Source: Pseudooceanicola endophyticus
GTDB lineage: Bacteria > Pseudomonadota > Alphaproteobacteria > Rhodobacterales > Rhodobacteraceae
DNA: 64,000 bases
Direction of reading: 5' to 3'
Assembly (NCBI RefSeq): GCF_018760365.1
Contig: NZ_JAHIAB010000001.1
Coordinates: 513,813-577,812, forward strand
Positions within the stretch are counted from its first letter, which is position 1; each line of letters begins with the position of its first letter. Positions 1 through 64,000 of the stretch are shown in pieces. The translations under genes and the position numbers were made by a program. The notes beneath the pieces are model-generated. The model worked only from the letters and a program-made list of their open reading frames with translations, did not search any database and was not told the origin of the DNA.

Positions 1-750
1 GATGGTGTAGCCGCCGGGCGCCAGGTGGGCGGCCACGTCGGGCGCCAGTGCGATCAGCGGCCCCATCAGGATGTTGGCGAAGATCAGCCCGTAGGGCGCG
101 CCCGCGTTCAGGGCCGGGTGGTCAAAGCCGGTGGCCTCAAGGCAGGTGACGCGGCCCGCCATGTCGTTGGCGGCCAGGTTGGCAATGGCGACGTCCACCG
201 CGACCGGATCGATGTCCGAAGCGATCGGCGTGCCCGGCCAGATCCGCGCGGCAGCCATCGCCAGAACGGCGGTGCCGCAGCCGATATCGGCGGTGCGGTC
301 GGTGCTGAAGCCCTCGTTGTCCAGACGGTCCAGCGCCTTGAGGCAGCCCGAGGTGGTGCCGTGGTGGCCGGTGCCGAAGGCCATGGCGGCCTCGATCAGC
401 AGCGGCACGACGCCTTCGGAGGGCACCTTGTCGGCATCATGGGAGCCATATAGGAAGAAGCGACCGGCCTCGACGGGGGCCAGTTCGCGCTTCACATGGG
501 CAACCCAGTCGGTCTCGGGCAGCTCGGAGACGGCGAAGGGCTTGGCCTTGTGGATCTTGGCCAGCAGTTCGAGACCCGCGATATCGGGCTTCTCCTCGAA
601 ATAGCCGCCGACCTCGTACAGGCCGGAGCCATCTTCCATCTCGAACACGCCGACGCCGGTGGGCTCGGGCAGCAGCTCTTCCATGGCGGCGCCAAGCGCC
701 TCTGCGTCGGACTTGGTGGAAAGAGTGGTCAGGGCGGTCCAGGTGGCCAT
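1..750 (-). CDS. prmA: Ribosomal protein L11 methyltransferase, 3' end cut by window edge
   Basis: SAM-dependent methyltransferase that methylates ribosomal protein L11 in the cytoplasm. The visible 250 residues start at ATG 750 and run off the left edge, so the C-terminal end is missing. The family signature AFGTGHHGTT lies near residue 124. The glycine-rich SAM loop DIGCGTAVLAMAAA starts near residue 155, an acidic SDIDPVAV follows, and the PrmA-type catalytic motif FANILMGPL comes near the end of the visible part. These motifs in this order are specific for PrmA rather than a generic methyltransferase. It is the first gene seen of a leftward group; the ABM-domain gene lies about 100 bases upstream. 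Confidence 0.93.
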   Translation of the reverse strand, partial: MATWTALTTLSTKSDAEALGAAMEELLPEPTGVGVFEMEDGSGLYEVGGYFEEKPDIAGLELLAKIHKAKPFAVSELPETDWVAHVKRELAPVEAGRFFLYGSHDADKVPSEGVVPLLIEAAMAFGTGHHGTTSGCLKALDRLDNEGFSTDRTADIGCGTAVLAMAAARIWPGTPIASDIDPVAVDVAIANLAANDMAGRVTCLEATGFDHPALNAGAPYGLIFANILMGPLIALAPDVAAHLAPGGYTI

Positions 751-850
751 GGTGTCCTCGCGTTTCAGGTTGCAGCGGGGCGTAAGGCCTTCCCCCCGCC
801 CCGTCAAGCGCAGCCCCTGTTTGCCGGTGTTTGCCGGGGGCAGCGGCGGC

Positions 851-1129
851 TCAGCTCTCCGTGTCGGAGATCTCGTAATCGCGGGTGATATCCGCCGTTA
901 CCTCGGCCCAGCGCGAGGCGCCGGTGCGCGCCTGATGGGCGTCGAAGGCGGCGCGGTCGGTGAACTTCTCTTCGACCCGCCAGACCAGAGGATCGACCGT
1001 CGGCGTCACCTCGAAGGACAGGCAGCCGGGTTCGGCGCGGGTCAGGGCGGTATGTTCGGGCAGGTGGCGGTTCAGCCGGCCCACCGCCTCGGGGGTGGGG
1101 CAGATCAGGCGTCCGGACAGGCGGATCAT
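851..1129 (-). CDS. Antibiotic biosynthesis monooxygenase (ABM) domain protein
   Basis: A 92-residue single-domain protein of the ABM/YgiN-like ferredoxin-fold family. Members are small dimeric, often cofactor-free, quinone or heme monooxygenases. The N-terminal beta strand (IRLSGRLICPTPEAVGRL) and the central FEVTPTVDPLVWRVEEKFTD strand with an aromatic/acidic pair are typical. A D-x-H motif (FDAHQ) near residue 62 matches the usual family helix. It ends 11 bases upstream of the priA stop-side gene order and shares its strand, so it is probably cotranscribed with priA. Substrate unknown. Confidence 0.72.
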   Translation of the reverse strand: MIRLSGRLICPTPEAVGRLNRHLPEHTALTRAEPGCLSFEVTPTVDPLVWRVEEKFTDRAAFDAHQARTGASRWAEVTADITRDYEISDTES

Positions 1130-1139
1130 GAGGGCGCTC

Positions 1140-3350
1140 CTAGAAGAAGGTCTGGGGGTCGATGTCGATGGACAGGCGCAGGCCCCGGGGCAGGTTCACC
1201 CCGGCAACCCAGTCAGCCACCGCCCTTTGCAACATGACGCCCTTGGGCGCCTTGACCAGCATCCGCACCCGGTGCCAGCCGCGAATGCGCGCGATCGGCG
1301 CCTGGGCGGGCCCGTAGACCATGGCCCCGGCGGCCCGCAGCGGCCCGTCGGCACGCGCCAGCGCATTGCCCGCCGCCATGGCATCGCCCTCCCGCTCGGA
1401 GGACAGGATGATCCCTGCCATGCGTCCGAAGGGCGGCATCCCGGCCTGTTCGCGCGCCGCCGCCTCGGCATTCCAGAACTCTTCCTCATCGCCCGACAGG
1501 ATGGCGCGGATCACCGGGTGCTCGGGCTGGTAGGTCTGCATCAGGGCCTCGCCGGGCTTGTCGGCGCGCCCTGCCCGCCCCGCCACCTGCCGCATCAGCT
1601 GAAAGGTCTTTTCCGCCGCGCGCATGTCGGACCCGTGCAGCCCGAGGTCGGAGTCGATCACCCCCACCAGCGTCAGTAGCGGAAAGTTGTGCCCCTTGGC
1701 GACCAGCTGGGTACCGATGATAATGTCGGCGCCCCCCGTCGCAATCGTCTCGACCGCCTGTTTCAGCGCCCGGGCAGAGCTGAAAAGATCCGAGGACAGC
1801 GTGGCGATGCGGGCCTCGGGGAAGACCGCCTGCGCCTCTTCCGTCAGACGTTCCACCCCCGGACCGATGGCGGCCAGCTGGCCCTCGGCGCCGCAATGGG
1901 GGCAGACCTCGGGCACGGGTTCCTCGTGGCCGCACTGGTGGCAGACCAGGCGCTTCATGAAGCGGTGCTCGACCAGGCGGGCATCGCAATGTTCGCATTC
2001 CAGCTGCTTGCCGCAGGCCCGGCACAGGGTCACCGGGGCATAGCCGCGCCGGTTCAGGAACAGCAGTGCCTGTTCGCCCGCCTCGACCCGGGCCCGCACC
2101 GCCGATTGCAGCGTCGGAGAGATCCAGGTGCCCGAGGCCAGATCCTCGCCGCGCATGTCGATCGCGCGCATCTCGGGCAGGACGGCGGTGCCGAAGCGCT
2201 CCACCAGATCAAGGCGCTTGTACTTGCCGGCCTGGGCATTCACCCAGCTCTCAAGGCTGGGCGTGGCCGAGGCCAGCACCACCTGCGCCCCGGCGACAGA
2301 GGCGCGCAGCACCGTCATGTCGCGGGCGTTGTAAAGGACGCCATCCTCCTGCTTGTAGGAGCTGTCGTGTTCCTCATCCACGACGATCAGGCCCAGGTCG
2401 CGGAACGGCAGGAACAGCGCCGAGCGCGCGCCGACCACCAGTTGCGCCTCGCCCGTGGCGATCATCTTCCAGGTGCGGCGCCGTTCGGTCATCGTCACGC
2501 CCGAGTGCCATTCGGCAGGCCGGGCGCCAAAGCGCTTCTGCACCCGGGTCAGGAATTCCGCCGACAGCGCGATCTCGGGCAGCAGCACCATGGCCTGACG
2601 ACCCTGGCGCAGGCATTCCGCCACCGCCTCCAGATAGACCTCGGTCTTGCCCGATCCGGTGATGCCGCGCAGCAGCGTGGTGCCGTAGCCATGCGACCGG
2701 ATGCCTTCGCGCAGGCTTGCGGCAGCGGCGATCTGCCCCCCCGCCAGCGGCTTGCCGGGCAGGTCCGGGTCCAGATGCGGGAAAGGCAGATCGCGCGGCG
2801 TGTTCTCTTCCAGCACGACGTTCTGCGCCACCAGCCCCTTGATCACCGAAGACGACACCCCGGCGGCCTCGGAGAGCTCCTTCAGGGTGAAGGCCAGGCC
2901 GCCGTATTCCTCAAGCACCGCGATGACGCGGGTGCGCGCATCGGTCATGCGGTCGGGCTCGGCCTCGCCCAGGCGGTAGATCTTGCGCATCGACGGCGGA
3001 TCCGAGAGCCCGGGCACCCGCGTCGCCAGCCGCAGCATCGCATGCATCGGGGTCAGCGTGTAATCGCCGGCCTTCTTCAGGAAGATGCGCATCTCCTCGC
3101 GCATGGGGGGCACGTCGAAGGCCTTGACGATACTGCGCGCCTTCTTCAGGTCGAAGCCGCCGATCCCGGGGCCCCAGACCACGCCCAGCACCTGCCTCGG
3201 GCCCAGGGGCACCTGCACGTAGGCGCCCAGGTAACAACCGCCCTCGGGCGCGCGGTAGTCCAGCGTCGTGTCGATCGGCTGGGCGGTCTGCACCGCCACA
3301 AGGGTGCCTTCGGGATAGTATTCGGGCAGGTCGGCCAAATGCGACTCCAC
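1140..3350 (-). CDS. priA: Primosomal replication restart helicase PriA (N')
   Basis: Superfamily 2 DNA helicase that binds stalled forks and reloads the replisome. The length of 736 residues is normal. An N-terminal 3'-end-binding domain occupies about residues 10-110. Walker A is GITGSGKT at 229-236 and Walker B carries [12 protein letters not shown]. The helicase C-terminal lobe is interrupted by the zinc-binding insertion with four CxxC pairs (CRAC, CEHC, CHQC, CPHC) that is diagnostic of PriA. The GTQLVAKGH and QVAGRAGR motifs follow. The start shown is a GTG without a clear ribosome-binding site, so the first few residues are uncertain. Confidence 0.95.
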
Positions 3351-3435
3351 GTCGGAACGGGGTTTCGGAGCGCCACTCTATCGGCTAAATCGGGGCAGGA
3401 AAACGCTAACGCTACCATTCCCCCCCGGAGGCCCC

Positions 3436-4089
3436 ATGAAATTCTTCGTCGACACCGCCGACGTCGCCGCCATTGCCGAGCTGAACGACCTCGGCATGGT
3501 TGATGGCGTGACCACCAACCCCAGCCTGATCAAGAAGTCCGGCCGCGACATCCTGGAAGTGACCAAGGAAATCTGCGCCCTGGTCGAAGGCCCGGTTTCC
3601 GCCGAAGTCGTCGCCACCGAGGCCGAGCAGATGATCGCCGAGGGCCGCAAGCTGGCCGAGATCGCCGACAACATCGCCGTCAAGGTGCCGCTGACCTGGG
3701 ACGGCCTGAAGGCCTGCAAGGTGCTCTCGGACGAGGGCAAGATGGTCAACGTGACGCTGTGCTTCAGCGCCAACCAGGCGCTGCTGGCCGCCAAGGCCGG
3801 TGCGACCTTCATCAGCCCCTTCATCGGGCGCCTGGATGACATCAACCTGGACGGCATGCAGCTGATCGAGGACATCCGCACCGTCTACGACAATTACGGC
3901 TTCGAGACCGAGATCCTTGCGGCCTCGATCCGCACGGCGAACCACGTCGCCGAAAGCGCCCGCATCGGCGCCGACGTGATCACCGCCCCGCCCTCCGTGA
4001 TCAAGTCTCTGGCAATGCACCCGCTGACCGACAAGGGCCTGGATGCCTTCCTGAAGGACATCGCCGACGCCGGCATCAAGATCCTCTGA
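3436..4089 (+). CDS. tal: Small transaldolase (TalC/MipB family)
   Basis: Class I Schiff-base aldolase of the 217-residue TalC/MipB group, acting in the non-oxidative pentose phosphate pathway. The N-terminus [11 protein letters not shown] and [10 protein letters not shown] are typical. The Schiff-base lysine is in [13 protein letters not shown] near residue 84. The residue that separates fructose-6-phosphate aldolase (Tyr) from transaldolase (Phe) is Phe here ([11 protein letters not shown]), so I favour transaldolase activity. It is divergent from priA and ends at a strong hairpin terminator (4126-4166). The ribosome-binding site GGAGG lies just before the ATG. Confidence 0.92.
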
Positions 4090-4125
4090 TCTTGCGGGCG
4101 GTTTCGCCCTGCACACAACAGGTTG

Positions 4126-4166
4126 GGCCCCGTATGCGGTTTTTTCTCGAAAACCCATGCGGGGCC
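4126..4166 (+). terminator. Hairpin terminator after the transaldolase gene
   Basis: GGCCCCGTATG (4126-4136) pairs with CATGCGGGGCC (4156-4166) with one G-U pair. The loop holds a run of six T. The hairpin is followed by TTTCCGTTTTC, so it should stop rightward transcription before the DUF484 gene. Confidence 0.7.
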
Positions 4167-4228
4167 TTTCCGTTTTCTGCTATGGTGAACAAAAACATAC
4201 ATATCCATACAGAGGCAGAGAGAGCAGA

Positions 4229-4930
4229 ATGCCCGGACTGGACAGTACCCTGCGCGAGAAGATCATCGCGCAGCCCGACGTCATCCTTGAAGACAGCGCC
4301 CTGATGGAGGCCCTGATCGCCGCCAATGCCCAGGCGCTTGGCGCAAACGTGGTCGATCTGCGCGGCATCGCCATGGCCCGCCTCGAAGAACGTCTCGACC
4401 GGCTGGAGGATACCCACAAGACGGTGATTGCCACCGCCTACGACAACCTTGCCGGCACCAACCAGATCCACCGCGCCGTGCTGCGGCTGCTGGACGCCAA
4501 CGATTTCGACGATTTCCTGGCCGATCTGGGCGGAGAGGTCTCGGACATCCTGGGCGTCGACCGGCTGCGGCTGGTGCTGGAAACCGCGCAGGAACAGGAC
4601 GATCCGGTGCTTGACCGGTTCGGCGGGCTGCTGGCCATCGTCGATCCCGGCTCGGTCACGCATTACATGGAAGGCGGCCGCACCGGCACGCCCCGCACCG
4701 TGATCCTGCGCCAGACCGACGGCTACGCGCCGGGCTTCTTCTACGGCGACATGGCCCCGCAGATCGCCTCAGAGGCCTGCCTGCGGCTGGATTTCGGCCC
4801 CGGGCGCCTGCCCGGGATGCTGCTGCTGGGCTCCGAGACGGCGGAACAGTTCACCGCCCAGCACGCCACCGACCTTCTGGCCTTCTTCGCCGGCGTCTTC
4901 GAGCGGACCATGCGCCGCTGGCTGGCATGA
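4229..4930 (+). CDS. DUF484 family protein
   Basis: A 233-residue cytoplasmic protein of the DUF484 family, whose fold resembles GAF domains. Its biochemical role is not established, but it is regularly encoded directly upstream of xerC. The pattern IIAQPDVILED near the start and the coiled-coil-like stretch AMARLEERLDRLEDTHK fit the family. The start was moved from an in-frame upstream codon (4157) to ATG 4229 because a purine-rich ribosome-binding site (GAGGCAGAGAGAG) precedes it and the upstream part overlaps the terminator. Its stop overlaps the xerC start by four bases (ATGA), indicating translational coupling. Confidence 0.85.
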   Translation: MPGLDSTLREKIIAQPDVILEDSALMEALIAANAQALGANVVDLRGIAMARLEERLDRLEDTHKTVIATAYDNLAGTNQIHRAVLRLLDANDFDDFLADLGGEVSDILGVDRLRLVLETAQEQDDPVLDRFGGLLAIVDPGSVTHYMEGGRTGTPRTVILRQTDGYAPGFFYGDMAPQIASEACLRLDFGPGRLPGMLLLGSETAEQFTAQHATDLLAFFAGVFERTMRRWLA

Positions 4931-5850
4931 GCCTGGCGCTCTCAGAGGCGGCCCGCGACGCGATGGGCCGCTGGCTGGACGGGCTGGCCAGCGTGCTGGA
5001 CCGTTCCGACCGCACGATCGAGGCCTACCGGGCCGATCTGGTGGAATTCCTGACCTTCATCACGCTGCACAAGGGCGAAAGCCAGGGTCTGGGCGCCATT
5101 GCCCGGGTCGATGTCGCCGACATGCGCAGCTGGATGGCGAACCAGCGCGCGCGCGGCGTCTCGGCCCGTTCGCTGGCGCGCCGGCTGTCCTCGGTCAAAA
5201 GCTTCTACCGCTGGCTGGCCGAGCGCGAGGGCTTCGATCCGACCGCCGTGCTGTCCACCCGCAGCCCCCGTTTCCAGCGCAAGCTGCCCCGCCCCCTGTC
5301 AGAGGAAGACGCCGCGAAGATGCTGACCCAGGTCGGCGAACAGGATGCGCGCGCCTGGGTCTCGGCACGCGATACCGCCGTGGTGACACTGCTGTACGGC
5401 TGCGGGCTGCGGATCTCGGAGGCGCTCTCGATCACCGCCGACGACCTGCCGCTGGGCACCGCGCTGCGGATCCACGGCAAGGGCAAGAAGGAACGCGTGG
5501 TGCCGGTGATCGGCCCCGCCCGCCAGGCCGTCGAAGCCTACCTGGAACTGTGCCCGCACCCGATGGAGGCCGGCCAGCCGATCTTCCGCGGCATCAAGGG
5601 CGGCCCGCTGTCACCGGGCGGCATCCAGAAGGCCATGGCGGCGGCGCGCGCGCAGATGGGCCTGCCCTCTTCCGCGACGCCCCATGCGCTGCGCCACTCC
5701 TTCGCGACCCACCTGCTGAATGCCGGCGGCGACCTGCGGGCGATCCAGGAACTTCTGGGTCATGCCAGCCTCGCCACCACCCAGACCTACACCGCCGTGG
5801 ACTCCGCCCGGCTGATGGAAGTCTACCGCAAGGCGCATCCGCGTGGCTGA
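4927..5850 (+). CDS. xerC: Tyrosine recombinase XerC
   Basis: Site-specific recombinase that, with XerD, resolves chromosome dimers at dif near the terminus. The 307 residues comprise an N-terminal SAM-like core-binding domain (about 15-105) and a C-terminal catalytic domain. Catalytic residues are visible in order: Arg in YGCGLRISEAL, Lys in IHGKGKKERVVP, His and Arg in HALRHSFATHLL, His in LGHASLATTQ, and nucleophile Tyr in TYTAVDSARL. It overlaps DUF484 by four bases, the usual arrangement. Chromosomal context and the lack of nearby mobile genes argue for a housekeeping Xer, not an integrase. Confidence 0.93.
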   Translation: MSLALSEAARDAMGRWLDGLASVLDRSDRTIEAYRADLVEFLTFITLHKGESQGLGAIARVDVADMRSWMANQRARGVSARSLARRLSSVKSFYRWLAEREGFDPTAVLSTRSPRFQRKLPRPLSEEDAAKMLTQVGEQDARAWVSARDTAVVTLLYGCGLRISEALSITADDLPLGTALRIHGKGKKERVVPVIGPARQAVEAYLELCPHPMEAGQPIFRGIKGGPLSPGGIQKAMAAARAQMGLPSSATPHALRHSFATHLLNAGGDLRAIQELLGHASLATTQTYTAVDSARLMEVYRKAHPRG

Positions 5851-5899
5851 TCCTCGCGCCGGCCTTGTGCCACCCCATAACTCATGACTAGGGTACTGG

Positions 5900-6607
5900 A
5901 TGCAAAAAGAGCGTCTCCGAGCTATCTCCGTCCACCTGCTGACCGCCACAGGCGCGATCTTCTCCATGCTGGCGATCATCGCCGCCGCCAACCAGTCCTG
6001 GGAGGTGATGTACCTCTGGCTGGTGGTCGCCTTTGCCGTTGACGGCATCGACGGCCCGCTGGCGCGGCGCTACGACGTCAAGAAATACGCCGGAGAGATC
6101 GACGGCGTGCTGCTGGACCTGATCATCGACTACCTGACCTATGTCTTCATCCCGGCCTATGCGCTGTACCAGTCGGGGCTGCTGCCGGGCTGGTGGGGCT
6201 GGTTCGGCGTGCTGCTGATCGCCTTCGCCTCCTCGATCTACTTTGCCGACACCCGCATGAAGACCGCCGACAAAAGCTTTTCGGGCTTCCCGGGCTGCTG
6301 GAACATGGTCGTGCTGGTGTTCTTCGCCGTCGATCCGGCGCCGCTGACCATGGTCACGATGATCGCCCTGCTGACCATCGCCATGTTCGTGCCGCTGAAG
6401 TTCATCCACCCGGTGCGCACCAAGCGCTGGCGCAAGCTGTCGCTGCCGATGGCCGGGGTCTGGGTGCTTCTGGCGCTCTGGGCGACGCTGACCAAGTTCA
6501 ACCTGCCCGGCCCCGCCGAGGTGCTGCTGATCCTGGTCAGCCTCTACCTGCTGTTCGTGGGCATCGCCCAGCAGATCATCCCGCAGCGTGAACCGGCCAC
6601 CGCCTGA
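5900..6607 (+). CDS. pcs: Phosphatidylcholine synthase (CDP-alcohol phosphatidyltransferase)
   Basis: Integral membrane enzyme that condenses CDP-diacylglycerol with choline to form phosphatidylcholine, a lipid typical of many alphaproteobacteria. The 235 residues carry about eight hydrophobic segments. The catalytic signature is the Pcs variant: DGIDGPLARR near residue 50, then GVLLDLIIDYLTYV, in which glycine and two aspartates keep the G-x3-D-x3-D spacing. The Pcs-type insertion between the two halves separates it from phosphatidylserine and cardiolipin synthases. The gene is followed by a perfect palindromic terminator. Confidence 0.85.
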   Translation: MQKERLRAISVHLLTATGAIFSMLAIIAAANQSWEVMYLWLVVAFAVDGIDGPLARRYDVKKYAGEIDGVLLDLIIDYLTYVFIPAYALYQSGLLPGWWGWFGVLLIAFASSIYFADTRMKTADKSFSGFPGCWNMVVLVFFAVDPAPLTMVTMIALLTIAMFVPLKFIHPVRTKRWRKLSLPMAGVWVLLALWATLTKFNLPGPAEVLLILVSLYLLFVGIAQQIIPQREPATA

Positions 6608-6629
6608 CCGCCCTTGCCCGGATCTTGCA

Positions 6630-6653
6630 AAGGCCGCCCCCGGGGGCGGCCTT
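6630..6653. terminator. Perfect 24-base palindromic terminator between convergent genes
   Basis: AAGGCCGCCCCC is followed at once by its exact reverse complement. It lies between pcs (+) and the alpha/beta hydrolase gene (-), so it can end transcription from both sides. T-runs are short on both flanks. Confidence 0.7.
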
Positions 6654-6673
6654 CCTGCATTCGGGGGGGCGGC

Positions 6674-7429
6674 TTACAGCGCCGCCAGAACCTCCTGGAT
6701 CGCAGTGCCGATCAGGCCCAGGCATTCGGGGGTCGAAAAGCGGTGATCGGCGCCCTTCACCAGCCGCAGCTGGATGTCGGGGCCCTCTGCCGCCTCCATC
6801 AGCCGCAGCGCGACCGAAAGCGCCACATCCGCATCCGCCGTGCCGTGCAGGAAGCGGACCGGGAAGCCCAGCGGGATCGGATCGCGCAGCAGCAGATGGT
6901 TGCGGCCATCCTCGATCAGGCGTTTCGTGATGATGTAGGGTTCGCCATAGTCCGACGGCAGGGCAACCTGGCCCAGGGCCAGCTCGGCCCGCTGGGCGGC
7001 ATTGAAACCCGCCCACATGCTGTCCTCGGTGAAATCGGGAGCGGCGGCGATGGTCACGAGCCCCGCCACCTTCGCCCCCAGCCGCTGCGTCATCAGAAGC
7101 GAGATCCAGCCGCCCATGGAGGACCCCACAAGGATCTGCGGCCCCTCGGTCAGCGCGGTGATCAGCCGCTGGGCATCCTGCGCCCAGTCGCCGATGCAGC
7201 CATCGGTAAAGGCCTCGGAGCTTTCGCCGTGCCCGGAATAGTCGAAGCGCAGGAAGGCCAGACCCTGTGTCCGGCACCAGTCTTCCAGCCAGACCGCCTT
7301 GGTGCCGCCCATGTCGGACTTGAAACCGCCGAGGAAGACCACCCCGGGCCGCCCGTCGCCGGCCCCGGCGCTCTGGTGATAGGCCAGGGAACGGCCCTCG
7401 GGGGTGGCGAAACGATCGGGCTGGGTCAT
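6674..7429 (-). CDS. Alpha/beta hydrolase (ABHD10-like esterase)
   Basis: A 251-residue serine hydrolase. Nucleophile elbow GSSMGGW is near residue 117, an acid is in HGTADADV and the catalytic histidine is in GADHRFS. The opening (FATPEGRSLAYHQ, VVFLGGFKSDMGGTKA, FDYSGHGES) resembles the ABHD10/mycophenolic-acid-glucuronide esterase group found in mitochondria and alphaproteobacteria. Those enzymes have been linked to protein deacylation and glucuronide cleavage; the substrate here is unknown. No signal peptide, so it is cytoplasmic. Transcribed convergently to pcs; the MFS gene is 58 bases upstream on the same strand. Confidence 0.8.
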   Translation of the reverse strand: MTQPDRFATPEGRSLAYHQSAGAGDGRPGVVFLGGFKSDMGGTKAVWLEDWCRTQGLAFLRFDYSGHGESSEAFTDGCIGDWAQDAQRLITALTEGPQILVGSSMGGWISLLMTQRLGAKVAGLVTIAAAPDFTEDSMWAGFNAAQRAELALGQVALPSDYGEPYIITKRLIEDGRNHLLLRDPIPLGFPVRFLHGTADADVALSVALRLMEAAEGPDIQLRLVKGADHRFSTPECLGLIGTAIQEVLAAL

Positions 7430-7487
7430 GCTGCGGTCCTCGGCTGATGCGGCCCCTGCTTGGCACGGGCCGCATCGGGGTGCAACA

Positions 7488-8771
7488 TCAGGCCTCTTCT
7501 GCCAGCTGCCGCGCGGAATAGAGCGTCATCGCCAGCCCGCCGCCGATCACCGAGAGCACGGCGAAACAGGCCAGCACCAGCTCTGCCCCGACCATCGCCA
7601 GCGCGGCGCCCAGCAGGCCGCCGACCAGCAGCACGCCCCCGACGGCGGTGTTGGCGATGGCCGCGTAATTGCCGCGGAAATCCTTCGGCGACATGTCCAC
7701 AAGGTAGGTAGAGCGCGCCTGACGCACGCCGTGATAGGCGATCATCAGCACGAACAGCACCAGCGGCGCCGCCCAGATCGTCGCTTTCAGCGGCGTCAGC
7801 GACAAGCCCACCATGGCCGCCATGGCAATCCCGCCGACAACGCCCGAGAGGCACAGCACCAGCCGCGCCGAACGGTCCGACAGCCGCCCCCAGACATAGG
7901 AGCTGAGCAGCGAGGCCAGCGCCGAGGCCAGCACCAGCGTGCCGAGGCTGCGCAGCACCCCCTCGCCCTGCCCGGCCGAGAGCATCACCAGATAGGGCGG
8001 CGCCAGCGCCGTCGTCACCAGCAGGGCGCGCACCACCACGAAGCGGCGCAGCAGCCAGTCCTCGCTCCAGAGGCGGGCGAATTCGGTGCCCCTGTCGTCG
8101 TCGCGGGTCTTGCTGGGGGCCTCGGGCAGGCCGGCAAAGACCACCGCCGCCGAGATCCACAGCACCCCGGCCAGCCCCACCGCCAGCACCAGCGCCAGCC
8201 GGTCCTCCAGCAGGCCCAGCATCAGCAGCACCGCGAAGACCACCACGCCCGCCGCGCCCGCCGAGGCCGCCGCCCCGGTCACCGCGCCGCGCCGCGACCG
8301 TCCGACCAGCTTGCCCTGCACCTCCTTGAAGGAGACCGAGCAACCGGCCCGCGCCACCGCCAGTACCGCCAGCGCCAGGCAGATGCCCAGCCCCGCCGGC
8401 CAGCCATCCAGCAGGAGGCCGCAGGCCGCGATGGCCAGCGCCGCCAGCCCCTGCACCGCAGAGCCCGCAACCCACATCCGCTTGCGGTATTCCAGCCGCT
8501 GAAGGCGCGCCGACAGCAGCCCCTGCGGCAGCAGCGCCCCGGCCTCCCGGATCGGCACCAGCGCGCCGATCAGAACCCCCGGCGCCCCCAGGGCATTCAG
8601 CAGCCAGCTGAGCACCAGCTTGGGATCCAGCAGCCCGTCGCTGACCTTGGTCAGCGACAGCGCCGTCACCATGCGGCGACCACTTTCATTCTCGGTATCG
8701 GAAAGGTTGTCTGCGCCGGACAGGCGTTCAAAACTCTGCCGTTTCGGCAGATGGGTATCAGCAGAAGACAT
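7488..8771 (-). CDS. MFS-type membrane transporter
   Basis: A 427-residue polytopic membrane protein with about twelve hydrophobic helices in two halves. Following the first helices is a cytoplasmic loop with LSARLQRLEYRKR, equivalent to the MFS A-motif region, and there is a second positively charged loop in the middle (VFAGLPEAPSKTRDDD). Substrate is not predictable. ATG 8771 was chosen over an in-frame TTG four codons upstream. It is divergent from thrS, with about 100 bases between them. Drug or metabolite export are possible roles; nothing in the sequence decides. Confidence 0.75.
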   Translation of the reverse strand: MSSADTHLPKRQSFERLSGADNLSDTENESGRRMVTALSLTKVSDGLLDPKLVLSWLLNALGAPGVLIGALVPIREAGALLPQGLLSARLQRLEYRKRMWVAGSAVQGLAALAIAACGLLLDGWPAGLGICLALAVLAVARAGCSVSFKEVQGKLVGRSRRGAVTGAAASAGAAGVVVFAVLLMLGLLEDRLALVLAVGLAGVLWISAAVVFAGLPEAPSKTRDDDRGTEFARLWSEDWLLRRFVVVRALLVTTALAPPYLVMLSAGQGEGVLRSLGTLVLASALASLLSSYVWGRLSDRSARLVLCLSGVVGGIAMAAMVGLSLTPLKATIWAAPLVLFVLMIAYHGVRQARSTYLVDMSPKDFRGNYAAIANTAVGGVLLVGGLLGAALAMVGAELVLACFAVLSVIGGGLAMTLYSARQLAEEA

Positions 8772-8784
8772 GGGACCATTCAAC

Positions 8785-8821
8785 TTGACTCGTTACACAC
8801 CATTGGACAAGTAACGCATTA
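8785..8821. promoter_or_regulatory. Inverted repeat in the MFS/thrS divergent region
   Basis: CGTTAC (8791-8796) and GTAACG (8811-8816) form an inverted repeat with a 14-base spacer, flanked by TTGACT on one side and CATTACACTTGAC on the other. Placement between two divergent starts suits an operator or overlapping promoters; the bound factor is unknown. Confidence 0.35.
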
Positions 8822-8874
8822 CACTTGACCCGCAACCGGGCGTTCCGTGGGCGCCAAACCGACGAGGAGGACGT

Positions 8875-10821
8875 ATGTCCCTGATTTCCCTCACATTCCC
8901 TGACGGCAATAAGCGAGAATTCGCCGAAGGCATTACTGCTGCCGCCGTCGCAAGTGAAATTTCCAGTTCACTTGCAAAAAAAGCGATCAGTGCAACGGTC
9001 AACGGAGCCCACTGGGATCTGCAATGGCCGATCACCGAGGATGCCTCCATCGCGATCCACACGATGAAGGATGACGAACAGGCCTATGAGCTGATCCGTC
9101 ACGACCTCGCCCATATCATGGCCCGCGCCGTCCAGGAGATCTGGCCGGACGTGAAGGTCACCATCGGTCCCGTCCGCGACAAGGGCTGGTTCTACGATTT
9201 CGACCGTGCCGAGCCCTTCACCCCCGAGGATCTGGGCACCATCGAGGCGAAGATGAAAGAGATCATCAACGCCCGGGAACCCGTCCGCACCGAGGTCTGG
9301 GAACGCGCCGATGCCCTGCGCTACTACGAAGAGCGCGGCGAGCCCTACAAGATCGAGCTGGTCAACCGCATCCCCGGCGATGAGCCGCTGCGGATGTACT
9401 GGCACGGCGACTGGCAGGATCTCTGCCGCGGCCCGCACCTTCAGAACACCGGGCAGGTTCCGGCGGATGCCTTCAAGCTGACCCATGTGGCCGGCGCCTA
9501 CTGGCTGGGCGACAGCACGCGCCCGATGCTGCAACGCATCTACGGCGTGGCCTTCAAGAACCGTCAGGAGCTGAAGGCCTGGGAAACCATGATGGAGGAG
9601 GCCGCCAAGCGCGACCACCGCAAGCTGGGTCGCGAGATGCAGCTTTTCCACATGCAGGAAGAGGCCCCGGGCCAGGTCTTCTGGCATCCGAACGGCTGGA
9701 CCATCTACACCACGCTGCAGGACTACATGCGCCGCAAGCAGCGCGCCGGCGGCTACGTCGAGGTCAACACGCCCCAGGTGGTCAACCGCAAGCTCTGGGA
9801 GGCCTCGGGCCACTGGGGCAACTACCAGGAAAACATGTTCATCGTCGAAGTGGACGAGGATCATGCCCGCGAAAAGACCATCAACGCGCTGAAGCCGATG
9901 AACTGCCCCTGCCACGTGCAGGTGTTCAACCAGGGCCTGAAGTCCTACCGCGACCTGCCGCTGCGCATGGCCGAGTTCGGTTCGTGCAACCGCTACGAAC
10001 CCTCGGGCGCGCTGCACGGCATCATGCGGGTGCGTGGCTTCACCCAGGACGACGCGCATATCTTCTGCACCGAGGCGCAGATCGAGGCCGAGACGGCAAA
10101 GTTCATCGCCTTCCTGGCCGACATCTACAAGGACCTGGGCTTTGTCGACTGGACGATCAAGCTCTCGACCCGGCCCGAAAAGCGCATCGGCACCGAGGAA
10201 AGCTGGGACCGCGTCGAGGCCGCCCTTGGCAATGCCTGCAACCACGCCGGCTACGAGTTCGAGATCCAGGAGGGCGAAGGCGCCTTCTACGGTCCCAAGC
10301 TGGAATTCACGCTGACCGATGCGATCGGGCGGGAATGGCAGTGCGGCACGCTGCAGGTGGACCCGAACCTGCCGGAACGTCTGGACGCGACCTTCATCGG
10401 CCAGGACGGCGACAAGCACCGCCCCGTGATGCTGCACCGCGCCGTGCTGGGCTCTTTCGAGCGCTTCATCGGCATCCTGATCGAGAACTCCGAAGGCAAG
10501 CTGCCGGTGTGGCTGGCGCCGCGCCAGGTGGTCGTCGCGGCCATCGTCTCGGACGCCGATGACTACTGCCTTGAGGTCGTCGAGGCGCTGAAGGCCCGGG
10601 GCGTGCGCGCCGAGGCCGACCTGCGCAACGAGAAGATCAACTACAAGGTCCGCGAGCATTCCGTCGGCAAGGTGCCCTACATCCTGGCCTGCGGCATGAA
10701 AGAGGTCGAGGAACGCACCGTCTCCACCCGCCGCCTTGGCGAGAAGCAGACGAAGACCCAGACGCTGGACGAGATCGTCGCGCAGCTGGCCCGCGAGGCC
10801 ATGGCCCCCGACATGCTGTAA
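8875..10821 (+). CDS. thrS: Threonyl-tRNA synthetase
   Basis: Class II aminoacyl-tRNA synthetase charging tRNA-Thr. The 648 residues include the N-terminal TGS domain (about 1-60) and a shortened editing/second additional domain with [11 protein letters not shown] and the catalytic-site-like [10 protein letters not shown]. The class II core has motif 2 ([22 protein letters not shown]), the zinc ligands MNCPCH and the histidines of the core, and motif 3 near [14 protein letters not shown]. An anticodon-binding domain ends the protein. A strong GAGGAGG ribosome-binding site precedes ATG 8875. A terminator-like hairpin lies 62 bases after the stop, inside the next gene. Confidence 0.97.
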
Positions 10822-10822
10822 G

Positions 10823-11743
10823 ATGAGGGCTCCGGTGATCGTGCATTGCGACTGGAGCCTGCATCCGAGGAAACGCTGGATGACGGCCGCCCTGCCAAGG
10901 GGCGGCCGTTACCTTTTGGGCGCCCCGGAGCCGGTGGGCGACACGGCCACCCTGCTGGCGCGGCTGCGCGGCGCCGGTCCGCTGCTGATCGGTTTCGACT
11001 TTCCCATCGGCCTGCCCGCCGCCTATGGCGCCCGCACGGGGTTCGCGGATTTCCCCACGGCGCTTGCAGGGTTCGGTACGGGCGACTGGGCCGACTGGTT
11101 CAGCGTCTCCCGGGAGCCGGGGCAGATTTCCCTGCACCGCCCCTTCTATCCCCATGCACCGGGCGGGCGGAAACGCGATCACCTGACCGCCGGTTTGGAC
11201 CTGCCCGGCTTTGAGGCCCTGCTGCGGCTCTGTGATCGCAAGACCCCCACCCGCCCCGCCGCCTGCGCCCTGTTCTGGACGCTGGGCGGCAATCAGGTGG
11301 GCAAGGCCGCGATCACCGGCTGGCAGGAGGTCTTGCAGCCGAACCTGTCACGTATCGGGCTCTGGCCCTTTCAGGGACGGCTGCACGACCTGCTGGCCCG
11401 CCACGCGACCGTGGTGGCCGAAACCTACCCCGCCGAGGCCTATGGCCAGATCGGCATCACCAAGTCCGCGCAATGGAGCAAGCGGAACCAGGACCACCGC
11501 CGGGCCCATGCGGCGGCCCCGCTGCTGGACTGGATCGCCCGGCGCGGCCACGATGCCACCCCCGCGCTGCGCGCGCAGATCCGCGCGGGCTTCTCCCCCG
11601 GCCCCGAGGGCGAGGACCAGTTCGACGCCCTTGCGGGACTCTGTGCCATGCTGGACGTGGTGCAGGGCCACCTGCCCGAAGGTGCGCCCGAGCAGCCCGA
11701 CATCCGCCAATGGGAAGGCTGGATCCTGGGCCAGCAGCCCTAG
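10823..11743 (+). CDS. DUF429-like (predicted RNase H-fold) protein
   Basis: A 306-residue protein of unknown function. [13 protein letters not shown] near residue 59 resembles the acidic D-x-P-I-G-L-P signature of DUF429, a family predicted to have an RNase H-like fold. Later acidic positions in [15 protein letters not shown] and [15 protein letters not shown] fit metal-binding sites of that fold. ATG 10823 begins one base after the thrS stop; the upstream in-frame extension would lie inside thrS and was dropped. It overlaps the convergent EamA gene by four bases. Family assignment is by motif resemblance only. Confidence 0.6.
10883..10909 (+). terminator. Terminator-like hairpin inside the DUF429-like coding start
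   Basis: ACGGCCGCCC (10883-10892) pairs perfectly with GGGCGGCCGT (10900-10909) across a short loop, followed by TACCTTTT. In position and form it looks like the thrS terminator, yet it lies about 20 codons into the next open frame. Confidence 0.5.
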
Positions 11744-12174
11744 CCGAAGGTCATCAGCGCCGCCCCCGCGCCGACCAGCGCGACGCCGATCCAGCCGGTG
11801 GTGGACAGGTGTTCGCCAAGGAAGATGACCCCGAAGATCGCCACCAGAACGACGCTCAGCTTGTCGACCGGGGCCACCTGCGCGGCCTGCCCCATCTTCA
11901 GCGCCCGGAAGTAGCAGACCCAGGACGCCCCCGTCGCCAGCCCCGAAAGCACCAGGAACAGCGCGCTGCGCGGCGGAATGGAGCGCAGGGGTTCGAATTT
12001 GCGGGTCACAGCCAGGATCGCGCCCAGCACCACCAGCACCACGCAGGTGCGCAGGAAGGTCGCGTAATCGCTGTCGATCCGGTCGACGCCGATCTTGGCG
12101 AAGATCGCCGTCAGCGCCGCAAAGACCGCCGCCAGAATGGCCCAGAGCTGCCAGCTTGCCGCCAATGCCGTCAT
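11740..12174 (-). CDS. EamA-type single-domain transporter (DMT superfamily)
   Basis: A 144-residue membrane protein with about five hydrophobic helices, the size of one EamA repeat; members work as dimers of two such units. The opening [22 protein letters not shown] and the [20 protein letters not shown] segment are typical of EamA proteins. ATG 12174 was chosen because GGAGG sits just upstream; an upstream in-frame start has no such site. Convergent with the DUF429-like gene. Substrate unknown. Confidence 0.75.
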
Positions 12175-12267
12175 CCTTGCCTCCCGGATTGCCAGCCCGA
12201 GGCTAGCAGGGTGCGGTGCCACCGGGCGGGAAATCATCGCCGTCCGCATCACGCCCGCGTGATCTGC

Positions 12268-12918
12268 CTACCAGCGCAGCCATTTCGCCCCCGCCAGGGC
12301 CCCGATCCCGGCGCCAAGGGCGATCCCGCCGGAATACCAGACGCTGTAGAACAGCGGCGAATCCTCGGTGCAGAAGGTCGAATAGACCACCGTCGCCAGC
12401 GCCCCCGCCGCCAGCCCCGCCAGCGCGCCGGTGCGCACCGGGCGCACCGGCGCCCCCCGGCGCAGCGCCAGGATCAGCCCCGCCGTGACCGGCAGCGACA
12501 GGGTGGCGATGGCCGGCATGCAAAGCTGGATCGAATGGCCCAGGAAATAGCCCAGACGCATGTCCGCCGGGGTTTGCGCGAAGGCCAGCCCGAACAGCGC
12601 CAGCGCCGCCAGCGGCACCGCCCAGATCAGCCGCGCCGGCAGGCCCGGGCGCCGCCCCGGTCGGGCCGAGCGCCGCGCCAGCACCAGCGCCAGCCCCGCC
12701 AGCACCGCCGGCAGCAGCGTCTTGGCAACCACCAGCGGGGTTTTCAGCGCCTCCAGCAGCCCCGGACGCGGCCCCAGCGCGGCAAAGTAAAGCGCCACGC
12801 TGACCAGCAACCCGACCAGCAGGAAGGGCAGAAAGCGCGTCTCGACCCCGGCATCGGGGGCGGGCGCGGGATCCTGCGCCAGGCGGGCAATCAGCTCTTC
12901 GGTGTCCATCTCAGTCAT
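12268..12918 (-). CDS. nrsF: NrsF-family (DUF1109) anti-sigma factor
   Basis: Inner-membrane negative regulator of an ECF sigma factor. The 216 residues start with a short cytoplasmic segment carrying an ELIARLAQD helix, then six hydrophobic helices. Two cysteines lie at 133 ([10 protein letters not shown]) and 183 (STFCTEDSP). In Caulobacter NrsF, two conserved cysteines spaced the same way are needed for the metal-stress response, so these are the likely sensor residues. The gene overlaps the upstream sigma gene by eight bases, indicating coupled translation. It is divergent from the bufferin-type operon, as in known sigma-F loci. Confidence 0.88.
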
Positions 12919-13474
12919 CCTTCGCTTCGGGCTTTGCTTCGGGACCGCGCGCGATCCGGCGCAGCCGCGTCATCGCGCGGTGATAGGCCACGCGCACCGC
13001 CCCCTCGCTCAGCCCCAGCCGGGCGCCGACCTCTCCGGCGCTCTCGCCCTCGACCCCCAGCGATCGGACGATGCCGGCCGAGCGGGTGTCGATCCCCTCC
13101 AGCAGGCGGCCCAGATCGCGCGCGGCGGTCGGGTCGCCCAGGGTGTCGTCCACCAGCCCCTCGGCGTGATCCTCCAGCGGATCGGTCCGCCGCAGCCGCC
13201 GCGCCCGCAGCGCATCCGCCGCCTTGTAGCGGGCAATGGCATATAGCCAGGGGGTCACCGGCGCGTCCTCGTTCCAGGTGTGGCGCTTGGCATGCAGCCC
13301 CAGAAGCACCTCCTGCACGATATCCTCGACCGCGGCCTCGTCGCCACGGGCGCGGGCCCGCACGACGGTCCGGATCGCCGGCGTCACCTCGCTCAGGAAG
13401 CGCGCATAGGCCGCACCATCGCCGCGGCGGGCGCGGCGCAACAGTTCTCCCCAATGCATGTTCCTGTCCGTCAT
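12911..13474 (-). CDS. sigF: ECF sigma factor paired with NrsF (SigF-like)
   Basis: RNA polymerase sigma factor with only sigma regions 2 and 4. Region 2 contains [19 protein letters not shown] and [17 protein letters not shown]; region 4 has the helix-turn-helix [26 protein letters not shown] 13474 follows GGGAGAGAC. An alternative ATG at 13459 follows AGGA and is favoured if the promoter at 13486-13511 is used, because the transcript would then begin only a few bases before 13474. The sigma gene, NrsF and the divergent buf operon together indicate a metal- or oxidant-responsive regulon. Autoregulation is predicted from its promoter. Confidence 0.9.
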
Positions 13475-13485
13475 CTGTCTCTCCC

Positions 13486-13511
13486 TTCGGACGGGCACCG
13501 GGAAACGTTAC
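13486..13511 (-). promoter_or_regulatory. Predicted ECF sigma-F promoter of the sigma gene
   Basis: On the minus strand GTAACG (13511-13506), exactly 16 bases, then CGAA (13489-13486). This is the same GTAAC-N16-CGAA form as at the divergent buf promoter and resembles the Caulobacter sigma-F consensus. The transcript would start near 13479. Confidence 0.7.
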
Positions 13512-13558
13512 AGCCTTTCGACGATTTTTCCCAAATCAATCACCAATCCGTGAACCGC

Positions 13559-13584
13559 GTAACGATGCCGCCCCCCGGTACGAA
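13559..13584 (+). promoter_or_regulatory. Predicted ECF sigma-F promoter of the bufferin-type operon
   Basis: GTAACG (13559-13564), exactly 16 bases, then CGAA (13581-13584), about 50 bases before the bufA start codon. It matches the promoter of the sigma gene on the other strand in both boxes and in spacing. Confidence 0.75.
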
Positions 13585-13635
13585 GAGGGGAATATCGGGC
13601 CGCCACGACGGCGCCCGCCAACGGAGGATACCCGA

Positions 13636-13944
13636 ATGACCACCAAGACCACCGCCCTGACGCTGGCCACCGCCCTTGCCGCCGCCTTCGCCGCCCAGGC
13701 TGTTCCCGCCGCTGCCGCAGGGCAGGAAAAATGCTTTGGCGTCGCCATGGCCGGCAAGAACGACTGCGCCGCCGGCCCCGGCACCACCTGCGCCGGCACC
13801 TCGAAGGTCGATTACCAGGGCAATGCCTGGAGCTTCGTCGAAGAGGGCAAGTGCACGCAGATCTCCCTGCCGGCGGGGAAGGACGGCATGGCACGCATGG
13901 GGTCGCTTACCGCGCTGGAACGTGACCTGCCGATGGAAGGCTGA
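13636..13944 (+). CDS. bufA: DUF2282 bufferin-type precursor peptide (BufA1-like)
   Basis: Secreted, ribosomally made peptide of 102 residues. A signal peptide spans about residues 1-28 (basic start, long alanine-rich core, AAA-G cleavage region). The mature part has exactly four cysteines at 33, 44, 52 and 73 in the DUF2282 pattern [21 protein letters not shown] and GKCTQ. In bufferins these cysteines are modified by a DUF692 enzyme, giving a copper-binding metallophore. Ribosome-binding site GGAGGA lies seven bases upstream. The long open frame that runs into this gene from 11473 is read-through, so this start is the real one. Confidence 0.9.
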
Positions 13945-13999
13945 CGCGCCCCGGGGGGGGCGGACACCGCGCCCCCCTTTCCCGGAAGGAGGAGATCCC

Positions 14000-14848
14000 A
14001 TGTTCGACCGCACCGCCCCCGCCCTGCCCGCGCGTCCCGGCGTCGGCTTCAAGCCGCAGCATTACGAGGCCCTGATGGCCGATCCCGGCCCCGTCGCCTG
14101 GCTTGAGGTCCATGCCGAGAACTACATGGGCGCCGGAGGCCGGCCGCTGGCGCAATTGCAGGCGCTGGCCGCGCGCTTTCCGGTTTCGGTCCACGGGGTC
14201 GGCCTGTCGATCGGCGGTGAGGGGCCGCTGGAGCACGCCCACCTGGACCGGTTGCGCGGGCTGGTCGATCACCTGCCCGCCGCGCGCTTCTCCGAACACC
14301 TGGCCTGGTCAAGCCATGGCGGCGCCTTCCTGAACGACCTGCTGCCGCTGCCCTACACGGCGCGCACGCTGGCACGCGTCTGCGCCCATGTCGATCAGGT
14401 GCAGCAGGCGCTTGGCCGCCAGATGCTGCTTGAGAACCCCTCCTCCTACCTGGCCTTCACCGAAAGCGAGATGCCCGAGACCGCCTTCCTGGGCGAGGTC
14501 GTGCAGCGCACCGGCTGCGGGCTGCTGCTGGACGTGAACAATGTCTTCGTTTCCGCCGTCAACCTTGGGTTCGAACCGCGCGCCTATATCGACGCCCTGC
14601 CCCTTGGCGCCGTCGGAGAGCTGCATCTGGGCGGCCATGACAGCGACAGCGACGATCAGGGCCGCCCGCTGCTGATCGACAGCCACGGCGCGCCGGTGGC
14701 CGATCCGGTCTGGGCGCTGCTGGATCACGTGCTGTCCCTGACCGGGCCGAAACCGCTGCTGATCGAATGGGACACCGATGTGCCCGACTGGCCCGAGCTG
14801 CGCGCCGAGGCCGCCCGCGCGGCCCTTGCGCTGGAGGCGGTGCGATGA
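14000..14848 (+). CDS. bufB: DUF692 multinuclear non-heme iron oxidative enzyme (MNIO, BufB)
   Basis: TIM-barrel enzyme of the MNIO family that oxidatively modifies cysteines of the precursor peptide using two or three irons. Of 282 residues, likely metal ligands are seen at H38 (EVHAENYM), H65 (SVHGVGLS), H100 (SEHLAW), E145 (LLENPSSY), D179 (LLDVNNVF), H209 and H213 (ELHLGGH), D227/H229 (IDSHG) and E256 (LIEWDTD), all in the family order. The start is ATG 14000, just after AAGGAGGA. It follows bufA by 55 bases and overlaps bufC by four (ATGA). No ligand appears to be missing. Confidence 0.93.
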
Positions 14849-15591
14849 GTGAGGGCACACTTCTGAGCGCCCTGCGCGACCCCGAGGGCGTCCTGCCGTC
14901 CGGGCTGCACGATGGCCGGGGCGGGCCTGCCACGCGCCGCTTTGCCGTCTATCGCAACAATATCGCCGTCTCGCTGCGCGAGGCCATCGTCACCGGCTTT
15001 CCGACTCTGCTGGCGCTGCTGGGGCCGCGCAACATGGCACAGCTGGCCCGGGCCTTCGTGCAGGGCCATCCCCCGACCTCGCCGGTGCTGCTGACCTACG
15101 GCACGGAGCTGCCCGCCTTCCTCGACGGTTTCGCGCCGCTCGCCACCCTGCCCTACCTCGCCGATGCCGCGCGGCTGGACCTGGCGTTGCGGCGCGCCTA
15201 CCACGCCGCCGATGCCGATCCGATCCCCCCCGAAGCCCTTGGCCTGCTGAGCCAGACCGACCTTGGCCGGGCCGTGCTGATCCTGGCCCCGGCGGTGCAG
15301 GTGCTGCGTTCCAACTGGCCGCTGCACGACATCTGGCGCCTCGCGCATCAGGACGGCCCGCCGCCCGGAGCGCAGGCACAGGACCTGCTGATCACCCGGG
15401 CGCATTTCGACCCTGCCTGCCATGCCCTGTCCCCCGGCGCCGCCGCCTTCCTTCAGGCCTGTCTGGAGGGCCGTAGCGCCGCCGAAGCGCTGGAGCAGGC
15501 ACGCACGGAGGCCCCCGCCTTCGACCTGAGCGCCCTGCTGGCCCTGCTTCTGGCCCAGCGCGCCCTCTGCACGCTGGAGATCCCGCAATGA
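14845..15591 (+). CDS. bufC: DUF2063 MNIO partner protein (BufC)
   Basis: Partner protein that recognises the precursor leader and presents it to the MNIO enzyme. The 248 residues carry the DUF2063 hallmark [17 protein letters not shown] near residue 33, followed by FPTLLALLG and an alpha-helical N-terminal domain. The C-terminal half, with [13 protein letters not shown] and [18 protein letters not shown], fits the second domain of the family. It is coupled to bufB and the DoxX gene by ATGA overlaps, so the three proteins are probably made in fixed proportion. Confidence 0.9.
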
Positions 15592-16139
15592 CCGATCCGA
15601 CCGCCCCGCTGGCCCGCCTCTCGCCCCTGCTGCCGCTGCTGGCGCGGTTGCTCTTTGTCGCGATCCTGCTGCCCTACTACTGGAACTCGGCCCTGACCAA
15701 GATCGGCAGCGGGCCGTTCACCCCCTCTGCCGGAGCCTATGCGCAGATCTTCCCCCGCGCCTTCGAGGCAGCGGGTTACGATCCCGACAAGCTGTCGCTG
15801 GTGTCGCATCTGGTCGTGCTGGCCGGCACCTGGGCCGAGTTCGCCCTGCCCGCGCTGCTGCTTATGGGTCTGCTGACCCGGCCCGCCGCGCTGGCGATGA
15901 TCGGCTTCATCGTGGTTCAGACCCTGACGGATCTCTATGGCCACGGGCTGATCGCCCAGCCCGGCGTCCCGGGCCAGTGGTTCGACCGCGCGCCGGATGC
16001 TTTGCTGGACCAGCGCGCGCTCTGGGTGTTTCTGCTGGCCGTACCGGCCCTGCGTGGCGGCGGCGCGCTGGCGCTGGACCAGCTGCTGTTCAGAAGTGCG
16101 CCTTCTCCTCGTCCGGGCGCCCGGCCAGCACCGCCATGA
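15588..16139 (+). CDS. bufD: DoxX family membrane protein of the buf operon (BufD)
   Basis: A 183-residue DoxX protein with four hydrophobic helices: about 16-36, 78-95, 98-118 and 142-160. ARLLFVAILLPYYWNSALTK and GTWAEFALPALLLMGL are typical. DoxX proteins often accompany DUF692/DUF2063 genes; a role in redox balance or peptide handling at the membrane is suspected but unproven. It overlaps bufC by four bases and its 3' end overlaps the convergent small membrane gene by 50 bases. Confidence 0.85.
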   Translation: MTDPTAPLARLSPLLPLLARLLFVAILLPYYWNSALTKIGSGPFTPSAGAYAQIFPRAFEAAGYDPDKLSLVSHLVVLAGTWAEFALPALLLMGLLTRPAALAMIGFIVVQTLTDLYGHGLIAQPGVPGQWFDRAPDALLDQRALWVFLLAVPALRGGGALALDQLLFRSAPSPRPGARPAPP

Positions 16140-16458
16140 TGCCGGCGGCGGCGATGAAGGCGATGGGGAAAAGGGTGAAGAAGTTCACGCCGTAGCCCAG
16201 GTAGAAGCCCACCGCGCCGATCAGCATCAGCAGCCCGCCCCAGAGCGCCCGGGCGCGCGCCATGCCCGCCCCGGCAATCGCCACGATCGGCACCAGAAGG
16301 CCGGTCAGCCGCACCCTGTCCGGATCGGCCACCTGCATGAACAGGCCGTCGACCTCGCCCCAGGTCGAGATCGCGGCGGTGTACCCATAGGCCGCCAGTC
16401 CCACGACCAGCGCCATGACCCCGCCGATCAGCCCCAGTATCATTGCAGCGTTGCGCAT
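16090..16458 (-). CDS. Small four-helix membrane protein of unknown function
   Basis: A 122-residue hydrophobic protein with four predicted membrane helices (about 6-28, 51-67, 70-89 and 93-112), ending in a charged tail RPDEEKAHF. The loop between helices 1 and 2 (STWGEVDGLFMQVADPDRV) is the only long soluble part. I do not recognise the family with certainty. It overlaps the DoxX gene tail to tail by 50 bases and lies 12 bases after the arsenate-reductase-like gene on the same strand, so those two probably form a unit. Confidence 0.65.
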   Translation of the reverse strand: MRNAAMILGLIGGVMALVVGLAAYGYTAAISTWGEVDGLFMQVADPDRVRLTGLLVPIVAIAGAGMARARALWGGLLMLIGAVGFYLGYGVNFFTLFPIAFIAAAGIMAVLAGRPDEEKAHF

Positions 16459-16470
16459 GGCCTCTCCTTC

Positions 16471-16785
16471 TCAGGCCGCCAGGGCGGCCTGCACATCCTT
16501 ACCCCATCCCAGATAGAGCGCCGCCCCGTCCTCGATAAGGGGCCGCTTCATCAACAGCGGATGATCGCGCAGCAGCGCCAGCATGTCGCGGCCGCGCTCT
16601 TCCTCGGACAGGCCGCGCCAGGTGGTGGAGCGCGTATTCATCAATGCGCTGCCGAAGGTTTCGGCGGCGCGGCGCAGCAGATCCTCAGGAAGACCGGCGT
16701 TCCGGATATCGACAAGCTCTGCATTCGGCAGCGCCTTCAGAGCCTTGCGGCAGGTGTCACAGGTCTTGATCCCGTAGAGAAGCAT
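16471..16785 (-). CDS. ArsC/Spx-type thioredoxin-fold protein
   Basis: A 104-residue member of the ArsC/Spx/YffB family of thioredoxin-like proteins. The YGIKTCDTCRKAL motif is at the N-terminus. Both cysteines are present, as in Spx/YffB, and the C-terminal HPLLMKRPLIEDG segment is the family's conserved R-P-(I/L) motif. True function, whether arsenate reduction or glutathione-dependent thiol chemistry, cannot be told from sequence. Start ATG 16785 begins right at the family N-terminus; an upstream in-frame start would add an unrelated 30-residue tail. Confidence 0.85.
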   Translation of the reverse strand: MLLYGIKTCDTCRKALKALPNAELVDIRNAGLPEDLLRRAAETFGSALMNTRSTTWRGLSEEERGRDMLALLRDHPLLMKRPLIEDGAALYLGWGKDVQAALAA

Positions 16786-16815
16786 GGGTGTACCCTTTCG
16801 TGGCAAATCGCTCAA

Positions 16816-16837
16816 ATGCTGTGCTGTGGTGCAGCAT
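16816..16837. promoter_or_regulatory. Inverted repeat between the ArsC-like gene and csp
   Basis: ATGCTG (16816-16821) and CAGCAT (16832-16837) surround a GC-rich centre that itself reads TGCTG-N5-CAGCA. Its place in the divergent region suggests an operator. It resembles CTGC/GCAG-type repressor sites known in related bacteria, but no factor can be named. Confidence 0.35.
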
Positions 16838-16979
16838 GAAACGTGTTTTGCTTGCTTTTTACAGTAGCGATGCAATCCTGAAAGGGTCGCAGGGTGTTTA
16901 CGTACCGATTTTTCGGAACCAGGGCGCCGTGTAGCAAATGCCCCGTTTGCGGGGTGGGAACGGCAAGAGGAGAGACGGA

Positions 16980-17186
16980 ATGCCTGTAGGCACCGTAAAA
17001 TGGTTCAATACGACGAAGGGCTACGGGTTCATCGAACCCGAGGAGGGCGGCAAGGACGTTTTCGTCCACATCTCCGCGGTAGAGCGTTCGGGGCTGACCG
17101 GCCTCGCGGACAACCAGAAAGTCGGCTACGAGCTGACCGAGGGGCGCGATGGCCGCAAGATGGCGGGCGATCTGAAACTTCTCTGA
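16980..17186 (+). CDS. Cold-shock domain protein (CspA family)
   Basis: A 68-residue single cold-shock domain that binds single-stranded RNA and DNA. RNP1 is KGYGFIEP and RNP2 is DVFVHIS, both intact; the GTVKWFN opening is standard. ATG 16980 follows AAGAGGAGAG. About 140 bases of untranslated leader with a CCCCGTTTGCGGGG hairpin precede it, as is common for cold-shock mRNAs. A hairpin terminator follows. Whether it is cold-induced cannot be told. Confidence 0.93.
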   Translation: MPVGTVKWFNTTKGYGFIEPEEGGKDVFVHISAVERSGLTGLADNQKVGYELTEGRDGRKMAGDLKLL

Positions 17187-17229
17187 CAGTCCGATCTGAT
17201 CCCCAAGACATTTCGAAATGACAGATCCG

Positions 17230-17257
17230 ACCCGGGAACGGATGTTTCCGGGTTTTC
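17230..17257 (+). terminator. Hairpin terminator after csp
   Basis: ACCCGGGAA pairs with TTTCCGGGT (one G-U pair) across a six-base loop, directly followed by TTTTCC on the plus strand. Confidence 0.75.
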
Positions 17258-17269
17258 CTTGGGCACATG

Positions 17270-17560
17270 TCAGGCCGGGTCGCGGGGCGGCCCGAGATCC
17301 TGCCAGCCCTCCCCCATGGCGACGATGCAGGAGGTGCCGCCGGCATAGGCGACCACCAGGCTCCAGTGACCGCGCGCATCGGTCCAGACCTCCATCACCT
17401 GTTCGGGCCCCTGAAGGCCGAGGGCCGCCCGGGTCGCGCCCATGCGCTGGCTCAGCCGCTGTTCCAGCCGCGGCGTGCTGTCGCAAAGCACCTCGGCCAG
17501 CGGGGTGGCAGCCTGCGCGGGCAGACCGATCAGCAGAAGCGGAACGGCAAGTCGGACCAC
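17270..17560 (-). CDS. Small secreted protein of unknown function
   Basis: A 96-residue protein starting with a clear signal peptide (VRLAVPLLLIGLPAQAA, cleavage after AQA). The mature part has two cysteines (EVLCDST and TSCIVAMG) that could form a disulfide and a conserved-looking WTDARGHWSLVVAYAGG core. The start is GTG 17560. Its ribosome-binding GGAGGG is the 3' arm of the terminator hairpin of the upstream DUF2177 gene. No family recognised; periplasmic location is inferred. Confidence 0.65.
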   Translation of the reverse strand: MVRLAVPLLLIGLPAQAATPLAEVLCDSTPRLEQRLSQRMGATRAALGLQGPEQVMEVWTDARGHWSLVVAYAGGTSCIVAMGEGWQDLGPPRDPA

Positions 17561-17567
17561 GGCAAAA

Positions 17568-17590
17568 CCCTCCGGTGCGGCACCGGAGGG
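17568..17590 (-). terminator. Terminator hairpin that contains the next gene's ribosome-binding site
   Basis: CCCTCCGGTG and CACCGGAGGG form a 10-base stem with a three-base loop; on the minus strand it is followed by TTTTGCC. It ends the DUF2177 transcript. Its 3' arm provides the GGAGGG used by the GTG start at 17560. Confidence 0.7.
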
Positions 17591-17630
17591 AGTGTAACAG
17601 CTTCGTGACGGTTTTGCGACGCCCGTGGGC

Positions 17631-18032
17631 TCAGCCCCAGATCTTCTGCACCACGGCGACGCCCGCCGTGGCGGACAGGCCGGTCAGCACCGTGCCCCAG
17701 CTGAGGTCGACGGCCACCATCAGGGGCGACCAGGCGCGCAGGGTGGCAAAGTTGGTGAATTCGTAGGTCCCGTAGGCCATGGCCCCCAGCAGCGCCCCCG
17801 ACAGGAAGGTGCGCACAAGGTTGCCATGATCGAGCGCCGGCAGAGAGACGAACCACAGCACGGCGCCGACATAGAACAGGTAGAACACCGCCGCCGGACC
17901 CATGCGCGGATCCTCAAGCAACTGCCCGGCAAGGCGCGTCTCGAACAGCGGGCGCATGACGGTCTTGAGCATCACGGCATCGAGGCCGAGGAAGATCACG
18001 GCCGTGACGAGGTAAAGGGTGAGCGTCTGCAT
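17631..18032 (-). CDS. DUF2177 family membrane protein
   Basis: A 133-residue membrane protein with four hydrophobic helices. The family pattern is clear: FLGLDAVMLKTV near residue 14, FYLFYVGAVLWFVSLPAL in the middle, then GAMAYGTYEFTNFATLRAW and DLSWGTVLTG. The function of DUF2177 is unknown. Ends at the hairpin 17568-17590. Confidence 0.85.
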   Translation of the reverse strand: MQTLTLYLVTAVIFLGLDAVMLKTVMRPLFETRLAGQLLEDPRMGPAAVFYLFYVGAVLWFVSLPALDHGNLVRTFLSGALLGAMAYGTYEFTNFATLRAWSPLMVAVDLSWGTVLTGLSATAGVAVVQKIWG

Positions 18033-18115
18033 GGGGCCTCCGGGACTGGTCGAAGAGGATACGTGCAGGGGTGGGGAATGGATCAGTCGCCCGTTCCCAC
18101 CAAGCCCACGGAAAC

Positions 18116-19168
18116 TCAGTACTTGGAGACAGTACTCAGGATCCGGTCCCGGAATTCGAACATGTCATCCAGCGTCCCGATCTCCATCCGCTCCTCCGCC
18201 TCACCGTCGAAAAGACCGATGTACTTCTTGGACCTGTTGAAATGGAGGCGCGCCAGAGGCTTGCGATTGTTGTCGTCGAGCAGGATCGCGCAATAGCTCT
18301 TGGCATCCCGCATGAAAATCCTGTTGCTTTCAACGGACCCCCGCAGCAGGGCCTTGATCAGAAGCCAGCCCTCGATTTCCTCTTCCGTCGTCACGACGCC
18401 GTCATCCTTTTCGGCAGGGATCGTATTCGCGGGAATCTCCGAAGGGGCCGGAGCATCTTCGAAAGCGTTGGAAAGCTTTTGCCGGATACGATCACGCACC
18501 AGATCGCGAAAGGCCGCCGTAATGGCGTTGGAGAGCATTTCCCGCACCGCCGCGCTAGAGCGTCCATCATAGACCTCGGCTCCGATCAATTTGACCAGCC
18601 CTTCGGAGGGGGTTTCGACCCAGGTTTCCAGAACCTTTTTGACCGCAGAGACGTATTTCAGGCGTTCGGCCTGCGCGAGGATGTTCTCTACATCGAAATC
18701 CGCCCTGGAGAACTTGGCCAGTTCGGAAATGGACGCCGGTGCATAGTCCAGAAGGTCAAAGATGAAGAAGGGTCTGCGGTCGAGCTTGTTCGCCTCTTCA
18801 AGATCCGAGTAGAAGCGGTATTCCCGCCCGTTGGTCAGGATCGCGAACCGGGCCTTTGTCACAGTGAAGTAGCGGAACAGCTGGGCAAGGTGCTTTTCGT
18901 TCAGCTGGGTACTCAGCCCCTTGCATTCGATCAGGATGGAGACCTCTCCGTCCTTCATGATTGCGTAGTCGACCTTCTCTCCCTTTTTCCCGACCGCATC
19001 GGCCGTGAACTCGGGGACAACCTCCGCGGGATTGAAGACATCATACCCGAGGGATTGGAGAAAGGGCAGAATGACGGAGGTCTTCACTGCCTCCTCCGTC
19101 TGAATCGTTTCCGAATAATCTTCAACGCGCTTTGCCAGCGCCTGAATCGAAGCTTCCATATTCGACAT
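18116..19168 (-). CDS. Stand-alone HsdR_N-type nuclease-domain protein
   Basis: A 350-residue protein whose N-terminal 150 residues match the HsdR_N domain of type I restriction enzymes. The domain opens EEAVKTSVILPFLQSLGYDVF, and the PD-(D/E)xK core reads KVDYAIMKDGE then ILIECKG. No helicase or ATP-binding motors follow, and no methylase or specificity gene lies nearby. The C-terminal part ends in a 90-residue domain (WLLIKALLRGSVESNRIFM to RIGLF-like strands) of unknown role. Base composition is richer in A+T than the neighbours, suggesting acquisition. Such orphan proteins occur in many genomes; activity is unproven. Confidence 0.75.
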   Translation of the reverse strand: MSNMEASIQALAKRVEDYSETIQTEEAVKTSVILPFLQSLGYDVFNPAEVVPEFTADAVGKKGEKVDYAIMKDGEVSILIECKGLSTQLNEKHLAQLFRYFTVTKARFAILTNGREYRFYSDLEEANKLDRRPFFIFDLLDYAPASISELAKFSRADFDVENILAQAERLKYVSAVKKVLETWVETPSEGLVKLIGAEVYDGRSSAAVREMLSNAITAAFRDLVRDRIRQKLSNAFEDAPAPSEIPANTIPAEKDDGVVTTEEEIEGWLLIKALLRGSVESNRIFMRDAKSYCAILLDDNNRKPLARLHFNRSKKYIGLFDGEAEERMEIGTLDDMFEFRDRILSTVSKY

Positions 19169-19227
19169 AACCGTCCCCCTTTTCTACCATGAGGTGAAAG
19201 GGAACGGTCCGTGTCAAGAAATTCCGA

Positions 19228-20133
19228 TCAGGAGATCACGCCCTGAAACTCGCGCCATTCGCGTTTGCTCATGCCGCAATTCTCTTCGGTGACCTCTTCG
19301 CCTGCAAGCATTCTTTTCAGGCAATCGACCATCTGCGCCGACATCGTCACCGCGCCCAGGCGGTAATCCTCGAAGGCCTTGTAGGCGAAGGGCACCCAGT
19401 CGGCGACCAGCTTGCACATGGCCTCCGCATAGACGCGGATCTCGTATTGCGCATGGGCGTCGGCGCGCAGGCGCAGGAAATGCAGCAGGTTGTGCAGATC
19501 CACCTTCCAGTACCACTGGGTGTAGATGTTCGCCGGCAGGTTCATCCGCGCCAGCTCGCGCGCCAGACCCTGCTGCCCCTCGTCCGAGATCATCTCGGCA
19601 TAATGATCATAGGCCCGCGCACTGTCGGCCTTGAGGTATTCCAGGACCCGGGCGGCTTCCTCTCCGGTCAGCGCCTCGCCACGGCCCTGGTTGTTGATCA
19701 CCGATTGCGCGGCCAGGTTCTCGGGGGCGGGAATGTAGAACTCCCGGTCCAGGATCGAGTAGCGGGCGGAATATTCGTTCACGTTGGCGGTGCGGTGGCG
19801 GATCCACTGGCGCGCCACGAAGACCGGCAGCTTCACATGCAGCTTCAGCTCGCACATCTCGAACGGGGTCGAGTGCCAGTGCCGCATCAGGTAGCGGATC
19901 AGCCCTTCGTCGTTCTGCACCGACTTGGTGCCGCGCCCGTAGGAGACCCGCGCCGCCTGGCAGATCGCCGCATCGTCGCCCATGTAGTCGATGACCCGCA
20001 CGAAACCGTGGTCGAGCACCGGATAGGCCTTGTAGAGATGCGCCTCCATCCCCGGAACGGTGGCACGCAGGGTCTGCTGGGGCGCCGAGCGCAGCTCGGC
20101 GATCTCGGCCTCTTGTTCGGGCGACAGGGGCAT
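19228..20133 (-). CDS. thyX: FAD-dependent thymidylate synthase ThyX
   Basis: Makes dTMP from dUMP using methylenetetrahydrofolate and reduced FAD. The ThyX motif [15 protein letters not shown] (RHR-x7-S) is intact near residue 103. Other family blocks are [42 protein letters not shown] and the C-terminal [18 protein letters not shown] 20133 is preferred over an in-frame upstream codon because AAGGATGAG lies in front of it. The 301-residue length is typical of alphaproteobacterial ThyX. Confidence 0.95.
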
Positions 20134-20331
20134 GGTCTCATCCTTTCGAATCTGCACGGGCACTACCGCATGTTGGTGATGCGGCTTTTACGACCCCTAT
20201 AAATGGTATCAACAGGGACGTCACCCCCGGTCTGCGGCCCGGACCCGCACGAAGGGGATCGACAAGTGGCGCGGGGCTGCTACCCTCTTTCCCAAGGCGG
20301 GCCCTGCCCGCGACGGACGGAAGGACGCAAG

Positions 20332-20760
20332 ATGAAGGTGCGCTACCTGCACACGATGGTCCGGGTCAAGGACCTGGACGCCTCCATGGCCTTTTACGAA
20401 CTGCTGGGCCTGAAGGAGACCCGCCGGGTCGAGAACGAGGGCGGGCGGTTCACGCTGGTCTTCATGGCCCCCGAAGGCCAGCCCGAATGCCCGGTGGAAC
20501 TGACCTGGAACTGGGATGGCGACGAGGGGCTGCCCGCGGACAGCCGCCACTTCGGCCACCTCGCCTATTCGGTCGGCAATATCTACGAGATGTGCCAGAA
20601 GCTGATGGATGCGGGCGTGACGATCAACCGCCCGCCCCGCGACGGCAACATGGCCTTCGTGCGCTCACCCGACAATATCTCGGTCGAGCTGCTGCAGGAC
20701 GGGCCGGCGCTGGCGCCGCAGGAGCCCTGGGCCAGCATGGAAAATACGGGGCATTGGTAA
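20332..20760 (+). CDS. gloA: Lactoylglutathione lyase (glyoxalase I)
   Basis: Metal-dependent VOC enzyme that isomerises the methylglyoxal-glutathione hemithioacetal to S-lactoylglutathione. The 142 residues form two beta-alpha-beta-beta-beta units. Metal ligands are His7 (LHTMVRV), Glu near 57 (VELTWNW), His near 75 (FGHLAYSV) and Glu near 121 (SVELLQD), the complete set. The start ATG 20332 follows GGAAGGA. The stop lies within four bases of the next start. Confidence 0.9.
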   Translation: MKVRYLHTMVRVKDLDASMAFYELLGLKETRRVENEGGRFTLVFMAPEGQPECPVELTWNWDGDEGLPADSRHFGHLAYSVGNIYEMCQKLMDAGVTINRPPRDGNMAFVRSPDNISVELLQDGPALAPQEPWASMENTGHW

Positions 20761-21497
20761 GGGCCCGCCTCCGCAGCGCCCTGCTGGCGCTGACGGGGGT
20801 GGCCTCCCTCGGACTGGGCGCGTCGGCTGCGCGCGCCCAGGACCAGACCTGCCGGCTGGCGCTGCTGCTGGCGATGGATGTCTCGGCTTCGGTCGATGCG
20901 CGCGAATACCGGCTGCAACGCGATGGCACCGCCGCCGCCCTGTCGGACCCGGACGTGCGCCGGGCGATCCTTGAGGGCAGCGGGCCGGTTGCGCTTGCGG
21001 CCTATGAATGGAGCGGGCGGCAGCAGCAGGCGGTGATCCTGCCCTGGATCATGATCGACAGCGCCGCCGCGCTGGATGCCGCCGTCGCCACCCTGGCGCG
21101 GACCCAGCGGGTCCATGTGGGCTTTCCCACCGCCGCCGGCTACGGGCTGGGCTTTGGCGCCGGGATGATGCAGGACGCCCCGCCCTGCCTGCGCAAGGTG
21201 ATCGACGTCTCGGGCGATGGCGTCAACAACGAAGGCTTCCTGCCCAGCCTCGCCTATGCCAACTTCCCCTTCCAGGACGTGACGGTGAACGGGCTGGCAA
21301 TCCTTGGCCCCGATCGCGGCGTTCTGGACTTCTACCAGAACGAGATCCGCCACGGCCCCGGTGCCTTCGTGCAGATCGCCGACGGGTTCGACGATTTCCT
21401 GCGCGCCATGACGCTGAAGCTGTTCCGGGAAACCAACGACATGCAGCTGGGCGCCCTGCCCGGGGCGCCGCAGCCGCAACCGGAAGACGCCGGATGA
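20754..21497 (+). CDS. DUF1194 von Willebrand-like secreted protein (first of pair)
   Basis: Periplasmic protein with a DUF1194/VWA-like Rossmann domain. A signal peptide (RSALLALTGVASLGLGASAARAQ) precedes LALLLAMDVSASVDAREYRLQ, which has a D-x-S-x-S metal-site motif, then KVIDVSGDGVNNEG. No ATG precedes the signal peptide in frame, so TTG 20754 is proposed as start; it overlaps the gloA stop and has GGGG upstream. The function of DUF1194 is unknown; a metal-dependent adhesion-like binding role is an inference from fold. Coupled to the next copy by ATGA. Confidence 0.78.
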   Translation: MVRARLRSALLALTGVASLGLGASAARAQDQTCRLALLLAMDVSASVDAREYRLQRDGTAAALSDPDVRRAILEGSGPVALAAYEWSGRQQQAVILPWIMIDSAAALDAAVATLARTQRVHVGFPTAAGYGLGFGAGMMQDAPPCLRKVIDVSGDGVNNEGFLPSLAYANFPFQDVTVNGLAILGPDRGVLDFYQNEIRHGPGAFVQIADGFDDFLRAMTLKLFRETNDMQLGALPGAPQPQPEDAG

Positions 21498-22216
21498 GGC
21501 GTGGGCCCTGGCTGCTGCTGGCGCTGCTGCTGCCCTGGCCCCTGCCCGCCCTCGCCAGCTGTCGCACCGCCCTGGCCCTGGGACTGGATGTCTCGGGCTC
21601 GGTCGATGCCGGGGAATACCGCCAGCAGCTGGATGGGCTGGCGGCAGCGCTGGACAATCCCCAGGTCCGCGACGCGCTGCGCCAGATCCCCTCGGCGCCG
21701 GTGCGGCTGATGGTCTACGAATGGGCCGGCCCCACGGACCAGCGGATCCTGGCCCCCTGGAGCGAGATCGCGGGAGATCCCGACATCGACGCGCTGCGCG
21801 ACCGGCTGCGGGGCAAAGTGCAGCAACGGCGCAGCCCTTCGACCGCACTTGGCTCGGCAATGGCCTTCGGCGCGGCGACGCTGGCCAAACAGGACTGCTG
21901 GCGGCGGGTGCTGGACCTGTCAGGGGATGGCATCCAGAATGCCGGGCCGCATCCGCGCACCGTCGGGATGGCGGATATCACCGTGAATGCCCTGGTGATC
22001 GGCCCCGATGCGGCCGAACGCGCGGTGCGCAACGGCAGCCTCTCCGATCTGACCGCGTATTTCCGCGCCTACGTGCTGCGCGGCGCCGATGCCTTCGTGG
22101 AACCTGCGGCGGGGTTCGGCAGCTACGAGGCCGCCATGGTCCGCAAGCTTCTGCACGAGCTGGAGGGCACGCCGCTGGCGCTGAACGCCCCGGATCGGGC
22201 GGGCACGCTTCAGTAG
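21494..22216 (+). CDS. DUF1194 von Willebrand-like secreted protein (second of pair)
   Basis: A 240-residue paralogue of the preceding gene. It has a signal peptide ending at PALASC, then LALGLDVSGSVDAGEYRQQL (metal motif D-x-S-x-S), VRLMVYEWAG, RVLDLSGDGIQNAG and a C-terminal FGSYEAAMVRKLLHEL. Order and spacing match the first copy, so the pair arose by tandem duplication. ATG 21494 overlaps the upstream stop. Its end overlaps the convergent MarR gene by seven bases. Confidence 0.85.
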   Translation: MRRGPWLLLALLLPWPLPALASCRTALALGLDVSGSVDAGEYRQQLDGLAAALDNPQVRDALRQIPSAPVRLMVYEWAGPTDQRILAPWSEIAGDPDIDALRDRLRGKVQQRRSPSTALGSAMAFGAATLAKQDCWRRVLDLSGDGIQNAGPHPRTVGMADITVNALVIGPDAAERAVRNGSLSDLTAYFRAYVLRGADAFVEPAAGFGSYEAAMVRKLLHELEGTPLALNAPDRAGTLQ

Positions 22217-22710
22217 ATGTAGCGGATCTGGTCGCTCCAGAACCGTTCGACCCGGCGCAGCATCACCGTCACCTCTTCCAGCCCTGCCAGATCCAGCACC
22301 TTGCGCTCCTGCAGGCCTTCGGAGTGGCGCGCAAAGAGGCCTGCCACCACCGCGCGGATCTCGCGCCCGCGGGGGGTCAGCCGGACCCGGACCGAACGGC
22401 GGTCGATCTCGCAGCGTTCGTGGTGCATGTAGCCCATCTCGACCAGCTTCTTCAGGTTGTAGCTGACATTGCTGCCCTGGTAGTAGCCGCGTGACTTCAG
22501 TTCCCCGGCGGTCACCTCGTTCTCGCCGATATTGAACAGCAGCAGGGCCTGGACCGCGTTGATCTCCAGCACGCCGACACGTTCGAATTCGTCCTTGATG
22601 ACGTCCAGCAGCAGCCTGTGCAGCCGTTCGACCAGCGCCAGCGCATCGAGGTACCCCGCCATGAAGTCTTCCGGTGCAGCCTTGGCACCGATGGCCCTCT
22701 GAATGCTCAT
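22210..22710 (-). CDS. MarR family transcriptional regulator
   Basis: A 166-residue winged-helix repressor. The DNA-binding part has GENEVTAGELKSRGYYQGSN, a recognition helix NVSYNLKKLVEMGY, and the wing DRRSVRVRLTPRGREI. ATG 22710 follows GGAGAAGG. The pattern RGYYQGSNVSYNLKKLVE is close to LdtR-type regulators of alphaproteobacteria, which control cell-wall L,D-transpeptidases; that link is tentative. No target gene lies beside it. Confidence 0.85.
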   Translation of the reverse strand: MSIQRAIGAKAAPEDFMAGYLDALALVERLHRLLLDVIKDEFERVGVLEINAVQALLLFNIGENEVTAGELKSRGYYQGSNVSYNLKKLVEMGYMHHERCEIDRRSVRVRLTPRGREIRAVVAGLFARHSEGLQERKVLDLAGLEEVTVMLRRVERFWSDQIRYIY

Positions 22711-22847
22711 AACCTTCTCCGTCCAACAGGTCTCGGACCGGAGAATTGAAGCAAATTCCCGAAAATCAGGTTAATTCCAAATGGATAGATCGGCCGCGTG
22801 GTTAACGGCCCCGCCGGCACGGACGGAGCCGTATCGTTGCCCGGGCC

Positions 22848-23132
22848 TCAGCCCATGGCCTCGTCGCTGACCCGGGCGATGCGGGCGATCATCGGGGCCA
22901 GCGGCGCCGGCGCCGGCATCTGCCCCGAAACCCACTGATAGAGGTCCTGATCGTTCTGCGACAGCACCGCGTCGTATTCGTCCAGCTCGGCGTCGCTCAG
23001 CTTTTCCAGCTCGATGGCGGAGAAGCGCATCAGGATGATGTCCATCTCCTTGATGCCGCGGCGCATGGACCGCATGTGAAGCCGCTTCAGGCGGACGTTG
23101 CGGGCTTCGCCGGAGGGGATGGGTTCGCTCAT
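22848..23132 (-). CDS. sdhE: Succinate dehydrogenase flavinylation/assembly factor SdhE
   Basis: A 94-residue DUF339 protein that promotes covalent FAD attachment to the succinate dehydrogenase flavoprotein. The diagnostic motif is MRSMRRGIKEMDIILMRF near residue 21, containing the RG-xx-E motif, followed by the acidic LSDAELDEYDAVLSQNDQDLY. It is coupled by a four-base overlap to the upstream XRE regulator gene. Confidence 0.92.
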   Translation of the reverse strand: MSEPIPSGEARNVRLKRLHMRSMRRGIKEMDIILMRFSAIELEKLSDAELDEYDAVLSQNDQDLYQWVSGQMPAPAPLAPMIARIARVSDEAMG

Positions 23133-23521
23133 TCTGCTGGCTCCTTGAGGGCGCTTCTCAGACGTTTCTCCAATAGCGCCAGCCGGTCCGCCATGCCAGT
23201 CATCTGGGTGCGGATCTCGCGCATTTCGTTCAGCGCGGCCAGCAGGCCGGGATCGGGGCTGGCGGCGGCCTCGTCCGGGGCCGCGACCCCCTCGCCCTCT
23301 CCGGTCAGCAGCCAGGGCAGCGACACCCCCAGCAGCCCCGAGAGCATCTGCAGCTTGTTGGCGCGGGGTTCGGCCAGGTCCTCCTCCCAGCCGCGCAGGG
23401 TGCCCAGCTTGACGCCCAGCCGTTTCGCCAGCTGGCCCTGGGTCATGCCGGCAGCCAGGCGCGCGGCCTCGATCCGGTCTCCGAAGGTGGCGCTTTCGGC
23501 GCTGTACCAGTCATCCGACAT
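23129..23521 (-). CDS. XRE-type helix-turn-helix regulator
   Basis: A 130-residue regulator with an N-terminal Cro/C1 domain (FGDRIEAARLAAGMTQGQLA, then KRLGVKLGTLRGWEEDLAEP). It has a linker rich in alanine and glutamate, and a C-terminal coiled coil (LNEMREIRTQMTGMADRLAL) that may mediate dimerisation. ATG 23521 follows AGGAG; an in-frame TTG lies two codons upstream. It overlaps sdhE by four bases, so it is translated together with it. Target genes unknown. Confidence 0.85.
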   Translation of the reverse strand: MSDDWYSAESATFGDRIEAARLAAGMTQGQLAKRLGVKLGTLRGWEEDLAEPRANKLQMLSGLLGVSLPWLLTGEGEGVAAPDEAAASPDPGLLAALNEMREIRTQMTGMADRLALLEKRLRSALKEPAE

Positions 23522-23576
23522 GGGCAATTCTCCTGTGGTTCCGATCCGCCTTGCGGGGCCTTGATCCCAAGCCTAA

Positions 23577-24818
<1,242 letters not shown>

Positions 24819-24842
24819 GACCGGGGGCCCAGGAGGGCCCCC

Positions 24843-25277
24843 ATGTCTGACACCCTGCCACCCTACTACTTTCGCATTCGCGACAATGGCGCCTTCGTCT
24901 ACCGTGTCGACACGGTAGACCGCCAGCGCCGCATCGCGATGGAACAGATCGCCACAGTGAACCTGAAGAACGGCACGATCAAGGCCCATGGGGAGCGGGC
25001 GCTTTCCGACTCCGACCGGGCCGCGATCACCGACTGGATGGGACAGCGTGGCGCGCTGCTCGCGCGGCGCGAGATCGACGATATCCACCGCACCATCGAC
25101 CACCTGAACCTGACCGCGCAATGGGCCCAGGCCCGTGCCAGCGATGCCGCCCTGGACGAGGTCGCCGATGCCCTGCTGCTGGCCATGCATGACCTGCGCA
25201 TGGTGCTGGTGCGACGCCGGGCCGATCAGCTTCTGGCCCAGCGCGGCGACCCGCCCCCCGAAGGAAACCCGGCCTAG
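24843..25277 (+). CDS. Conserved-looking cytoplasmic protein of unknown function
   Basis: A 144-residue soluble protein 24 bases after aspC on the same strand, with GGAGG just upstream. The N-terminal third is beta-rich (PYYFRIRDNGAFVYRVDTVD, then MEQIATVNLKNGTI); the rest is helical and charged (REIDDIHRTIDHLNLTAQWA). No signal peptide or membrane helix. I do not recognise a family. Cotranscription with aspC is likely. Its last bases overlap the convergent MATE gene by four. Confidence 0.75.
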   Translation: MSDTLPPYYFRIRDNGAFVYRVDTVDRQRRIAMEQIATVNLKNGTIKAHGERALSDSDRAAITDWMGQRGALLARREIDDIHRTIDHLNLTAQWAQARASDAALDEVADALLLAMHDLRMVLVRRRADQLLAQRGDPPPEGNPA

Positions 25278-26695
25278 CTGGCCTGCCGCGCGCCCTGCTT
25301 GTCGGTGATCATCTGGTTGAAGCCGATGCGGGCATAGACCTCGGCGGTGATGCGGGGAATGACCACCCGCCAGAGGCGGCGCATCATCAGGAAGGCGGCC
25401 AGCGCCAGCCCCAGGGCCAGACCCAGCCAGATGCCCACACCGCCCCAGCCCAGCACGATGCCGAAGACATAGGAACAGGGCACCGCCACCCCCCAGTAGC
25501 TGAAGCCGGCATAAAGCATCGGACGCTGCGTGTCGTGCAGCCCGCGCAGCAGCCCCAGCGCCATGACCTGCATGGCATCGGCCAGCTGGAACGCCGCCGA
25601 AGCCAGCAGCAGCACGCGCCCCACGGCGATGACCTCGGCCCGCTCGGGGTTGTCGGGGTCCAGGAACAGGCCGATCAGCTCTGCGGGGAAGGCGACCAGC
25701 ACCACCACCGTCACCGCCACCATCAGCACCGACATCACCAGCGCCATGGAGGCGCCGCGGCGCAGGTCCGTCATCGTGCCGCGCCCATGCGCCCGGCCCG
25801 CGCGCACCGCCGCCGCCTGGCTGAGGCCCAGATGCACCATGAAGGTGAAAGAGGTGATCTGCAGCGCGATGCCATGGGCCACCAGCGCGGTTTCCCCCAC
25901 CCAGCCCATCATCACCGAGGTGGCCGAGAACAGCCCGACCTCGGCCACCAGGGTCAGCCCGATCGGCCAGCCCAGGCGGAACACCTCTCCGAAGGCCTCC
26001 CAGTCGGGGCGCCAGATGCGCACGAACAGCTCGTGTTCAGGCAGGGTCTTCTGGATGTAGATCACCAGAAAGACCGTGGTGGCGCAGTGCATCAGCAACG
26101 AGGCCAGCGCGGCCCCCCTGATGCCCATCTCGGGAAAGCCGAAATGACCGAAGATCAGCAGGTAATTGCCCGCCCCGTTGACCAGAACCGCCACCAGCAT
26201 CGCCACCAGCACCACCCGGGTGCGCTCCAGCGCGGCCAGGTGGCTGCGCAGCACCATGGTGGCCAGCCCCGGGAAGATCCCCCAGGACAGGATGCTCAGG
26301 TACTGGCCGGCCAGATGGGCGATCTCGGGCTTCTGGCCCAGCAGCAGGAAGATCGGCTCGGCATTCAGCAGGATCGGCAGGCAGCCGGCCCCGGCCAGCA
26401 GCGACAGCCACAGGCTCATCCGGGTGACGCGGCGCGCGGTGGTGTGTTCCCCCCGCCCCTCGGCGGCCGAAACCAGCGGCGTCAGCGCGGCGGCAAAGCC
26501 CGTGCAGGCCAGGAACAGCACCATGAAGAAGGACCCGCCCAGCGTCTCGGCGGCGAAAGTCGTGGTATCATACCACCCCAGCATGACCGCATCGACAAGG
26601 CTCAGCGACATCTGCGCAAGCTGCGAACCGGCCAGCGGCAGCCCAAGGATCAGGATGGCGCTCAGGTGCTGGCGATATGTCATGCGAGGGATCAT
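25274..26695 (-). CDS. MATE family multidrug/toxin exporter
   Basis: Cation-coupled efflux protein with twelve membrane helices in two six-helix halves over 473 residues. The MATE pattern is clear: LPLAGSQLAQMSLSLVDAVMLG at the start with a conserved aspartate, GSFFMVLFLACTGF, and in the second half LGWPIGLTLVAEVGLFSATSV. Start ATG 26695 was chosen at the family N-terminus (IPRMTYRQHLSAILILGLPL); a second ATG at 26683 is possible. The same frame stays open far upstream, antisense to parE; that extension is a GC-driven shadow. Confidence 0.88.
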   Translation of the reverse strand: MIPRMTYRQHLSAILILGLPLAGSQLAQMSLSLVDAVMLGWYDTTTFAAETLGGSFFMVLFLACTGFAAALTPLVSAAEGRGEHTTARRVTRMSLWLSLLAGAGCLPILLNAEPIFLLLGQKPEIAHLAGQYLSILSWGIFPGLATMVLRSHLAALERTRVVLVAMLVAVLVNGAGNYLLIFGHFGFPEMGIRGAALASLLMHCATTVFLVIYIQKTLPEHELFVRIWRPDWEAFGEVFRLGWPIGLTLVAEVGLFSATSVMMGWVGETALVAHGIALQITSFTFMVHLGLSQAAAVRAGRAHGRGTMTDLRRGASMALVMSVLMVAVTVVVLVAFPAELIGLFLDPDNPERAEVIAVGRVLLLASAAFQLADAMQVMALGLLRGLHDTQRPMLYAGFSYWGVAVPCSYVFGIVLGWGGVGIWLGLALGLALAAFLMMRRLWRVVIPRITAEVYARIGFNQMITDKQGARQAS

Positions 26696-26917
26696 GGCCC
26701 GGCCATACTGCGCGGCACCCGATCCGGCAAGCCTCGGCAGCGCCAATTCATTGACAGATCGGCATAAAACCTGACCACGCGGCAAGCTTGCGACACTTGG
26801 CCTTCCGGCAGCGTCCCCGGGCCCTTGCCTGCGCCCCGTGGCAGAGGCCTTTTCCCGGCGCGCGCGCAATGCCATAATGCCCCGATCCATAGAAAAGATA
26901 AGAGCAGTCCGCAGCAC

Positions 26918-28876
26918 ATGGCAGATGACCTTCTGAACGGCACCGAACCGCAGACCTACGACGCCTCCTCGATCGAGGTGCTGGAGGGGCTGGAGCCGGT
27001 CCGCAAGCGCCCCGGCATGTATATCGGCGGCACGGACGAGCGCGCCCTGCACCACATGGTGGCCGAGATCCTCGACAACTCGATGGACGAGGCCGTCGCC
27101 GGTCACGCCAACCGCATCGAGGTCGAGCTGCATTCGGACTATTCCATCACCATCCGCGACAACGGTCGCGGGATGCCCTTCGATCCGCACCCGAAGTTCC
27201 CCGGCAAGTCGGCGCTGGAAGTGATCCTGTGCACCCTGCACGCGGGCGGCAAGTTCAGCGGCAAGGCCTACGAGACCTCGGGCGGTCTGCACGGCGTCGG
27301 CGCCTCGGTGGTGAACGCGCTGTCGGACACGATGGTCGTGCAGGTGGCGCGCGACCGCAAGCTGGTCGAACAGCGCTTTTCGCGCGGCACGCCGCTGGGT
27401 CCGGTGCAGGAGATCGGCGCGGCGCCGAACCGGCGCGGCACCACCACCACCTTCCACCCCGACCCCGAGATCTTCGGCAGCCACAAGTTCAAGCCGGCGC
27501 GGCTGTTCAAGTCGATCCGCTCCAAGGCCTACCTGTTCTCGGGCGTGGAAATCCGCTGGAAGACAGCCATCGACGACGGCGAGACGCCCACCGATGCCGT
27601 CTTCCACTTCCCCGGCGGCCTGTCGGACTACCTGACCGAGACGCTGACCAAGACCTCCACCTATGCCGATCAACCCTTCTCGGGGCGGGTCGAGTTCCAG
27701 GAGCGTTTCGGCGTGCCGGGCCGGGTCGAATGGGCGATCAACTGGACGCCGGCGCGGGATGGCTTCATCCAGTCCTACTGTAACACCGTCCCCACTCCCG
27801 AGGGCGGCACCCACGAGGCGGGCTTCTGGGCGGCGATCCTGAAGGGCATCCGCGCCTATGGCGAGCTGGTGAACAACAAGAAGGCCTCCAACATCACCCG
27901 GGACGACCTGATCACCGGGGGCTGCGCGCTGGTCTCGTGCTTCATCCGGGAGCCCGAGTTCGTCGGCCAGACCAAGGACCGCCTGGCCACCGTCGAGGCG
28001 CAGAAGCTGGTCGAGGGCGCGGTGCGCGACCGTTTCGACAACTGGCTGGCGGCGGATACGAAATCCGCCGGTGCGATCCTCGATTTTCTGGTCCTGCGCG
28101 CCGAGGAACGCCTGCGCCGCCGCGCCGAGAAGGAAACGCAGCGCAAGTCCGCCACCAAGCGGCTGCGCCTGCCCGGCAAGCTGGCGGATTGCTCCAACAA
28201 CTCCCGCGAGGGGACTGAGCTGTTCCTGGTCGAGGGCGACTCGGCCGGGGGCTCTGCCAAGATGGCCCGCAACCGCAAGACCCAGGCCCTGCTGCCGCTG
28301 CGCGGCAAGATCCTGAACGTGCTGGGCGCGGCCTCGGGCAAGATCGGTGCCAACCAGGAGATCGCCGACATGTGCCAGGCGCTTGGCGTCGGCATGGGGA
28401 CCAAGTTCAACATCGACGATCTGCGCTATGAAAAGATCATCATCATGACCGATGCGGATGTCGATGGCGCCCACATCGCCTCTCTGCTGATGACCTTCTT
28501 CTACACCCAGATGCGCCCGATGATCGACCAGGGGCACCTCTACCTGGCCTGCCCGCCGCTGTTCCGCCTGACCCAGGGCGCGCGCCGCCTTTACGTCCAG
28601 GACGAGGCCGAGCGCGACATCTGGCTTGAGAAGGGCCTGGGCGGCAAGGGCAAGATCGACGTCAGCCGCTTCAAGGGTCTGGGCGAGATGGACGCCAAGG
28701 ACCTGAAGGAAACCACGATGGACCCGACCACGCGCAAGCTGATCCGGGTCACCATCGACGAGGACGAACCCGGCGAGACCGGCGACCTGGTGGAACGCCT
28801 GATGGGCAAGAAGCCCGAGCTGCGCTTCCAGTACATCCAGGAGAACGCCCGTTTTGTCGAGGAATTGGATATCTGA
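26918..28876 (+). CDS. parE: DNA topoisomerase IV subunit B
   Basis: ATPase subunit of topoisomerase IV, which decatenates daughter chromosomes. The 652 residues contain the GHKL ATPase motifs ILDNSMDEA, IRDNGRGMP and TSGGLHGVGASVVNALS, the transducer domain, and TOPRIM motifs EGDSAGGSAK and DADVDGAHI. The end PELRFQYIQENARF is usual. Several features fit ParE better than GyrB: short length, absence of the GyrB-specific insertion and the YDASSIEVLEGLEPVRKRP opening. Start ATG 26918; an open extension upstream was dropped. Confidence 0.93.
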   Translation: MADDLLNGTEPQTYDASSIEVLEGLEPVRKRPGMYIGGTDERALHHMVAEILDNSMDEAVAGHANRIEVELHSDYSITIRDNGRGMPFDPHPKFPGKSALEVILCTLHAGGKFSGKAYETSGGLHGVGASVVNALSDTMVVQVARDRKLVEQRFSRGTPLGPVQEIGAAPNRRGTTTTFHPDPEIFGSHKFKPARLFKSIRSKAYLFSGVEIRWKTAIDDGETPTDAVFHFPGGLSDYLTETLTKTSTYADQPFSGRVEFQERFGVPGRVEWAINWTPARDGFIQSYCNTVPTPEGGTHEAGFWAAILKGIRAYGELVNNKKASNITRDDLITGGCALVSCFIREPEFVGQTKDRLATVEAQKLVEGAVRDRFDNWLAADTKSAGAILDFLVLRAEERLRRRAEKETQRKSATKRLRLPGKLADCSNNSREGTELFLVEGDSAGGSAKMARNRKTQALLPLRGKILNVLGAASGKIGANQEIADMCQALGVGMGTKFNIDDLRYEKIIIMTDADVDGAHIASLLMTFFYTQMRPMIDQGHLYLACPPLFRLTQGARRLYVQDEAERDIWLEKGLGGKGKIDVSRFKGLGEMDAKDLKETTMDPTTRKLIRVTIDEDEPGETGDLVERLMGKKPELRFQYIQENARFVEELDI

Positions 28877-28907
28877 CTGTCCGGTCCCCCCTCCGGCAGA
28901 CCTTCCC

Positions 28908-29401
28908 GTGTGGATCCAGAGCATCGGCGCTCTGGGTCCGCCAATCATCGCCCTGATCGTCGCTTACATCGCCTGCGGGTAAACAAGGCCACGGCCCGGG
29001 AAAAGCTCTTTGAACGCAGAATGGCCCTCTTTGAAGGGACACGAGGTTTTCTAAGTGCGATCCTGAAAGAAGCCACCTTCACAGATGACGAGCTTTGGGA
29101 ATTCACCGATGTTTGCCAGCGCGCACGCTTTTTACTATCCGCCGACACTGCAAAATATCTCCAGGTAATCCGTACGCGGTCCCTGATAATGCGGACCAAG
29201 CAAGTTCAGTTTAAGAAATTGCCGGTTGGGCCAGAGCGTAGCAAGTTGGTCGACGAAGAGGGTGCAGAACTCAAATGGCTAACTGACCAGCTGCCGCTCA
29301 TTTTCGATGTGTTTACTCCCTACCTCAAATTCGATGAGCTAATCGAGCGCTCCCTCTGGGCACGCGTGCGATCAAGACGCAGCAAGAAGTTCCCCAAATA
29401 G
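28908..29401 (+). pseudogene. Frame-broken small membrane-anchored protein
   Basis: Two frames look like parts of one protein. The first, from GTG 28908, encodes a single membrane helix (IGALGPPIIALIVAYIA) and stops at TAA 28980-28982. The second continues in another frame as VNKATAREKLFERRMALFEG and then a helical, charged domain to 29401. Many small proteins join such a helix directly to an E-K-L-F-E-R-R-x-x-x-F segment, so a short deletion or frameshift near 28970-28982 is inferred. The second part alone (an ATG lies at 29021) would lack the anchor. The region is richer in A+T than its neighbours, suggesting acquisition. Confidence 0.6.
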
Positions 29402-29403
29402 AA

Positions 29404-29431
29404 AAGGGCCCGGACGGATGTCCGGGCCCTT
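29404..29431. terminator. Strong hairpin terminator
   Basis: AAGGGCCCGGAC (29404-29415) pairs perfectly with GTCCGGGCCCTT (29420-29431) across four bases. It lies between the broken gene (+) and the outer-membrane protein gene (-) and may serve both; T-runs are short. Confidence 0.75.
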
Positions 29432-29465
29432 CCTGTTCGACCGTTGGCCCCGGGGGGCCGACGGA

Positions 29466-30056
29466 TCAGAAGCGGTAGTTCACTTTTGCGGCGATCGAGT
29501 CGCCCAGCAGCTTGGCGTTGGTGCCAGCGAAGTCGTCGACCTGGTGGTGCAGGTATTCTGCGCCCAGCGAGATGGTCGGGGTGATCATGTGCTCGACGCC
29601 CACGCCTGCAACCCAGCCGGTGTCGTCGCCGATGTTGGAGTACACGCGCTCTGCGCCGGCGGTGCCGTAGACCATGGTGTCGCCCATGTCGTAGCCCGCT
29701 TTGACTTTCAGAGCTGCGGTGTTGTCGACGTCGATGCCATCGAAGGTGTCGATGTCGCCGGCGTTGTAGGAGATTTCACCGCCCAGGATGTAATCGCCGA
29801 AGTCGTAGTCGTAGCCAGCTTGTGCGCCGTAGATGGTGCCGTCGCCGTCATCGCCGCTGTGCTTGAACTTGCCGTAGCCCAGGTTCAGACCTGCGTAGCC
29901 GCCGGTCCAGTCGTGGCCCATCACGACCGGAGCGGGTGCCGGTGCGGTGATGATCGGGTCGGCAGGTGCCGGCGCCGGGTTGCCTGCGAAGGCGGGGGCT
30001 GCGATGGCTGCGGTGGATGCGACAGCAGCTGCTGCGATCAGTTTGTTGCGAAGCAT
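29466..30056 (-). CDS. Outer-membrane beta-barrel protein (porin-like, Omp25 type)
   Basis: A 196-residue exported protein. A signal peptide (AAAAVASTAAIAAPAFAG) is followed by a proline/alanine-rich linker and then eight or so amphipathic strands, each ending in aromatic residues (WTGGYAGLNLGYGKF, IYGAQAGYDYDFG, YILGGEISYNAGD, and so on). The last residues KVNYRF end in phenylalanine, the outer-membrane insertion signal. It resembles the small Omp25/Omp31 surface proteins of alphaproteobacteria. Ribosome-binding site AAGGAGAG precedes ATG 30056. Likely abundant; role structural or porin-like. Confidence 0.88.
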   Translation of the reverse strand: MLRNKLIAAAAVASTAAIAAPAFAGNPAPAPADPIITAPAPAPVVMGHDWTGGYAGLNLGYGKFKHSGDDGDGTIYGAQAGYDYDFGDYILGGEISYNAGDIDTFDGIDVDNTAALKVKAGYDMGDTMVYGTAGAERVYSNIGDDTGWVAGVGVEHMITPTISLGAEYLHHQVDDFAGTNAKLLGDSIAAKVNYRF

Positions 30057-30421
30057 AATGCTCTCCTTCGTTAATGCCGGGGCTGCGGCCCCTCACCCGA
30101 TACCGCCTGACACAAGCGGACCGGGACACTCTCAACGCGCTCATCGTCGCGTTCGACACATCAACTGGCGTATCGGGGGAGAAGTTCCATCCGATACGTA
30201 CATTCCCTCACGGCATGGGCCACAAGGCGCCGCCCGGAGGCAAAATCGACGGCAAGCTTCTGCCGTACACTGAAACATGGAGGGATTGTGACGGAGGCAC
30301 CCCTTGAAATCCCAAACATCCCCTTACCGTCGCCCCGGCAAAGACCGGCCCGGGCGGGCAAGGACAGGCTTGGCATGACCCCTGTCAACGCGTATCAACC
30401 CCTTGAACAGAGGACATGCCG
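30057..30421. other. Divergent intergenic region between omp and argB
   Basis: Holds the outward promoters of both genes, though no convincing -35/-10 pair could be picked. A GGGGCTGCGGCCCC hairpin lies in the omp leader (about 30079-30093) and a CGGCA/TGCCG hairpin near 30249-30264. A 77-codon open frame at 30074-30307 (+) shows no family features. Confidence 0.5.
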
Positions 30422-31288
30422 ATGAAGAAGCAGACCGCCATGAACCGAGACTGGATCGCAACCGCCCGTACCCTCTCCGAGGCCCTTCCCTACCTCAAGC
30501 GCTACGAGGGCGCGATCGTCGTCGTGAAGTTCGGCGGCCATGCCATGGGCGACAGCGAAGCGATGGAAACCTTCGCGCGCGACATCGTGCTGATGCGTCA
30601 GGTGGGCGTGAACCCCGTCATCGTGCATGGCGGCGGGCCGATGATCAACGAGCTTCTGGATAAACTCGACGTCAAGAGCGAGTTCGTCCGCGGCAAGCGC
30701 GTCACCGACGAGAAGACCATGGAAGTCGTTGAAATGGTTCTCTCGGGTCAGGTCAACAAGCGCATCGTGCAGGCGCTGAACGACCAGGGCGGCAAGGCCG
30801 TGGGCCTGTCGGGCAAGGATGCCAACCTGATGACCTGCGTGCAGACCGATCCCGATCTGGGCCTGGTCGGCACCCCGGACGAAATCGACACCTCGATCCT
30901 GCATTCGCTGTTCCGCAGCTCGATCATCCCGGTGATCGCGCCGATCGGCATGGGCCATGAGGGCGAGACCTTCAACATCAACGGCGACACCGCCGCCGGC
31001 GCCATCGCCGCCGCGCTGAAGGCCGACCGCCTGCTGCTGCTGACCGATGTCTCGGGCGTGAAGAACCAGGATGGCGACGTGCTGACCTCGCTCAGCTCGC
31101 AGCAGATCCGCGACATGATCGAGGACGGCACCATCGCCGGCGGCATGATCCCCAAGACCGAGACCGCGCTGGACGCGATCGAGGGCGGCGTGCGTGCCGT
31201 GGTCATCCTGGATGGCCGCGCCCCCAATGCCGTGCTGCTGGAGCTGTTCACCGAACATGGCGCAGGCTCCCTCATCCGCAAGGCCTGA
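30422..31288 (+). CDS. argB: N-acetylglutamate kinase
   Basis: Second step of arginine biosynthesis: phosphorylates N-acetylglutamate. The 288 residues have the amino-acid-kinase motifs [10 protein letters not shown] near residue 37, [29 protein letters not shown] and [12 protein letters not shown]. The N-terminal helix ([17 protein letters not shown]) fits hexameric, arginine-inhibited ArgB. ATG 30422 lies seven bases after AGGA; ATG 30416, two codons upstream, is possible. The ferredoxin-like gene overlaps its 3' end by 32 bases. Confidence 0.95.
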
Positions 31289-31973
31289 GGCCTTTCCGGG
31301 CGCCGCGCCCCTGCAGGCCGCGTTGCAGAACGCGGCCCTGCGCATCGCCGCGGGGCTGGACGCGACGGCCTGTGCCAGCGCCGCCGGCCTGCCCCCCGGC
31401 ACCCGCAGCCTGCTGCTGCTGTCCCCCGACGAACCCGCCTTCTGGCCGGTCTTCACCGCGGCCCCGGAATGGCTGGACGGCGCCCCCGATCCGATGGACC
31501 GCTGGTCGCGCCGGGTGATCGGCACCCTGGCCGAACGCTGCCACGCCACCGCGCTTTTCCCCTTTGGCGGCCCACCCTGGGCCCCCTTCCTGGACTGGGC
31601 GCGGGCCTCTGGACGCATCCATGCCTCGCCCGTCGGGATGCTGGTCTCGCGGGCGGGCGGCCTTTTCACCTCCTTCAGGGGGGCCCTGGCCTTCGACCGG
31701 GACCTGCCCGTGCCCGCCGCCGACGCGACGCCCTGCCGGTCCTGCGCCGCCCCCTGTACGGCAACCTGCCCGGTCGCGGCCCTGGGGCCCGGGGGCTACG
31801 ACGTGGCCCGCTGCAAGGCCCATCTGCGCCATCCCGAAGGCCGCGCCTGCCTGGAGGGCGGCTGCCTGGCCCGCCGCGCCTGCCCCGCCGCCCCGCCCGG
31901 ACAGCGCCTGTCGGCGCATTCCGCCTATCACATGGCCCAGTTCCTCGGGGCCCCGCATCTGGAAGCACGATGA
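31257..31973 (+). CDS. Ferredoxin-like protein with cysteine-rich cluster
   Basis: A 238-residue protein whose second half has [17 protein letters not shown] near residue 160. This is a C-x2-C-x3-C-x3-C-P cluster of 4Fe-4S type. Further cysteines follow ([24 protein letters not shown]). The N-terminal half ([30 protein letters not shown]) resembles epoxyqueuosine-reductase-like iron-sulfur proteins but is short. Its role is unknown; electron transfer is inferred. The start is ATG 31257, inside the end of argB, and its stop overlaps the next start (ATGA). It may be cotranscribed with argB. Confidence 0.75.
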
Positions 31974-32488
31974 AACGCCTGATCCTTATGCGCCACGCCA
32001 AGTCGAGCTGGTCCAACCCCGCCCTCAGCGATGCGCTGCGGCCGCTGAACCGGCGCGGTCGCGAGGCGGCACAGGTGCTGGGCCGCTGGCTGCACCTGAG
32101 CGGTCAGCAGATCGACCAGGCGCTGGTCTCTTCCGCCACCCGCACCCGGGAAACCTATGCGGAACTGGGGCTCATGGCGAACCCGGTCTTCGTCAACGCG
32201 CTTTACGAGGCGACTGTGGCCACGATGCTGGATGTGCTGCACAAGGCCGATCCGAAGGCCGCCTGCGTGCTGATGATCGGCCACAATCCCGGCATCGGCA
32301 GCTTTGCCGAAAAGCTGCTGCGGCTGCCGCCACCGCACGGACGCTTCTTCGACTACCCCACCGGGGCCACGCTGATCTGCGATTTCGACATCGAAACCTG
32401 GGCCGAGCTGCGCCTTGGCACCGGTTCGGTCGCCGGCTTCACCGTGCCCCGGGAACTGATGGGCGACGAGAGCCTGCGCAAGGCGTGA
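31970..32488 (+). CDS. SixA-type histidine phosphatase
   Basis: A 172-residue histidine-phosphatase-superfamily protein. Its catalytic motif is LMRHAKSSW (R-H-A-K form typical of SixA) at residues 6-14, a second active-site block is SSATRTRET, and the second histidine is in MIGHNPGIG. SixA proteins remove phosphate from phosphohistidine proteins such as HPt domains or PTS proteins; the substrate here is unknown. Coupled by ATGA to the ferredoxin-like gene and followed by a terminator. Confidence 0.87.
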   Translation: MKRLILMRHAKSSWSNPALSDALRPLNRRGREAAQVLGRWLHLSGQQIDQALVSSATRTRETYAELGLMANPVFVNALYEATVATMLDVLHKADPKAACVLMIGHNPGIGSFAEKLLRLPPPHGRFFDYPTGATLICDFDIETWAELRLGTGSVAGFTVPRELMGDESLRKA

Positions 32489-32503
32489 TCGGCTGAAACA
32501 CAA

Positions 32504-32533
32504 ACCCACCCGGCGTGATCGCACCGGGTGGGT
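32504..32533. terminator. Bidirectional hairpin between sixA-like gene and bztD
   Basis: ACCCACCCGG and CCGGGTGGGT pair perfectly with a ten-base loop in the gap between two convergent genes. Confidence 0.7.
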
Positions 32534-32569
32534 CGGGATCTTGCGAAGCCGCCCCCGAAGGGGCAGCGC

Positions 32570-33361
32570 TCAGTGACCGAGAATCTGGCTGAGGAACAGC
32601 TTCGTGCGCTCCGAGCGGGGGTTGTTGAAGAATTCCTCCGGCTCGTTCTGCTCGACGATCTGGCCCTGGTCCATGAAGATCACGCGGTTCGCCACCTGAC
32701 GGGCAAAGCCCATCTCGTGCGTCACGCAGAGCATGGTCATCCCCTCTTCGGCAAGCTGGATCATGGTATCCAGCACTTCCTTGATCATCTCCGGATCCAG
32801 CGCCGAGGTCGGTTCGTCGAACAGCATGATGCGCGGCTTCATGCAGAGCGAACGCGCGATGGCGACCCGCTGCTGCTGCCCGCCCGAAAGCTGGCCGGGA
32901 TACTTGTTGGCCTGATCGGGGATCTTCACCTTTTCAAGGAAGTGCATCGCGGTATCGATGGCCTCCTTGCGGGGCACCTTGCGGACCCAGATCGGCGCCA
33001 GCGTGCAGTTCTCCAGGATCGTCAGATGCGGGAAAAGGTTGAAGTGCTGGAAGCACATGCCGACCTCGGAGCGGATCTTGTCGATATTCTTCAGATCGCT
33101 GGTCAGCTCGGTGCCGTCGACGATGATCTTGCCGGACTGGTGTTCTTCCAGCCGGTTGATGCAGCGGATCATCGTCGATTTCCCCGAGCCCGAAGGCCCG
33201 GCAATGACGATCCGCTCGCCGCGGTTGACGGTCAGGTTGATGTCGCGCAGCACGTGGAAGTTCCCGTACCACTTGTTCATGTTGACGATCTCGATCGCCA
33301 CTTCGTCGGAAACCTTCAGGGAGGAAGGCGCGGCCGTCGTCTGGAATGCGGTGTCGGTCAT
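32570..33361 (-). CDS. bztD: Amino-acid ABC transporter ATP-binding protein BztD/AapP
   Basis: ATPase subunit of the Bzt (glutamate/glutamine/aspartate/asparagine) importer. The 263 residues show Walker A GPSGSGKS near residue 55, Q-loop [12 protein letters not shown], signature [15 protein letters not shown], Walker [14 protein letters not shown] and the H-loop VTHEMGFA. High similarity to GlnQ-type ATPases, with the longer N-terminus usual in Bzt/Aap. It is last in the leftward order bztA-bztB-bztC-bztD and lies 12 bases after bztC. Confidence 0.95.
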
Positions 33362-33373
33362 GGCTTGGCCTCC

Positions 33374-34687
33374 TTAGCGGTGCCCGGTTTGAAGTTTCTT
33401 CTCGAGGTACATGGAGTAGCGCGACATCGAGAAGCAGAAGACGAAGAAGATCGCGCCGATGAAGATGAACAGCTCCCAGTAGACGCCGTTCCAGGCCTGG
33501 TTGGCGCGGATGGCGTTCGACAGGCCGATCGGGTCGAACATCGAGATGATCGAGACCAGCGTGGTGTCCTTGAACACCCCGATGAAGGTCGAGACGATCC
33601 CGGGGATCGAGATCTTCAGCGCCTGCGGCATGATGATCAGCCGCTGCGCCTGCCAGTAGTTGAGGCCAAGGCTGTCGGCGCCCTCGTACTGGCCCTTGGG
33701 CAGCGCGGCGAGGCCGCCGCGCACCACCTCGGCCATGTAGGCGGAGGCAAAGAGCGTATCCATGATGATGACGCGGACGATGATGTCGAAATTCGTGCCC
33801 GGGGGCAGGAAGATGTTCAGCAGCGTCGAGGCGACGAACAGCAGGGTGATCAGCGGCACGCCGCGAATGAACTCGATGAAGCCGACGCACATGTACTTGA
33901 CCAGCGGCAGGTCGGACTGGCGGCCAAGCGCCAGCAGGATGCCGATGGGAAGCGAACAGCCGATGGCCGCGACGCCGATGGTGATCGACAGCATGAAGCC
34001 GCCGAAGGCGCGCGACTGCACCTCGGTAAGGGCCAACGGCAGCACGGAGGCGAAGGCCCCGGCGACCAGGCCCGACAGCAGGACCCACCAGAGCACCGCG
34101 ACAATGGCGGCGATGAAGAGCGCGAGGCCCCCCGCCACCCGGCCCGAGAACCCCCGGAAGACCAGGTAGCCGATGACGAAGCCGAGCGCCGCCATGACCG
34201 GGGTCCAGACCGTGCCGCCCCACAGAAGCCAGGGCATCACGAAGGGGAAGGCCGCGGTCACGACCAGCAGCTTGCGGCTGACGAAATCGCTGAACAGCAC
34301 CGGCGCGATGGCGACGAACAGCATCAGCAGGGCCACCACGGGGCGCCAGTACAGTTCCGGCGGGTAGAAGCCGAACAGCAATTGCTGCCAGCGTTCCCGG
34401 ATCACGCCCCAGCAGGCGCCGTCGGTGTGGCCGGCGGCCGTCACCATGTCGCGGCATTCATTGAGCGAGGTCGCCATCCAGGTCGGAGAGACGAACCAGG
34501 GCACGATGTGCAGCACCAGGCCAATGATGAACAGGCCCGCCACCACGGTGATGACAGAGTTCAGCCAGCCCGAGAACAGGTTCTGGCGCGCCCAGCCGAT
34601 GGCCCCGGTCGAGGAGCTTGGCGGCTCCTGCTGGGGCAGCATCGTTTCACGGACGAAGAGGACGGTTTCAGCATGGGTGTCCGACAT
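33374..34687 (-). CDS. bztC: Amino-acid ABC transporter permease BztC/AapM
   Basis: Inner-membrane permease of 437 residues, longer than HisM-type permeases because of extra N-terminal helices and a large periplasmic segment, as is usual for Bzt/Aap. The binding-protein-dependent transport signature lies in YMAEVVRGGLAALPKGQYEGA. ATG 34687 follows GGAG and begins one base after the bztB stop; an in-frame GTG further upstream was rejected. It forms the channel with BztB. Confidence 0.94.
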   Translation of the reverse strand: MSDTHAETVLFVRETMLPQQEPPSSSTGAIGWARQNLFSGWLNSVITVVAGLFIIGLVLHIVPWFVSPTWMATSLNECRDMVTAAGHTDGACWGVIRERWQQLLFGFYPPELYWRPVVALLMLFVAIAPVLFSDFVSRKLLVVTAAFPFVMPWLLWGGTVWTPVMAALGFVIGYLVFRGFSGRVAGGLALFIAAIVAVLWWVLLSGLVAGAFASVLPLALTEVQSRAFGGFMLSITIGVAAIGCSLPIGILLALGRQSDLPLVKYMCVGFIEFIRGVPLITLLFVASTLLNIFLPPGTNFDIIVRVIIMDTLFASAYMAEVVRGGLAALPKGQYEGADSLGLNYWQAQRLIIMPQALKISIPGIVSTFIGVFKDTTLVSIISMFDPIGLSNAIRANQAWNGVYWELFIFIGAIFFVFCFSMSRYSMYLEKKLQTGHR

Positions 34688-34688
34688 C

Positions 34689-35945
34689 TCAACGCTCCAC
34701 CAGTTTGACACGGTTGTTGTAGATGTTCATCGCGCCCGAGATCAGCAGCGAGATCGCAAGGTAGACGATCATGCCCAGCAGCACGGTCTCAAGCTCGCGC
34801 CCGGTCTGGTTCAGGGTGATGCCCATCAGCGTGCCGGTGATGTCCATGTAGCCCACGGCGATCGCCAGCGACGAGTTCTTCGTCAGGTTCAGATATTGCG
34901 AGATCAGCGGCGGGATGATGACCCGCAGCGCCTGCGGCAGGATCACCAGGCTCATGATCCGGTTGGAGCGCAGGCCCAGGGCGGCGGCGGCCTCGGTCTG
35001 GCCCTTGGAAATGGCCATGATGCCGGCACGCACGATCTCGGCGATGAAGGCGGCGGTATAGAGCGACAGCGCCAGCCACAGCGCGATCAGCGAGTTGCGC
35101 AGATGCGTGCCGCCGTCAAAGTTGAACCCCTTGAGGTGCGGCAGGCCAAGGTGGAAGCCCAGCCCCGCCAGCAGCGCCACGATGGGCAGGATGATCACGG
35201 CGGTCTGGACGGGCCAGGTGCGCGGACGCAGGCCGGTCTTGTTCTGCTCGGCATCGGCGCGTCGGCCGATGCGCTTGGCCACCCAGATGGAGCCGCCCAG
35301 CACGACGATGATCGCCAGCAGCTCGATGCTGATGTCGAAGGCGCCGAAGACATTGATATTGCCCAGCGGCCGCGAGAACAGCGGCTCGGGAATGTAGACA
35401 CCCCGGTTGGTCAGGGCGATGCTGTCGAACAGCAGCATCGAGGAGGAAGGATCGTTGCCGCGGAACGCCGAGGGCGGCGGCAGTGCCTCGATCAGGATCG
35501 CCATCGCCAGGATGATCCACATCAGCACCGGCACGTTGCGGAAGGTCTCGACGTAGACGGTCATCAGCCGGGCGACCAGCCAGTTCTTCGACAGGCGCAG
35601 CACGCCGACAAGGACGCCGATGACGGTGGCGGTGATGCAGCCCAGGGCCGCGACCAGCAGCGTGTTCAGCAGGCCGACGAAGGCCGCACGCAGGTGGGTG
35701 TCCTGGTTGTTGTACTCGATCAGCGTCTGGTTGATGTCATAGCCGGCAGGCTGGAACAGGAACCCGAAGGAGGGATCCTTGCCCAGCTCGTGCAGGTTAT
35801 GCGCGGTGTTCATGTAGAGCCAGCCGAACAGCGTCAGGAAGGCAATCAGCGCGATGATCTGGAAGGTAATCGCCCTGTACCGCGTGTCGTAGAACAGCAT
35901 GGATAGCTTGAACGACTCCGCCGGCGGATCTGAAATGGTGGTCAT
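34689..35945 (-). CDS. bztB: Amino-acid ABC transporter permease BztB/AapQ
   Basis: Partner permease of 418 residues with about eight membrane helices. It has the long N-terminal extension of the Bzt group (YDTRYRAITFQIIALIAFLT) and the EAA-type loop FIAEIVRAGIMAISKGQTEA that contacts the ATPase. It heterodimerises with BztC. Separated from bztA by 127 bases that contain a strong hairpin. Confidence 0.94.
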   Translation of the reverse strand: MTTISDPPAESFKLSMLFYDTRYRAITFQIIALIAFLTLFGWLYMNTAHNLHELGKDPSFGFLFQPAGYDINQTLIEYNNQDTHLRAAFVGLLNTLLVAALGCITATVIGVLVGVLRLSKNWLVARLMTVYVETFRNVPVLMWIILAMAILIEALPPPSAFRGNDPSSSMLLFDSIALTNRGVYIPEPLFSRPLGNINVFGAFDISIELLAIIVVLGGSIWVAKRIGRRADAEQNKTGLRPRTWPVQTAVIILPIVALLAGLGFHLGLPHLKGFNFDGGTHLRNSLIALWLALSLYTAAFIAEIVRAGIMAISKGQTEAAAALGLRSNRIMSLVILPQALRVIIPPLISQYLNLTKNSSLAIAVGYMDITGTLMGITLNQTGRELETVLLGMIVYLAISLLISGAMNIYNNRVKLVER

Positions 35946-36034
35946 GTATGTGTTCCCCTAGGTCCGGCCCGTTCTTCTGTGCGTCTTCTGCGCGGGGCCG
36001 TCTCTTCTTGTCCCCACTTCTGCGGGGAATGGCA

Positions 36035-36062
36035 GGAGGGCGCGACCCTGGCCGCGCCCTCC
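36035..36062 (-). terminator. Hairpin between bztA and bztB
   Basis: GGAGGGCGCG and CGCGCCCTCC form a 10-base perfect stem just after the bztA stop on the minus strand, with no T-run. It is probably an mRNA-stabilising or partially terminating element that keeps the binding protein more abundant than the permeases. Confidence 0.65.
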
Positions 36063-36072
36063 CCCGGTGTCC

Positions 36073-37092
36073 TTAGCGGAACGGCGGAGCGTATTGCAGA
36101 CCACCGTTGGTCCAGAGCGCGTTCAGGCCGCGCGCCAGGCCGATCGGGGTGTTTTCGCCGATGTTCTTCTCGAACAGTTCGCCGTAGTTGCCGCCGGCGG
36201 CAATCGCGTTGACGGCCCAGTCCTTGGACAGGCCCAGCATCGCGCCCAGGTCGCCCTCGGTGCCCAGCATCCGGTTGATCTCGGGGTTGTCGCCCGGTGC
36301 GGAGGCCAGATCCTTCACGTTCGCGGAGGTGATGCCCAGCTCTTCGGCGGCAACCAGCGCGTTTTCGGTCCAGCGCACCACGTCGGCCCACTGGTCATCG
36401 CCCTGACGGACGAGCGGACCGAGCGGCTCCTTCGAGATGATTTCCGGCAGGATCACGTAGTCCTTGGGGTTCTCGAAGGTGGCGCGGGTGGCAGCCAGGC
36501 CCGAGGCGTCGGTGGTGTAGACGTCGCAGGCGCCGGCCAGGAACTGCTGCTGGGCCTCGGCGTTGGTCTCGATCGGGACGGGCTCGTATTCCATGTTGTT
36601 GGCACGGAAGAAGTCCGCCAGGTTCAGCTCGGTCGTGGTGCCGGTCTGGATGCAGACGGTCGCGCCGTCCAGTTCCTTGGCGGAGGTAACGCCAAGCGCC
36701 TTCGGCACCATGAAGCCCTGACCGTCGTAGTAGTTCACACCGGTAAACGTGAACTTCAGGTCGGCGTCGCGCGACAGCGTCCAGGTGGTGTTGCGCGCCA
36801 GCATGTCGATCTCGCCCGAGGCAAGTGCGGTGAAGCGCGTCTTGCCGGTGGTCGGCACGAATTCGACGGCTTTCGGATCCCCCAGAACCGCAGCGGCGAC
36901 GGCACGGCACATCGCGACGTCGAAGCCCTGCCACTCACCGCTTGCATCCGGGAAGGAGAAGCCGGTCAGGCCGGTGGAGACGCCGCAGTTCAGCTTGCCG
37001 CGTGCCTTGACGTCGTCCAGCGTGGCCGCGCCGGCAGCGCCGGCAGCCAGGGCGGCAACCGTCAGTGCGCCAAGAAATACGGTTTTTTTCAT
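36073..37092 (-). CDS. bztA: Amino-acid ABC transporter periplasmic binding protein BztA/AapJ
   Basis: A 339-residue solute-binding protein (SBP family 3). A signal peptide (KKTVFLGALTVAALAAGAAGAA) is followed by LDDVKARGKLNCGVSTGLTGF and FDVAMCRAVAAAVLGDP, typical of BztA/AapJ. It delivers acidic amino acids and their amides to BztB-BztC. First gene of the operon; the promoter should lie in 37093-37260, where no clear boxes were found. Confidence 0.95.
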   Translation of the reverse strand: MKKTVFLGALTVAALAAGAAGAATLDDVKARGKLNCGVSTGLTGFSFPDASGEWQGFDVAMCRAVAAAVLGDPKAVEFVPTTGKTRFTALASGEIDMLARNTTWTLSRDADLKFTFTGVNYYDGQGFMVPKALGVTSAKELDGATVCIQTGTTTELNLADFFRANNMEYEPVPIETNAEAQQQFLAGACDVYTTDASGLAATRATFENPKDYVILPEIISKEPLGPLVRQGDDQWADVVRWTENALVAAEELGITSANVKDLASAPGDNPEINRMLGTEGDLGAMLGLSKDWAVNAIAAGGNYGELFEKNIGENTPIGLARGLNALWTNGGLQYAPPFR

Positions 37093-37295
37093 GTTTACCT
37101 CTTCCTGATTATCCGCCGTTTCCGGTTCGGCGGTTTAGCCGGCCCGCAGGGTGTGCGGGCGCTGTGCCAGGGAAGCTCCCCCCAACAATGCCCAAAGGTT
37201 GAGCGGATTCATCGCTTTCGGTCAAGGCAATCATAACGGAAAGTGAACCATTCGGTCGAATGGACCCGCCGGCGCCGCGTGGAGTGGCAAACCAA

Positions 37296-37317
37296 AAGGG
37301 GCCCCGAAGGGCCCCTT
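37296..37317 (-). terminator. Hairpin terminator after the ATP12 gene
   Basis: AAGGGGCCC pairs with GGGCCCCTT across CGAA; on the minus strand it is followed by TTGG after a T-run. It separates the ATP12 operon from bztA. Confidence 0.8.
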
Positions 37318-37351
37318 GGATAACTCTGCTCCGCAAGGGCGTTTTTCGACC

Positions 37352-38068
37352 CTATTCCGAAGTGCGCAACAGCTCCAGGAAGCGGCCGGCATCTTCGAAG
37401 GCGGCGCGTTTCTGGGCGGAAATGTCGCGCGCTTCCTCGTCGATGCCCCACTGTTCCTCCTGCCAGCTTTCGTCCAGGCGCGAGATCTCCCAGAGCCGTT
37501 CGCGCGGCTGCAGCGCGTGGTAGGCGGCAAAGCCCAGCACAAGGGAACCGGTCAGGCTGACAAGATCATGAAACGCCGCCAGCTCGAACGGATCGAGCGC
37601 ATGGACCCGGGTGCGCAGCGCCGCCAGTGCCGCCGCGTCCTGCGGGGCGTGGATGATGCCGGCGCGCGGTTCCAGCCGGGCCTCAAGCGTCTCGGCCGCC
37701 CAGTCCAGCATCGGGTCCCAGGCATCCTGCTGACGCGAGACCAGCTCGGCGGGGTGGCTGGCGCGGTAGCACAACAGGTCGCTGTCGCCGTATTCCGCCA
37801 GCAGGTCCGCGACCTCGGCGCGTTGCAGCGCCACCTTGTCGATGGCCGAGTTCACCGTGCGGGTGATCGGCATGGTGGTCGGGTCGATGGCCTCGACCTG
37901 GGCATCCCATTCCGCGGCCAGCGCCTGCGCCAGGGCGCGGCTGGGCACAACCAGGGCCGCCTTTGCCGGGGTTTTCACGGCGCGGCTGTCCAGCAGGACG
38001 GTATAGCCGCCCTCGGCCTCGCCCACGGTTGCCGCTTTCCAGAAACGCTTCGCCTTCCATTCGGCCAT
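37352..38068 (-). CDS. ATP12 family F1-ATPase assembly chaperone
   Basis: A 238-residue ATP12 protein. In mitochondria this family chaperones the F1 alpha subunit; a similar role is assumed in alphaproteobacteria. The opening WKAKRFWKAATVGEAEGGYTVLLDSR, the block LAAEWDAQVEAIDPTTMPITR and the C-terminal LDESWQEEQWGIDEEA fit well. It follows the HAD gene by 31 bases in the order crcB-rluC-HAD-ATP12, which is a common Rhodobacteraceae arrangement. Confidence 0.9.
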   Translation of the reverse strand: MAEWKAKRFWKAATVGEAEGGYTVLLDSRAVKTPAKAALVVPSRALAQALAAEWDAQVEAIDPTTMPITRTVNSAIDKVALQRAEVADLLAEYGDSDLLCYRASHPAELVSRQQDAWDPMLDWAAETLEARLEPRAGIIHAPQDAAALAALRTRVHALDPFELAAFHDLVSLTGSLVLGFAAYHALQPRERLWEISRLDESWQEEQWGIDEEARDISAQKRAAFEDAGRFLELLRTSE

Positions 38069-38099
38069 GGCTTCGCTCCGTCAGATCATCGTGTTGAGG

Positions 38100-38780
38100 T
38101 CAGGCGACGCGCAGCGGCGTCAGCCGGTCGATGGCCGCGCGCAGCGCCGCCGCATCCGAGACCACCGCGCGCGCGCGATGCAGCGCCTCGACCGGGTGAA
38201 AGCCCCAGTCGACGCCGATGGCGGCAACGCCCGCATTGCAGGCCATGTCGATATCGAAGGTGGTATCCCCGATCATCACCGCGCGCGACGCCTCCACCCC
38301 GGTTTCGGCCAGGGTGGTCAGGATCATCGAGGGATGCGGCTTGGACGGGTGATCATCGGCCACCTGGGTGGTGATGAAGTGGCGCGCGATGCCGTGGGTT
38401 TCCAGCAGCGCATCAAGGCCGCGGCGCGACTTGCCGGTGGCGATGGCGACCAGAGTCTCGGGTTCCGCGGCCAGATCGGCCACCAGATCCGCCATGCCCG
38501 GGAACAGCGGCGAATGCGCCGAACCGGCGGCCAGGCGATGTTCCCGGTAGGCTGCCTTGTAGGCCGCGACGATAGCCGCGTGATCGCCAGCCGCCGCCTG
38601 GGGCGCCAGCTGCGGGATCGCGGTTTCCAGCGACAGCCCGACAATCGACTTGATCGCGGCGCGGCTGGGTGCGGGCAGGCCCACGGCGGCAAAGCCCGCC
38701 TCCATGGCGCCGACGATCTCGGCCTGGCTGTCCGAGAGCGTGCCGTCGACGTCGAAGATCACCAGCCGCAGGTCGCTCAC
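38100..38780 (-). CDS. HAD-IA family hydrolase (phosphoglycolate phosphatase-like)
   Basis: A 226-residue HAD phosphatase. Motif I is IFDVDGTLSDS at residues 7-17, motif II is the threonine in VAIATGKSRRG, motif III the lysine in HPSKPHPSM, and motif IV VMIGDTTFDIDMA. The helical cap domain lies between I and II. The start is GTG 38780, overlapping the rluC stop by four bases; the longer open frame was rejected for that reason. Gph-like, but substrate unproven. Confidence 0.85.
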   Translation of the reverse strand: MSDLRLVIFDVDGTLSDSQAEIVGAMEAGFAAVGLPAPSRAAIKSIVGLSLETAIPQLAPQAAAGDHAAIVAAYKAAYREHRLAAGSAHSPLFPGMADLVADLAAEPETLVAIATGKSRRGLDALLETHGIARHFITTQVADDHPSKPHPSMILTTLAETGVEASRAVMIGDTTFDIDMACNAGVAAIGVDWGFHPVEALHRARAVVSDAAALRAAIDRLTPLRVA

Positions 38781-39829
38781 AGCGGTTCGTCCAGGTCGAA
38801 CGGGTCCTTGCGGACGCTGTTGACGTCCCACTGGAAGTTCTCCCAGCTCTGGGCCATGTGATCGGGCAGCGGCGCGATCAGCTCAAGGATATTGCCGGTG
38901 CCGGGATGTTCGACGCGCAGCATCCGGGCGTGCAGGTGCAGCTTGCGCGACACGTCGCCGCCGATCTGCGCGCCCCAGCCATCGCCCATGTTCTCCTGGC
39001 TCGAGCCGCCGTACTTGCCGTCCCCGATGATCGGGTGGCCCAGCTCGGCCATGTGGGCGCGCAGCTGGTGGGTCCGGCCGGTGATCGGCTCAAGACCCAC
39101 CCAGGCGGCGCGCTGGCCCAGACGCCAGAGGACCGAATAGTTGGTCTCGGCGCGCTTGGCGCCCTCGGTGGTGGCGACTTCGCGGGGATGCACGCAGTAC
39201 ATCTTCTCGCCCTCGCCGTCCTTGCCGTGACCATGGGCCTTCACCAGGCCGTACTTGATCGTGCCCATGTAGGGCTGGGGCACGCCGGCAACCAGCGCCC
39301 AGTAGATCTTGCGGGTCTCGCGGTGGCGGAAAGAGGCGGTCAGCTTGCGCGCGGCCTCGGCGGTGCGGGCCAGCACCAGCACACCCGAGGTGTCCTTGTC
39401 GAGGCGGTGCACCAGGCGGGGCTTTTCGTCATAGCCGAACTTCAGCGCCTCCGAGAGGCCGTCGACATGCTTGGTCAGCTTGGAGCCCCCCTGCACCGGC
39501 AGACCCGAGGGCTTGTTCAGCACGATGACATGGTCATCCTTGTAGATGACGCAGGCCTGGATCATCTTCGTGTCGGCATCCGAGACGCGGGTGCGCACCG
39601 GCGCGGGCGCCGGGATGCTGGCATCGGGGATCGGCGGGACGCGCACGTTCATCCCCGGCTCCAGCCGGTGGTTGCTTTTCACCCGGCCGCCGTCAACGCG
39701 CAGCTCACCCTTGCGGCACATCTTCTCGATGCGGCCCTGGGTCACGTTCGGGTAGAGGCGCCGCAGCCAGCGGTCCAGCCGCATGCCATCATCTTCGGAG
39801 CCGATTGTCAGGGTCTGGACGCCGCTCAT
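38777..39829 (-). CDS. rluC: 23S rRNA pseudouridine synthase RluC type
   Basis: Converts specific uridines of 23S rRNA to pseudouridine. The 350 residues have an N-terminal S4-like RNA-binding domain (MRLDRWLRRLYPNVTQGRIE) and the catalytic aspartate in RLVHRLDKDTSGVLVLA near residue 146. GRTHQLRAHMAELGHPIIGD follows. RluC and RluD families are close; the length and N-terminus suggest RluC. Overlaps crcB and the HAD gene by four bases on each side. Confidence 0.9.
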   Translation of the reverse strand: MSGVQTLTIGSEDDGMRLDRWLRRLYPNVTQGRIEKMCRKGELRVDGGRVKSNHRLEPGMNVRVPPIPDASIPAPAPVRTRVSDADTKMIQACVIYKDDHVIVLNKPSGLPVQGGSKLTKHVDGLSEALKFGYDEKPRLVHRLDKDTSGVLVLARTAEAARKLTASFRHRETRKIYWALVAGVPQPYMGTIKYGLVKAHGHGKDGEGEKMYCVHPREVATTEGAKRAETNYSVLWRLGQRAAWVGLEPITGRTHQLRAHMAELGHPIIGDGKYGGSSQENMGDGWGAQIGGDVSRKLHLHARMLRVEHPGTGNILELIAPLPDHMAQSWENFQWDVNSVRKDPFDLDEPL

Positions 39830-40212
39830 ACTGCCACCAATGCGCGCATCGCGTAGGTGCCGATCACGATGGCCGCAAGCGAGACGACGACATTGATGCC
39901 GACGTACAGCGCCGCCAGCGCGGGTTCACCGCGCTCCCAGAGCGTGAAGGCCTCCAGCGAGAAGGAGGAAAAGGTCGTGAAGCCGCCGAGGATGCCGGTG
40001 GCCAGGAACGGGTTGAAGTGGCCCCAGCTTTTCGCGCCGAGGATCACCACCACGCAGCCCATCAGGAACGAGCCCAGGATGTTGACGAAGATGACACCCA
40101 GCGGGATCGGCAGGCCGGTGCCGAAGATGCGGGCCAAGCCCACACCAGACAGATAGCGCAGCGAAGCCCCGATGGCTCCGCCCGCAGCAACTTGGAGAAC
40201 GGTCAGAAACAT
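39826..40212 (-). CDS. crcB: Fluoride channel CrcB/Fluc
   Basis: A 128-residue four-helix membrane protein that forms a dual-topology dimeric fluoride channel. The family motifs are GGAIGASLRYLSG, TLxVNxxG-like VIFVNILGSFLMG and GILGGFTTFSSFSLEA. The long open frame in the same phase that extends to 41139 is a shadow; ATG 40212 starts at the family N-terminus. No fluoride riboswitch was recognised upstream. Coupled to rluC by ATGA. Confidence 0.93.
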   Translation of the reverse strand: MFLTVLQVAAGGAIGASLRYLSGVGLARIFGTGLPIPLGVIFVNILGSFLMGCVVVILGAKSWGHFNPFLATGILGGFTTFSSFSLEAFTLWERGEPALAALYVGINVVVSLAAIVIGTYAMRALVAV

Positions 40213-40452
40213 CCCCGTCCTGTGGCCCGACGAACCGCCCGAGTCAAGCCACGCTGGCGTGTTGGCGCCCTGCAAAGCGGGGTTCCGGGGCCGGTTCCCC
40301 TGCCCGCCCCCCCCTGCCCGGGCCAGCCGCGACCGGCGGATCGGCGCAGCGCGCAGGAGGGACGGGCAACACCCCGTTGCCAGATCCCGGGAATCGCCGT
40401 AGCGCAGCATCGGTGCCGCCCCCTTGCGCGGCCTCTCCCAACGGGTGCCATC

Positions 40453-41082
40453 GTGACCGCCTTCCGCCGAATTGCCCTTTGCCTTCCCCTGCTCTGCGCG
40501 GCCGCGTCCTCGGCCCAGGCGGGGGCCTGCGACTACCGGCCCAGCCAGCTGCTGCGCCCCGCCGCCTCGGCCGCCGGGGCGGCGCTGAACCGTGATACCT
40601 CCGACACCGGAGGAGAGGAGCGCAAGTCCGGCATCTACACCCTGGTCAACGCCACCACCGGCGTCTCGCTTTCCAGCACCAGCTGGGCGGGCACGGTGGC
40701 CGCCGGGGCGTCCTCGGTGCTGTCGGGGGCGGTGGCGCTGATCACCGCCCCCGCCGCGATGATCGCCGGCGCCGTCACCGCTGTCGGCGCCGGCGCCTTC
40801 GAGGGCGCCTGCTACTTCACCGAGAAGCGGATCACCGACTACCGGGAGGTCAACGCCATCGTCCGCGACATCGCCGTCACCGCCCCGGACGAGAATTACG
40901 TCTACACCGAGGCCAGCGAAGGCCAGCAGGACGCCCGGGTGAAGATCCGCAAGCCCGGCAGCGAACCGGCAGAATACGACGATTACGCCGTCGCCGATCT
41001 TTATATCGTCGATGGCGTGCTGAAGCACCGCGACAAGGGTCGCGACAGCACCGTCGGGCTGATCGGCCAGATCGAGGAGTGA
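40453..41082 (+). CDS. Exported protein of unknown function
   Basis: A 209-residue protein with a signal peptide (TAFRRIALCLPLLCAAASSAQAG) starting at GTG 40453. A long alanine/glycine/threonine-rich hydrophobic stretch occupies about residues 78-118 (AGTVAAGASSVLSGAVALIT and following). The C-terminal part is acidic and tyrosine-rich (DENYVYTEASEGQQ). No family recognised. Base use matches neighbours. It is divergent from crcB and ends at a strong terminator. Confidence 0.7.
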   Translation: MTAFRRIALCLPLLCAAASSAQAGACDYRPSQLLRPAASAAGAALNRDTSDTGGEERKSGIYTLVNATTGVSLSSTSWAGTVAAGASSVLSGAVALITAPAAMIAGAVTAVGAGAFEGACYFTEKRITDYREVNAIVRDIAVTAPDENYVYTEASEGQQDARVKIRKPGSEPAEYDDYAVADLYIVDGVLKHRDKGRDSTVGLIGQIEE

Positions 41083-41096
41083 TCCCCGAAAAGGAC

Positions 41097-41130
41097 GCTG
41101 CCCCGGGCGTGGGACGCCGGGGCAGCTTTT
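41097..41130 (+). terminator. Hairpin terminator after the exported protein gene
   Basis: GCTGCCCCGG pairs perfectly with CCGGGGCAGC, followed at once by TTTT. On the other strand the stem is followed by GTCCTTTTC, so it may also stop degP transcripts. Confidence 0.88.
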
Positions 41131-41196
41131 ACGGTCCACTGGAGGTTGGCCGGTCCCGGGCAGGCGCGTCAGGCCGCGCCCGCCTCTATCCCCGGG

Positions 41197-42606
41197 TCAA
41201 AGCCGGTAGCGCAGGTTGAGCGTTCTGCCCTGCCGCAGCAGCACCAGCTCGAGGTAGTGGCCCGGGGGATTGGAAAGGGCGTCTTCGGCATCTTCCGAGG
41301 TCACCGTATCGCGACCGTTCACCGACAGGATGACGTCGCCCTCCTGAAGCCCGGCGCGGGTGCCCAGGCTGCCGGGATCGGCGATCATGGCGCCCTGGGT
41401 CGACAGCGGCAGCTGCTTTTCGGCCACCACGGCGGGGTTCACGGTGATCAGGTTCAGTCCCGGCAGGGTTGATCCCTTGCCGGTGGTCACCGGATTGCGG
41501 GCCGGTTCCTCGGGGGCCGCGACCATCTGCACGTCGATGTCCTTCTGCTGGCCATCGCGCAGCCGGGTGATCCGGGCGGTCTGGCCCAGCCCCGTGATCG
41601 ACATCCGGTAAAGCACCTCGGCGGGGCCAGAGACCGGCACGCCGTCCACCGCCAGCACCACGTCGCCCGCCTTGAAACCCGCCGCCGCGAAGGGGCTGGC
41701 CGTGTCGATGGCGGAGATCACCATGCCCTGCGGACGGTCCAGCCCGACGGCCTGGGCCATGTCGGCATCCACCGGCTGGCCGCTCAGGCCCGCCCAGGGC
41801 CGTTCGTAATGGGTCTTGCCCGCCTGCGCCTCGGAGAGGAACTGCTTCACCATCGCCGCCGGGATCGCGAAACCGATGCCGTTGGAGCCCCCGGAGCGGG
41901 TCAGGATGGAGGTGTTCACGCCGATCAGCTTGCCGGTGATGTCGATCAGCGCCCCGCCCGAGTTGCCGGGGTTGATCGGCGCATCGGTCTGGATGAAGTA
42001 GCCGCGCTCGTTGCCCGTAGCGGTGCCCGAACGCGCCAGCCCCGACACGATGCCGGAACTGACCGTCTGGCCGACGCCGAAGGGGTTGCCGATCGCCAGC
42101 GCCAGGTCCCCCACCTCGACGCTGTCGCTGTCGCGCAGGTCGAGGTGGGCCAGGTCCTTGGCTCCGTCCAGCTTCAGGATGGCCAGGTCCGCCTGCTTGT
42201 CGGCCAGCAGGACCTTGGCCTTGAACTCGCGCCGGTCGCTCAGGACGACGCGGATCTCGTCGGCCTCGCCCACCACATGGTAGTTCGACACGACATAGCC
42301 GTCGGACGTCAGGATCACGCCCGATCCAAGCGAGTTCTGCACTTCGGGGCGGGAGGGCCCCACGGAGTTGAAGAACTGCGAGAAGAACGGATCGCTGGCA
42401 AAGGGAGAGCTTCGCGTCTGCACGATGCGCTTGGCGTAGATGTTGACCACCGCGGGGGTGGCCTTCTTCACCACGGGCGCGAAGCCCAGGGATATTTCCG
42501 CTTCGCTCTGAGGCACCTTCGTCTCGGCCATGACGCAAGCCGGACCAAGCGTCGTGACGGCCACGCAGGTGGCCAGAAGGGCAGAACGAAACGGGCTGGG
42601 GAGCAT
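41197..42606 (-). CDS. degP: DegP/DegQ-type periplasmic serine protease (HtrA)
   Basis: Periplasmic protease/chaperone that removes misfolded proteins. After a signal peptide (FRSALLATCVAVTTLGPACVMA) comes a trypsin-like domain with catalytic His in SNYHVVGEADEI, Asp in QADLAILKLDG and Ser in NPGNSGGALID, then two PDZ domains (AVDGVPVSGPAEVLYRM and EGDVILSVNGRDTVT). ATG 42606 is preceded by GGAAAGG; several upstream in-frame starts were rejected. The long linker near residue 40-60 and second PDZ are typical of Do proteases. Confidence 0.92.
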   Translation of the reverse strand: MLPSPFRSALLATCVAVTTLGPACVMAETKVPQSEAEISLGFAPVVKKATPAVVNIYAKRIVQTRSSPFASDPFFSQFFNSVGPSRPEVQNSLGSGVILTSDGYVVSNYHVVGEADEIRVVLSDRREFKAKVLLADKQADLAILKLDGAKDLAHLDLRDSDSVEVGDLALAIGNPFGVGQTVSSGIVSGLARSGTATGNERGYFIQTDAPINPGNSGGALIDITGKLIGVNTSILTRSGGSNGIGFAIPAAMVKQFLSEAQAGKTHYERPWAGLSGQPVDADMAQAVGLDRPQGMVISAIDTASPFAAAGFKAGDVVLAVDGVPVSGPAEVLYRMSITGLGQTARITRLRDGQQKDIDVQMVAAPEEPARNPVTTGKGSTLPGLNLITVNPAVVAEKQLPLSTQGAMIADPGSLGTRAGLQEGDVILSVNGRDTVTSEDAEDALSNPPGHYLELVLLRQGRTLNLRYRL

Positions 42607-42769
42607 GACATGCCTTTCCATCAGGAAGAAATATCCCGAACCTTGCGGTTCCTCCCCGATATGGAACCAACTGGAAAGCCGCGCAACAGGGGCCCGGTGC
42701 ACGGGCTGTCACCTTTTCAGGAGCGCCCGTGCGCAGCCCGCGAGGGGGCTGTAACAAACCTGTCCGCGA

Positions 42770-43519
42770 TCAGCCCGGCAGGGTCAGGATCACCGGGCCA
42801 CGGTCGGTGGCAACCACCGTGTGCTCGTACTGGACGCAGGGCGCCGGCGGGGTGCCCAGCAGGGTCCAGCCATCCTCGGCGGTCTCGGCCCAGAAGCTGC
42901 CGCGCGACAGGAAGGGTTCCACCGTCAGCACCAGCCCCTTCTCGATCCGGCGCCGCTCCGACCGTTCCGGCCAGGTGGGAATCTCTCCGGGATATTCATG
43001 CAGCGATTCGCCGACCCCGTGGCTGGCCAGATTGCGGATCAGCGTGTAGCCGCGCTCGGAGGCGAACTTGCCGATGGCATTGCCGATCCCGGCCAGCGGC
43101 CGCCCGCTGCCGACCTGCGCGATGCCCAGCTGCATGGCCTTGCGCCCGTCGCGGCACAGTTTCGCCTGCGCGGGGCTGGCCGTGCCCAGCACGAAACTGG
43201 CCCCGGTATCCGAAAAATAGCCGTTCTTGCTGGCCGAAACGTCGATGTTGACCAGATCGCCCTCGGCCAGGACGCGGGGGCCTGGAATGCCGTGGGCGAC
43301 TTCCTCGTTGACGCTGATGCAGGTGGCGCCGGGAAAGTCGTAGACCTCCTCTGGGGCCGAGATCGCCCCCTCGCGCTCCAGCAGGGCGCGACCGATGGCG
43401 TCCAGCTCTTCGGTGGTCATGCCCGGCTCCATCGCCTTCGCCATGGCCCGCAGGGTATTGGCAACGACGCGGCCGATCTCTTTCATGCCATCCAGCTGGT
43501 CTTCTTCGGTGATCGTCAT
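42770..43519 (-). CDS. map: Methionine aminopeptidase type I
   Basis: Removes the initiator methionine from new proteins. All five metal ligands are visible: Asp in NIDVSASKNGYFSDTG (two), His in NLASHGVGESLHEYP, Glu in TVEPFLSRG and Glu in VQYEHTVV. The 249 residues are a single catalytic domain. Just after the divergent degP region and upstream of rplQ on the same strand, but separated from the ribosomal cluster by the rplQ terminator. Confidence 0.96.
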   Translation of the reverse strand: MTITEEDQLDGMKEIGRVVANTLRAMAKAMEPGMTTEELDAIGRALLEREGAISAPEEVYDFPGATCISVNEEVAHGIPGPRVLAEGDLVNIDVSASKNGYFSDTGASFVLGTASPAQAKLCRDGRKAMQLGIAQVGSGRPLAGIGNAIGKFASERGYTLIRNLASHGVGESLHEYPGEIPTWPERSERRRIEKGLVLTVEPFLSRGSFWAETAEDGWTLLGTPPAPCVQYEHTVVATDRGPVILTLPG

Positions 43520-43570
43520 GGCGGTCCTTTCGGCGGGTCTTCGGATCGACGGGTCCTAAAAAAGCGAAGA

Positions 43571-43596
43571 CCCCTGCCCGCACGCGCGGACAGGGG
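43571..43596 (-). terminator. Terminator of rplQ
   Basis: CCCCTG-C-CCGC pairs with GCGG-A-CAGGGG (one mismatch); on the minus strand it is followed by TCTTCGCTTTTTT. Confidence 0.85.
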
Positions 43597-43629
43597 CCTT
43601 TTCGTGCCGTGAAGCAACGAGGGCGCAGA

Positions 43630-44052
43630 TTACTCCGCGACTTCCTCGGCTGCGACGCGTGCCTTGTCGGCTGCGCCCTTGGCGGCAACGTCACGGTCGA
43701 CGAACTCGATGATGGCCATCGGAGCCATGTCGCCATAGCGGAAGCCGGCCTTCAGGATGCGGACGTAGCCACCCTGACGGTCCTTGTAGCGCGGGCCCAG
43801 GACGTCGAACAGCTTGGTGACCAGTTCATCCTGCTTCAGCTTGGAAGCGGCCTGACGGCGGGCGTGCAGATCGTCACCGCCACGCTTTGCCAGGGTGATC
43901 ATCTTTTCGATGATCGGGCGAAGTTCCTTCGCCTTCGGCAGGGTGGTCTTGATCTGCTCGTGCTCGATCAGCGAGCCGGCCATGTTCGAGAAGAGCGCCT
44001 TGCGGTGCTCATGGGTGCGGTTCAGGCGACGGTAGCCGCGTGCGTGACGCAT
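43630..44052 (-). CDS. rplQ: Ribosomal protein L17
   Basis: Large-subunit protein of 140 residues: [20 protein letters not shown] near the start and [20 protein letters not shown] are conserved L17 blocks. The C-terminal acidic/alanine tail is longer than in E. coli, as in other alphaproteobacteria. It is separated from rpoA by 280 bases containing the rpoA terminator and a candidate promoter of its own. Confidence 0.97.
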
Positions 44053-44194
44053 GTGTCTATCTCCAATCGGTGCCCTCTACGGGCGGTTTTGCTTTGTCCG
44101 GCAGCCCTCGGATGCGGGCCGCTCTCCTTGGGGCGGAATGCCCTGGAAACGCGACCGGCCCCCGGGATTGGCGGGAGCCGGTCACGATGGCGGG

Positions 44195-44223
44195 TCCATA
44201 AGCGAGGAAAGCCCTTTGCGCAA
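44195..44223 (-). promoter_or_regulatory. Candidate promoter of rplQ
   Basis: On the minus strand TTGCGC, 17 bases, then TATGGA, followed by the GC-rich CCCGCC. Lies between the rpoA terminator and rplQ. Confidence 0.5.
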
Positions 44224-44282
44224 GGGGATTCGGCCTCCTCCGGCCCGGGAATTCGCCCACCCGTATGGACAGGCCGGAACGG

Positions 44283-44311
44283 AAAAGGGGCAAGGCTTGC
44301 GCCCTGCCCCT
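44283..44311 (-). terminator. Terminator after rpoA
   Basis: AGGGGCA (44286-44292) pairs with TGCCCCT (44305-44311) with further pairs inside the loop; on the minus strand it is followed by TTTTCC. Confidence 0.78.
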
Positions 44312-44332
44312 CCCTGTCCCGTAAGAACCGGC

Positions 44333-45349
44333 TCAGAAGTGGTCTTCGAACTTCTTGGCCAGGTCTTCGATGTTTTCCGGCGGCCAGTCCTCGACATCCA
44401 TGCCAAGGTGCAGGCCCATGCCCGAAAGCACTTCCTTGATCTCGTTGAGCGACTTGCGGCCGAAGTTCGGCGTGCGCAGCATCTCTGCCTCGGTCTTCTG
44501 GATCAGATCGCCGATGTAGACAATGTTGTCGTTCTTGAGGCAGTTCGCCGAACGGACGGAAAGCTCCAGCTCGTCCACCTTCTTGAGGAGGAGCGGGTTG
44601 AATTCCAGACCGTCGTCCTCGTCCTGGCGGGTGGCCGACTCGGGTTCTTCGAAGTTCACGAAGATCGAGAGCTGGTCCTGCAGGATGCGCGCGGCATAGG
44701 CCACGGCGTCATCGGGGCTGACGGAGCCGTCGGTTTCAACCTTGAGGGTCAGCTTGTCGTAGTCCAGCACCTGGCCCTCGCGGGTGGGCTGAACGTCGTA
44801 GGAGACCTTCTTGATCGGGGAATAGATGGCGTCGATCGGGATCAGGCCGATCGGGGCATCCTCGGGCTTGTTCTTGTCGGCGGGGACATAGCCCTTGCCG
44901 GTGTTCACGGTCAGCTCCATGAACAGTTCCGCGCCCTCGTCGAGGTGGCAGATCACGTGATCCTTGTTCAGGACCTCGATGCCTGCGGTCTCGGCAATGT
45001 CGGCGGCGGTGACGGCACCCGGACCCTTGGCCGAAACGGAAAGACGTTTCGGACCTTCGACGTCCATGCGCAGAGCGACGCCCTTCAGGTTCAGGACGAT
45101 GTCGGTGACGTCTTCACGGACACCGGCAACCGAGGAGAACTCGTGAAGAACATTGTCGATCTGTACCGAGGTGACGGCGGCGCCCTGGAGCGAGGACATC
45201 AGCACGCGACGCAGGGCGTTGCCCAGCGTCAGGCCGAAGCCGCGTTCGAGCGGTTCCGCAACCACGGTCGCCTGACGTGCCGGGTCGTTGCCCGGTTTCA
45301 CTTCAAGCTGCGTGGGTTTGATCAGTTCGGCCCAGTTCTTGTGGATCAT
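44333..45349 (-). CDS. rpoA: RNA polymerase alpha subunit
   Basis: Scaffold subunit of RNA polymerase. The 338 residues comprise the N-terminal dimerisation domain ([22 protein letters not shown] near residue 38) and the C-terminal helix-hairpin-helix domain ([40 protein letters not shown]) that contacts UP elements and activators. ATG 45349 follows AGGAG; an in-frame extension upstream was dropped. Third gene of the rpsM-rpsK-rpoA block. Confidence 0.98.
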
Positions 45350-45464
45350 GCGTGTCTCCTCAATGCTTGTCCCGTTCCCATGTCCGAAGAACGGCACTCC
45401 CGAGGTTTCAAATGACGAAAGAGAGGCCGCGCAAAGCGCAGCCTCTCGAAGAACCGTCGGGGGA

Positions 45465-45857
45465 TCAGACCCGGCGACGTTTCGGCGGACGGCAGCCGTT
45501 GTGGGCGATCGGCGTCACGTCACGGATCGAGGTGATGTTGAAGCCGATGGCCGCCAGAGCGCGCAGTGCGGATTCACGGCCCGAACCGGGGCCCTGCACT
45601 TCGACTTCCAGGGTCTTGACGCCATGTTCCTGAGCCTTGCGGCCAGCATCTTCCGCAGCCATCTGGGCAGCGTAGGGGGTCGACTTGCGCGAACCCTTGA
45701 AGCCCATGGTGCCGGCGGACGACCAGGAGATCGCGTTGCCCTGCACGTCGGAGATCAGGATCTTGGTGTTGTTGAAGGAAGAGTTCACGTGAGCAACGCC
45801 AGCGGCGATGTTCTTGGAGACCTTCTTCTTCGTGGAACGACGGGTATCACGTGCCAT
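45465..45857 (-). CDS. rpsK: Ribosomal protein S11
   Basis: Small-subunit platform protein, 130 residues. The S11 blocks [40 protein letters not shown] and [19 protein letters not shown] are intact. It lies 15 bases after rpsM and about 115 before rpoA. Confidence 0.98.
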
Positions 45858-45872
45858 GTTTCAGATCTCCCC

Positions 45873-46241
45873 TTACTTCTTCTTGCCGGCGATCGGCTTC
45901 GCCGGGCCCTTGCGGGTACGGGCGTTGGTATGGGTACGCTGACCGCGAACCGGCAGGTTCCGGCGGTGGCGCAGGCCGCGGTAGCAGCCGAGGTCCATCA
46001 GGCGCTTGATGTTCATCTGCGTCTCGCGACGCAGGTCGCCTTCAACGGTGTAGTTGGCGTCGATGTGCTCGCGGATGGCGAGGACTTCGGCGTCCGACAG
46101 TTCGTTGACGCGACGGGTGGCGTCGATGCTCACGGCTTCGCAAATTGCCTTTGCGGAGGCCGGGCCGATGCCGGTGATGTAGGTGAGGGCGATGGGAACC
46201 CGTTTTGCGGTCGGGATGTTAACGCCGGCGATACGTGCCAA
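45873..46241 (-). CDS. rpsM: Ribosomal protein S13
   Basis: Head protein of the small subunit, 122 residues. The opening [20 protein letters not shown] and the block [20 protein letters not shown] with a basic tail are typical. First gene of its block; in most bacteria rpmJ or map would precede it, but here adk does, with a terminator between. Confidence 0.98.
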
Positions 46242-46381
46242 TGGTCACTTCCTTGAGTTGCGGATCCGTAGCACCAGATCCTTTTTTCACAACATCTGAC
46301 CCGAAGCACTCATTGCGACGGGCCAAAAGTTACGGTGGGCACGGCCGGGGCGAAGGAATCACCTCGCGACCGAGATAGGGA

Positions 46382-46410
46382 TGGGTATTGGGCTTTTCAC
46401 GAAGCGTCAA
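46382..46410 (-). promoter_or_regulatory. Possible promoter of the rpsM block
   Basis: Minus-strand TTGACG, 17 bases, TACCCA. The -10 box is poor, but the position, just after the adk terminator, is right for a promoter of rpsM-rpsK-rpoA. Confidence 0.35.
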
Positions 46411-46451
46411 GCCCTGCCCGGCACAAATCGACCGGGCCGGTTCCGAAACGG

Positions 46452-46485
46452 AAAAGGGGCGCCCCCGTTCGCCGGGCGCGCCCCT
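46452..46485 (-). terminator. Terminator after adk
   Basis: AGGGGCGC (46455-46462) and GCGCCCCT (46478-46485) form the outer stem, with further GC pairs inside; minus-strand TTTTCCG follows. Confidence 0.85.
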
Positions 46486-46510
46486 TCCATCCGGATCTAC
46501 CGCGTCTGGA

Positions 46511-47151
46511 TCACTTGTCCAGGATGGCGGCGATGGAAGCCTTGACGACCTTCATTTCGGCCAGGCCGTCCACGCGCTTCAGGTTGCCCTTCACGTGGTA
46601 GTAGCCCAGCAGCGGCGAGGTCTTCTTGTAGTATTCCATCAGGCGGTTCTTGAGGCTGTCCTCGTTGTCGTCCGCCCGGCGCTTGAACTCGGTCCCGCCG
46701 CAGACGGTGCAGTGACCGTCCGCCGGGATCGGCTTCGTCGTGTCGTGGTAGACTTCGCCGCAGCTGCCGCAGGTCGAACGGCCGACGATGCGGTCCACCA
46801 GGACCTCGTCCCGCACACGCAGTTCGATCACCGCATCCAGCTTCTCGCCTTCCTCGGCCAGCAGGGCCTCCAGCGCGTCAGCCTGGGCCAGGGTGCGGGG
46901 GAAGCCGTCAAAGATGAAGCCCCCCTTCTTGTCACCTTCCAGCTTCTCGCGGATCAGGCCGATGACGATCTCGTCGGTGACGAGGTCGCCGCGGTCCATG
47001 ACGTCCGCCACGATCTTGCCCATCTCGGTGCCGGAGCTGCGCGCCTCGCGCAGCATGTCCCCGGTGGAGAGCTGGATCATGTCGCGCTCTTCAACGAGCG
47101 CACGAGCCTGGGTGCCCTTACCGGCGCCCGGCGGGCCAAGCAGAATAATAT

Positions 47152-47155
<4 letters not shown>
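46511..47155 (-). CDS. adk: Adenylate kinase
   Basis: Interconverts ATP + AMP and two ADP. The 214 residues have the P-loop [11 protein letters not shown] at the N-terminus, the AMP site STGDMLREA, and [14 protein letters not shown]. The lid carries two CxxC pairs (CGSCGEVYH and CTVCGG), so it is the long, zinc-binding form. It overlaps secY by four bases. Confidence 0.97.
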
Positions 47156-48516
<1,361 letters not shown>

Positions 48517-48536
48517 AGGCTCTCTCTTATGCGAAA

Positions 48537-48571
48537 ACGCCGCCGGGGCCGTGTCCCGGCTTCGGCGGCGT
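48537..48571 (-). other. Hairpin between rplO and secY
   Basis: ACGCCGCCG and CGGCGGCGT form a 9-base perfect outer stem with GGG/CCC inside the loop. No T-run follows, so it may stabilise the mRNA or act as a partial terminator, not a full stop. Confidence 0.6.
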
Positions 48572-48620
48572 CAGGTAAACTCTGGGAAGGGTGTAAGCGG
48601 CTTAGGCGCCGCTCACAACC

Positions 48621-49091
48621 TTATTCCGCGGCAGCAGCAGCCACCTTGAGCGAGCCGCCGGCTTTCTCGACAGCTTCGACAGCCGCCTTGGAAGCACCGG
48701 TGACTTCGAGGTTCAGCGCGATCGAGATCTCGCCCTTGGCCAGGACGCGGATGCCGTCCAGCTTGCGACGGATCAGGCCGGATGCGACCAGCACGTCCTC
48801 GGTGACGACGGCGGAGGCGTCGATCTTGCCGGCTTCAACGAACTTGGCGATCAGGCCAAGGTTGATGACAGCGTAGGACTTGCGGTTCGGCTTGTTGAAG
48901 CCGCGCTTCGGCAGACGCTGGTAGAGGGGCATCTGGCCGCCTTCGTAGCCCTTGATGGCCACGCCCGAGCGGGATTTCTGACCCTTGATACCACGGCCAC
49001 CGGTCTTACCCTTGCCCGAGCCCGGACCACGGCCGACGCGGGTGCGTTTCGGTGCTGCGCCAGGATTGTCGCGAAGTTCGTTCAGTTTCAT
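48621..49091 (-). CDS. rplO: Ribosomal protein L15
   Basis: Large-subunit protein of 156 residues. The basic glycine-rich opening [20 protein letters not shown] and the block [18 protein letters not shown]-like [17 protein letters not shown] are standard. ATG 49091 is the family start; the upstream open frame is not coding. First gene of the rplO-secY-adk block, after a break with two non-ribosomal genes. Confidence 0.97.
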
Positions 49092-49185
49092 GTCGCTTCT
49101 CCATCGCCGGAACCGTCCCCGAAGCGGGTTGAGACGGACTCGGCATTTCTTGGTTGTGATTCCGTGGCCCAAGGCCACCGGGGGC

Positions 49186-49214
49186 GTATAGGACAAACGC
49201 CCCCCGCGATGCAA
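49186..49214 (-). promoter_or_regulatory. Candidate promoter of rplO-secY-adk
   Basis: Minus-strand TTGCAT, 17 bases, then CTATAC followed by GCCCCC, a GC-rich discriminator. The same 12 bases of -10 plus discriminator (CTATACGCCCCC) occur at 60336-60325 before rplB. Confidence 0.65.
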
Positions 49215-49258
49215 GGCTTGCCTTCGGCCCCCTGCCCCGCCCGGACCGGCGGAACCGC

Positions 49259-49537
49259 TCAGCAGGACGGGTCGTCGCGCCGCCCGTAGCCGGACGACAG
49301 GCTGAGCCCCAGGCTGACCGAGCCGCTGCGCGTGCAGACCGAGGTGCCGGCCAGCGGTCGGGTGCCCCCCGGGCCCGAGGCCACGCCCATGGTCACGGAG
49401 CCATGCACGGCACGCCCAGAAGCGTCCGAAGCCGCCGGCGACGGCACGTCGGAAGAAGGTGCGGCGGGCGGCGGCGCGCAGCCGGCCAGCCACAGGCAGG
49501 CGCCCATCGGCAGCAGGAAAAGCGGGGAACGGATCAT
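49259..49537 (-). CDS. Small predicted lipoprotein
   Basis: A 92-residue protein with a lipoprotein signal ([20 protein letters not shown]; lipobox LAGC), so anchored in a membrane after lipidation. The mature part is proline/serine/alanine-rich, then a short glycine-serine-rich segment with two more cysteines (TSVCTRSG and DDPSC) and repeats of short beta strands ([22 protein letters not shown]). Family not recognised. The start is ATG 49537 with GAGG upstream. It lies 46 bases after the ChaC gene. Confidence 0.68.
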
Positions 49538-49583
49538 CGGCACCTCGGGAACAGGGACCCGGCGCCAGCTGCGGCTGCGCCGG

Positions 49584-50336
49584 TCAAGTTTGCGTGGGGC
49601 AGTTTCCGGGCAGTGCCGGAAAGGCCGTGACATCATGCATCAGCTGTTCCAGCTCGGGATCCTCGATCTTCATGCAGCGGCAATGCGCGACCACGTTTTC
49701 AAGGTATTCGCGGCTGGTGCCCAGAAAGCCCCGCCCGGTGGCAATGTAGCGGACCTTGGTGGCATGATCGAGGGTCGGATCCATCATCTCGACGGCATGG
49801 TCGGCGCGGAAGGACAGCACCTCAACCGGGCCCTGCGCGGTCTCTGCCGGCACGAAGACCGGAATGTAGCCCGGCGCGATCATCTCGCGCTTCCAGACGT
49901 AGTCGGCCTCGCAGCGCACGTTGCAGGCCGGGATGCGGAAGGCCAGCCCCTCCACGCTGCCACCCAGATCCAGCGCCGCCATCAGCCCCGGCGCCGAGGC
50001 ATCACCCCGTGCGCCCATCCGGTCCACCAGGCAGAAGCTGCGGTGCAACCCCTCGACCCGCGCGCGGCGGACCTCGGAAAAGTAGAAGCCCGGGTTCCAC
50101 ATGAGAGAGCCGTAGCCGAAGACCCACAGATCGCGGTCACAGCGGCCCTTCAGCGTCTCGTCCAGCATCCGGTTGCGCGTCGCGTCGTCAAAGCGCCAGT
50201 CCTCGGCAAAGCCCAGCTCCCGCATCCGGGGATCATGGTCGGCAGGTTCCATGTGGCGGAAGACACAGTCCTCCGGATCACGGATCTGCGCGGCAAGGCC
50301 CGGGTGGTGGCGGAAGACTTCGGGATCGAGGGGCAT
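49584..50336 (-). CDS. ChaC-type gamma-glutamylcyclotransferase with N-terminal extension
   Basis: Enzyme of the ChaC family, which cleaves glutathione to 5-oxoproline and Cys-Gly. The family hallmark WVFGYGSLMWNPG is near residue 71, followed by RRARVEGLHRSFC. A catalytic glutamate of the ChaC fold should be within EYLENVVAHC or similar, but I cannot place it confidently. About 65 residues precede the core, which is longer than usual. ATG 50336 follows AGGAG; a GTG three codons upstream was rejected. It interrupts the ribosomal cluster. Confidence 0.8.
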   Translation of the reverse strand: MPLDPEVFRHHPGLAAQIRDPEDCVFRHMEPADHDPRMRELGFAEDWRFDDATRNRMLDETLKGRCDRDLWVFGYGSLMWNPGFYFSEVRRARVEGLHRSFCLVDRMGARGDASAPGLMAALDLGGSVEGLAFRIPACNVRCEADYVWKREMIAPGYIPVFVPAETAQGPVEVLSFRADHAVEMMDPTLDHATKVRYIATGRGFLGTSREYLENVVAHCRCMKIEDPELEQLMHDVTAFPALPGNCPTQT

Positions 50337-50459
50337 GGGAGGCACTCCTGGTCTGGACCTGCGAAATTTACGCCCCTGCGCTCAGTAACGAAAGTGGCCT
50401 GATGGCGCAGGAAGCGTGCCTCAGCGCACACCACGCCACGACGGCAGGTCCAAAAGAAA

Positions 50460-50486
50460 AACCCCCGGTCGAAGACCGGGGGTTTT
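50460..50486 (-). terminator. Strong terminator after rpmD
   Basis: AACCCCCGGTC and GACCGGGGGTT form an 11-base perfect stem with a GAA loop; minus-strand TTTTTCTTTT follows. It ends the long rpmC-rpmD ribosomal block. Confidence 0.9.
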
Positions 50487-50515
50487 GCCGTAACCCGAAG
50501 ATCGGAAAGAGCGGC

Positions 50516-50701
50516 TTACGCCTTCTCTTCGATGATCTTGACCAGGTGCGGGATCGAGTTGACCATGCCGCGGACGGACGGGGTATCCTCGAGCTCGCGC
50601 TCACGGTGCATCTTGTTCAGGCCGAGGCCGATCAGCGTTTCACGCTGCTTGGCGGGGCGGCGGATCGGCGAGCCGATCTGTTTCACGACGATGGTTGCCA
50701 T
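50516..50701 (-). CDS. rpmD: Ribosomal protein L30
   Basis: Short 61-residue L30 ([40 protein letters not shown]). Last gene of the block before the terminator at 50460-50486, and 12 bases after rpsE. Confidence 0.97.
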
Positions 50702-50713
50702 GTTTAAGCCTCC

Positions 50714-51289
50714 TTACGCCTCTTCTGCCACTTGGCTCGACTCGGCCGGAGCCTCGTCACGCTTGGGCAGAATGTCAGCCACTTTCTTGCCGCGGCGCTG
50801 AGCCACCTGACGCGGGGAAGATTCCTTGGTCAGACCGTCCAGCGTGGCGCGGATCATGTTGTAGGGGTTCTGCGAACCGATCGACTTGGCGACCACGTCC
50901 TGAACGCCCAGCATCTCGAAGACGGCACGCATCGGGCCACCTGCGATGATCCCGGTACCGGTCGGGGCGGTGCGCATGACCACCTTGCCGGCGCCGTGAC
51001 GGCCCTCGACATCGTGGTGCAGCGTGCGGCCTTCGCGCAGCGGAACGCGGATCATCTGACGCTTGGCTTGCTCGGTTGCCTTACGGATGGCCTCGGGGAC
51101 CTCCTTGGCTTTACCTTTGCCGAAGCCGACGCGGCCCTTTTGGTCGCCAACGACCACGAGGGCTGCGAAGCCGAAGCGCTTACCACCCTTGACGGTCTTG
51201 GAAACGCGGTTGATCGCGACCAGGCGATCTGCGAATTCCGGTGCTTCGTCGCGCTCGCGACGGCCGCCCCGGTTGTCATCTCTTGCCAT
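50714..51289 (-). CDS. rpsE: Ribosomal protein S5
   Basis: Small-subunit protein of 191 residues. The S5 double-stranded RNA-binding block ([28 protein letters not shown]-like [17 protein letters not shown]) and the C-terminal [20 protein letters not shown] are present. A 175-base spacer, unusually long for this operon, separates it from rplR. Confidence 0.97.
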
Positions 51290-51464
51290 ACTGGCTTCCT
51301 TTTCTCATGGGCGCGAACGCCCTTTCATCCAATCCAGGTGAGGCCCAGTCGAGCATTGCTCTGGCGGGACGCTCCCGGATCATCGGGGCTCTTGCGGGCC
51401 CACAAGCTCCGCGCCGGGCGCGGAGACGAGGGAGGGCGGGAACCAAAGGCCCCCGCCCCGATCC

Positions 51465-51824
51465 TCAGATCTTCAGACCGCCTTCGCGGGCTGCGTCTGC
51501 CAGGGCCTTGATCGAGCCGTGGAACAGGAAGCCGCCACGGTCGAAGTAGGCTGCTTCCACACCGGCCTTCTTGGCGCGTTCGGCAATCGCCGCACCGACC
51601 TTGGTGGCCGCGTCGACGTTGTTCTTGCCGACAAAGCCCAGATCCTTCTCGAGCGAGGAGGCAGAAGCCACGGTCACGCCGTTGACGTCGTCGATCAGCT
51701 GGACGCTGATGTTCTTGTTCGAACGGTGAACCGAGAGGCGCATACGACCGGCGTTGACCGACCGCAGCTTGTTCCGAACGCGCATGCGGCGCTTCAGAAA
51801 CAGGGTACGTTTGCTGGTAGCCAT
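51465..51824 (-). CDS. rplR: Ribosomal protein L18
   Basis: 5S rRNA-binding protein of 119 residues: [20 protein letters not shown] and the ending [20 protein letters not shown] are L18 hallmarks. Lies 11 bases after rplF. Confidence 0.97.
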
Positions 51825-51835
51825 TTTTGCGTTCC

Positions 51836-52369
51836 TTACTTCTTCTTACCTTCCTTGCGGAAGATGAACTCGCCTTTGTACTTGATCCCTTTGCCCTTGT
51901 AGGGCTCGGGACGGCGCCATTCGCGGATGTTGGCCGCGACCTGACCGACGAGTTGCGGATCGATGCCCTCGATGATGACTTCGGTCGGTTTCGGCGTGGT
52001 CACGGTGATGCCAGCCGGAATCGGGAAGTCGACATCGTGGGAGTAACCGAGGTTCAGCTTCAGGGACTGGCCCTGAGCCGCAGCACGGTAACCCACACCG
52101 GTGATCTCCAGCTCTTTCTTGAAGCCGGTGGACACACCCTGGACGATGTTCGCGACCATCGAGCGGGACATGCCCCACTGCTGACGAGCGCGCTTGGACG
52201 AGCCGCGCGGCGTGACCGAAACCGACGACTCGCCGATTTCGATGGTCACGTCATCCGTCGCGGTGAAAGTCAGGGTGCCTTTCGGACCCTTCATTTCGAT
52301 GGTCTGGCCGGACAGCGTCGCGGTGACGCCGGCGGGCAGCTCGACCGGTTTCTTACCAATACGAGACAT
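51836..52369 (-). CDS. rplF: Ribosomal protein L6
   Basis: Large-subunit protein of 177 residues, with two similar domains. [20 protein letters not shown] starts it and the [21 protein letters not shown] and [20 protein letters not shown] ends are typical. It is 11 bases after rpsH. Confidence 0.97.
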
Positions 52370-52380
52370 TCCAGACCTCC

Positions 52381-52773
52381 TTAGAAGACGGTGCAGAGAA
52401 CTTCGCCGCCAACATTCTGGCTACGAGCTGCTGCATCCGACATCACGCCTTTCGACGTGGAGACAATCGACACACCCAGGCCCTGACGGACTTGCGGGAT
52501 GTCATCGCGGCCCATGTACACACGACGGCCGGGCGTGGAAACACGCTTCAGCTCGCGAATGACGGGGGCGCCTTCGTAGTATTTCAGGCCGATTTCCAGG
52601 GTCGGGTGACCGTTGGCATCGGTGCCTTTTTCGTAGCCGCGGATGTAGCCTTCGTCAGCCAGAACATCCAGGACCCATGCGCGCAGCTTCGAAGCGGGGG
52701 TCGACACGGTCGACTTGCCACGCAGGGAGGCGTTGCGGATACGGGTGAGCATATCGCCGATGGGATCGTTCAT
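52381..52773 (-). CDS. rpsH: Ribosomal protein S8
   Basis: Small-subunit assembly protein of 130 residues that in E. coli also represses the spc operon. [20 protein letters not shown] and the end [22 protein letters not shown] are hallmarks. 12 bases after rpsN. Confidence 0.98.
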
Positions 52774-52785
52774 ACTCGTATCTCC

Positions 52786-53091
52786 TTACCAGCTCGACTT
52801 GACCAGGCCAGGGATCTGACCATTGGAGCCGAGTTGACGCAGCATGATCCGCGAGACCTTCAGCTTACGGTAGTAAGCGTGGGGACGGCCGGTCAGCTGG
52901 CAACGGTTGTGCAGACGGGTCGCGGACGAGTTCCGCGGCAGTTCGGCAAGCTTCATGGACGCGCGGAAACGCTCTTCCATCGGCTTGTCCTGGTCGTAGA
53001 TGACCTCTTTCAGCGCAGCGCGTTTCGCGGCGTGCTGGGCAACCAGCTTCGCACGCTTCTTCTCGCGCTCGATCATGGATTTTTTAGCCAT
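52786..53091 (-). CDS. rpsN: Ribosomal protein S14 (zinc-free form)
   Basis: S14 of 101 residues, the long C-minus form lacking the CxxC zinc knuckles. [20 protein letters not shown] and [19 protein letters not shown] confirm the family. It lies 19 bases after rplE. Confidence 0.97.
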
Positions 53092-53110
53092 AAGAATCTC
53101 CCTCGCGCGA

Positions 53111-53674
53111 TCAGCTGTTGAAGGGCATGTTGAAAGCTTTCAACAGCGCCTTGGCTTCTGCGTCGGTTTTCGCGGTGGTGGCGATGACGATATCGAGGCC
53201 CCAGACTTCATCGACCTTGTCGAAGTTGATCTCGGGGAAAACGATGTGTTCCTTGATGCCCATGGCGTAGTTGCCACGGCCGTCGAACGACTTGCCCGGG
53301 ACGCCGCGGAAGTCGCGGATACGGGGCATTGCGATCGTGATCAGACGATCAAGGAATTCGTACATGCGGTCGCCGCGAAGGGTGACCTTGGCGCCCAGCG
53401 GCATGTCTTCACGGACGCGGAAGCCAGCGATGGACTTCTTTGCCTTGGTGACGACAGCTTTCTGGCCGGCGATCGTGCTCAGGTCTTCCTGGGCCGACTT
53501 CGCCTTCTTGGAGTCGCGAACCGCTTCTGCACCGCAGCCGATGTTCAGGACGATCTTGTCCAGGCGCGGGATCTGCATGTCGTTCTTATACGCGAACTCT
53601 TCTTTCAGAGCGGCGCGGATCGTCTCGGCATACTGGGCCTTCAGACGCGGGGTGTAGTTCGTGGTATCAAGCAT
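53111..53674 (-). CDS. rplE: Ribosomal protein L5
   Basis: 5S rRNA-binding protein of 187 residues: [40 protein letters not shown] and [17 protein letters not shown] are typical L5 blocks. It overlaps rplX by eight bases. Confidence 0.98.
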
Positions 53675-53978
53675 CGATCACGTCCCCCGTGGTCTTGGCG
53701 AAGCGGACCTTCTTGCCGTCTTCGAACTTGAAGCCGACGCGGGTTGCCTTGCCGTTTGCATCGACGAACGCGAGGTTCGACAGAGCGATCGGCATTGCCT
53801 TGGCCAGGCGGCCACCCTGAGAGGTCTGGGTCTGGCGGGTGTGGCGCAGTGCCATGTTCAGGCCTTCGACGACGGCCTTGCCGGCTTTCGGGTCAACCAG
53901 GGTGATCTCACCCGTCTTGCCCTTGTCCTTGCCAGCGAGAACGATGACCTTGTCACCTTTTTTCAGTTTCGCAGCCAT
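53667..53978 (-). CDS. rplX: Ribosomal protein L24
   Basis: Early assembly protein of 103 residues, with the KOW motif [20 protein letters not shown] at the start. Overlaps rplE by eight bases and abuts rplN by one. Confidence 0.98.
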
Positions 53979-54346
53979 CAGAGCACCTCCGGCGCCAGCG
54001 AAATGATTTTCATGAAGTTCTTGGCACGCAGCTCGCGAACAACCGGGCCGAAGATACGCGTACCGACGGGCTCGTTGTTGTTGTTCAGGATGACGGCGGC
54101 GTTGCGATCGAAGCGGATCGCGGTGCCATCTTCACGACGGACTTCCTTGGCGGTGCGCACGACGACGGCCTTGCGGACGTCACCTTTCTTCACGCGACCG
54201 CGCGGGATGGCTTCCTTGACGGAGACGACAATGATGTCGCCAACCGAAGCGTATTTACGCTTGGAACCACCCAGGACCTTGATGCACTGAACTCGGCGAG
54301 CGCCGGAGTTGTCAGCAACATCCAGATTGGTCTGCATCTGGATCAT
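53978..54346 (-). CDS. rplN: Ribosomal protein L14
   Basis: Large-subunit protein of 122 residues. [20 protein letters not shown] and [20 protein letters not shown] are hallmarks. A 113-base gap with no obvious gene precedes it on the rpsQ side, longer than usual for this operon. Confidence 0.98.
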
Positions 54347-54459
54347 GTGGTTTCTCCCGACCTATGGCCTCAGGATGATCAGCCTGAAGCCGCGGTTTCG
54401 ATTGAACCGAGACGTGTTGCCCGGCTGCTGAATGGAAGGGCGTTACCGCCCTGCCCCCA

Positions 54460-54690
54460 TCAGCTGGCGATCACTTCCCAGCGTTTGGTCTTCGACTTGG
54501 GTGCGCATTCCTGGATGCGAACCTCATCACCTTTCTTGAAGGTGTTGTTCTCATCGTGAGCCCGGTACTTCTTGGACTTACGGATGGTCTTCTTCAGAAC
54601 CGGGTGCGTGAAACGACGTTCCACGACGACGGTGACGGTCTGAGCGTTGGCGTCAGAGGAGACGACGCCTTGAAGGATACGTTTGGGCAT
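54460..54690 (-). CDS. rpsQ: Ribosomal protein S17
   Basis: Small-subunit protein of 76 residues. [20 protein letters not shown] and [20 protein letters not shown] match S17. It is 11 bases after rpmC. Confidence 0.98.
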
Positions 54691-54701
54691 CGGAAAGCTC
54701 C

Positions 54702-54905
54702 TTATTCGGTAGCTGCGGCAGCAGCTTTTTCGTTCAGAACGGTGAGAACGCGGGCAGCCTGACGGCGGGCCTTGCGGATCTCAGCAGCGTTCTCGAGCTG
54801 GCCGGTGGCCTGCTGGAAACGAAGGTTGAATTGGGCTTTCTTCAGCTCGACCAGCTCATCGCGAAGCTGGTCCGGAGTCTTCTCGCGAAGCTCTTTGGCG
54901 CTCAT
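54702..54905 (-). CDS. rpmC: Ribosomal protein L29
   Basis: Helical large-subunit protein of 67 residues ([40 protein letters not shown]). ATG 54905 follows AGGAAGGAA; an upstream in-frame codon would add an unrelated octapeptide. First gene of its block; in most bacteria rplP lies directly upstream, but here three unrelated genes intervene. Confidence 0.98.
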
Positions 54906-54991
54906 AGCGCTTCCTTTCCTTCCTGGCACCGGGAGGCCCCGAGAGGGGTGACCTGCGAATCCGGTGGGTTATGTCAGAACAATGAGCGCTC

Positions 54992-55020
54992 CCAATACAC
55001 GGGGAATCCCCACCGGTCAA
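54992..55020 (-). promoter_or_regulatory. Candidate promoter of the rpmC block
   Basis: Minus-strand TTGACC, 17 bases, TATTGG, then GAGCGC. Ideal spacing, placed about 90 bases before the rpmC start and just upstream of a break in the ribosomal cluster. Confidence 0.6.
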
Positions 55021-55037
55021 CAGGGGAAAGGCGGGTT

Positions 55038-55820
55038 TCACCCCATATTTTCAAGGCCCGGCGCGGGCTCCCTCCGGGCGCCGGATTCCAGCCGCAGCGC
55101 GGCGATCAGCGCCTCGCTCAGCGGTGCGACATGGGCATTGCCCCGGGTGATCGCCGTGTAGACCTCGGGGGCATCGTCGGCCACCATGGCGAAGGCCTCC
55201 ATCATCAGCTCGTAGCTGCGGGTGCGGATCGCGGGCTGCGGCCCGAGCCGCGCCATGGCATGGGCCAGCAGATGGGTCAGACCCTGGCTGAGCGCCGCCT
55301 GGCGATCATGCTCCTCGGGGGTGGCGCGCAGCAGGCGCAGCCCGTGACGTGCCCGCAGGAAGGCCGCCACCCGTCGCCAGCGATTGCCCCGCAGCGGGCA
55401 CAGAACCATCTGGCAGCCCCTCAGCCCGCGTGCCGCACTGGCGGGGCCGAACATCGGATGGGTGGCCAGCGCCTCGACCCCCTCGGGCAGCAGCGTCTCC
55501 AGCAGACGCGCCGGCTCTTCTTTCACCGAGCAGGTCTCGATCACCAGCTGACCGGGGCGCAGATGCGGCGCCAGATCGCGCAGCACGCGCTCCAGCAGCG
55601 GCACCGGCACGGCCAGCACGACGATGCCGGCGCGCGCCGCCGCCTCGGGCGGCAGAACGGTGGCGCCCAGGGCGCGGGCGCGGGCCTGGGCGGCGGGATC
55701 GGGATCGCAGACCACCACGGGCATGTCGGGCAACAGCGTACGCGCCACCAGCTCGCCGAAGGCACCGAAGCCAAACAGCGCCACCGCGCGGGAAATTTCG
55801 GGGAAAGAGGTCACGGACAT
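55038..55820 (-). CDS. TyrA-like prephenate/arogenate dehydrogenase
   Basis: A 260-residue protein with an N-terminal Rossmann fold (VALFGFGAFGELVARTL; GxGxxG as GFGAFG near residue 17) and an NAD(P)-binding acidic end (VVCDPDPAAQ). The block EALATHPMFGPASAARGLRG near residue 117 is the conserved HPMFGP of TyrA enzymes, with the catalytic histidine. The C-terminal helical domain (LTHLLAHAMARLG, YELMMEAFAM) fits. Likely role: last steps of tyrosine synthesis, unproven. It lies between rpmC and a thioesterase gene, on the ribosomal strand. Confidence 0.82.
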   Translation of the reverse strand: MSVTSFPEISRAVALFGFGAFGELVARTLLPDMPVVVCDPDPAAQARARALGATVLPPEAAARAGIVVLAVPVPLLERVLRDLAPHLRPGQLVIETCSVKEEPARLLETLLPEGVEALATHPMFGPASAARGLRGCQMVLCPLRGNRWRRVAAFLRARHGLRLLRATPEEHDRQAALSQGLTHLLAHAMARLGPQPAIRTRSYELMMEAFAMVADDAPEVYTAITRGNAHVAPLSEALIAALRLESGARREPAPGLENMG

Positions 55821-56015
55821 GTCCAGATCCTTGAAGGAATTTGGCCAGGGTCCGAATGCGAGGGGGTTCGTTCGACCGCTGGCAAGGGGCAGCGGGAACG
55901 GGAAGACGCGACCGCTGATCAGCTCAGCGGATAATAGGCCTGTGCGAAAAGGGGGCGGCGGGTCTGCGTCATGGCCTGATGACTACGCCCGCCGCCCCCG
56001 CAGGTCAAGCCCGCA

Positions 56016-56489
56016 TCACCCCTCGGTGGCGCGCTGCATTTCCTCGGCGAATTCGCGGCGCAGCTTCTTGCGGATCTGGGCGGCGCGCAGGCGCTGCGCC
56101 TCTTCCTCGGTCAGCACCTGCAGCTCGGGCACATGCACCGGCTTGCCGCTCTCGTCCACGGCAACCATGGTGAAGTAGCAGGAGTTGGTGTGCCGCGACT
56201 TGCCCGAGCGGATCTCCTGCGCCTCGACGCGGATGCCGATCTCCATCGAGGTGCGGCCGGCATAGTTCACGCTGGCGCGGAAGGTCACCAGCTCACCGAC
56301 ATTGATCGGCTCCTTGAACATCACCTGGTCCACCGACAGGGTGACGGCATATTGCTGCGAATAGCGCGACGCGCAGGAGAAGGCGACGCGGTCGAGCAGG
56401 TTCAGCAGGGCACCACCATGCACCTTGCCGCTGAAATTCGCCATGTCCGGCGTCATCAGGACCGTCATTTCCAGCTTGCGGTGATCCAT
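56016..56489 (-). CDS. Hotdog-fold acyl-CoA thioesterase (YciA-like)
   Basis: A 157-residue single-hotdog protein that hydrolyses acyl-CoA. DMANFSGKVHGGALLNLLDR near residue 15 carries the usual catalytic-site sequence, followed by the AVTLSVDQVMFKEPINVGE strand, the YAGRTSMEIGIRVEAQ strand and a C-terminal basic coiled helix (AQRLRAAQIRKKLRREFAEE). Substrate range cannot be told. Between tyrA-like and oxygenase genes, on the same strand as both. Confidence 0.85.
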   Translation of the reverse strand: MDHRKLEMTVLMTPDMANFSGKVHGGALLNLLDRVAFSCASRYSQQYAVTLSVDQVMFKEPINVGELVTFRASVNYAGRTSMEIGIRVEAQEIRSGKSRHTNSCYFTMVAVDESGKPVHVPELQVLTEEEAQRLRAAQIRKKLRREFAEEMQRATEG

Positions 56490-56631
56490 CCTGGGTCTCT
56501 CCTTGGGGTCTTGCTTGGCCTTCCACTAAGACACGGGATCGCTCCCGCACACCAGTCCCGGAATGCCCCCGCCCCCCGCAACATGGCGGGGTTGCGCGAT
56601 CTGCAAGCTTTCGCCCGCGATCGCGCCTGCC

Positions 56632-57255
56632 TCAGCCCCAGGAATAGTTGAAGCTGACGCTGATGCGGTCGTCCTCGGACTGGTTCATCGGCACCTCGTG
56701 GCGCAGCCAGCTTTCCCACAGCAGCACGTCGCCGACCTCGGGCGCGACGTAGACAAAGCTCTTCAACTCCTCGCGTGCGCCCTTCACCCGGGTCGGCGCC
56801 GCCATCATCATCGGCAGGCGCGGATCCTCGAGCTTCAGCGCCGAGGCCCCGTCGGGCATCGCCACATAGGTGGTCCCCGAGATCACCGAATGCGGGTGGA
56901 TATGGCTGGAATGGGTGCCGCCCTCGGGCAGGATGTTGATCCACAGATCCTCCAGCTTCAGCTCCCGCTCGCCCAGGTCGAACTCCAGGTCCTTCGCGAA
57001 GGCCGCCACGTGCTGGTCCAGCAGCTTGACGATCTCCCCGAAGATCGGGAACCGCCAGGCCAGGTCGGTCAGCGAGGCATAGGAGGTATAGCCCGGATAG
57101 CCGTTCTCCTCGCACCATTCCTGCCCCGCCTCGTCATCCTCGGCGATGGAATAGCAGGAGGCCTCCAGCTCGTCGGCATCAATCACCGCGCCGGAAAGAT
57201 CCAGCCTGGCGCGGTAGAGACGGGTGGCAAACAGCGAACGGATATCGGCGGACAT
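56632..57255 (-). CDS. Putative 2-oxoglutarate/Fe(II) oxygenase (TIGR02466-like)
   Basis: A 207-residue cupin-like oxygenase. Facial-triad candidates are in THSSHIHPHSVISGTTYV near residue 120 and the second histidine in LLWESWLRHEVPMNQSEDD. The 2OG-binding arginine would be in DDRISVSFNYSW. N-terminal block (IRSLFATRLYRARLDLSG) and overall order match the TIGR02466 family of unknown substrate. First gene after the rplP terminator in the leftward direction. Confidence 0.78.
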   Translation of the reverse strand: MSADIRSLFATRLYRARLDLSGAVIDADELEASCYSIAEDDEAGQEWCEENGYPGYTSYASLTDLAWRFPIFGEIVKLLDQHVAAFAKDLEFDLGERELKLEDLWINILPEGGTHSSHIHPHSVISGTTYVAMPDGASALKLEDPRLPMMMAAPTRVKGAREELKSFVYVAPEVGDVLLWESWLRHEVPMNQSEDDRISVSFNYSWG

Positions 57256-57430
57256 GGCGGACCTCGGTCACGGGAAGGGAAACTGGCGCTCCATACCGCG
57301 CACGCGCCCCTGACGAAAGCCCCCAGCACGCCGCAGGCCCCGCCGCCTCCCCGTCATCTGGCCCGAAATATCCCGGGGGAGCAGGCCGCAGGCCTGCGGG
57401 GGCAGAGCCCCTGCCCCATCGCCAAACGAA

Positions 57431-57458
57431 AACCCCCGCCGGTTTCCCGGCGGGGGTT
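57431..57458 (-). terminator. Strong terminator after rplP
   Basis: AACCCCCGCCGG pairs perfectly with CCGGCGGGGGTT across TTTC; minus-strand TTTTCGTTT follows. It ends the rplB-rplP ribosomal block. Confidence 0.9.
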
Positions 57459-57494
57459 GCAAATCTCGGCAGGCGGCGGGGCCGCCCGACCGGA

Positions 57495-57908
57495 TTACCA
57501 GTCTTCGCGGACCACGATGCGGGTCTTGATCGGCAGTTTCATCGACGCCAGGCGCAGGGCCTCGCGTGCGACGTCTTCCGCAACGCCATCGATCTCGAAC
57601 ATGACGCGGCCGGGTTTGACCTTGCATGCCCAGTAATCGACGGAGCCCTTACCTTTACCCATACGAACTTCGGTGGGCTTGGAGGTGACGGGAACGTCGG
57701 GGAAGATACGGATCCAGACACGGCCCTGACGCTTCATGTGACGCGTCATGGCACGACGTGCAGCTTCGATCTGACGGGCGGTGACGCGCTCGGGCTGCGT
57801 CGCCTTCAGGCCGAAGGTGCCGAAGTTCAGGTCGGAGCCACCTTTGGCCTCGCCCTTGATCCGGCCCTTGAACTGCTTGCGGAACTTCGTGCGTTTCGGT
57901 TGAAGCAT
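57495..57908 (-). CDS. rplP: Ribosomal protein L16
   Basis: Large-subunit protein of 137 residues near the peptidyl-transferase centre: [40 protein letters not shown] and [20 protein letters not shown]. Last gene of its block, 12 bases after rpsC. Confidence 0.98.
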
Positions 57909-57920
57909 CTCTCTGTCTCC

Positions 57921-58646
57921 TTACCGGTCGCGATCGCCGCGGCGGTTGCCGCCTGCGCCACGCGGAGCCGGACCGTCCTGCAGTTCCTGTGCCTTGCGGT
58001 CACGGGCCTGAGGATCGTGCTCCATGATCTCGCCCTTGAAGATCCACACCTTGATCCCGATGATGCCATAGGGGGTGGTGGCTTCGACATGGGCGTAGTC
58101 GATGTCGGCGCGCAGGGTGTGCAGGGGCACACGGCCTTCACGGTACCACTCGGTACGGGCGATCTCTGCACCGCCGAGGCGGCCCGAGACGTTGACCCGG
58201 ATACCCAGGGCGCCCATGCGCATGGCGTTCTGAACCGAACGCTTCATGGCACGGCGGAAGGACACACGGCGCTCCAGCTGCTGGGCGATGGACTCGCCAA
58301 CCAGCGTCGCGTCGAGTTCCGGCTTGCGCACTTCGACGATGTTCAGGTGCAGCTCGGAGTCGGTCATCTTGGCGATCTTCTTGCGAAGAACCTCGATGTC
58401 CGCACCTTTCTTGCCGATGATCACGCCCGGACGTGCGGTGTGGATGGTCACACGGCACTTCTTGTGGGGACGCTCGATGATCACGCGGGCAACGCCGGCC
58501 TGCTTGCACTCGGTCTTGATGAATTCGCGGATCTTGATGTCTTCCAGAAGAAGATCACCGTAATCCTTCGTATCGGCGTACCAGCGCGAGTCCCAGGTGC
58601 GGTTGACCTGGAGGCGCATGCCAATCGGATTGACCTTGTTACCCAT
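57921..58646 (-). CDS. rpsC: Ribosomal protein S3
   Basis: Small-subunit protein of 241 residues with a KH domain ([20 protein letters not shown]; GxxG loop GKKG). [20 protein letters not shown] starts it; the C-terminal part ends in a glycine/arginine-rich tail. ATG 58646 overlaps the rplV stop by one base; the upstream open frame is a shadow. Confidence 0.98.
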
Positions 58647-59026
58647 TAGGCTTGCTCCTCGACCTGACGCACCTTGATGGTGAGTTCCGAAAACGGCTTC
58701 ATGATGCGGCCGTAACGACCACGTGCCCGGGGACGGCCACGCTTCATCACCAGGTTCTTGCCGACGAAGGCTTCCGCGACGATCAGATCGTCCACGTCGA
58801 GACCATGGTTGTTCTCGGCGTTGGCGATGGCCGACTGCAGGCACTTCTTGACGTCCTGGGCGATCCGCTTCTTGGAGAAGGTAAGATCGTTCAGAGCGCG
58901 GTCGACCTTCTTGCCACGGATCAGCGCGGCAACCAGGTTCAGCTTCTGCGGGCTGGTGCGAAGCATGCGCAGTTTTGCCATTGCTTCGTTGTCAGCCACG
59001 CGGCGGGGATTCTTTTCCTGACCCAT
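58646..59026 (-). CDS. rplV: Ribosomal protein L22
   Basis: Large-subunit exit-tunnel protein of 126 residues: [20 protein letters not shown] and [20 protein letters not shown] match L22. It overlaps rpsC by one base and lies three bases after rpsS. Confidence 0.98.
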
Positions 59027-59029
59027 GAC

Positions 59030-59308
59030 TTACTTCCGCTTCGCTTTCTTGTCGGCCGCGTGCCCGTAGTAGGTACGGGTCGGCGAGTATTCACCGAACT
59101 TCTGACCGATCATGTCTTCGGTGACGTTGACGGGGATGTGCTTCTGGCCGTTGTAGACGCCGAAGGTCAGACCCACGAACTGGGGCAGGATCGTCGAGCG
59201 GCGCGACCAGATCTTGATAACTTCATTACGGCCGGATTCGCGTGCCGCTTCCGCCTTTTTCAGGACGTAAGCGTCAACGAAGGGGCCCTTCCAAACAGAA
59301 CGTGCCAT
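59030..59308 (-). CDS. rpsS: Ribosomal protein S19
   Basis: Small-subunit head protein of 92 residues: [40 protein letters not shown] and [20 protein letters not shown]. Lies three bases after rplB. Confidence 0.98.
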
Positions 59309-59311
59309 AGA

Positions 59312-60151
59312 TCAGCGACCCTTTTTCTTCGCGTGACGCGACCGGATAATGTACTTATCGGTCGTCTTGTTACGACGGGTTTTCGCACCCTTGGTGGGCT
59401 TACCCCAGGGGGTAACCGGGTGACGGCCACCGGAGGTACGGCCTTCACCACCACCGTGGGGGTGGTCGATCGGGTTCATGACGACACCACGGACCGACGG
59501 ACGGATGCCCTTGTGGCGCATACGACCGGCTTTACCGTAGTTCTGGTTGGAGTTGTCGGGGTTGGACACGGCACCGACGGTGGCCATGCATTCCTGACGA
59601 ACCATCCGCAGTTCCCCGGAGGAGAGGCGGATCTGAGCGTAGCCACCGTCACGGCCGACGAACTGGGCATAGGTGCCAGCTGCGCGTGCGATCTGGCCGC
59701 CCTTGCCGGGCTTCAGCTCGATGTTGTGGACGATCGTACCGATCGGCATGCCCGAGAAGGGCATTGCGTTGCCGGGTTTGATGTCCGCCTTGGTGGCAGC
59801 CACGACCTTGTCGCCGACAGCCAGACGCTGCGGTGCCAGGATGTAGGCTTTTTCGCCATCGACGTATTGGATCAGCGCGATGAAGGCGGTGCGGTTCGGG
59901 TCATATTCGATCCGCAGAACAACGCCTTCGACGTCGAACTTGTTGCGCTTGAAATCGACGATCCGGTAGAGACGCTTCGCGCCACCGCCACGGCGGCGAG
60001 AGGTGATCCGTCCGGTGTTGTTCCGGCCACCCGACTTCGTCAGACCCTCGGTGAGGGCTTTGACGGGGCGACCTTTGTACAGCTCCGAACGGTCGATCAG
60101 CACCAGCCCGCGCTGGCCCGGCGTCGTCGGTTTGTACGACTTGAGTGCCAT
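59312..60151 (-). CDS. rplB: Ribosomal protein L2
   Basis: Large-subunit protein of 279 residues, important for subunit association and peptidyl transfer. [20 protein letters not shown] starts it; [20 protein letters not shown] and the conserved-histidine block [20 protein letters not shown] are intact. Unusually it is not adjacent to rplW: an opposite-strand gene and a terminator lie between, and two candidate promoters precede it. Confidence 0.98.
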
Positions 60152-60254
60152 GCTTTCTGTCTTCCGTTTAGCAAGCGCGACCTCAAAGCAGGAGGCCGCT
60201 ATGTGGGGGTATTTGCCGGGCGGCCGGAAAACCGCCGCTGACAGACTACCCGAG

Positions 60255-60284
60255 ATATAGGGCCCCGAAGGTCCCCAGGCTCAA
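60255..60284 (-). promoter_or_regulatory. Candidate proximal promoter of rplB
   Basis: Minus-strand TTGAGC, 18 bases, CTATAT. Lies between the 15-base hairpin and rplB, so it would give a transcript without the hairpin. Confidence 0.45.
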
Positions 60285-60286
60285 TA

Positions 60287-60321
60287 CCCACAGGCCCCGG
60301 AGCGAATCCGGGGCCTGTGGG
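60287..60321 (-). repeat. 15-base perfect inverted repeat in the rplB leader
   Basis: CCCACAGGCCCCGGA and its exact reverse complement are separated by GCGAA. No T-run follows on either strand, so a plain terminator is unlikely. If the distal promoter is used the hairpin lies at the extreme 5' end of the rplB mRNA. Confidence 0.8.
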
Positions 60322-60330
60322 ATTGGGGGC

Positions 60331-60358
60331 GTATAGCAGGGGGGGCAGGACCTGTCCA
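60331..60358 (-). promoter_or_regulatory. Candidate distal promoter of rplB block
   Basis: Minus-strand TGGACA, 16 bases, CTATAC followed by GCCCCC. The -10 and discriminator are identical over 12 bases to those of the rplO promoter candidate. Confidence 0.55.
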
Positions 60359-60520
60359 GAGCCTCATCTGTTCATGGTCGAGATGGGGTCCGACAATCTA
60401 TGGCAAGTCCACCCCGATTGGCTGCTGGGAGACCCAAATTGAGCTTTGTCAAAGCACCCACATCAAAAAGGGAGATAACTGGGGCTGTGACATTCGTACA
60501 GAAAGCGATCTCGGCAAAAA

Positions 60521-61048
60521 ATGGAATTAAAAGCGAAATACCTCGCCCCGCTGGCGTGGCTTGTTCTGACGTCCTGCGCCAGCCAAATGACACCGCAACA
60601 GCTTTACATGTCTGGCAAACCACTGCCTTTCCGAAACTACAAGACAGGCGCTACGCTCATGCAACGCCAGGATGCAACGACAGATTGCCAGATTGAGGCT
60701 GCCCGCCGCGTCCCCCAAAGCATTCAAATCGGCACCACACCATCCTATACGACCCCCATACAGACAAGTTGTAACAGAATTGGAACACAGGTCTTTTGCA
60801 ATACCACCGGCGGTGACACGATCGGTGGCAACACATATTCATACGACGCCAATTCAGGATTGAGACAAAGCGCCTACAGGCAATGCATCGCACACAAGGG
60901 TTTCTTGGATCTGAGCATTCCTGCGTGTCCAAAAGATCAAGACGTCACCATTCTTGCAACTCCGGCTTCGACCCGCCTCCCGAAGCTTGGCGCCAGCTCG
61001 TGCTACCGCGCGGATGAGACCGGCATTACTCTTGCCAATCTAAAATGA
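60521..61048 (+). CDS. A+T-rich predicted lipoprotein inserted in the S10 cluster
   Basis: A 175-residue protein with a lipoprotein signal (KYLAPLAWLVLTSCAS; lipobox LTSC), then a mature part with seven further cysteines (TDCQIEA, TSCNRIG, VFCNTTGG, RQCIAHKG, PACPKDQ, SSCYRAD). It is rich in Thr, Asn, Gln and Tyr, unlike its neighbours. Only weak ribosome-binding signal before ATG 60521. Codon use and base content differ clearly from the ribosomal genes, suggesting transfer. It is transcribed against the ribosomal cluster, between rplW and rplB. No family recognised. Confidence 0.72.
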   Translation: MELKAKYLAPLAWLVLTSCASQMTPQQLYMSGKPLPFRNYKTGATLMQRQDATTDCQIEAARRVPQSIQIGTTPSYTTPIQTSCNRIGTQVFCNTTGGDTIGGNTYSYDANSGLRQSAYRQCIAHKGFLDLSIPACPKDQDVTILATPASTRLPKLGASSCYRADETGITLANLK

Positions 61049-61051
61049 AAA

Positions 61052-61077
61052 AGCCCCCCGCCTTTCGGCGAGGGGCT
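61052..61077. terminator. Terminator between rplW and the lipoprotein gene
   Basis: AGCCCCCCGCC and GGCGAGGGGCT form an 11-base stem with one mismatch and TTTC loop. On the minus strand it is followed by TTTTTCATTTT, so it should end the rpsJ-rplC-rplD-rplW transcript; on the plus strand it may end the lipoprotein mRNA. Confidence 0.85.
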
Positions 61078-61119
61078 CTCTAGCTTCTAACGACAGCAGG
61101 GTCTCCCCTGCCCCGCCGA

Positions 61120-61416
61120 TCAGAGACCGGTGGAGACGTCGATCGTGTTGCCCTCTTCGAGCGTCACGTAGGCTTTCTTGACGTCCTTGCGCTTGCCGAG
61201 CATGCCACGGAAACGCTTGACCTTGCCCTTGGTGATGGTCGTGTTCACGGCCTTCACCTTGACGTTGAACAGGGTCTCAACGGCTTCCTTGATCTGCGGC
61301 TTGTTGGCGTCGATCGACACTTCGAAAACCACGGCGTTGGCTTCGGAAGCCATGGTGGATTTCTCGGTGATGATCGGCTTGCGGATCACGTCGTAATGTT
61401 CTGCCTTGGCGGTCAT
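61120..61416 (-). CDS. rplW: Ribosomal protein L23
   Basis: Exit-site protein of 98 residues: [20 protein letters not shown] and [20 protein letters not shown] are typical. It overlaps rplD by four bases. Followed by a terminator instead of rplB. Confidence 0.98.
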
Positions 61417-62030
61417 TTCAGGCGAGCCTCCAGAGCTTCGACAGCCGACTTCGTGAGCACCAGGGTGTCACGCTTCAGGATGTCGTACACGTTTGCACCC
61501 ATCGACGGCAGGATATCCAGGCCATCAATGTTTGCTGCGGCGCGGGCAAAGCCCTCGTTGACGGCTGCGCCGTCGATCACGAGTGCACGCTTCCAGCCGA
61601 GGTTTTTCACCTGCTTGGCCAGGGCGCTGGTCTTGCCTTCCGAGTCCGCGTTCTCGATGATCACGAGAGCGCCGGCCTTGGCTTTCGCCGAGAGGGCGTG
61701 CTTCAGGCCGAGGGCGCGGAACTTCTTCGTCAGCTCGTGCTCGTGCGAGCGCGGCGTCGGGCCCTTGTAGATACCACCCTTGCGGAAGATCGGAGCCTTG
61801 CGGGAGCCGTGACGTGCGCCACCGGTGCCCTTCTGGCGGTAGATCTTCTTGGTCGAGTAGGAGACCTCGGACTTCGTCAGGACCTTGTGGGTACCCTGCT
61901 GAAGCTTGGCGCGCTGCCAGCGAACCACACGGTGCAGAATGTCTGCACGGGGCTCAAGGCCGAAGATCGCGTCGTCGAGATCGACGGAATCGGCAGCGGA
62001 GCCGTCCAGCTTGATCACGTCGAGTTTCAT
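61413..62030 (-). CDS. rplD: Ribosomal protein L4
   Basis: Large-subunit protein of 205 residues that in E. coli also represses the S10 operon. The extended loop [20 protein letters not shown] is intact. Overlaps both rplC and rplW by four bases. Confidence 0.98.
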
Positions 62031-62752
62031 GCGTCGCCTTCCTTCTGCTCAGCCGCGGGCGCTTCGACAGCGGCGGCGGTTTTCAGAGCTGCCGGCAGAA
62101 CGGCGTTCTCGGGGAACGGCTTCTTGACGGCATCCTTGACGGTGACCCAGCCACCCTTGGAACCGGGGACGGCACCCTTGATGAAGACCAGGCCGCGCTC
62201 TGCGTCGGTCTTGACGACCTGCAGGTTCTGCGTGGTCACACGGACGGCACCCATGTGGCCGGCCATTTTCTTGCCCTTGAACACCTTGCCCGGGTCCTGG
62301 CACTGGCCGGTCGAACCGTGCGAACGGTGCGAGATCGACACACCGTGCGAGGCGCGCAGACCGCCGAAGTTGTGGCGTTTCATGCCACCGGCGAAGCCCT
62401 TACCGATCGAGGTACCGGCGACGTCGACGTACTGACCTGCGAAGTAGTGGTCGGCGGAGATTTCCGCGCCAACTTCGATCAGTGCCTCGGGGTCGACGCG
62501 GAATTCGGCGACCTTGCGCTTGGGCTCGACGTTTGCAGCGGCGAAGTGGCCGCGCATGGCTTTCGAGGTGCGTTTTGCCTTGGCAGTGCCGGCGCCCAGC
62601 TGGACGGCGGTGTAGCCATTGGCGTCGACGGTGCGCTGAGCAACAACCTGCAGGTTGTCGAGTTGCAGCACGGTCACGGGGATCTGCTTGCCGTCTTCCA
62701 TGAAGAGACGGGTCATGCCGACCTTTTTAGCGATGATACCGGAACGCAGCAT
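62027..62752 (-). CDS. rplC: Ribosomal protein L3
   Basis: Large-subunit protein of 241 residues. [40 protein letters not shown] and [13 protein letters not shown] are typical, the last including the glutamine region that can be methylated. A C-terminal extension rich in alanine is usual in alphaproteobacteria. Confidence 0.98.
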
Positions 62753-62766
62753 ATCCGTTGCCTCCC

Positions 62767-63072
62767 TTACACCTTGATCTCGACGTCGACACCGGCAGCC
62801 AGGTCGAGCTTCATCAGCGCGTCCACGGTCTGGGGGGTCGGGTCGACGATGTCGAGCAGACGCTTGTGCGTGCGGATCTCGAACTGATCGCGGGATTTCT
62901 TGTCGACGTGAGGACCACGGAGAACCGTGAACTTCTCGATCTTGTTGGGCAGCGGGATCGGGCCACGGACCTGAGCGCCGGTGCGCTTGGCCGTGTTGAG
63001 GATTTCCTGGGTGCTGGCGTCCAGAACCCGGAAATCAAATGCCTTCAGCCGGATGCGAATGGTTTGGCTCAT
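62767..63072 (-). CDS. rpsJ: Ribosomal protein S10
   Basis: Small-subunit protein of 101 residues, also the antitermination factor Nus[41 protein letters not shown] and [20 protein letters not shown] are hallmarks. It follows tuf after 249 bases containing the tuf terminator. Confidence 0.98.
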
Positions 63073-63244
63073 TGTGTCAGCCTTTCGCGGCGTAGGAGTT
63101 GATAGGACGAACAGAGCTCACCTCTGTCCCTCGTCGAACCCAGCGGCGGACCCTAGGGGCAACCCGCCGTCTTGGAATTGGCGCGGGATACTCGGGACGG
63201 ACGCAGTTGTCCAGCCCCTAATTTCCCTTTCTGCGGGATGAAAG

Positions 63245-63266
63245 ACGGCCGGGTTTCCCCGGCCGT
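63245..63266 (-). terminator. Hairpin terminator after tuf
   Basis: ACGGCCGGG and CCCGGCCGT form a 9-base perfect stem with loop TTTC; minus-strand CTTTC follows. It separates tuf from rpsJ. Confidence 0.7.
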
Positions 63267-63321
63267 TTCAACCCGTATCGGTCAGTCGACCAGGAGCCCC
63301 CGAAAGGGCCCCTGCCCGGCA

Positions 63322-64000
63322 TCACTCGATGATTTTCGAGACGACGCCGGAGCCGACGGTGCGGCCGCCTTCACGGATAGCGAAGCGCAGCTTCTCTTCC
63401 ATGGCGATCGGCGCGATCAGCTCGACGGTGAACTTCAGGTTGTCGCCGGGCATGACCATCTCGGTGCCCTCGGGCAGTTCGACGGTGCCGGTGACGTCCG
63501 TGGTCCGGAAGTAGAACTGCGGGCGGTAGTTCGCGAAGAACGGCGTGTGACGGCCACCCTCTTCCTTGGTCAGGATGTAGGCTTCGGCTTCGAACTTGGT
63601 GTGCGGCTTGACCGAACCCGGCTTGCAGAGCACCTGGCCACGTTCCACGCCTTCACGGTCGATGCCGCGCAGCAGGGCGCCGATGTTGTCGCCGGCTTCC
63701 CCGCGATCCAGCAGCTTGCGGAACATTTCCACGCCGGTGCAGGTGGTTTTCTTGGTGGCCTTGATGCCGACGATTTCGAGTTCGTCGCCAACGTTGACCA
63801 CACCACGCTCGACGCGGCCGGTGACCACGGTGCCGCGGCCCGAGATCGAGAACACGTCTTCGATCGGCATCAGGAACGGCTGGTCGACAGCGCGTGCCGG
63901 CTGCGGGATGTACGCGTCAACGGCGGCCATCAGTTCGCGGATCTTGTTCTCGCCGATCTCGGGATCACGGCCTTCCAGTGCGGCCAGAGCCGAACCTGCG
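63322..64000 (-). CDS. tuf: Elongation factor Tu, 5' part cut by window edge
   Basis: EF-Tu carries aminoacyl-tRNA to the ribosome. The visible 225 residues cover the end of the GTPase domain ([20 protein letters not shown]) and all of domains II and III ([40 protein letters not shown]; the end [14 protein letters not shown]). The frame stays open through the right edge, so the G motifs are outside. It is the first gene of the leftward ribosomal region seen here. Confidence 0.98.

Follow-up and report, generated by a model that had tools for sequence, protein, structure and literature searches.

An operon of Caulobacter orthologous to the one studied here, together with its promoter, was reported to be SigF dependent (PMC3511200). 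Copper induces the Caulobacter SigF regulon and a sigF mutant is sensitive to copper (PMC8224329). According to the excerpt used of PMC3511200, generators of reactive oxygen species did not induce the SigF-dependent genes. The same divergent layout as here has been published for SigF-NrsF of Caulobacter and for RpoE7 of Sinorhizobium (PMC3511200, PMC6180224). A thiooxazole bufferin has also been described, including the roles of its inner as opposed to its outer cysteines (PMC12452194). The locus described here is a Buf1 bufferin cluster and a further member of this known system.

Organization of the locus

The window, i.e. the whole stretch of 64,000 nucleotides that was analysed, was inspected by open reading frame analysis and profile searches. 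Six genes were found where the initial annotation had placed them, all with open frames. The features are:

12268..12918, minus strand: nrsF, NrsF-family anti-sigma factor (Pfam NrsF, 1.5e-54; Cys133/Cys183 kept)
12911..13474, minus strand: sigF, ECF sigma factor (Sigma70_r2 and Sigma70_r4; ATG start at 13474)
13486..13511, minus strand: sigF promoter GTAACG-N16-CGAA (motif search)
13540..13553, no strand: palindromic operator-like element TCAC-N6-GTGA (conservation in place)
13559..13584, plus strand: bufA promoter GTAACG-N16-CGAA (motif search)
13636..13944, plus strand: bufA, DUF2282 Buf1 precursor of 102 amino acids with Cys 33/44/52/73 (Pfam and conservation)
14000..14848, plus strand: bufB, MNIO (former DUF692) maturase (Pfam, NCBIfam, alignments and conservation)
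14845..15591, plus strand: bufC, DUF2063 partner protein (Pfam; NCBIfam below cut-off)
15588..16139, plus strand: doxX, membrane protein (Pfam DoxX)

The nrsF-sigF operon is divergent from bufA-bufB-bufC-doxX, as had been claimed. The ATGA overlaps said to join the last three genes were both read in the sequence, at 14845-14848 (bufB/bufC) and at 15588-15591 (bufC/doxX). The position of the -10 element, 13486-13489, favours the ATG at 13474 over the GTG at 13498, and we infer that sigF starts at this ATG. In a profile search of this Pseudooceanicola-type genome, MNIO, DUF2282, DUF2063 and NrsF gave one match each.

The regulators and the bufferin proteins

SigF exceeded the curated Pfam cut-offs of Sigma70_r2 (1.9e-10) and Sigma70_r4 (6e-7) and fell just under that of the alternative region-4 model Sigma70_r4_2 (24.7, cut-off 25.7). 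NrsF passed the Pfam NrsF model (1.5e-54, 185 bits, cut-off 26.8). With 91 bits it stayed below the cut-off of 300 of the NCBIfam equivalog 'anti-sigma-F factor NrsF', and it is therefore filed as a member of the NrsF family, not as a strict equivalog. Its Cys133 and Cys183 were present in 32/32 rows, the window counted. Judged by the NrsF-family anti-sigma factor with two cysteines and by the GTAAC...CGAA promoters, the pair appears to belong to the ECF16 type.

BufA matched Pfam DUF2282 (4.5e-23), BufB MbnB_TglH_ChrH (1.4e-103), BufC DUF2063 (3.4e-21) and DoxX the model of that name (1.7e-5), each over the curated cut-off. In the NCBIfam profile search BufB passed the equivalog NF050167 'MNIO family bufferin maturase' (373 bits, cut-off 310), BufC was below the cut-off of the HvfC equivalog (57 bits, cut-off 142), and BufA and DoxX found no match. 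The N-terminus of BufA, judged by eye, is a hydrophobic, Ala-rich leader of the Sec type that ends in VPAAAA. C33, C44, C52 and C73 were kept in 129/129 BufA rows (window counted), which agrees with the annotated integrity of the four core cysteines; such a DUF2282 protein next to a maturase over its equivalog cut-off bears out the assignment as a bufferin-type locus. In BufB, H65, H100, E145, D178, N181, H209, D227, H229 and E256 were found in 113/113 rows, again counting the window. In three alignments, with 3BWW, 8HCI ('DUF692 family protein') and 7DZ9 (MbnB), all these candidate ligands except H65 matched the same residue; H65 was matched in 3BWW and 8HCI, and the 7DZ9 alignment begins past it. 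This conservation suggests that the enzyme ligands are intact.

Facing SigF-type promoters

Between the two operons, ECF16-type promoters GTAACG-N16-CGAA face each other. This pattern has 2 matches in the window, whereas 0.05 were expected; the GTAAC...CGAA rule was taken from PMC8315932 and PMC6180224. Relatives were compared as 35 distinct sigF-nrsF-linked loci, the window excluded, and 91 sigF-less loci with at least 900 nt upstream. In the linked loci, GTAAC-N16-18-CGAA faced bufA in 26/35, sigF in 28/35 and both in 20/35. The corresponding counts without linked sigF were 5/91, 0/91 and 0/91. With the looser rule GTAA-N17-20-CGAW the contrast on the bufA side was weaker (28/35 versus 13/91). 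The matched promoter pair, and a promoter presence that follows sigF linkage in relatives, uphold the proposed control by SigF-NrsF. A wider regulon in this genome was considered and rejected: GTAACG-N15-17-CGAA occurred at 13 places and its reversed control at 19. Off the locus there were 11 promoter matches; the genes around five of them (L005, L009, L010, L011, L012) were inspected and led to no regulon claim.

A minority of the sampled family genomes have NrsF: it is above cut-off in 36/248, compared with 178/248 for DUF2282. A BufB tree included 19 of the 35 sigF-linked loci, those with near-full BufB, which makes 20 sigF rows once the window is added; L193 was assigned to neither group. 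The sigF label changed 7 times on this tree, and well-supported branches forced just 2 of these changes, so that the tree appears to favour neither gain nor loss of sigF linkage.

A second element in the bufA promoter

The palindrome TCAC-N6-GTGA at 13540-13553 precedes the bufA -35, with 5 nt between them. Its count in the window, 2 against 0.82 expected, is by itself not significant; what supports it is conservation in place. CAC-N6-GTG(A) was present in the bufA promoter of 32/35 sigF-linked loci and in 81/92 sigF-less bufferin promoters. Within 160 nt in the sigF-less loci, CAC-N6-GTG occurred in 80/92, compared with at most 20/92 for each of the other spacings from 0 to 13. A tandem form of the palindrome, 15 bp apart, was found in 64/92 sigF-less loci versus 0/35 sigF-linked ones. 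This conserved second site is probably regulatory. As the palindrome is common to both promoter classes, a second regulator is predicted, and its presence at the bufA promoter makes control by SigF alone doubtful. To call the sigma/anti-sigma pair 'dedicated', as was done initially, is thus too strong. No report of a second regulator at bufferin promoters was found in the literature searched.

G001, a genome of the same genus, lacks an NrsF match over the cut-off and has the tandem form, with one mismatch, in its bufA promoter; the SigF/tandem swap is therefore seen even inside one genus. On balance we favour the idea that an undescribed factor binding TCAC-N6-GTGA runs the bufferin operons of Rhodobacteraceae. 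In many genera it would activate from two tandem sites that replace the -35, and in some lineages including this one SigF-NrsF would join a single site; Met-repair genes may be further targets of the factor in places. If this is true, two stress inputs meet at bufA in lineages with SigF-NrsF plus one palindrome. By itself, the gene set adds a further example of a copper-handling peptide system that is already known. The testable question is how one metallopeptide operon is wired to an ECF sigma/anti-sigma pair or, seemingly, to another factor, with a DNA element common to both.

The neighbours of 80 sigF-less loci were clustered, using genes of at least 90 aa in flanks up to 5 kb long and keeping clusters that occurred in 8 loci or more (labels are our own reading). 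A gene family reading as thrS was present in 74/80 bufferin neighbour sets, and further families read as cold-shock protein, thyX and others. No regulator gene common to these operons emerged in this clustering, which would miss a small or unlinked one; the commonest regulator-like families reached only 12/80 (LysR-like) and 11/80 (ArsR-like). The palindrome together with a SigF promoter occurred in 3/385 genomes of the class (this genome, G447 and G625), a sample that contained only 5 genomes of the own family and says little about it. In G447 and G625 no bufA was found near the match in the stretch examined. By our own reading, the match in L258 (G625) has a CcdA-like gene and a gene for an ECF sigma factor beside it, and that in L257 (G447) a YHS-like secreted protein.

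Proposed mechanism and nature of the inducer

Genes, open frames, promoter motifs and conservation of the palindrome were observed directly. It is very probable that the locus is a functional Buf1 bufferin cluster (captophorin-class RiPP), switched on by SigF-NrsF under stress and yielding a thiooxazole copper-chelating peptide; a predicted second regulator would act on it as well. By analogy, the membrane protein NrsF would hold SigF until periplasmic stress at Cys133/Cys183, most likely by excess copper or another thiol-reactive metal, frees it. Once free, SigF would switch on both operons, nrsF-sigF and bufABC-doxX, through the facing promoters. BufBC would turn the inner Cys 44 and 52 of BufA into 5-thiooxazoles, the outer Cys 33 and 73 would form a disulphide, and the exported peptide would chelate copper in the periplasm. 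At TCAC-N6-GTGA by the bufA -35 a second DNA-binding regulator would act. The metal trigger, the peptide chemistry, the metal binding and the NrsF signalling are thus modelled on homologues. Counting against this explanation, neither Cd nor chromate nor H2O2 induced the orthologous genes of S. meliloti in the excerpt of PMC6180224, and NrsF and BufC are under their NCBIfam equivalog cut-offs.

The same peptide and switch could have hypochlorous acid or another thiol/methionine oxidant as natural inducer, with metal binding as a side effect or part-role. The related ECF16 pair of Brucella is a HOCl-responsive system with promoters of this type, and its targets are a Met-rich peptide and an Msr-type operon (PMC8315932); Caulobacter SigF also drives an msrPQ-homologous operon (PMC8224329). 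G267, a family genome outside the DUF2282-positive set, has a SigF-type promoter pair that is flanked by an NrsF gene on one side and by genes reading as msrB, ccdA and msrA on the other. Two of the three non-bufferin matches to the tandem element point the same way: in L251 the match precedes the gene of a Met-rich secreted protein, accompanied by genes for cytochrome b561 and a molybdoprotein, and in L252 it precedes that of a secreted MsrA. However, three such matches are about chance level by our own arithmetic. The L251 molybdoprotein was found at E 1e-40 or better in 9/248 genomes. Among the short loci examined for it, only that of the query genome itself had the tandem element, while L261 showed a looser match; L261 and L263 contain single palindromes. 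Longer stretches from 7 of the 9 genomes (G175 is L251 itself, G192 was left out) had no tandem element even when 2 mismatches were allowed. The idea that the second factor has a general Met-repair regulon is weakened by this and was discarded. Moreover, the copper induction and copper sensitivity (PMC8224329) and the failure of ROS generators (PMC3511200) in Caulobacter speak against an oxidant. We consider this inducer rather unlikely, though a serious rival, and prefer a metal. Still less probable is a reading of the palindrome as no regulator site but an extension of the SigF promoter peculiar to Rhodobacteraceae. The near-fixed distance in sigF-linked loci might suggest it: CAC-N6-GTG ends 6 nt before GTAA in 24 cases and 5-7 nt before it in 29. 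Against it, the window's sigF promoter has no palindrome by its own -35, and sigF-less loci carry the palindrome too, mostly in tandem.

Comparison with known systems

The SigF-NrsF/CC3254-CC3257 bufferin 1 cluster of Caulobacter vibrioides likewise has DUF2282, DUF692, DoxX, SigF and NrsF genes (PMC3511200, PMC8224329), with a SigF promoter before both operons (PMC3511200). The key NrsF cysteines are C131/C181 there and C133/C183 here (PMC3511200, PMC8224329). Its regulon includes a second related cluster and an msrPQ-like operon (PMC8224329), whereas MNIO, DUF2282, DUF2063 and NrsF are single here. RpoE7-EcfR7/SMb20530-20527 of Sinorhizobium meliloti (ECF16) is also divergent, with DUF692 and DUF2063 genes and GTAAC...CGAA promoters on both sides (PMC6180224, Table 1). 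The excerpt of that paper mentions no second promoter element such as the palindrome by the bufA -35 here. BcrS-AbcS/bcrXQP of Brucella (ECF16) shares the sigma factor, an NrsF-type anti-sigma factor with two cysteines, and GTAA-N14-21-CGAA promoters on both divergent operons. It differs in its target, a Met-rich peptide and Msr-type operon, and in its inducer, HOCl; no bufferin is mentioned in the excerpt (PMC8315932). The sigF-less bufferin loci of Rhodobacteraceae (e.g. Ruegeria, Shimia) have the same bufABC-doxX operon and CAC-N6-GTG geometry, but they lack a linked sigF-nrsF, seldom show the SigF promoter (5/91) and instead often carry the tandem element (64/92, compared with 0/35).

Identity and integrity of the bufferin locus

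The genes of the locus and the neighbouring features considered here were:

12268-12918, minus strand: nrsF, anti-sigma factor gene
12911-13474, minus strand: sigF, ECF sigma factor gene
13636-13944, plus strand: bufA, DUF2282 precursor gene
14000-14848, plus strand: bufB, MNIO maturase gene
14845-15591, plus strand: bufC, DUF2063 partner gene
15588-16139, plus strand: doxX
8875-10821: thrS-like gene, a label that reflects our reading of it
13540-13553: TCACCAATCCGTGA, candidate element, an instance of the palindrome CAC-N6-GTG

Every gene of nrsF-sigF and of bufA-bufB-bufC-doxX scored above its curated Pfam cut-off, and BufB also cleared the NCBIfam bufferin-maturase equivalog cut-off. The initial annotation, which had described a complete bufferin-type locus under a dedicated ECF sigma/anti-sigma pair, was right in what it observed, and its core interpretation is judged sound. 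MNIO, DUF2282, NrsF and DUF2063 gave a single match apiece in the genome, all at this locus.

The initial annotation had further described all enzyme ligands and the four core cysteines as apparently intact. The four core cysteines did not vary among the BufA sequences (129/129 rows, window included), which bears this out. Similarly, BufB residues H65, H100, E145, D178, N181, H209, D227, H229 and E256 were invariant in 113/113 rows (window included), as would be expected of intact ligands. These nine are candidate metal ligands, judged from their conservation and from the MNIO fold. In the three PDB alignments shown the same residue was found at eight of the nine positions, H65 being matched in two. 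D258 was also invariant and stands opposite an Asp in 3BWW and 7DZ9 and a Gln in 8HCI. It is probably the counterpart of Asp249 of FonB, reported as the catalytic base in the available excerpts of PMC13097082. Thr259 of BufB would occupy the place of the Phe, in agreement with the non-conservation of this Phe among DUF2282 enzymes reported in the same excerpts (PMC13097082).

Distribution of the operon and of NrsF

Each of five same-genus genomes had an identical run of 1000 bases in common with a named Pseudooceanicola locus (5/5 pairs tried), which makes Pseudooceanicola very probably the genus. DUF2282 was present in 20/22 genomes of the genus and NrsF above the cut-off in 19/22. In the family sample DUF2282 was found in 178/248 genomes, whereas NrsF exceeded the cut-off in at least 36/248, a lower bound, with no more than 12 candidates scored per genome. 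The bufferin operon is therefore widespread in that sample and NrsF a minority feature. In 74/80 neighbour sets a member of the thrS-like family lay close to the operon. On the BufB tree the sigF label had to change 7 times, of which only 2 changes were forced by supported branches. At one locus of the same genus (L256, genome G021) sigF adjoins a shortened bufB and a bufA match is absent; this junction is either a deletion or an assembly join. Three other loci (L022, L081 and L247) had two separate DUF2282 matches each, which points to tandem bufferin precursors in some relatives.

SigF-type promoters accompany linked sigF-nrsF

The pattern GTAACG-N16-CGAA occurred twice in 64 kb, once ahead of each divergent operon (0.05 expected; 0/100 shuffles reached 2), a test that is partly circular because the exact form was first read off the window. 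The looser GTAAC-N16-18-CGAA retrieved the same two sites (0.18 expected; 1/100 shuffles reached 2). The Brucella rule GTAA-N14-21-CGAA is of the same type (PMC8315932, in excerpt), and S. meliloti RpoE7 promoters agree with GTAAC...CGAA (PMC6180224, in excerpt).

From 162 loci of relatives that had a bufA match, 128 distinct promoter regions were obtained, with related sequences still among them. Of these, 35 were linked to divergent sigF and nrsF and 92 to neither, and L193, with sigF only, was excluded from the counts; the sample is not random and the class sizes are not frequencies, since some loci were fetched for their NrsF (16/35 of the sigF-linked set). For promoter comparison the 91 of 92 sigF-less loci with at least 900 nt upstream were used. 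With N16-18, the promoter faced bufA in 26/35 sigF-linked loci, sigF in 28/35 and both in 20/35; in the sigF-less loci it faced bufA in 5/91 and the opposite direction in 0/91. The reversed control gave 0 in both sets. Loosening the pattern to GTAA-N17-20-CGAW gave 28, 28 and 22 of 35 (bufA side, sigF side, both) versus 13, 2 and 1 of 91. Four of the five sigF-less exceptions were Ruegeria-type sites about 226 nt 5' of the start codon. The fifth, L176, had a close promoter about 76 nt 5' of the start, and an NrsF fragment lay on another contig.

A second element is shared by both classes

Spaced 4-mers were counted without bias in the 200 nt 5' of bufA. TCAC-N6-GTGA (26/35) appeared alongside GTAA-N18-CGAA (26/35) in the sigF-linked set, and CACG-N5-GTGA ranked first in the sigF-less set (55/92); both contain the palindrome CAC-N6-GTG. 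Within 260 nt the palindrome was found in 32/35 sigF-linked and 81/92 sigF-less promoters, against means of 2.8 and 6.2 in base-shuffled promoters (maxima 9 and 14 in 100). After thinning to <70% ungapped identity, a spacing of 6 was present in 29/32 and 68/80 promoters, and the other spacings from 0 to 13 reached at most 8 and 20. At sigF-linked loci the palindrome ended 6 nt ahead of GTAA in 24 cases. In the 64 kb of the window the element at 13540-13553, in its TCAC-N6-GTGA form, is not significant by itself (2 found, 0.82 expected; 21/100 shuffles reached 2).

The gene that follows nrsF, for an EamA-type transporter, has its likely ATG at 12174, and another palindrome, TCACGCCCGCGTGA (12249-12262), lies about 75-88 nt 5' of it. 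Under the stricter pattern TCACG-N4-CGTGA there is one occurrence in the window (0.08 expected; 7/100 shuffles reached 1). Palindrome and SigF-type promoter were found together in the 385 class genomes, besides the window, only at L258 (G625) and L257 (G447), and bufA was absent from the stretches examined there.

A tandem form marks sigF-less promoters

A GTG half-site exactly 15 bp 5' of CAC-N6-GTG was present in 64/92 sigF-less versus 0/35 sigF-linked promoters. In the sigF-less consensus a -10-like 'cTA' is weakly visible some 32 bp from the centre of the proximal site; the tandem sites may be activator sites in place of a -35. TSAC-N6-GTG-N3-CAC-N6-GTGA-N-T gave 58 matches in 56/248 family genomes (reversed control 0), at 56 distinct places of which 53 were at a bufA; one of these (L195) lay between the bufA match and bufB rather than upstream of that match. 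Genome G000 had no match to the pattern. In the same genus, the bufA promoter of G001 (L255) carries the tandem form with one mismatch, and no sigF or nrsF match was found within 15 kb.

The three remaining matches lay 5' of a gene for a Met-rich secreted protein, accompanied by genes for cytochrome b561 and a molybdoprotein (L251), 5' of a secreted MsrA gene (L252) and within a methyltransferase-like reading frame (L253). As their number is about that expected by chance (3 to 4 per 248 genomes by our own arithmetic, assuming even base composition), a link to methionine repair is only a hint. When the surroundings of L251 molybdoprotein relatives were searched, no support for such a link of the tandem element emerged, and this weakens the idea. 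Separately, in G267 (L269), which is not among the DUF2282-positive genomes, a SigF-type promoter pair (10398 and 10488) lies between an NrsF gene and msrB-, ccdA- and msrA-like genes, with cytochrome b561 and molybdoprotein genes farther along.

Relation to known systems

No description of the CAC-N6-GTG element was found in the papers cited here or in searches of an openly licensed collection, which omits most subscription journals. As far as the available excerpts go, published work covers bufferins, how MNIO and DUF2063 proteins mature them, and the association of Buf1 clusters with SigF/NrsF (PMC12452194, PMC13097082), as well as the dependence on SigF and the cysteines of NrsF (PMC3511200), the Cu response (PMC8224329), ECF16 of S. 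meliloti (PMC6180224) and its Brucella counterpart (PMC8315932). The gene set itself is already a known type; the CAC-N6-GTG element common to both regulatory classes is the added result.
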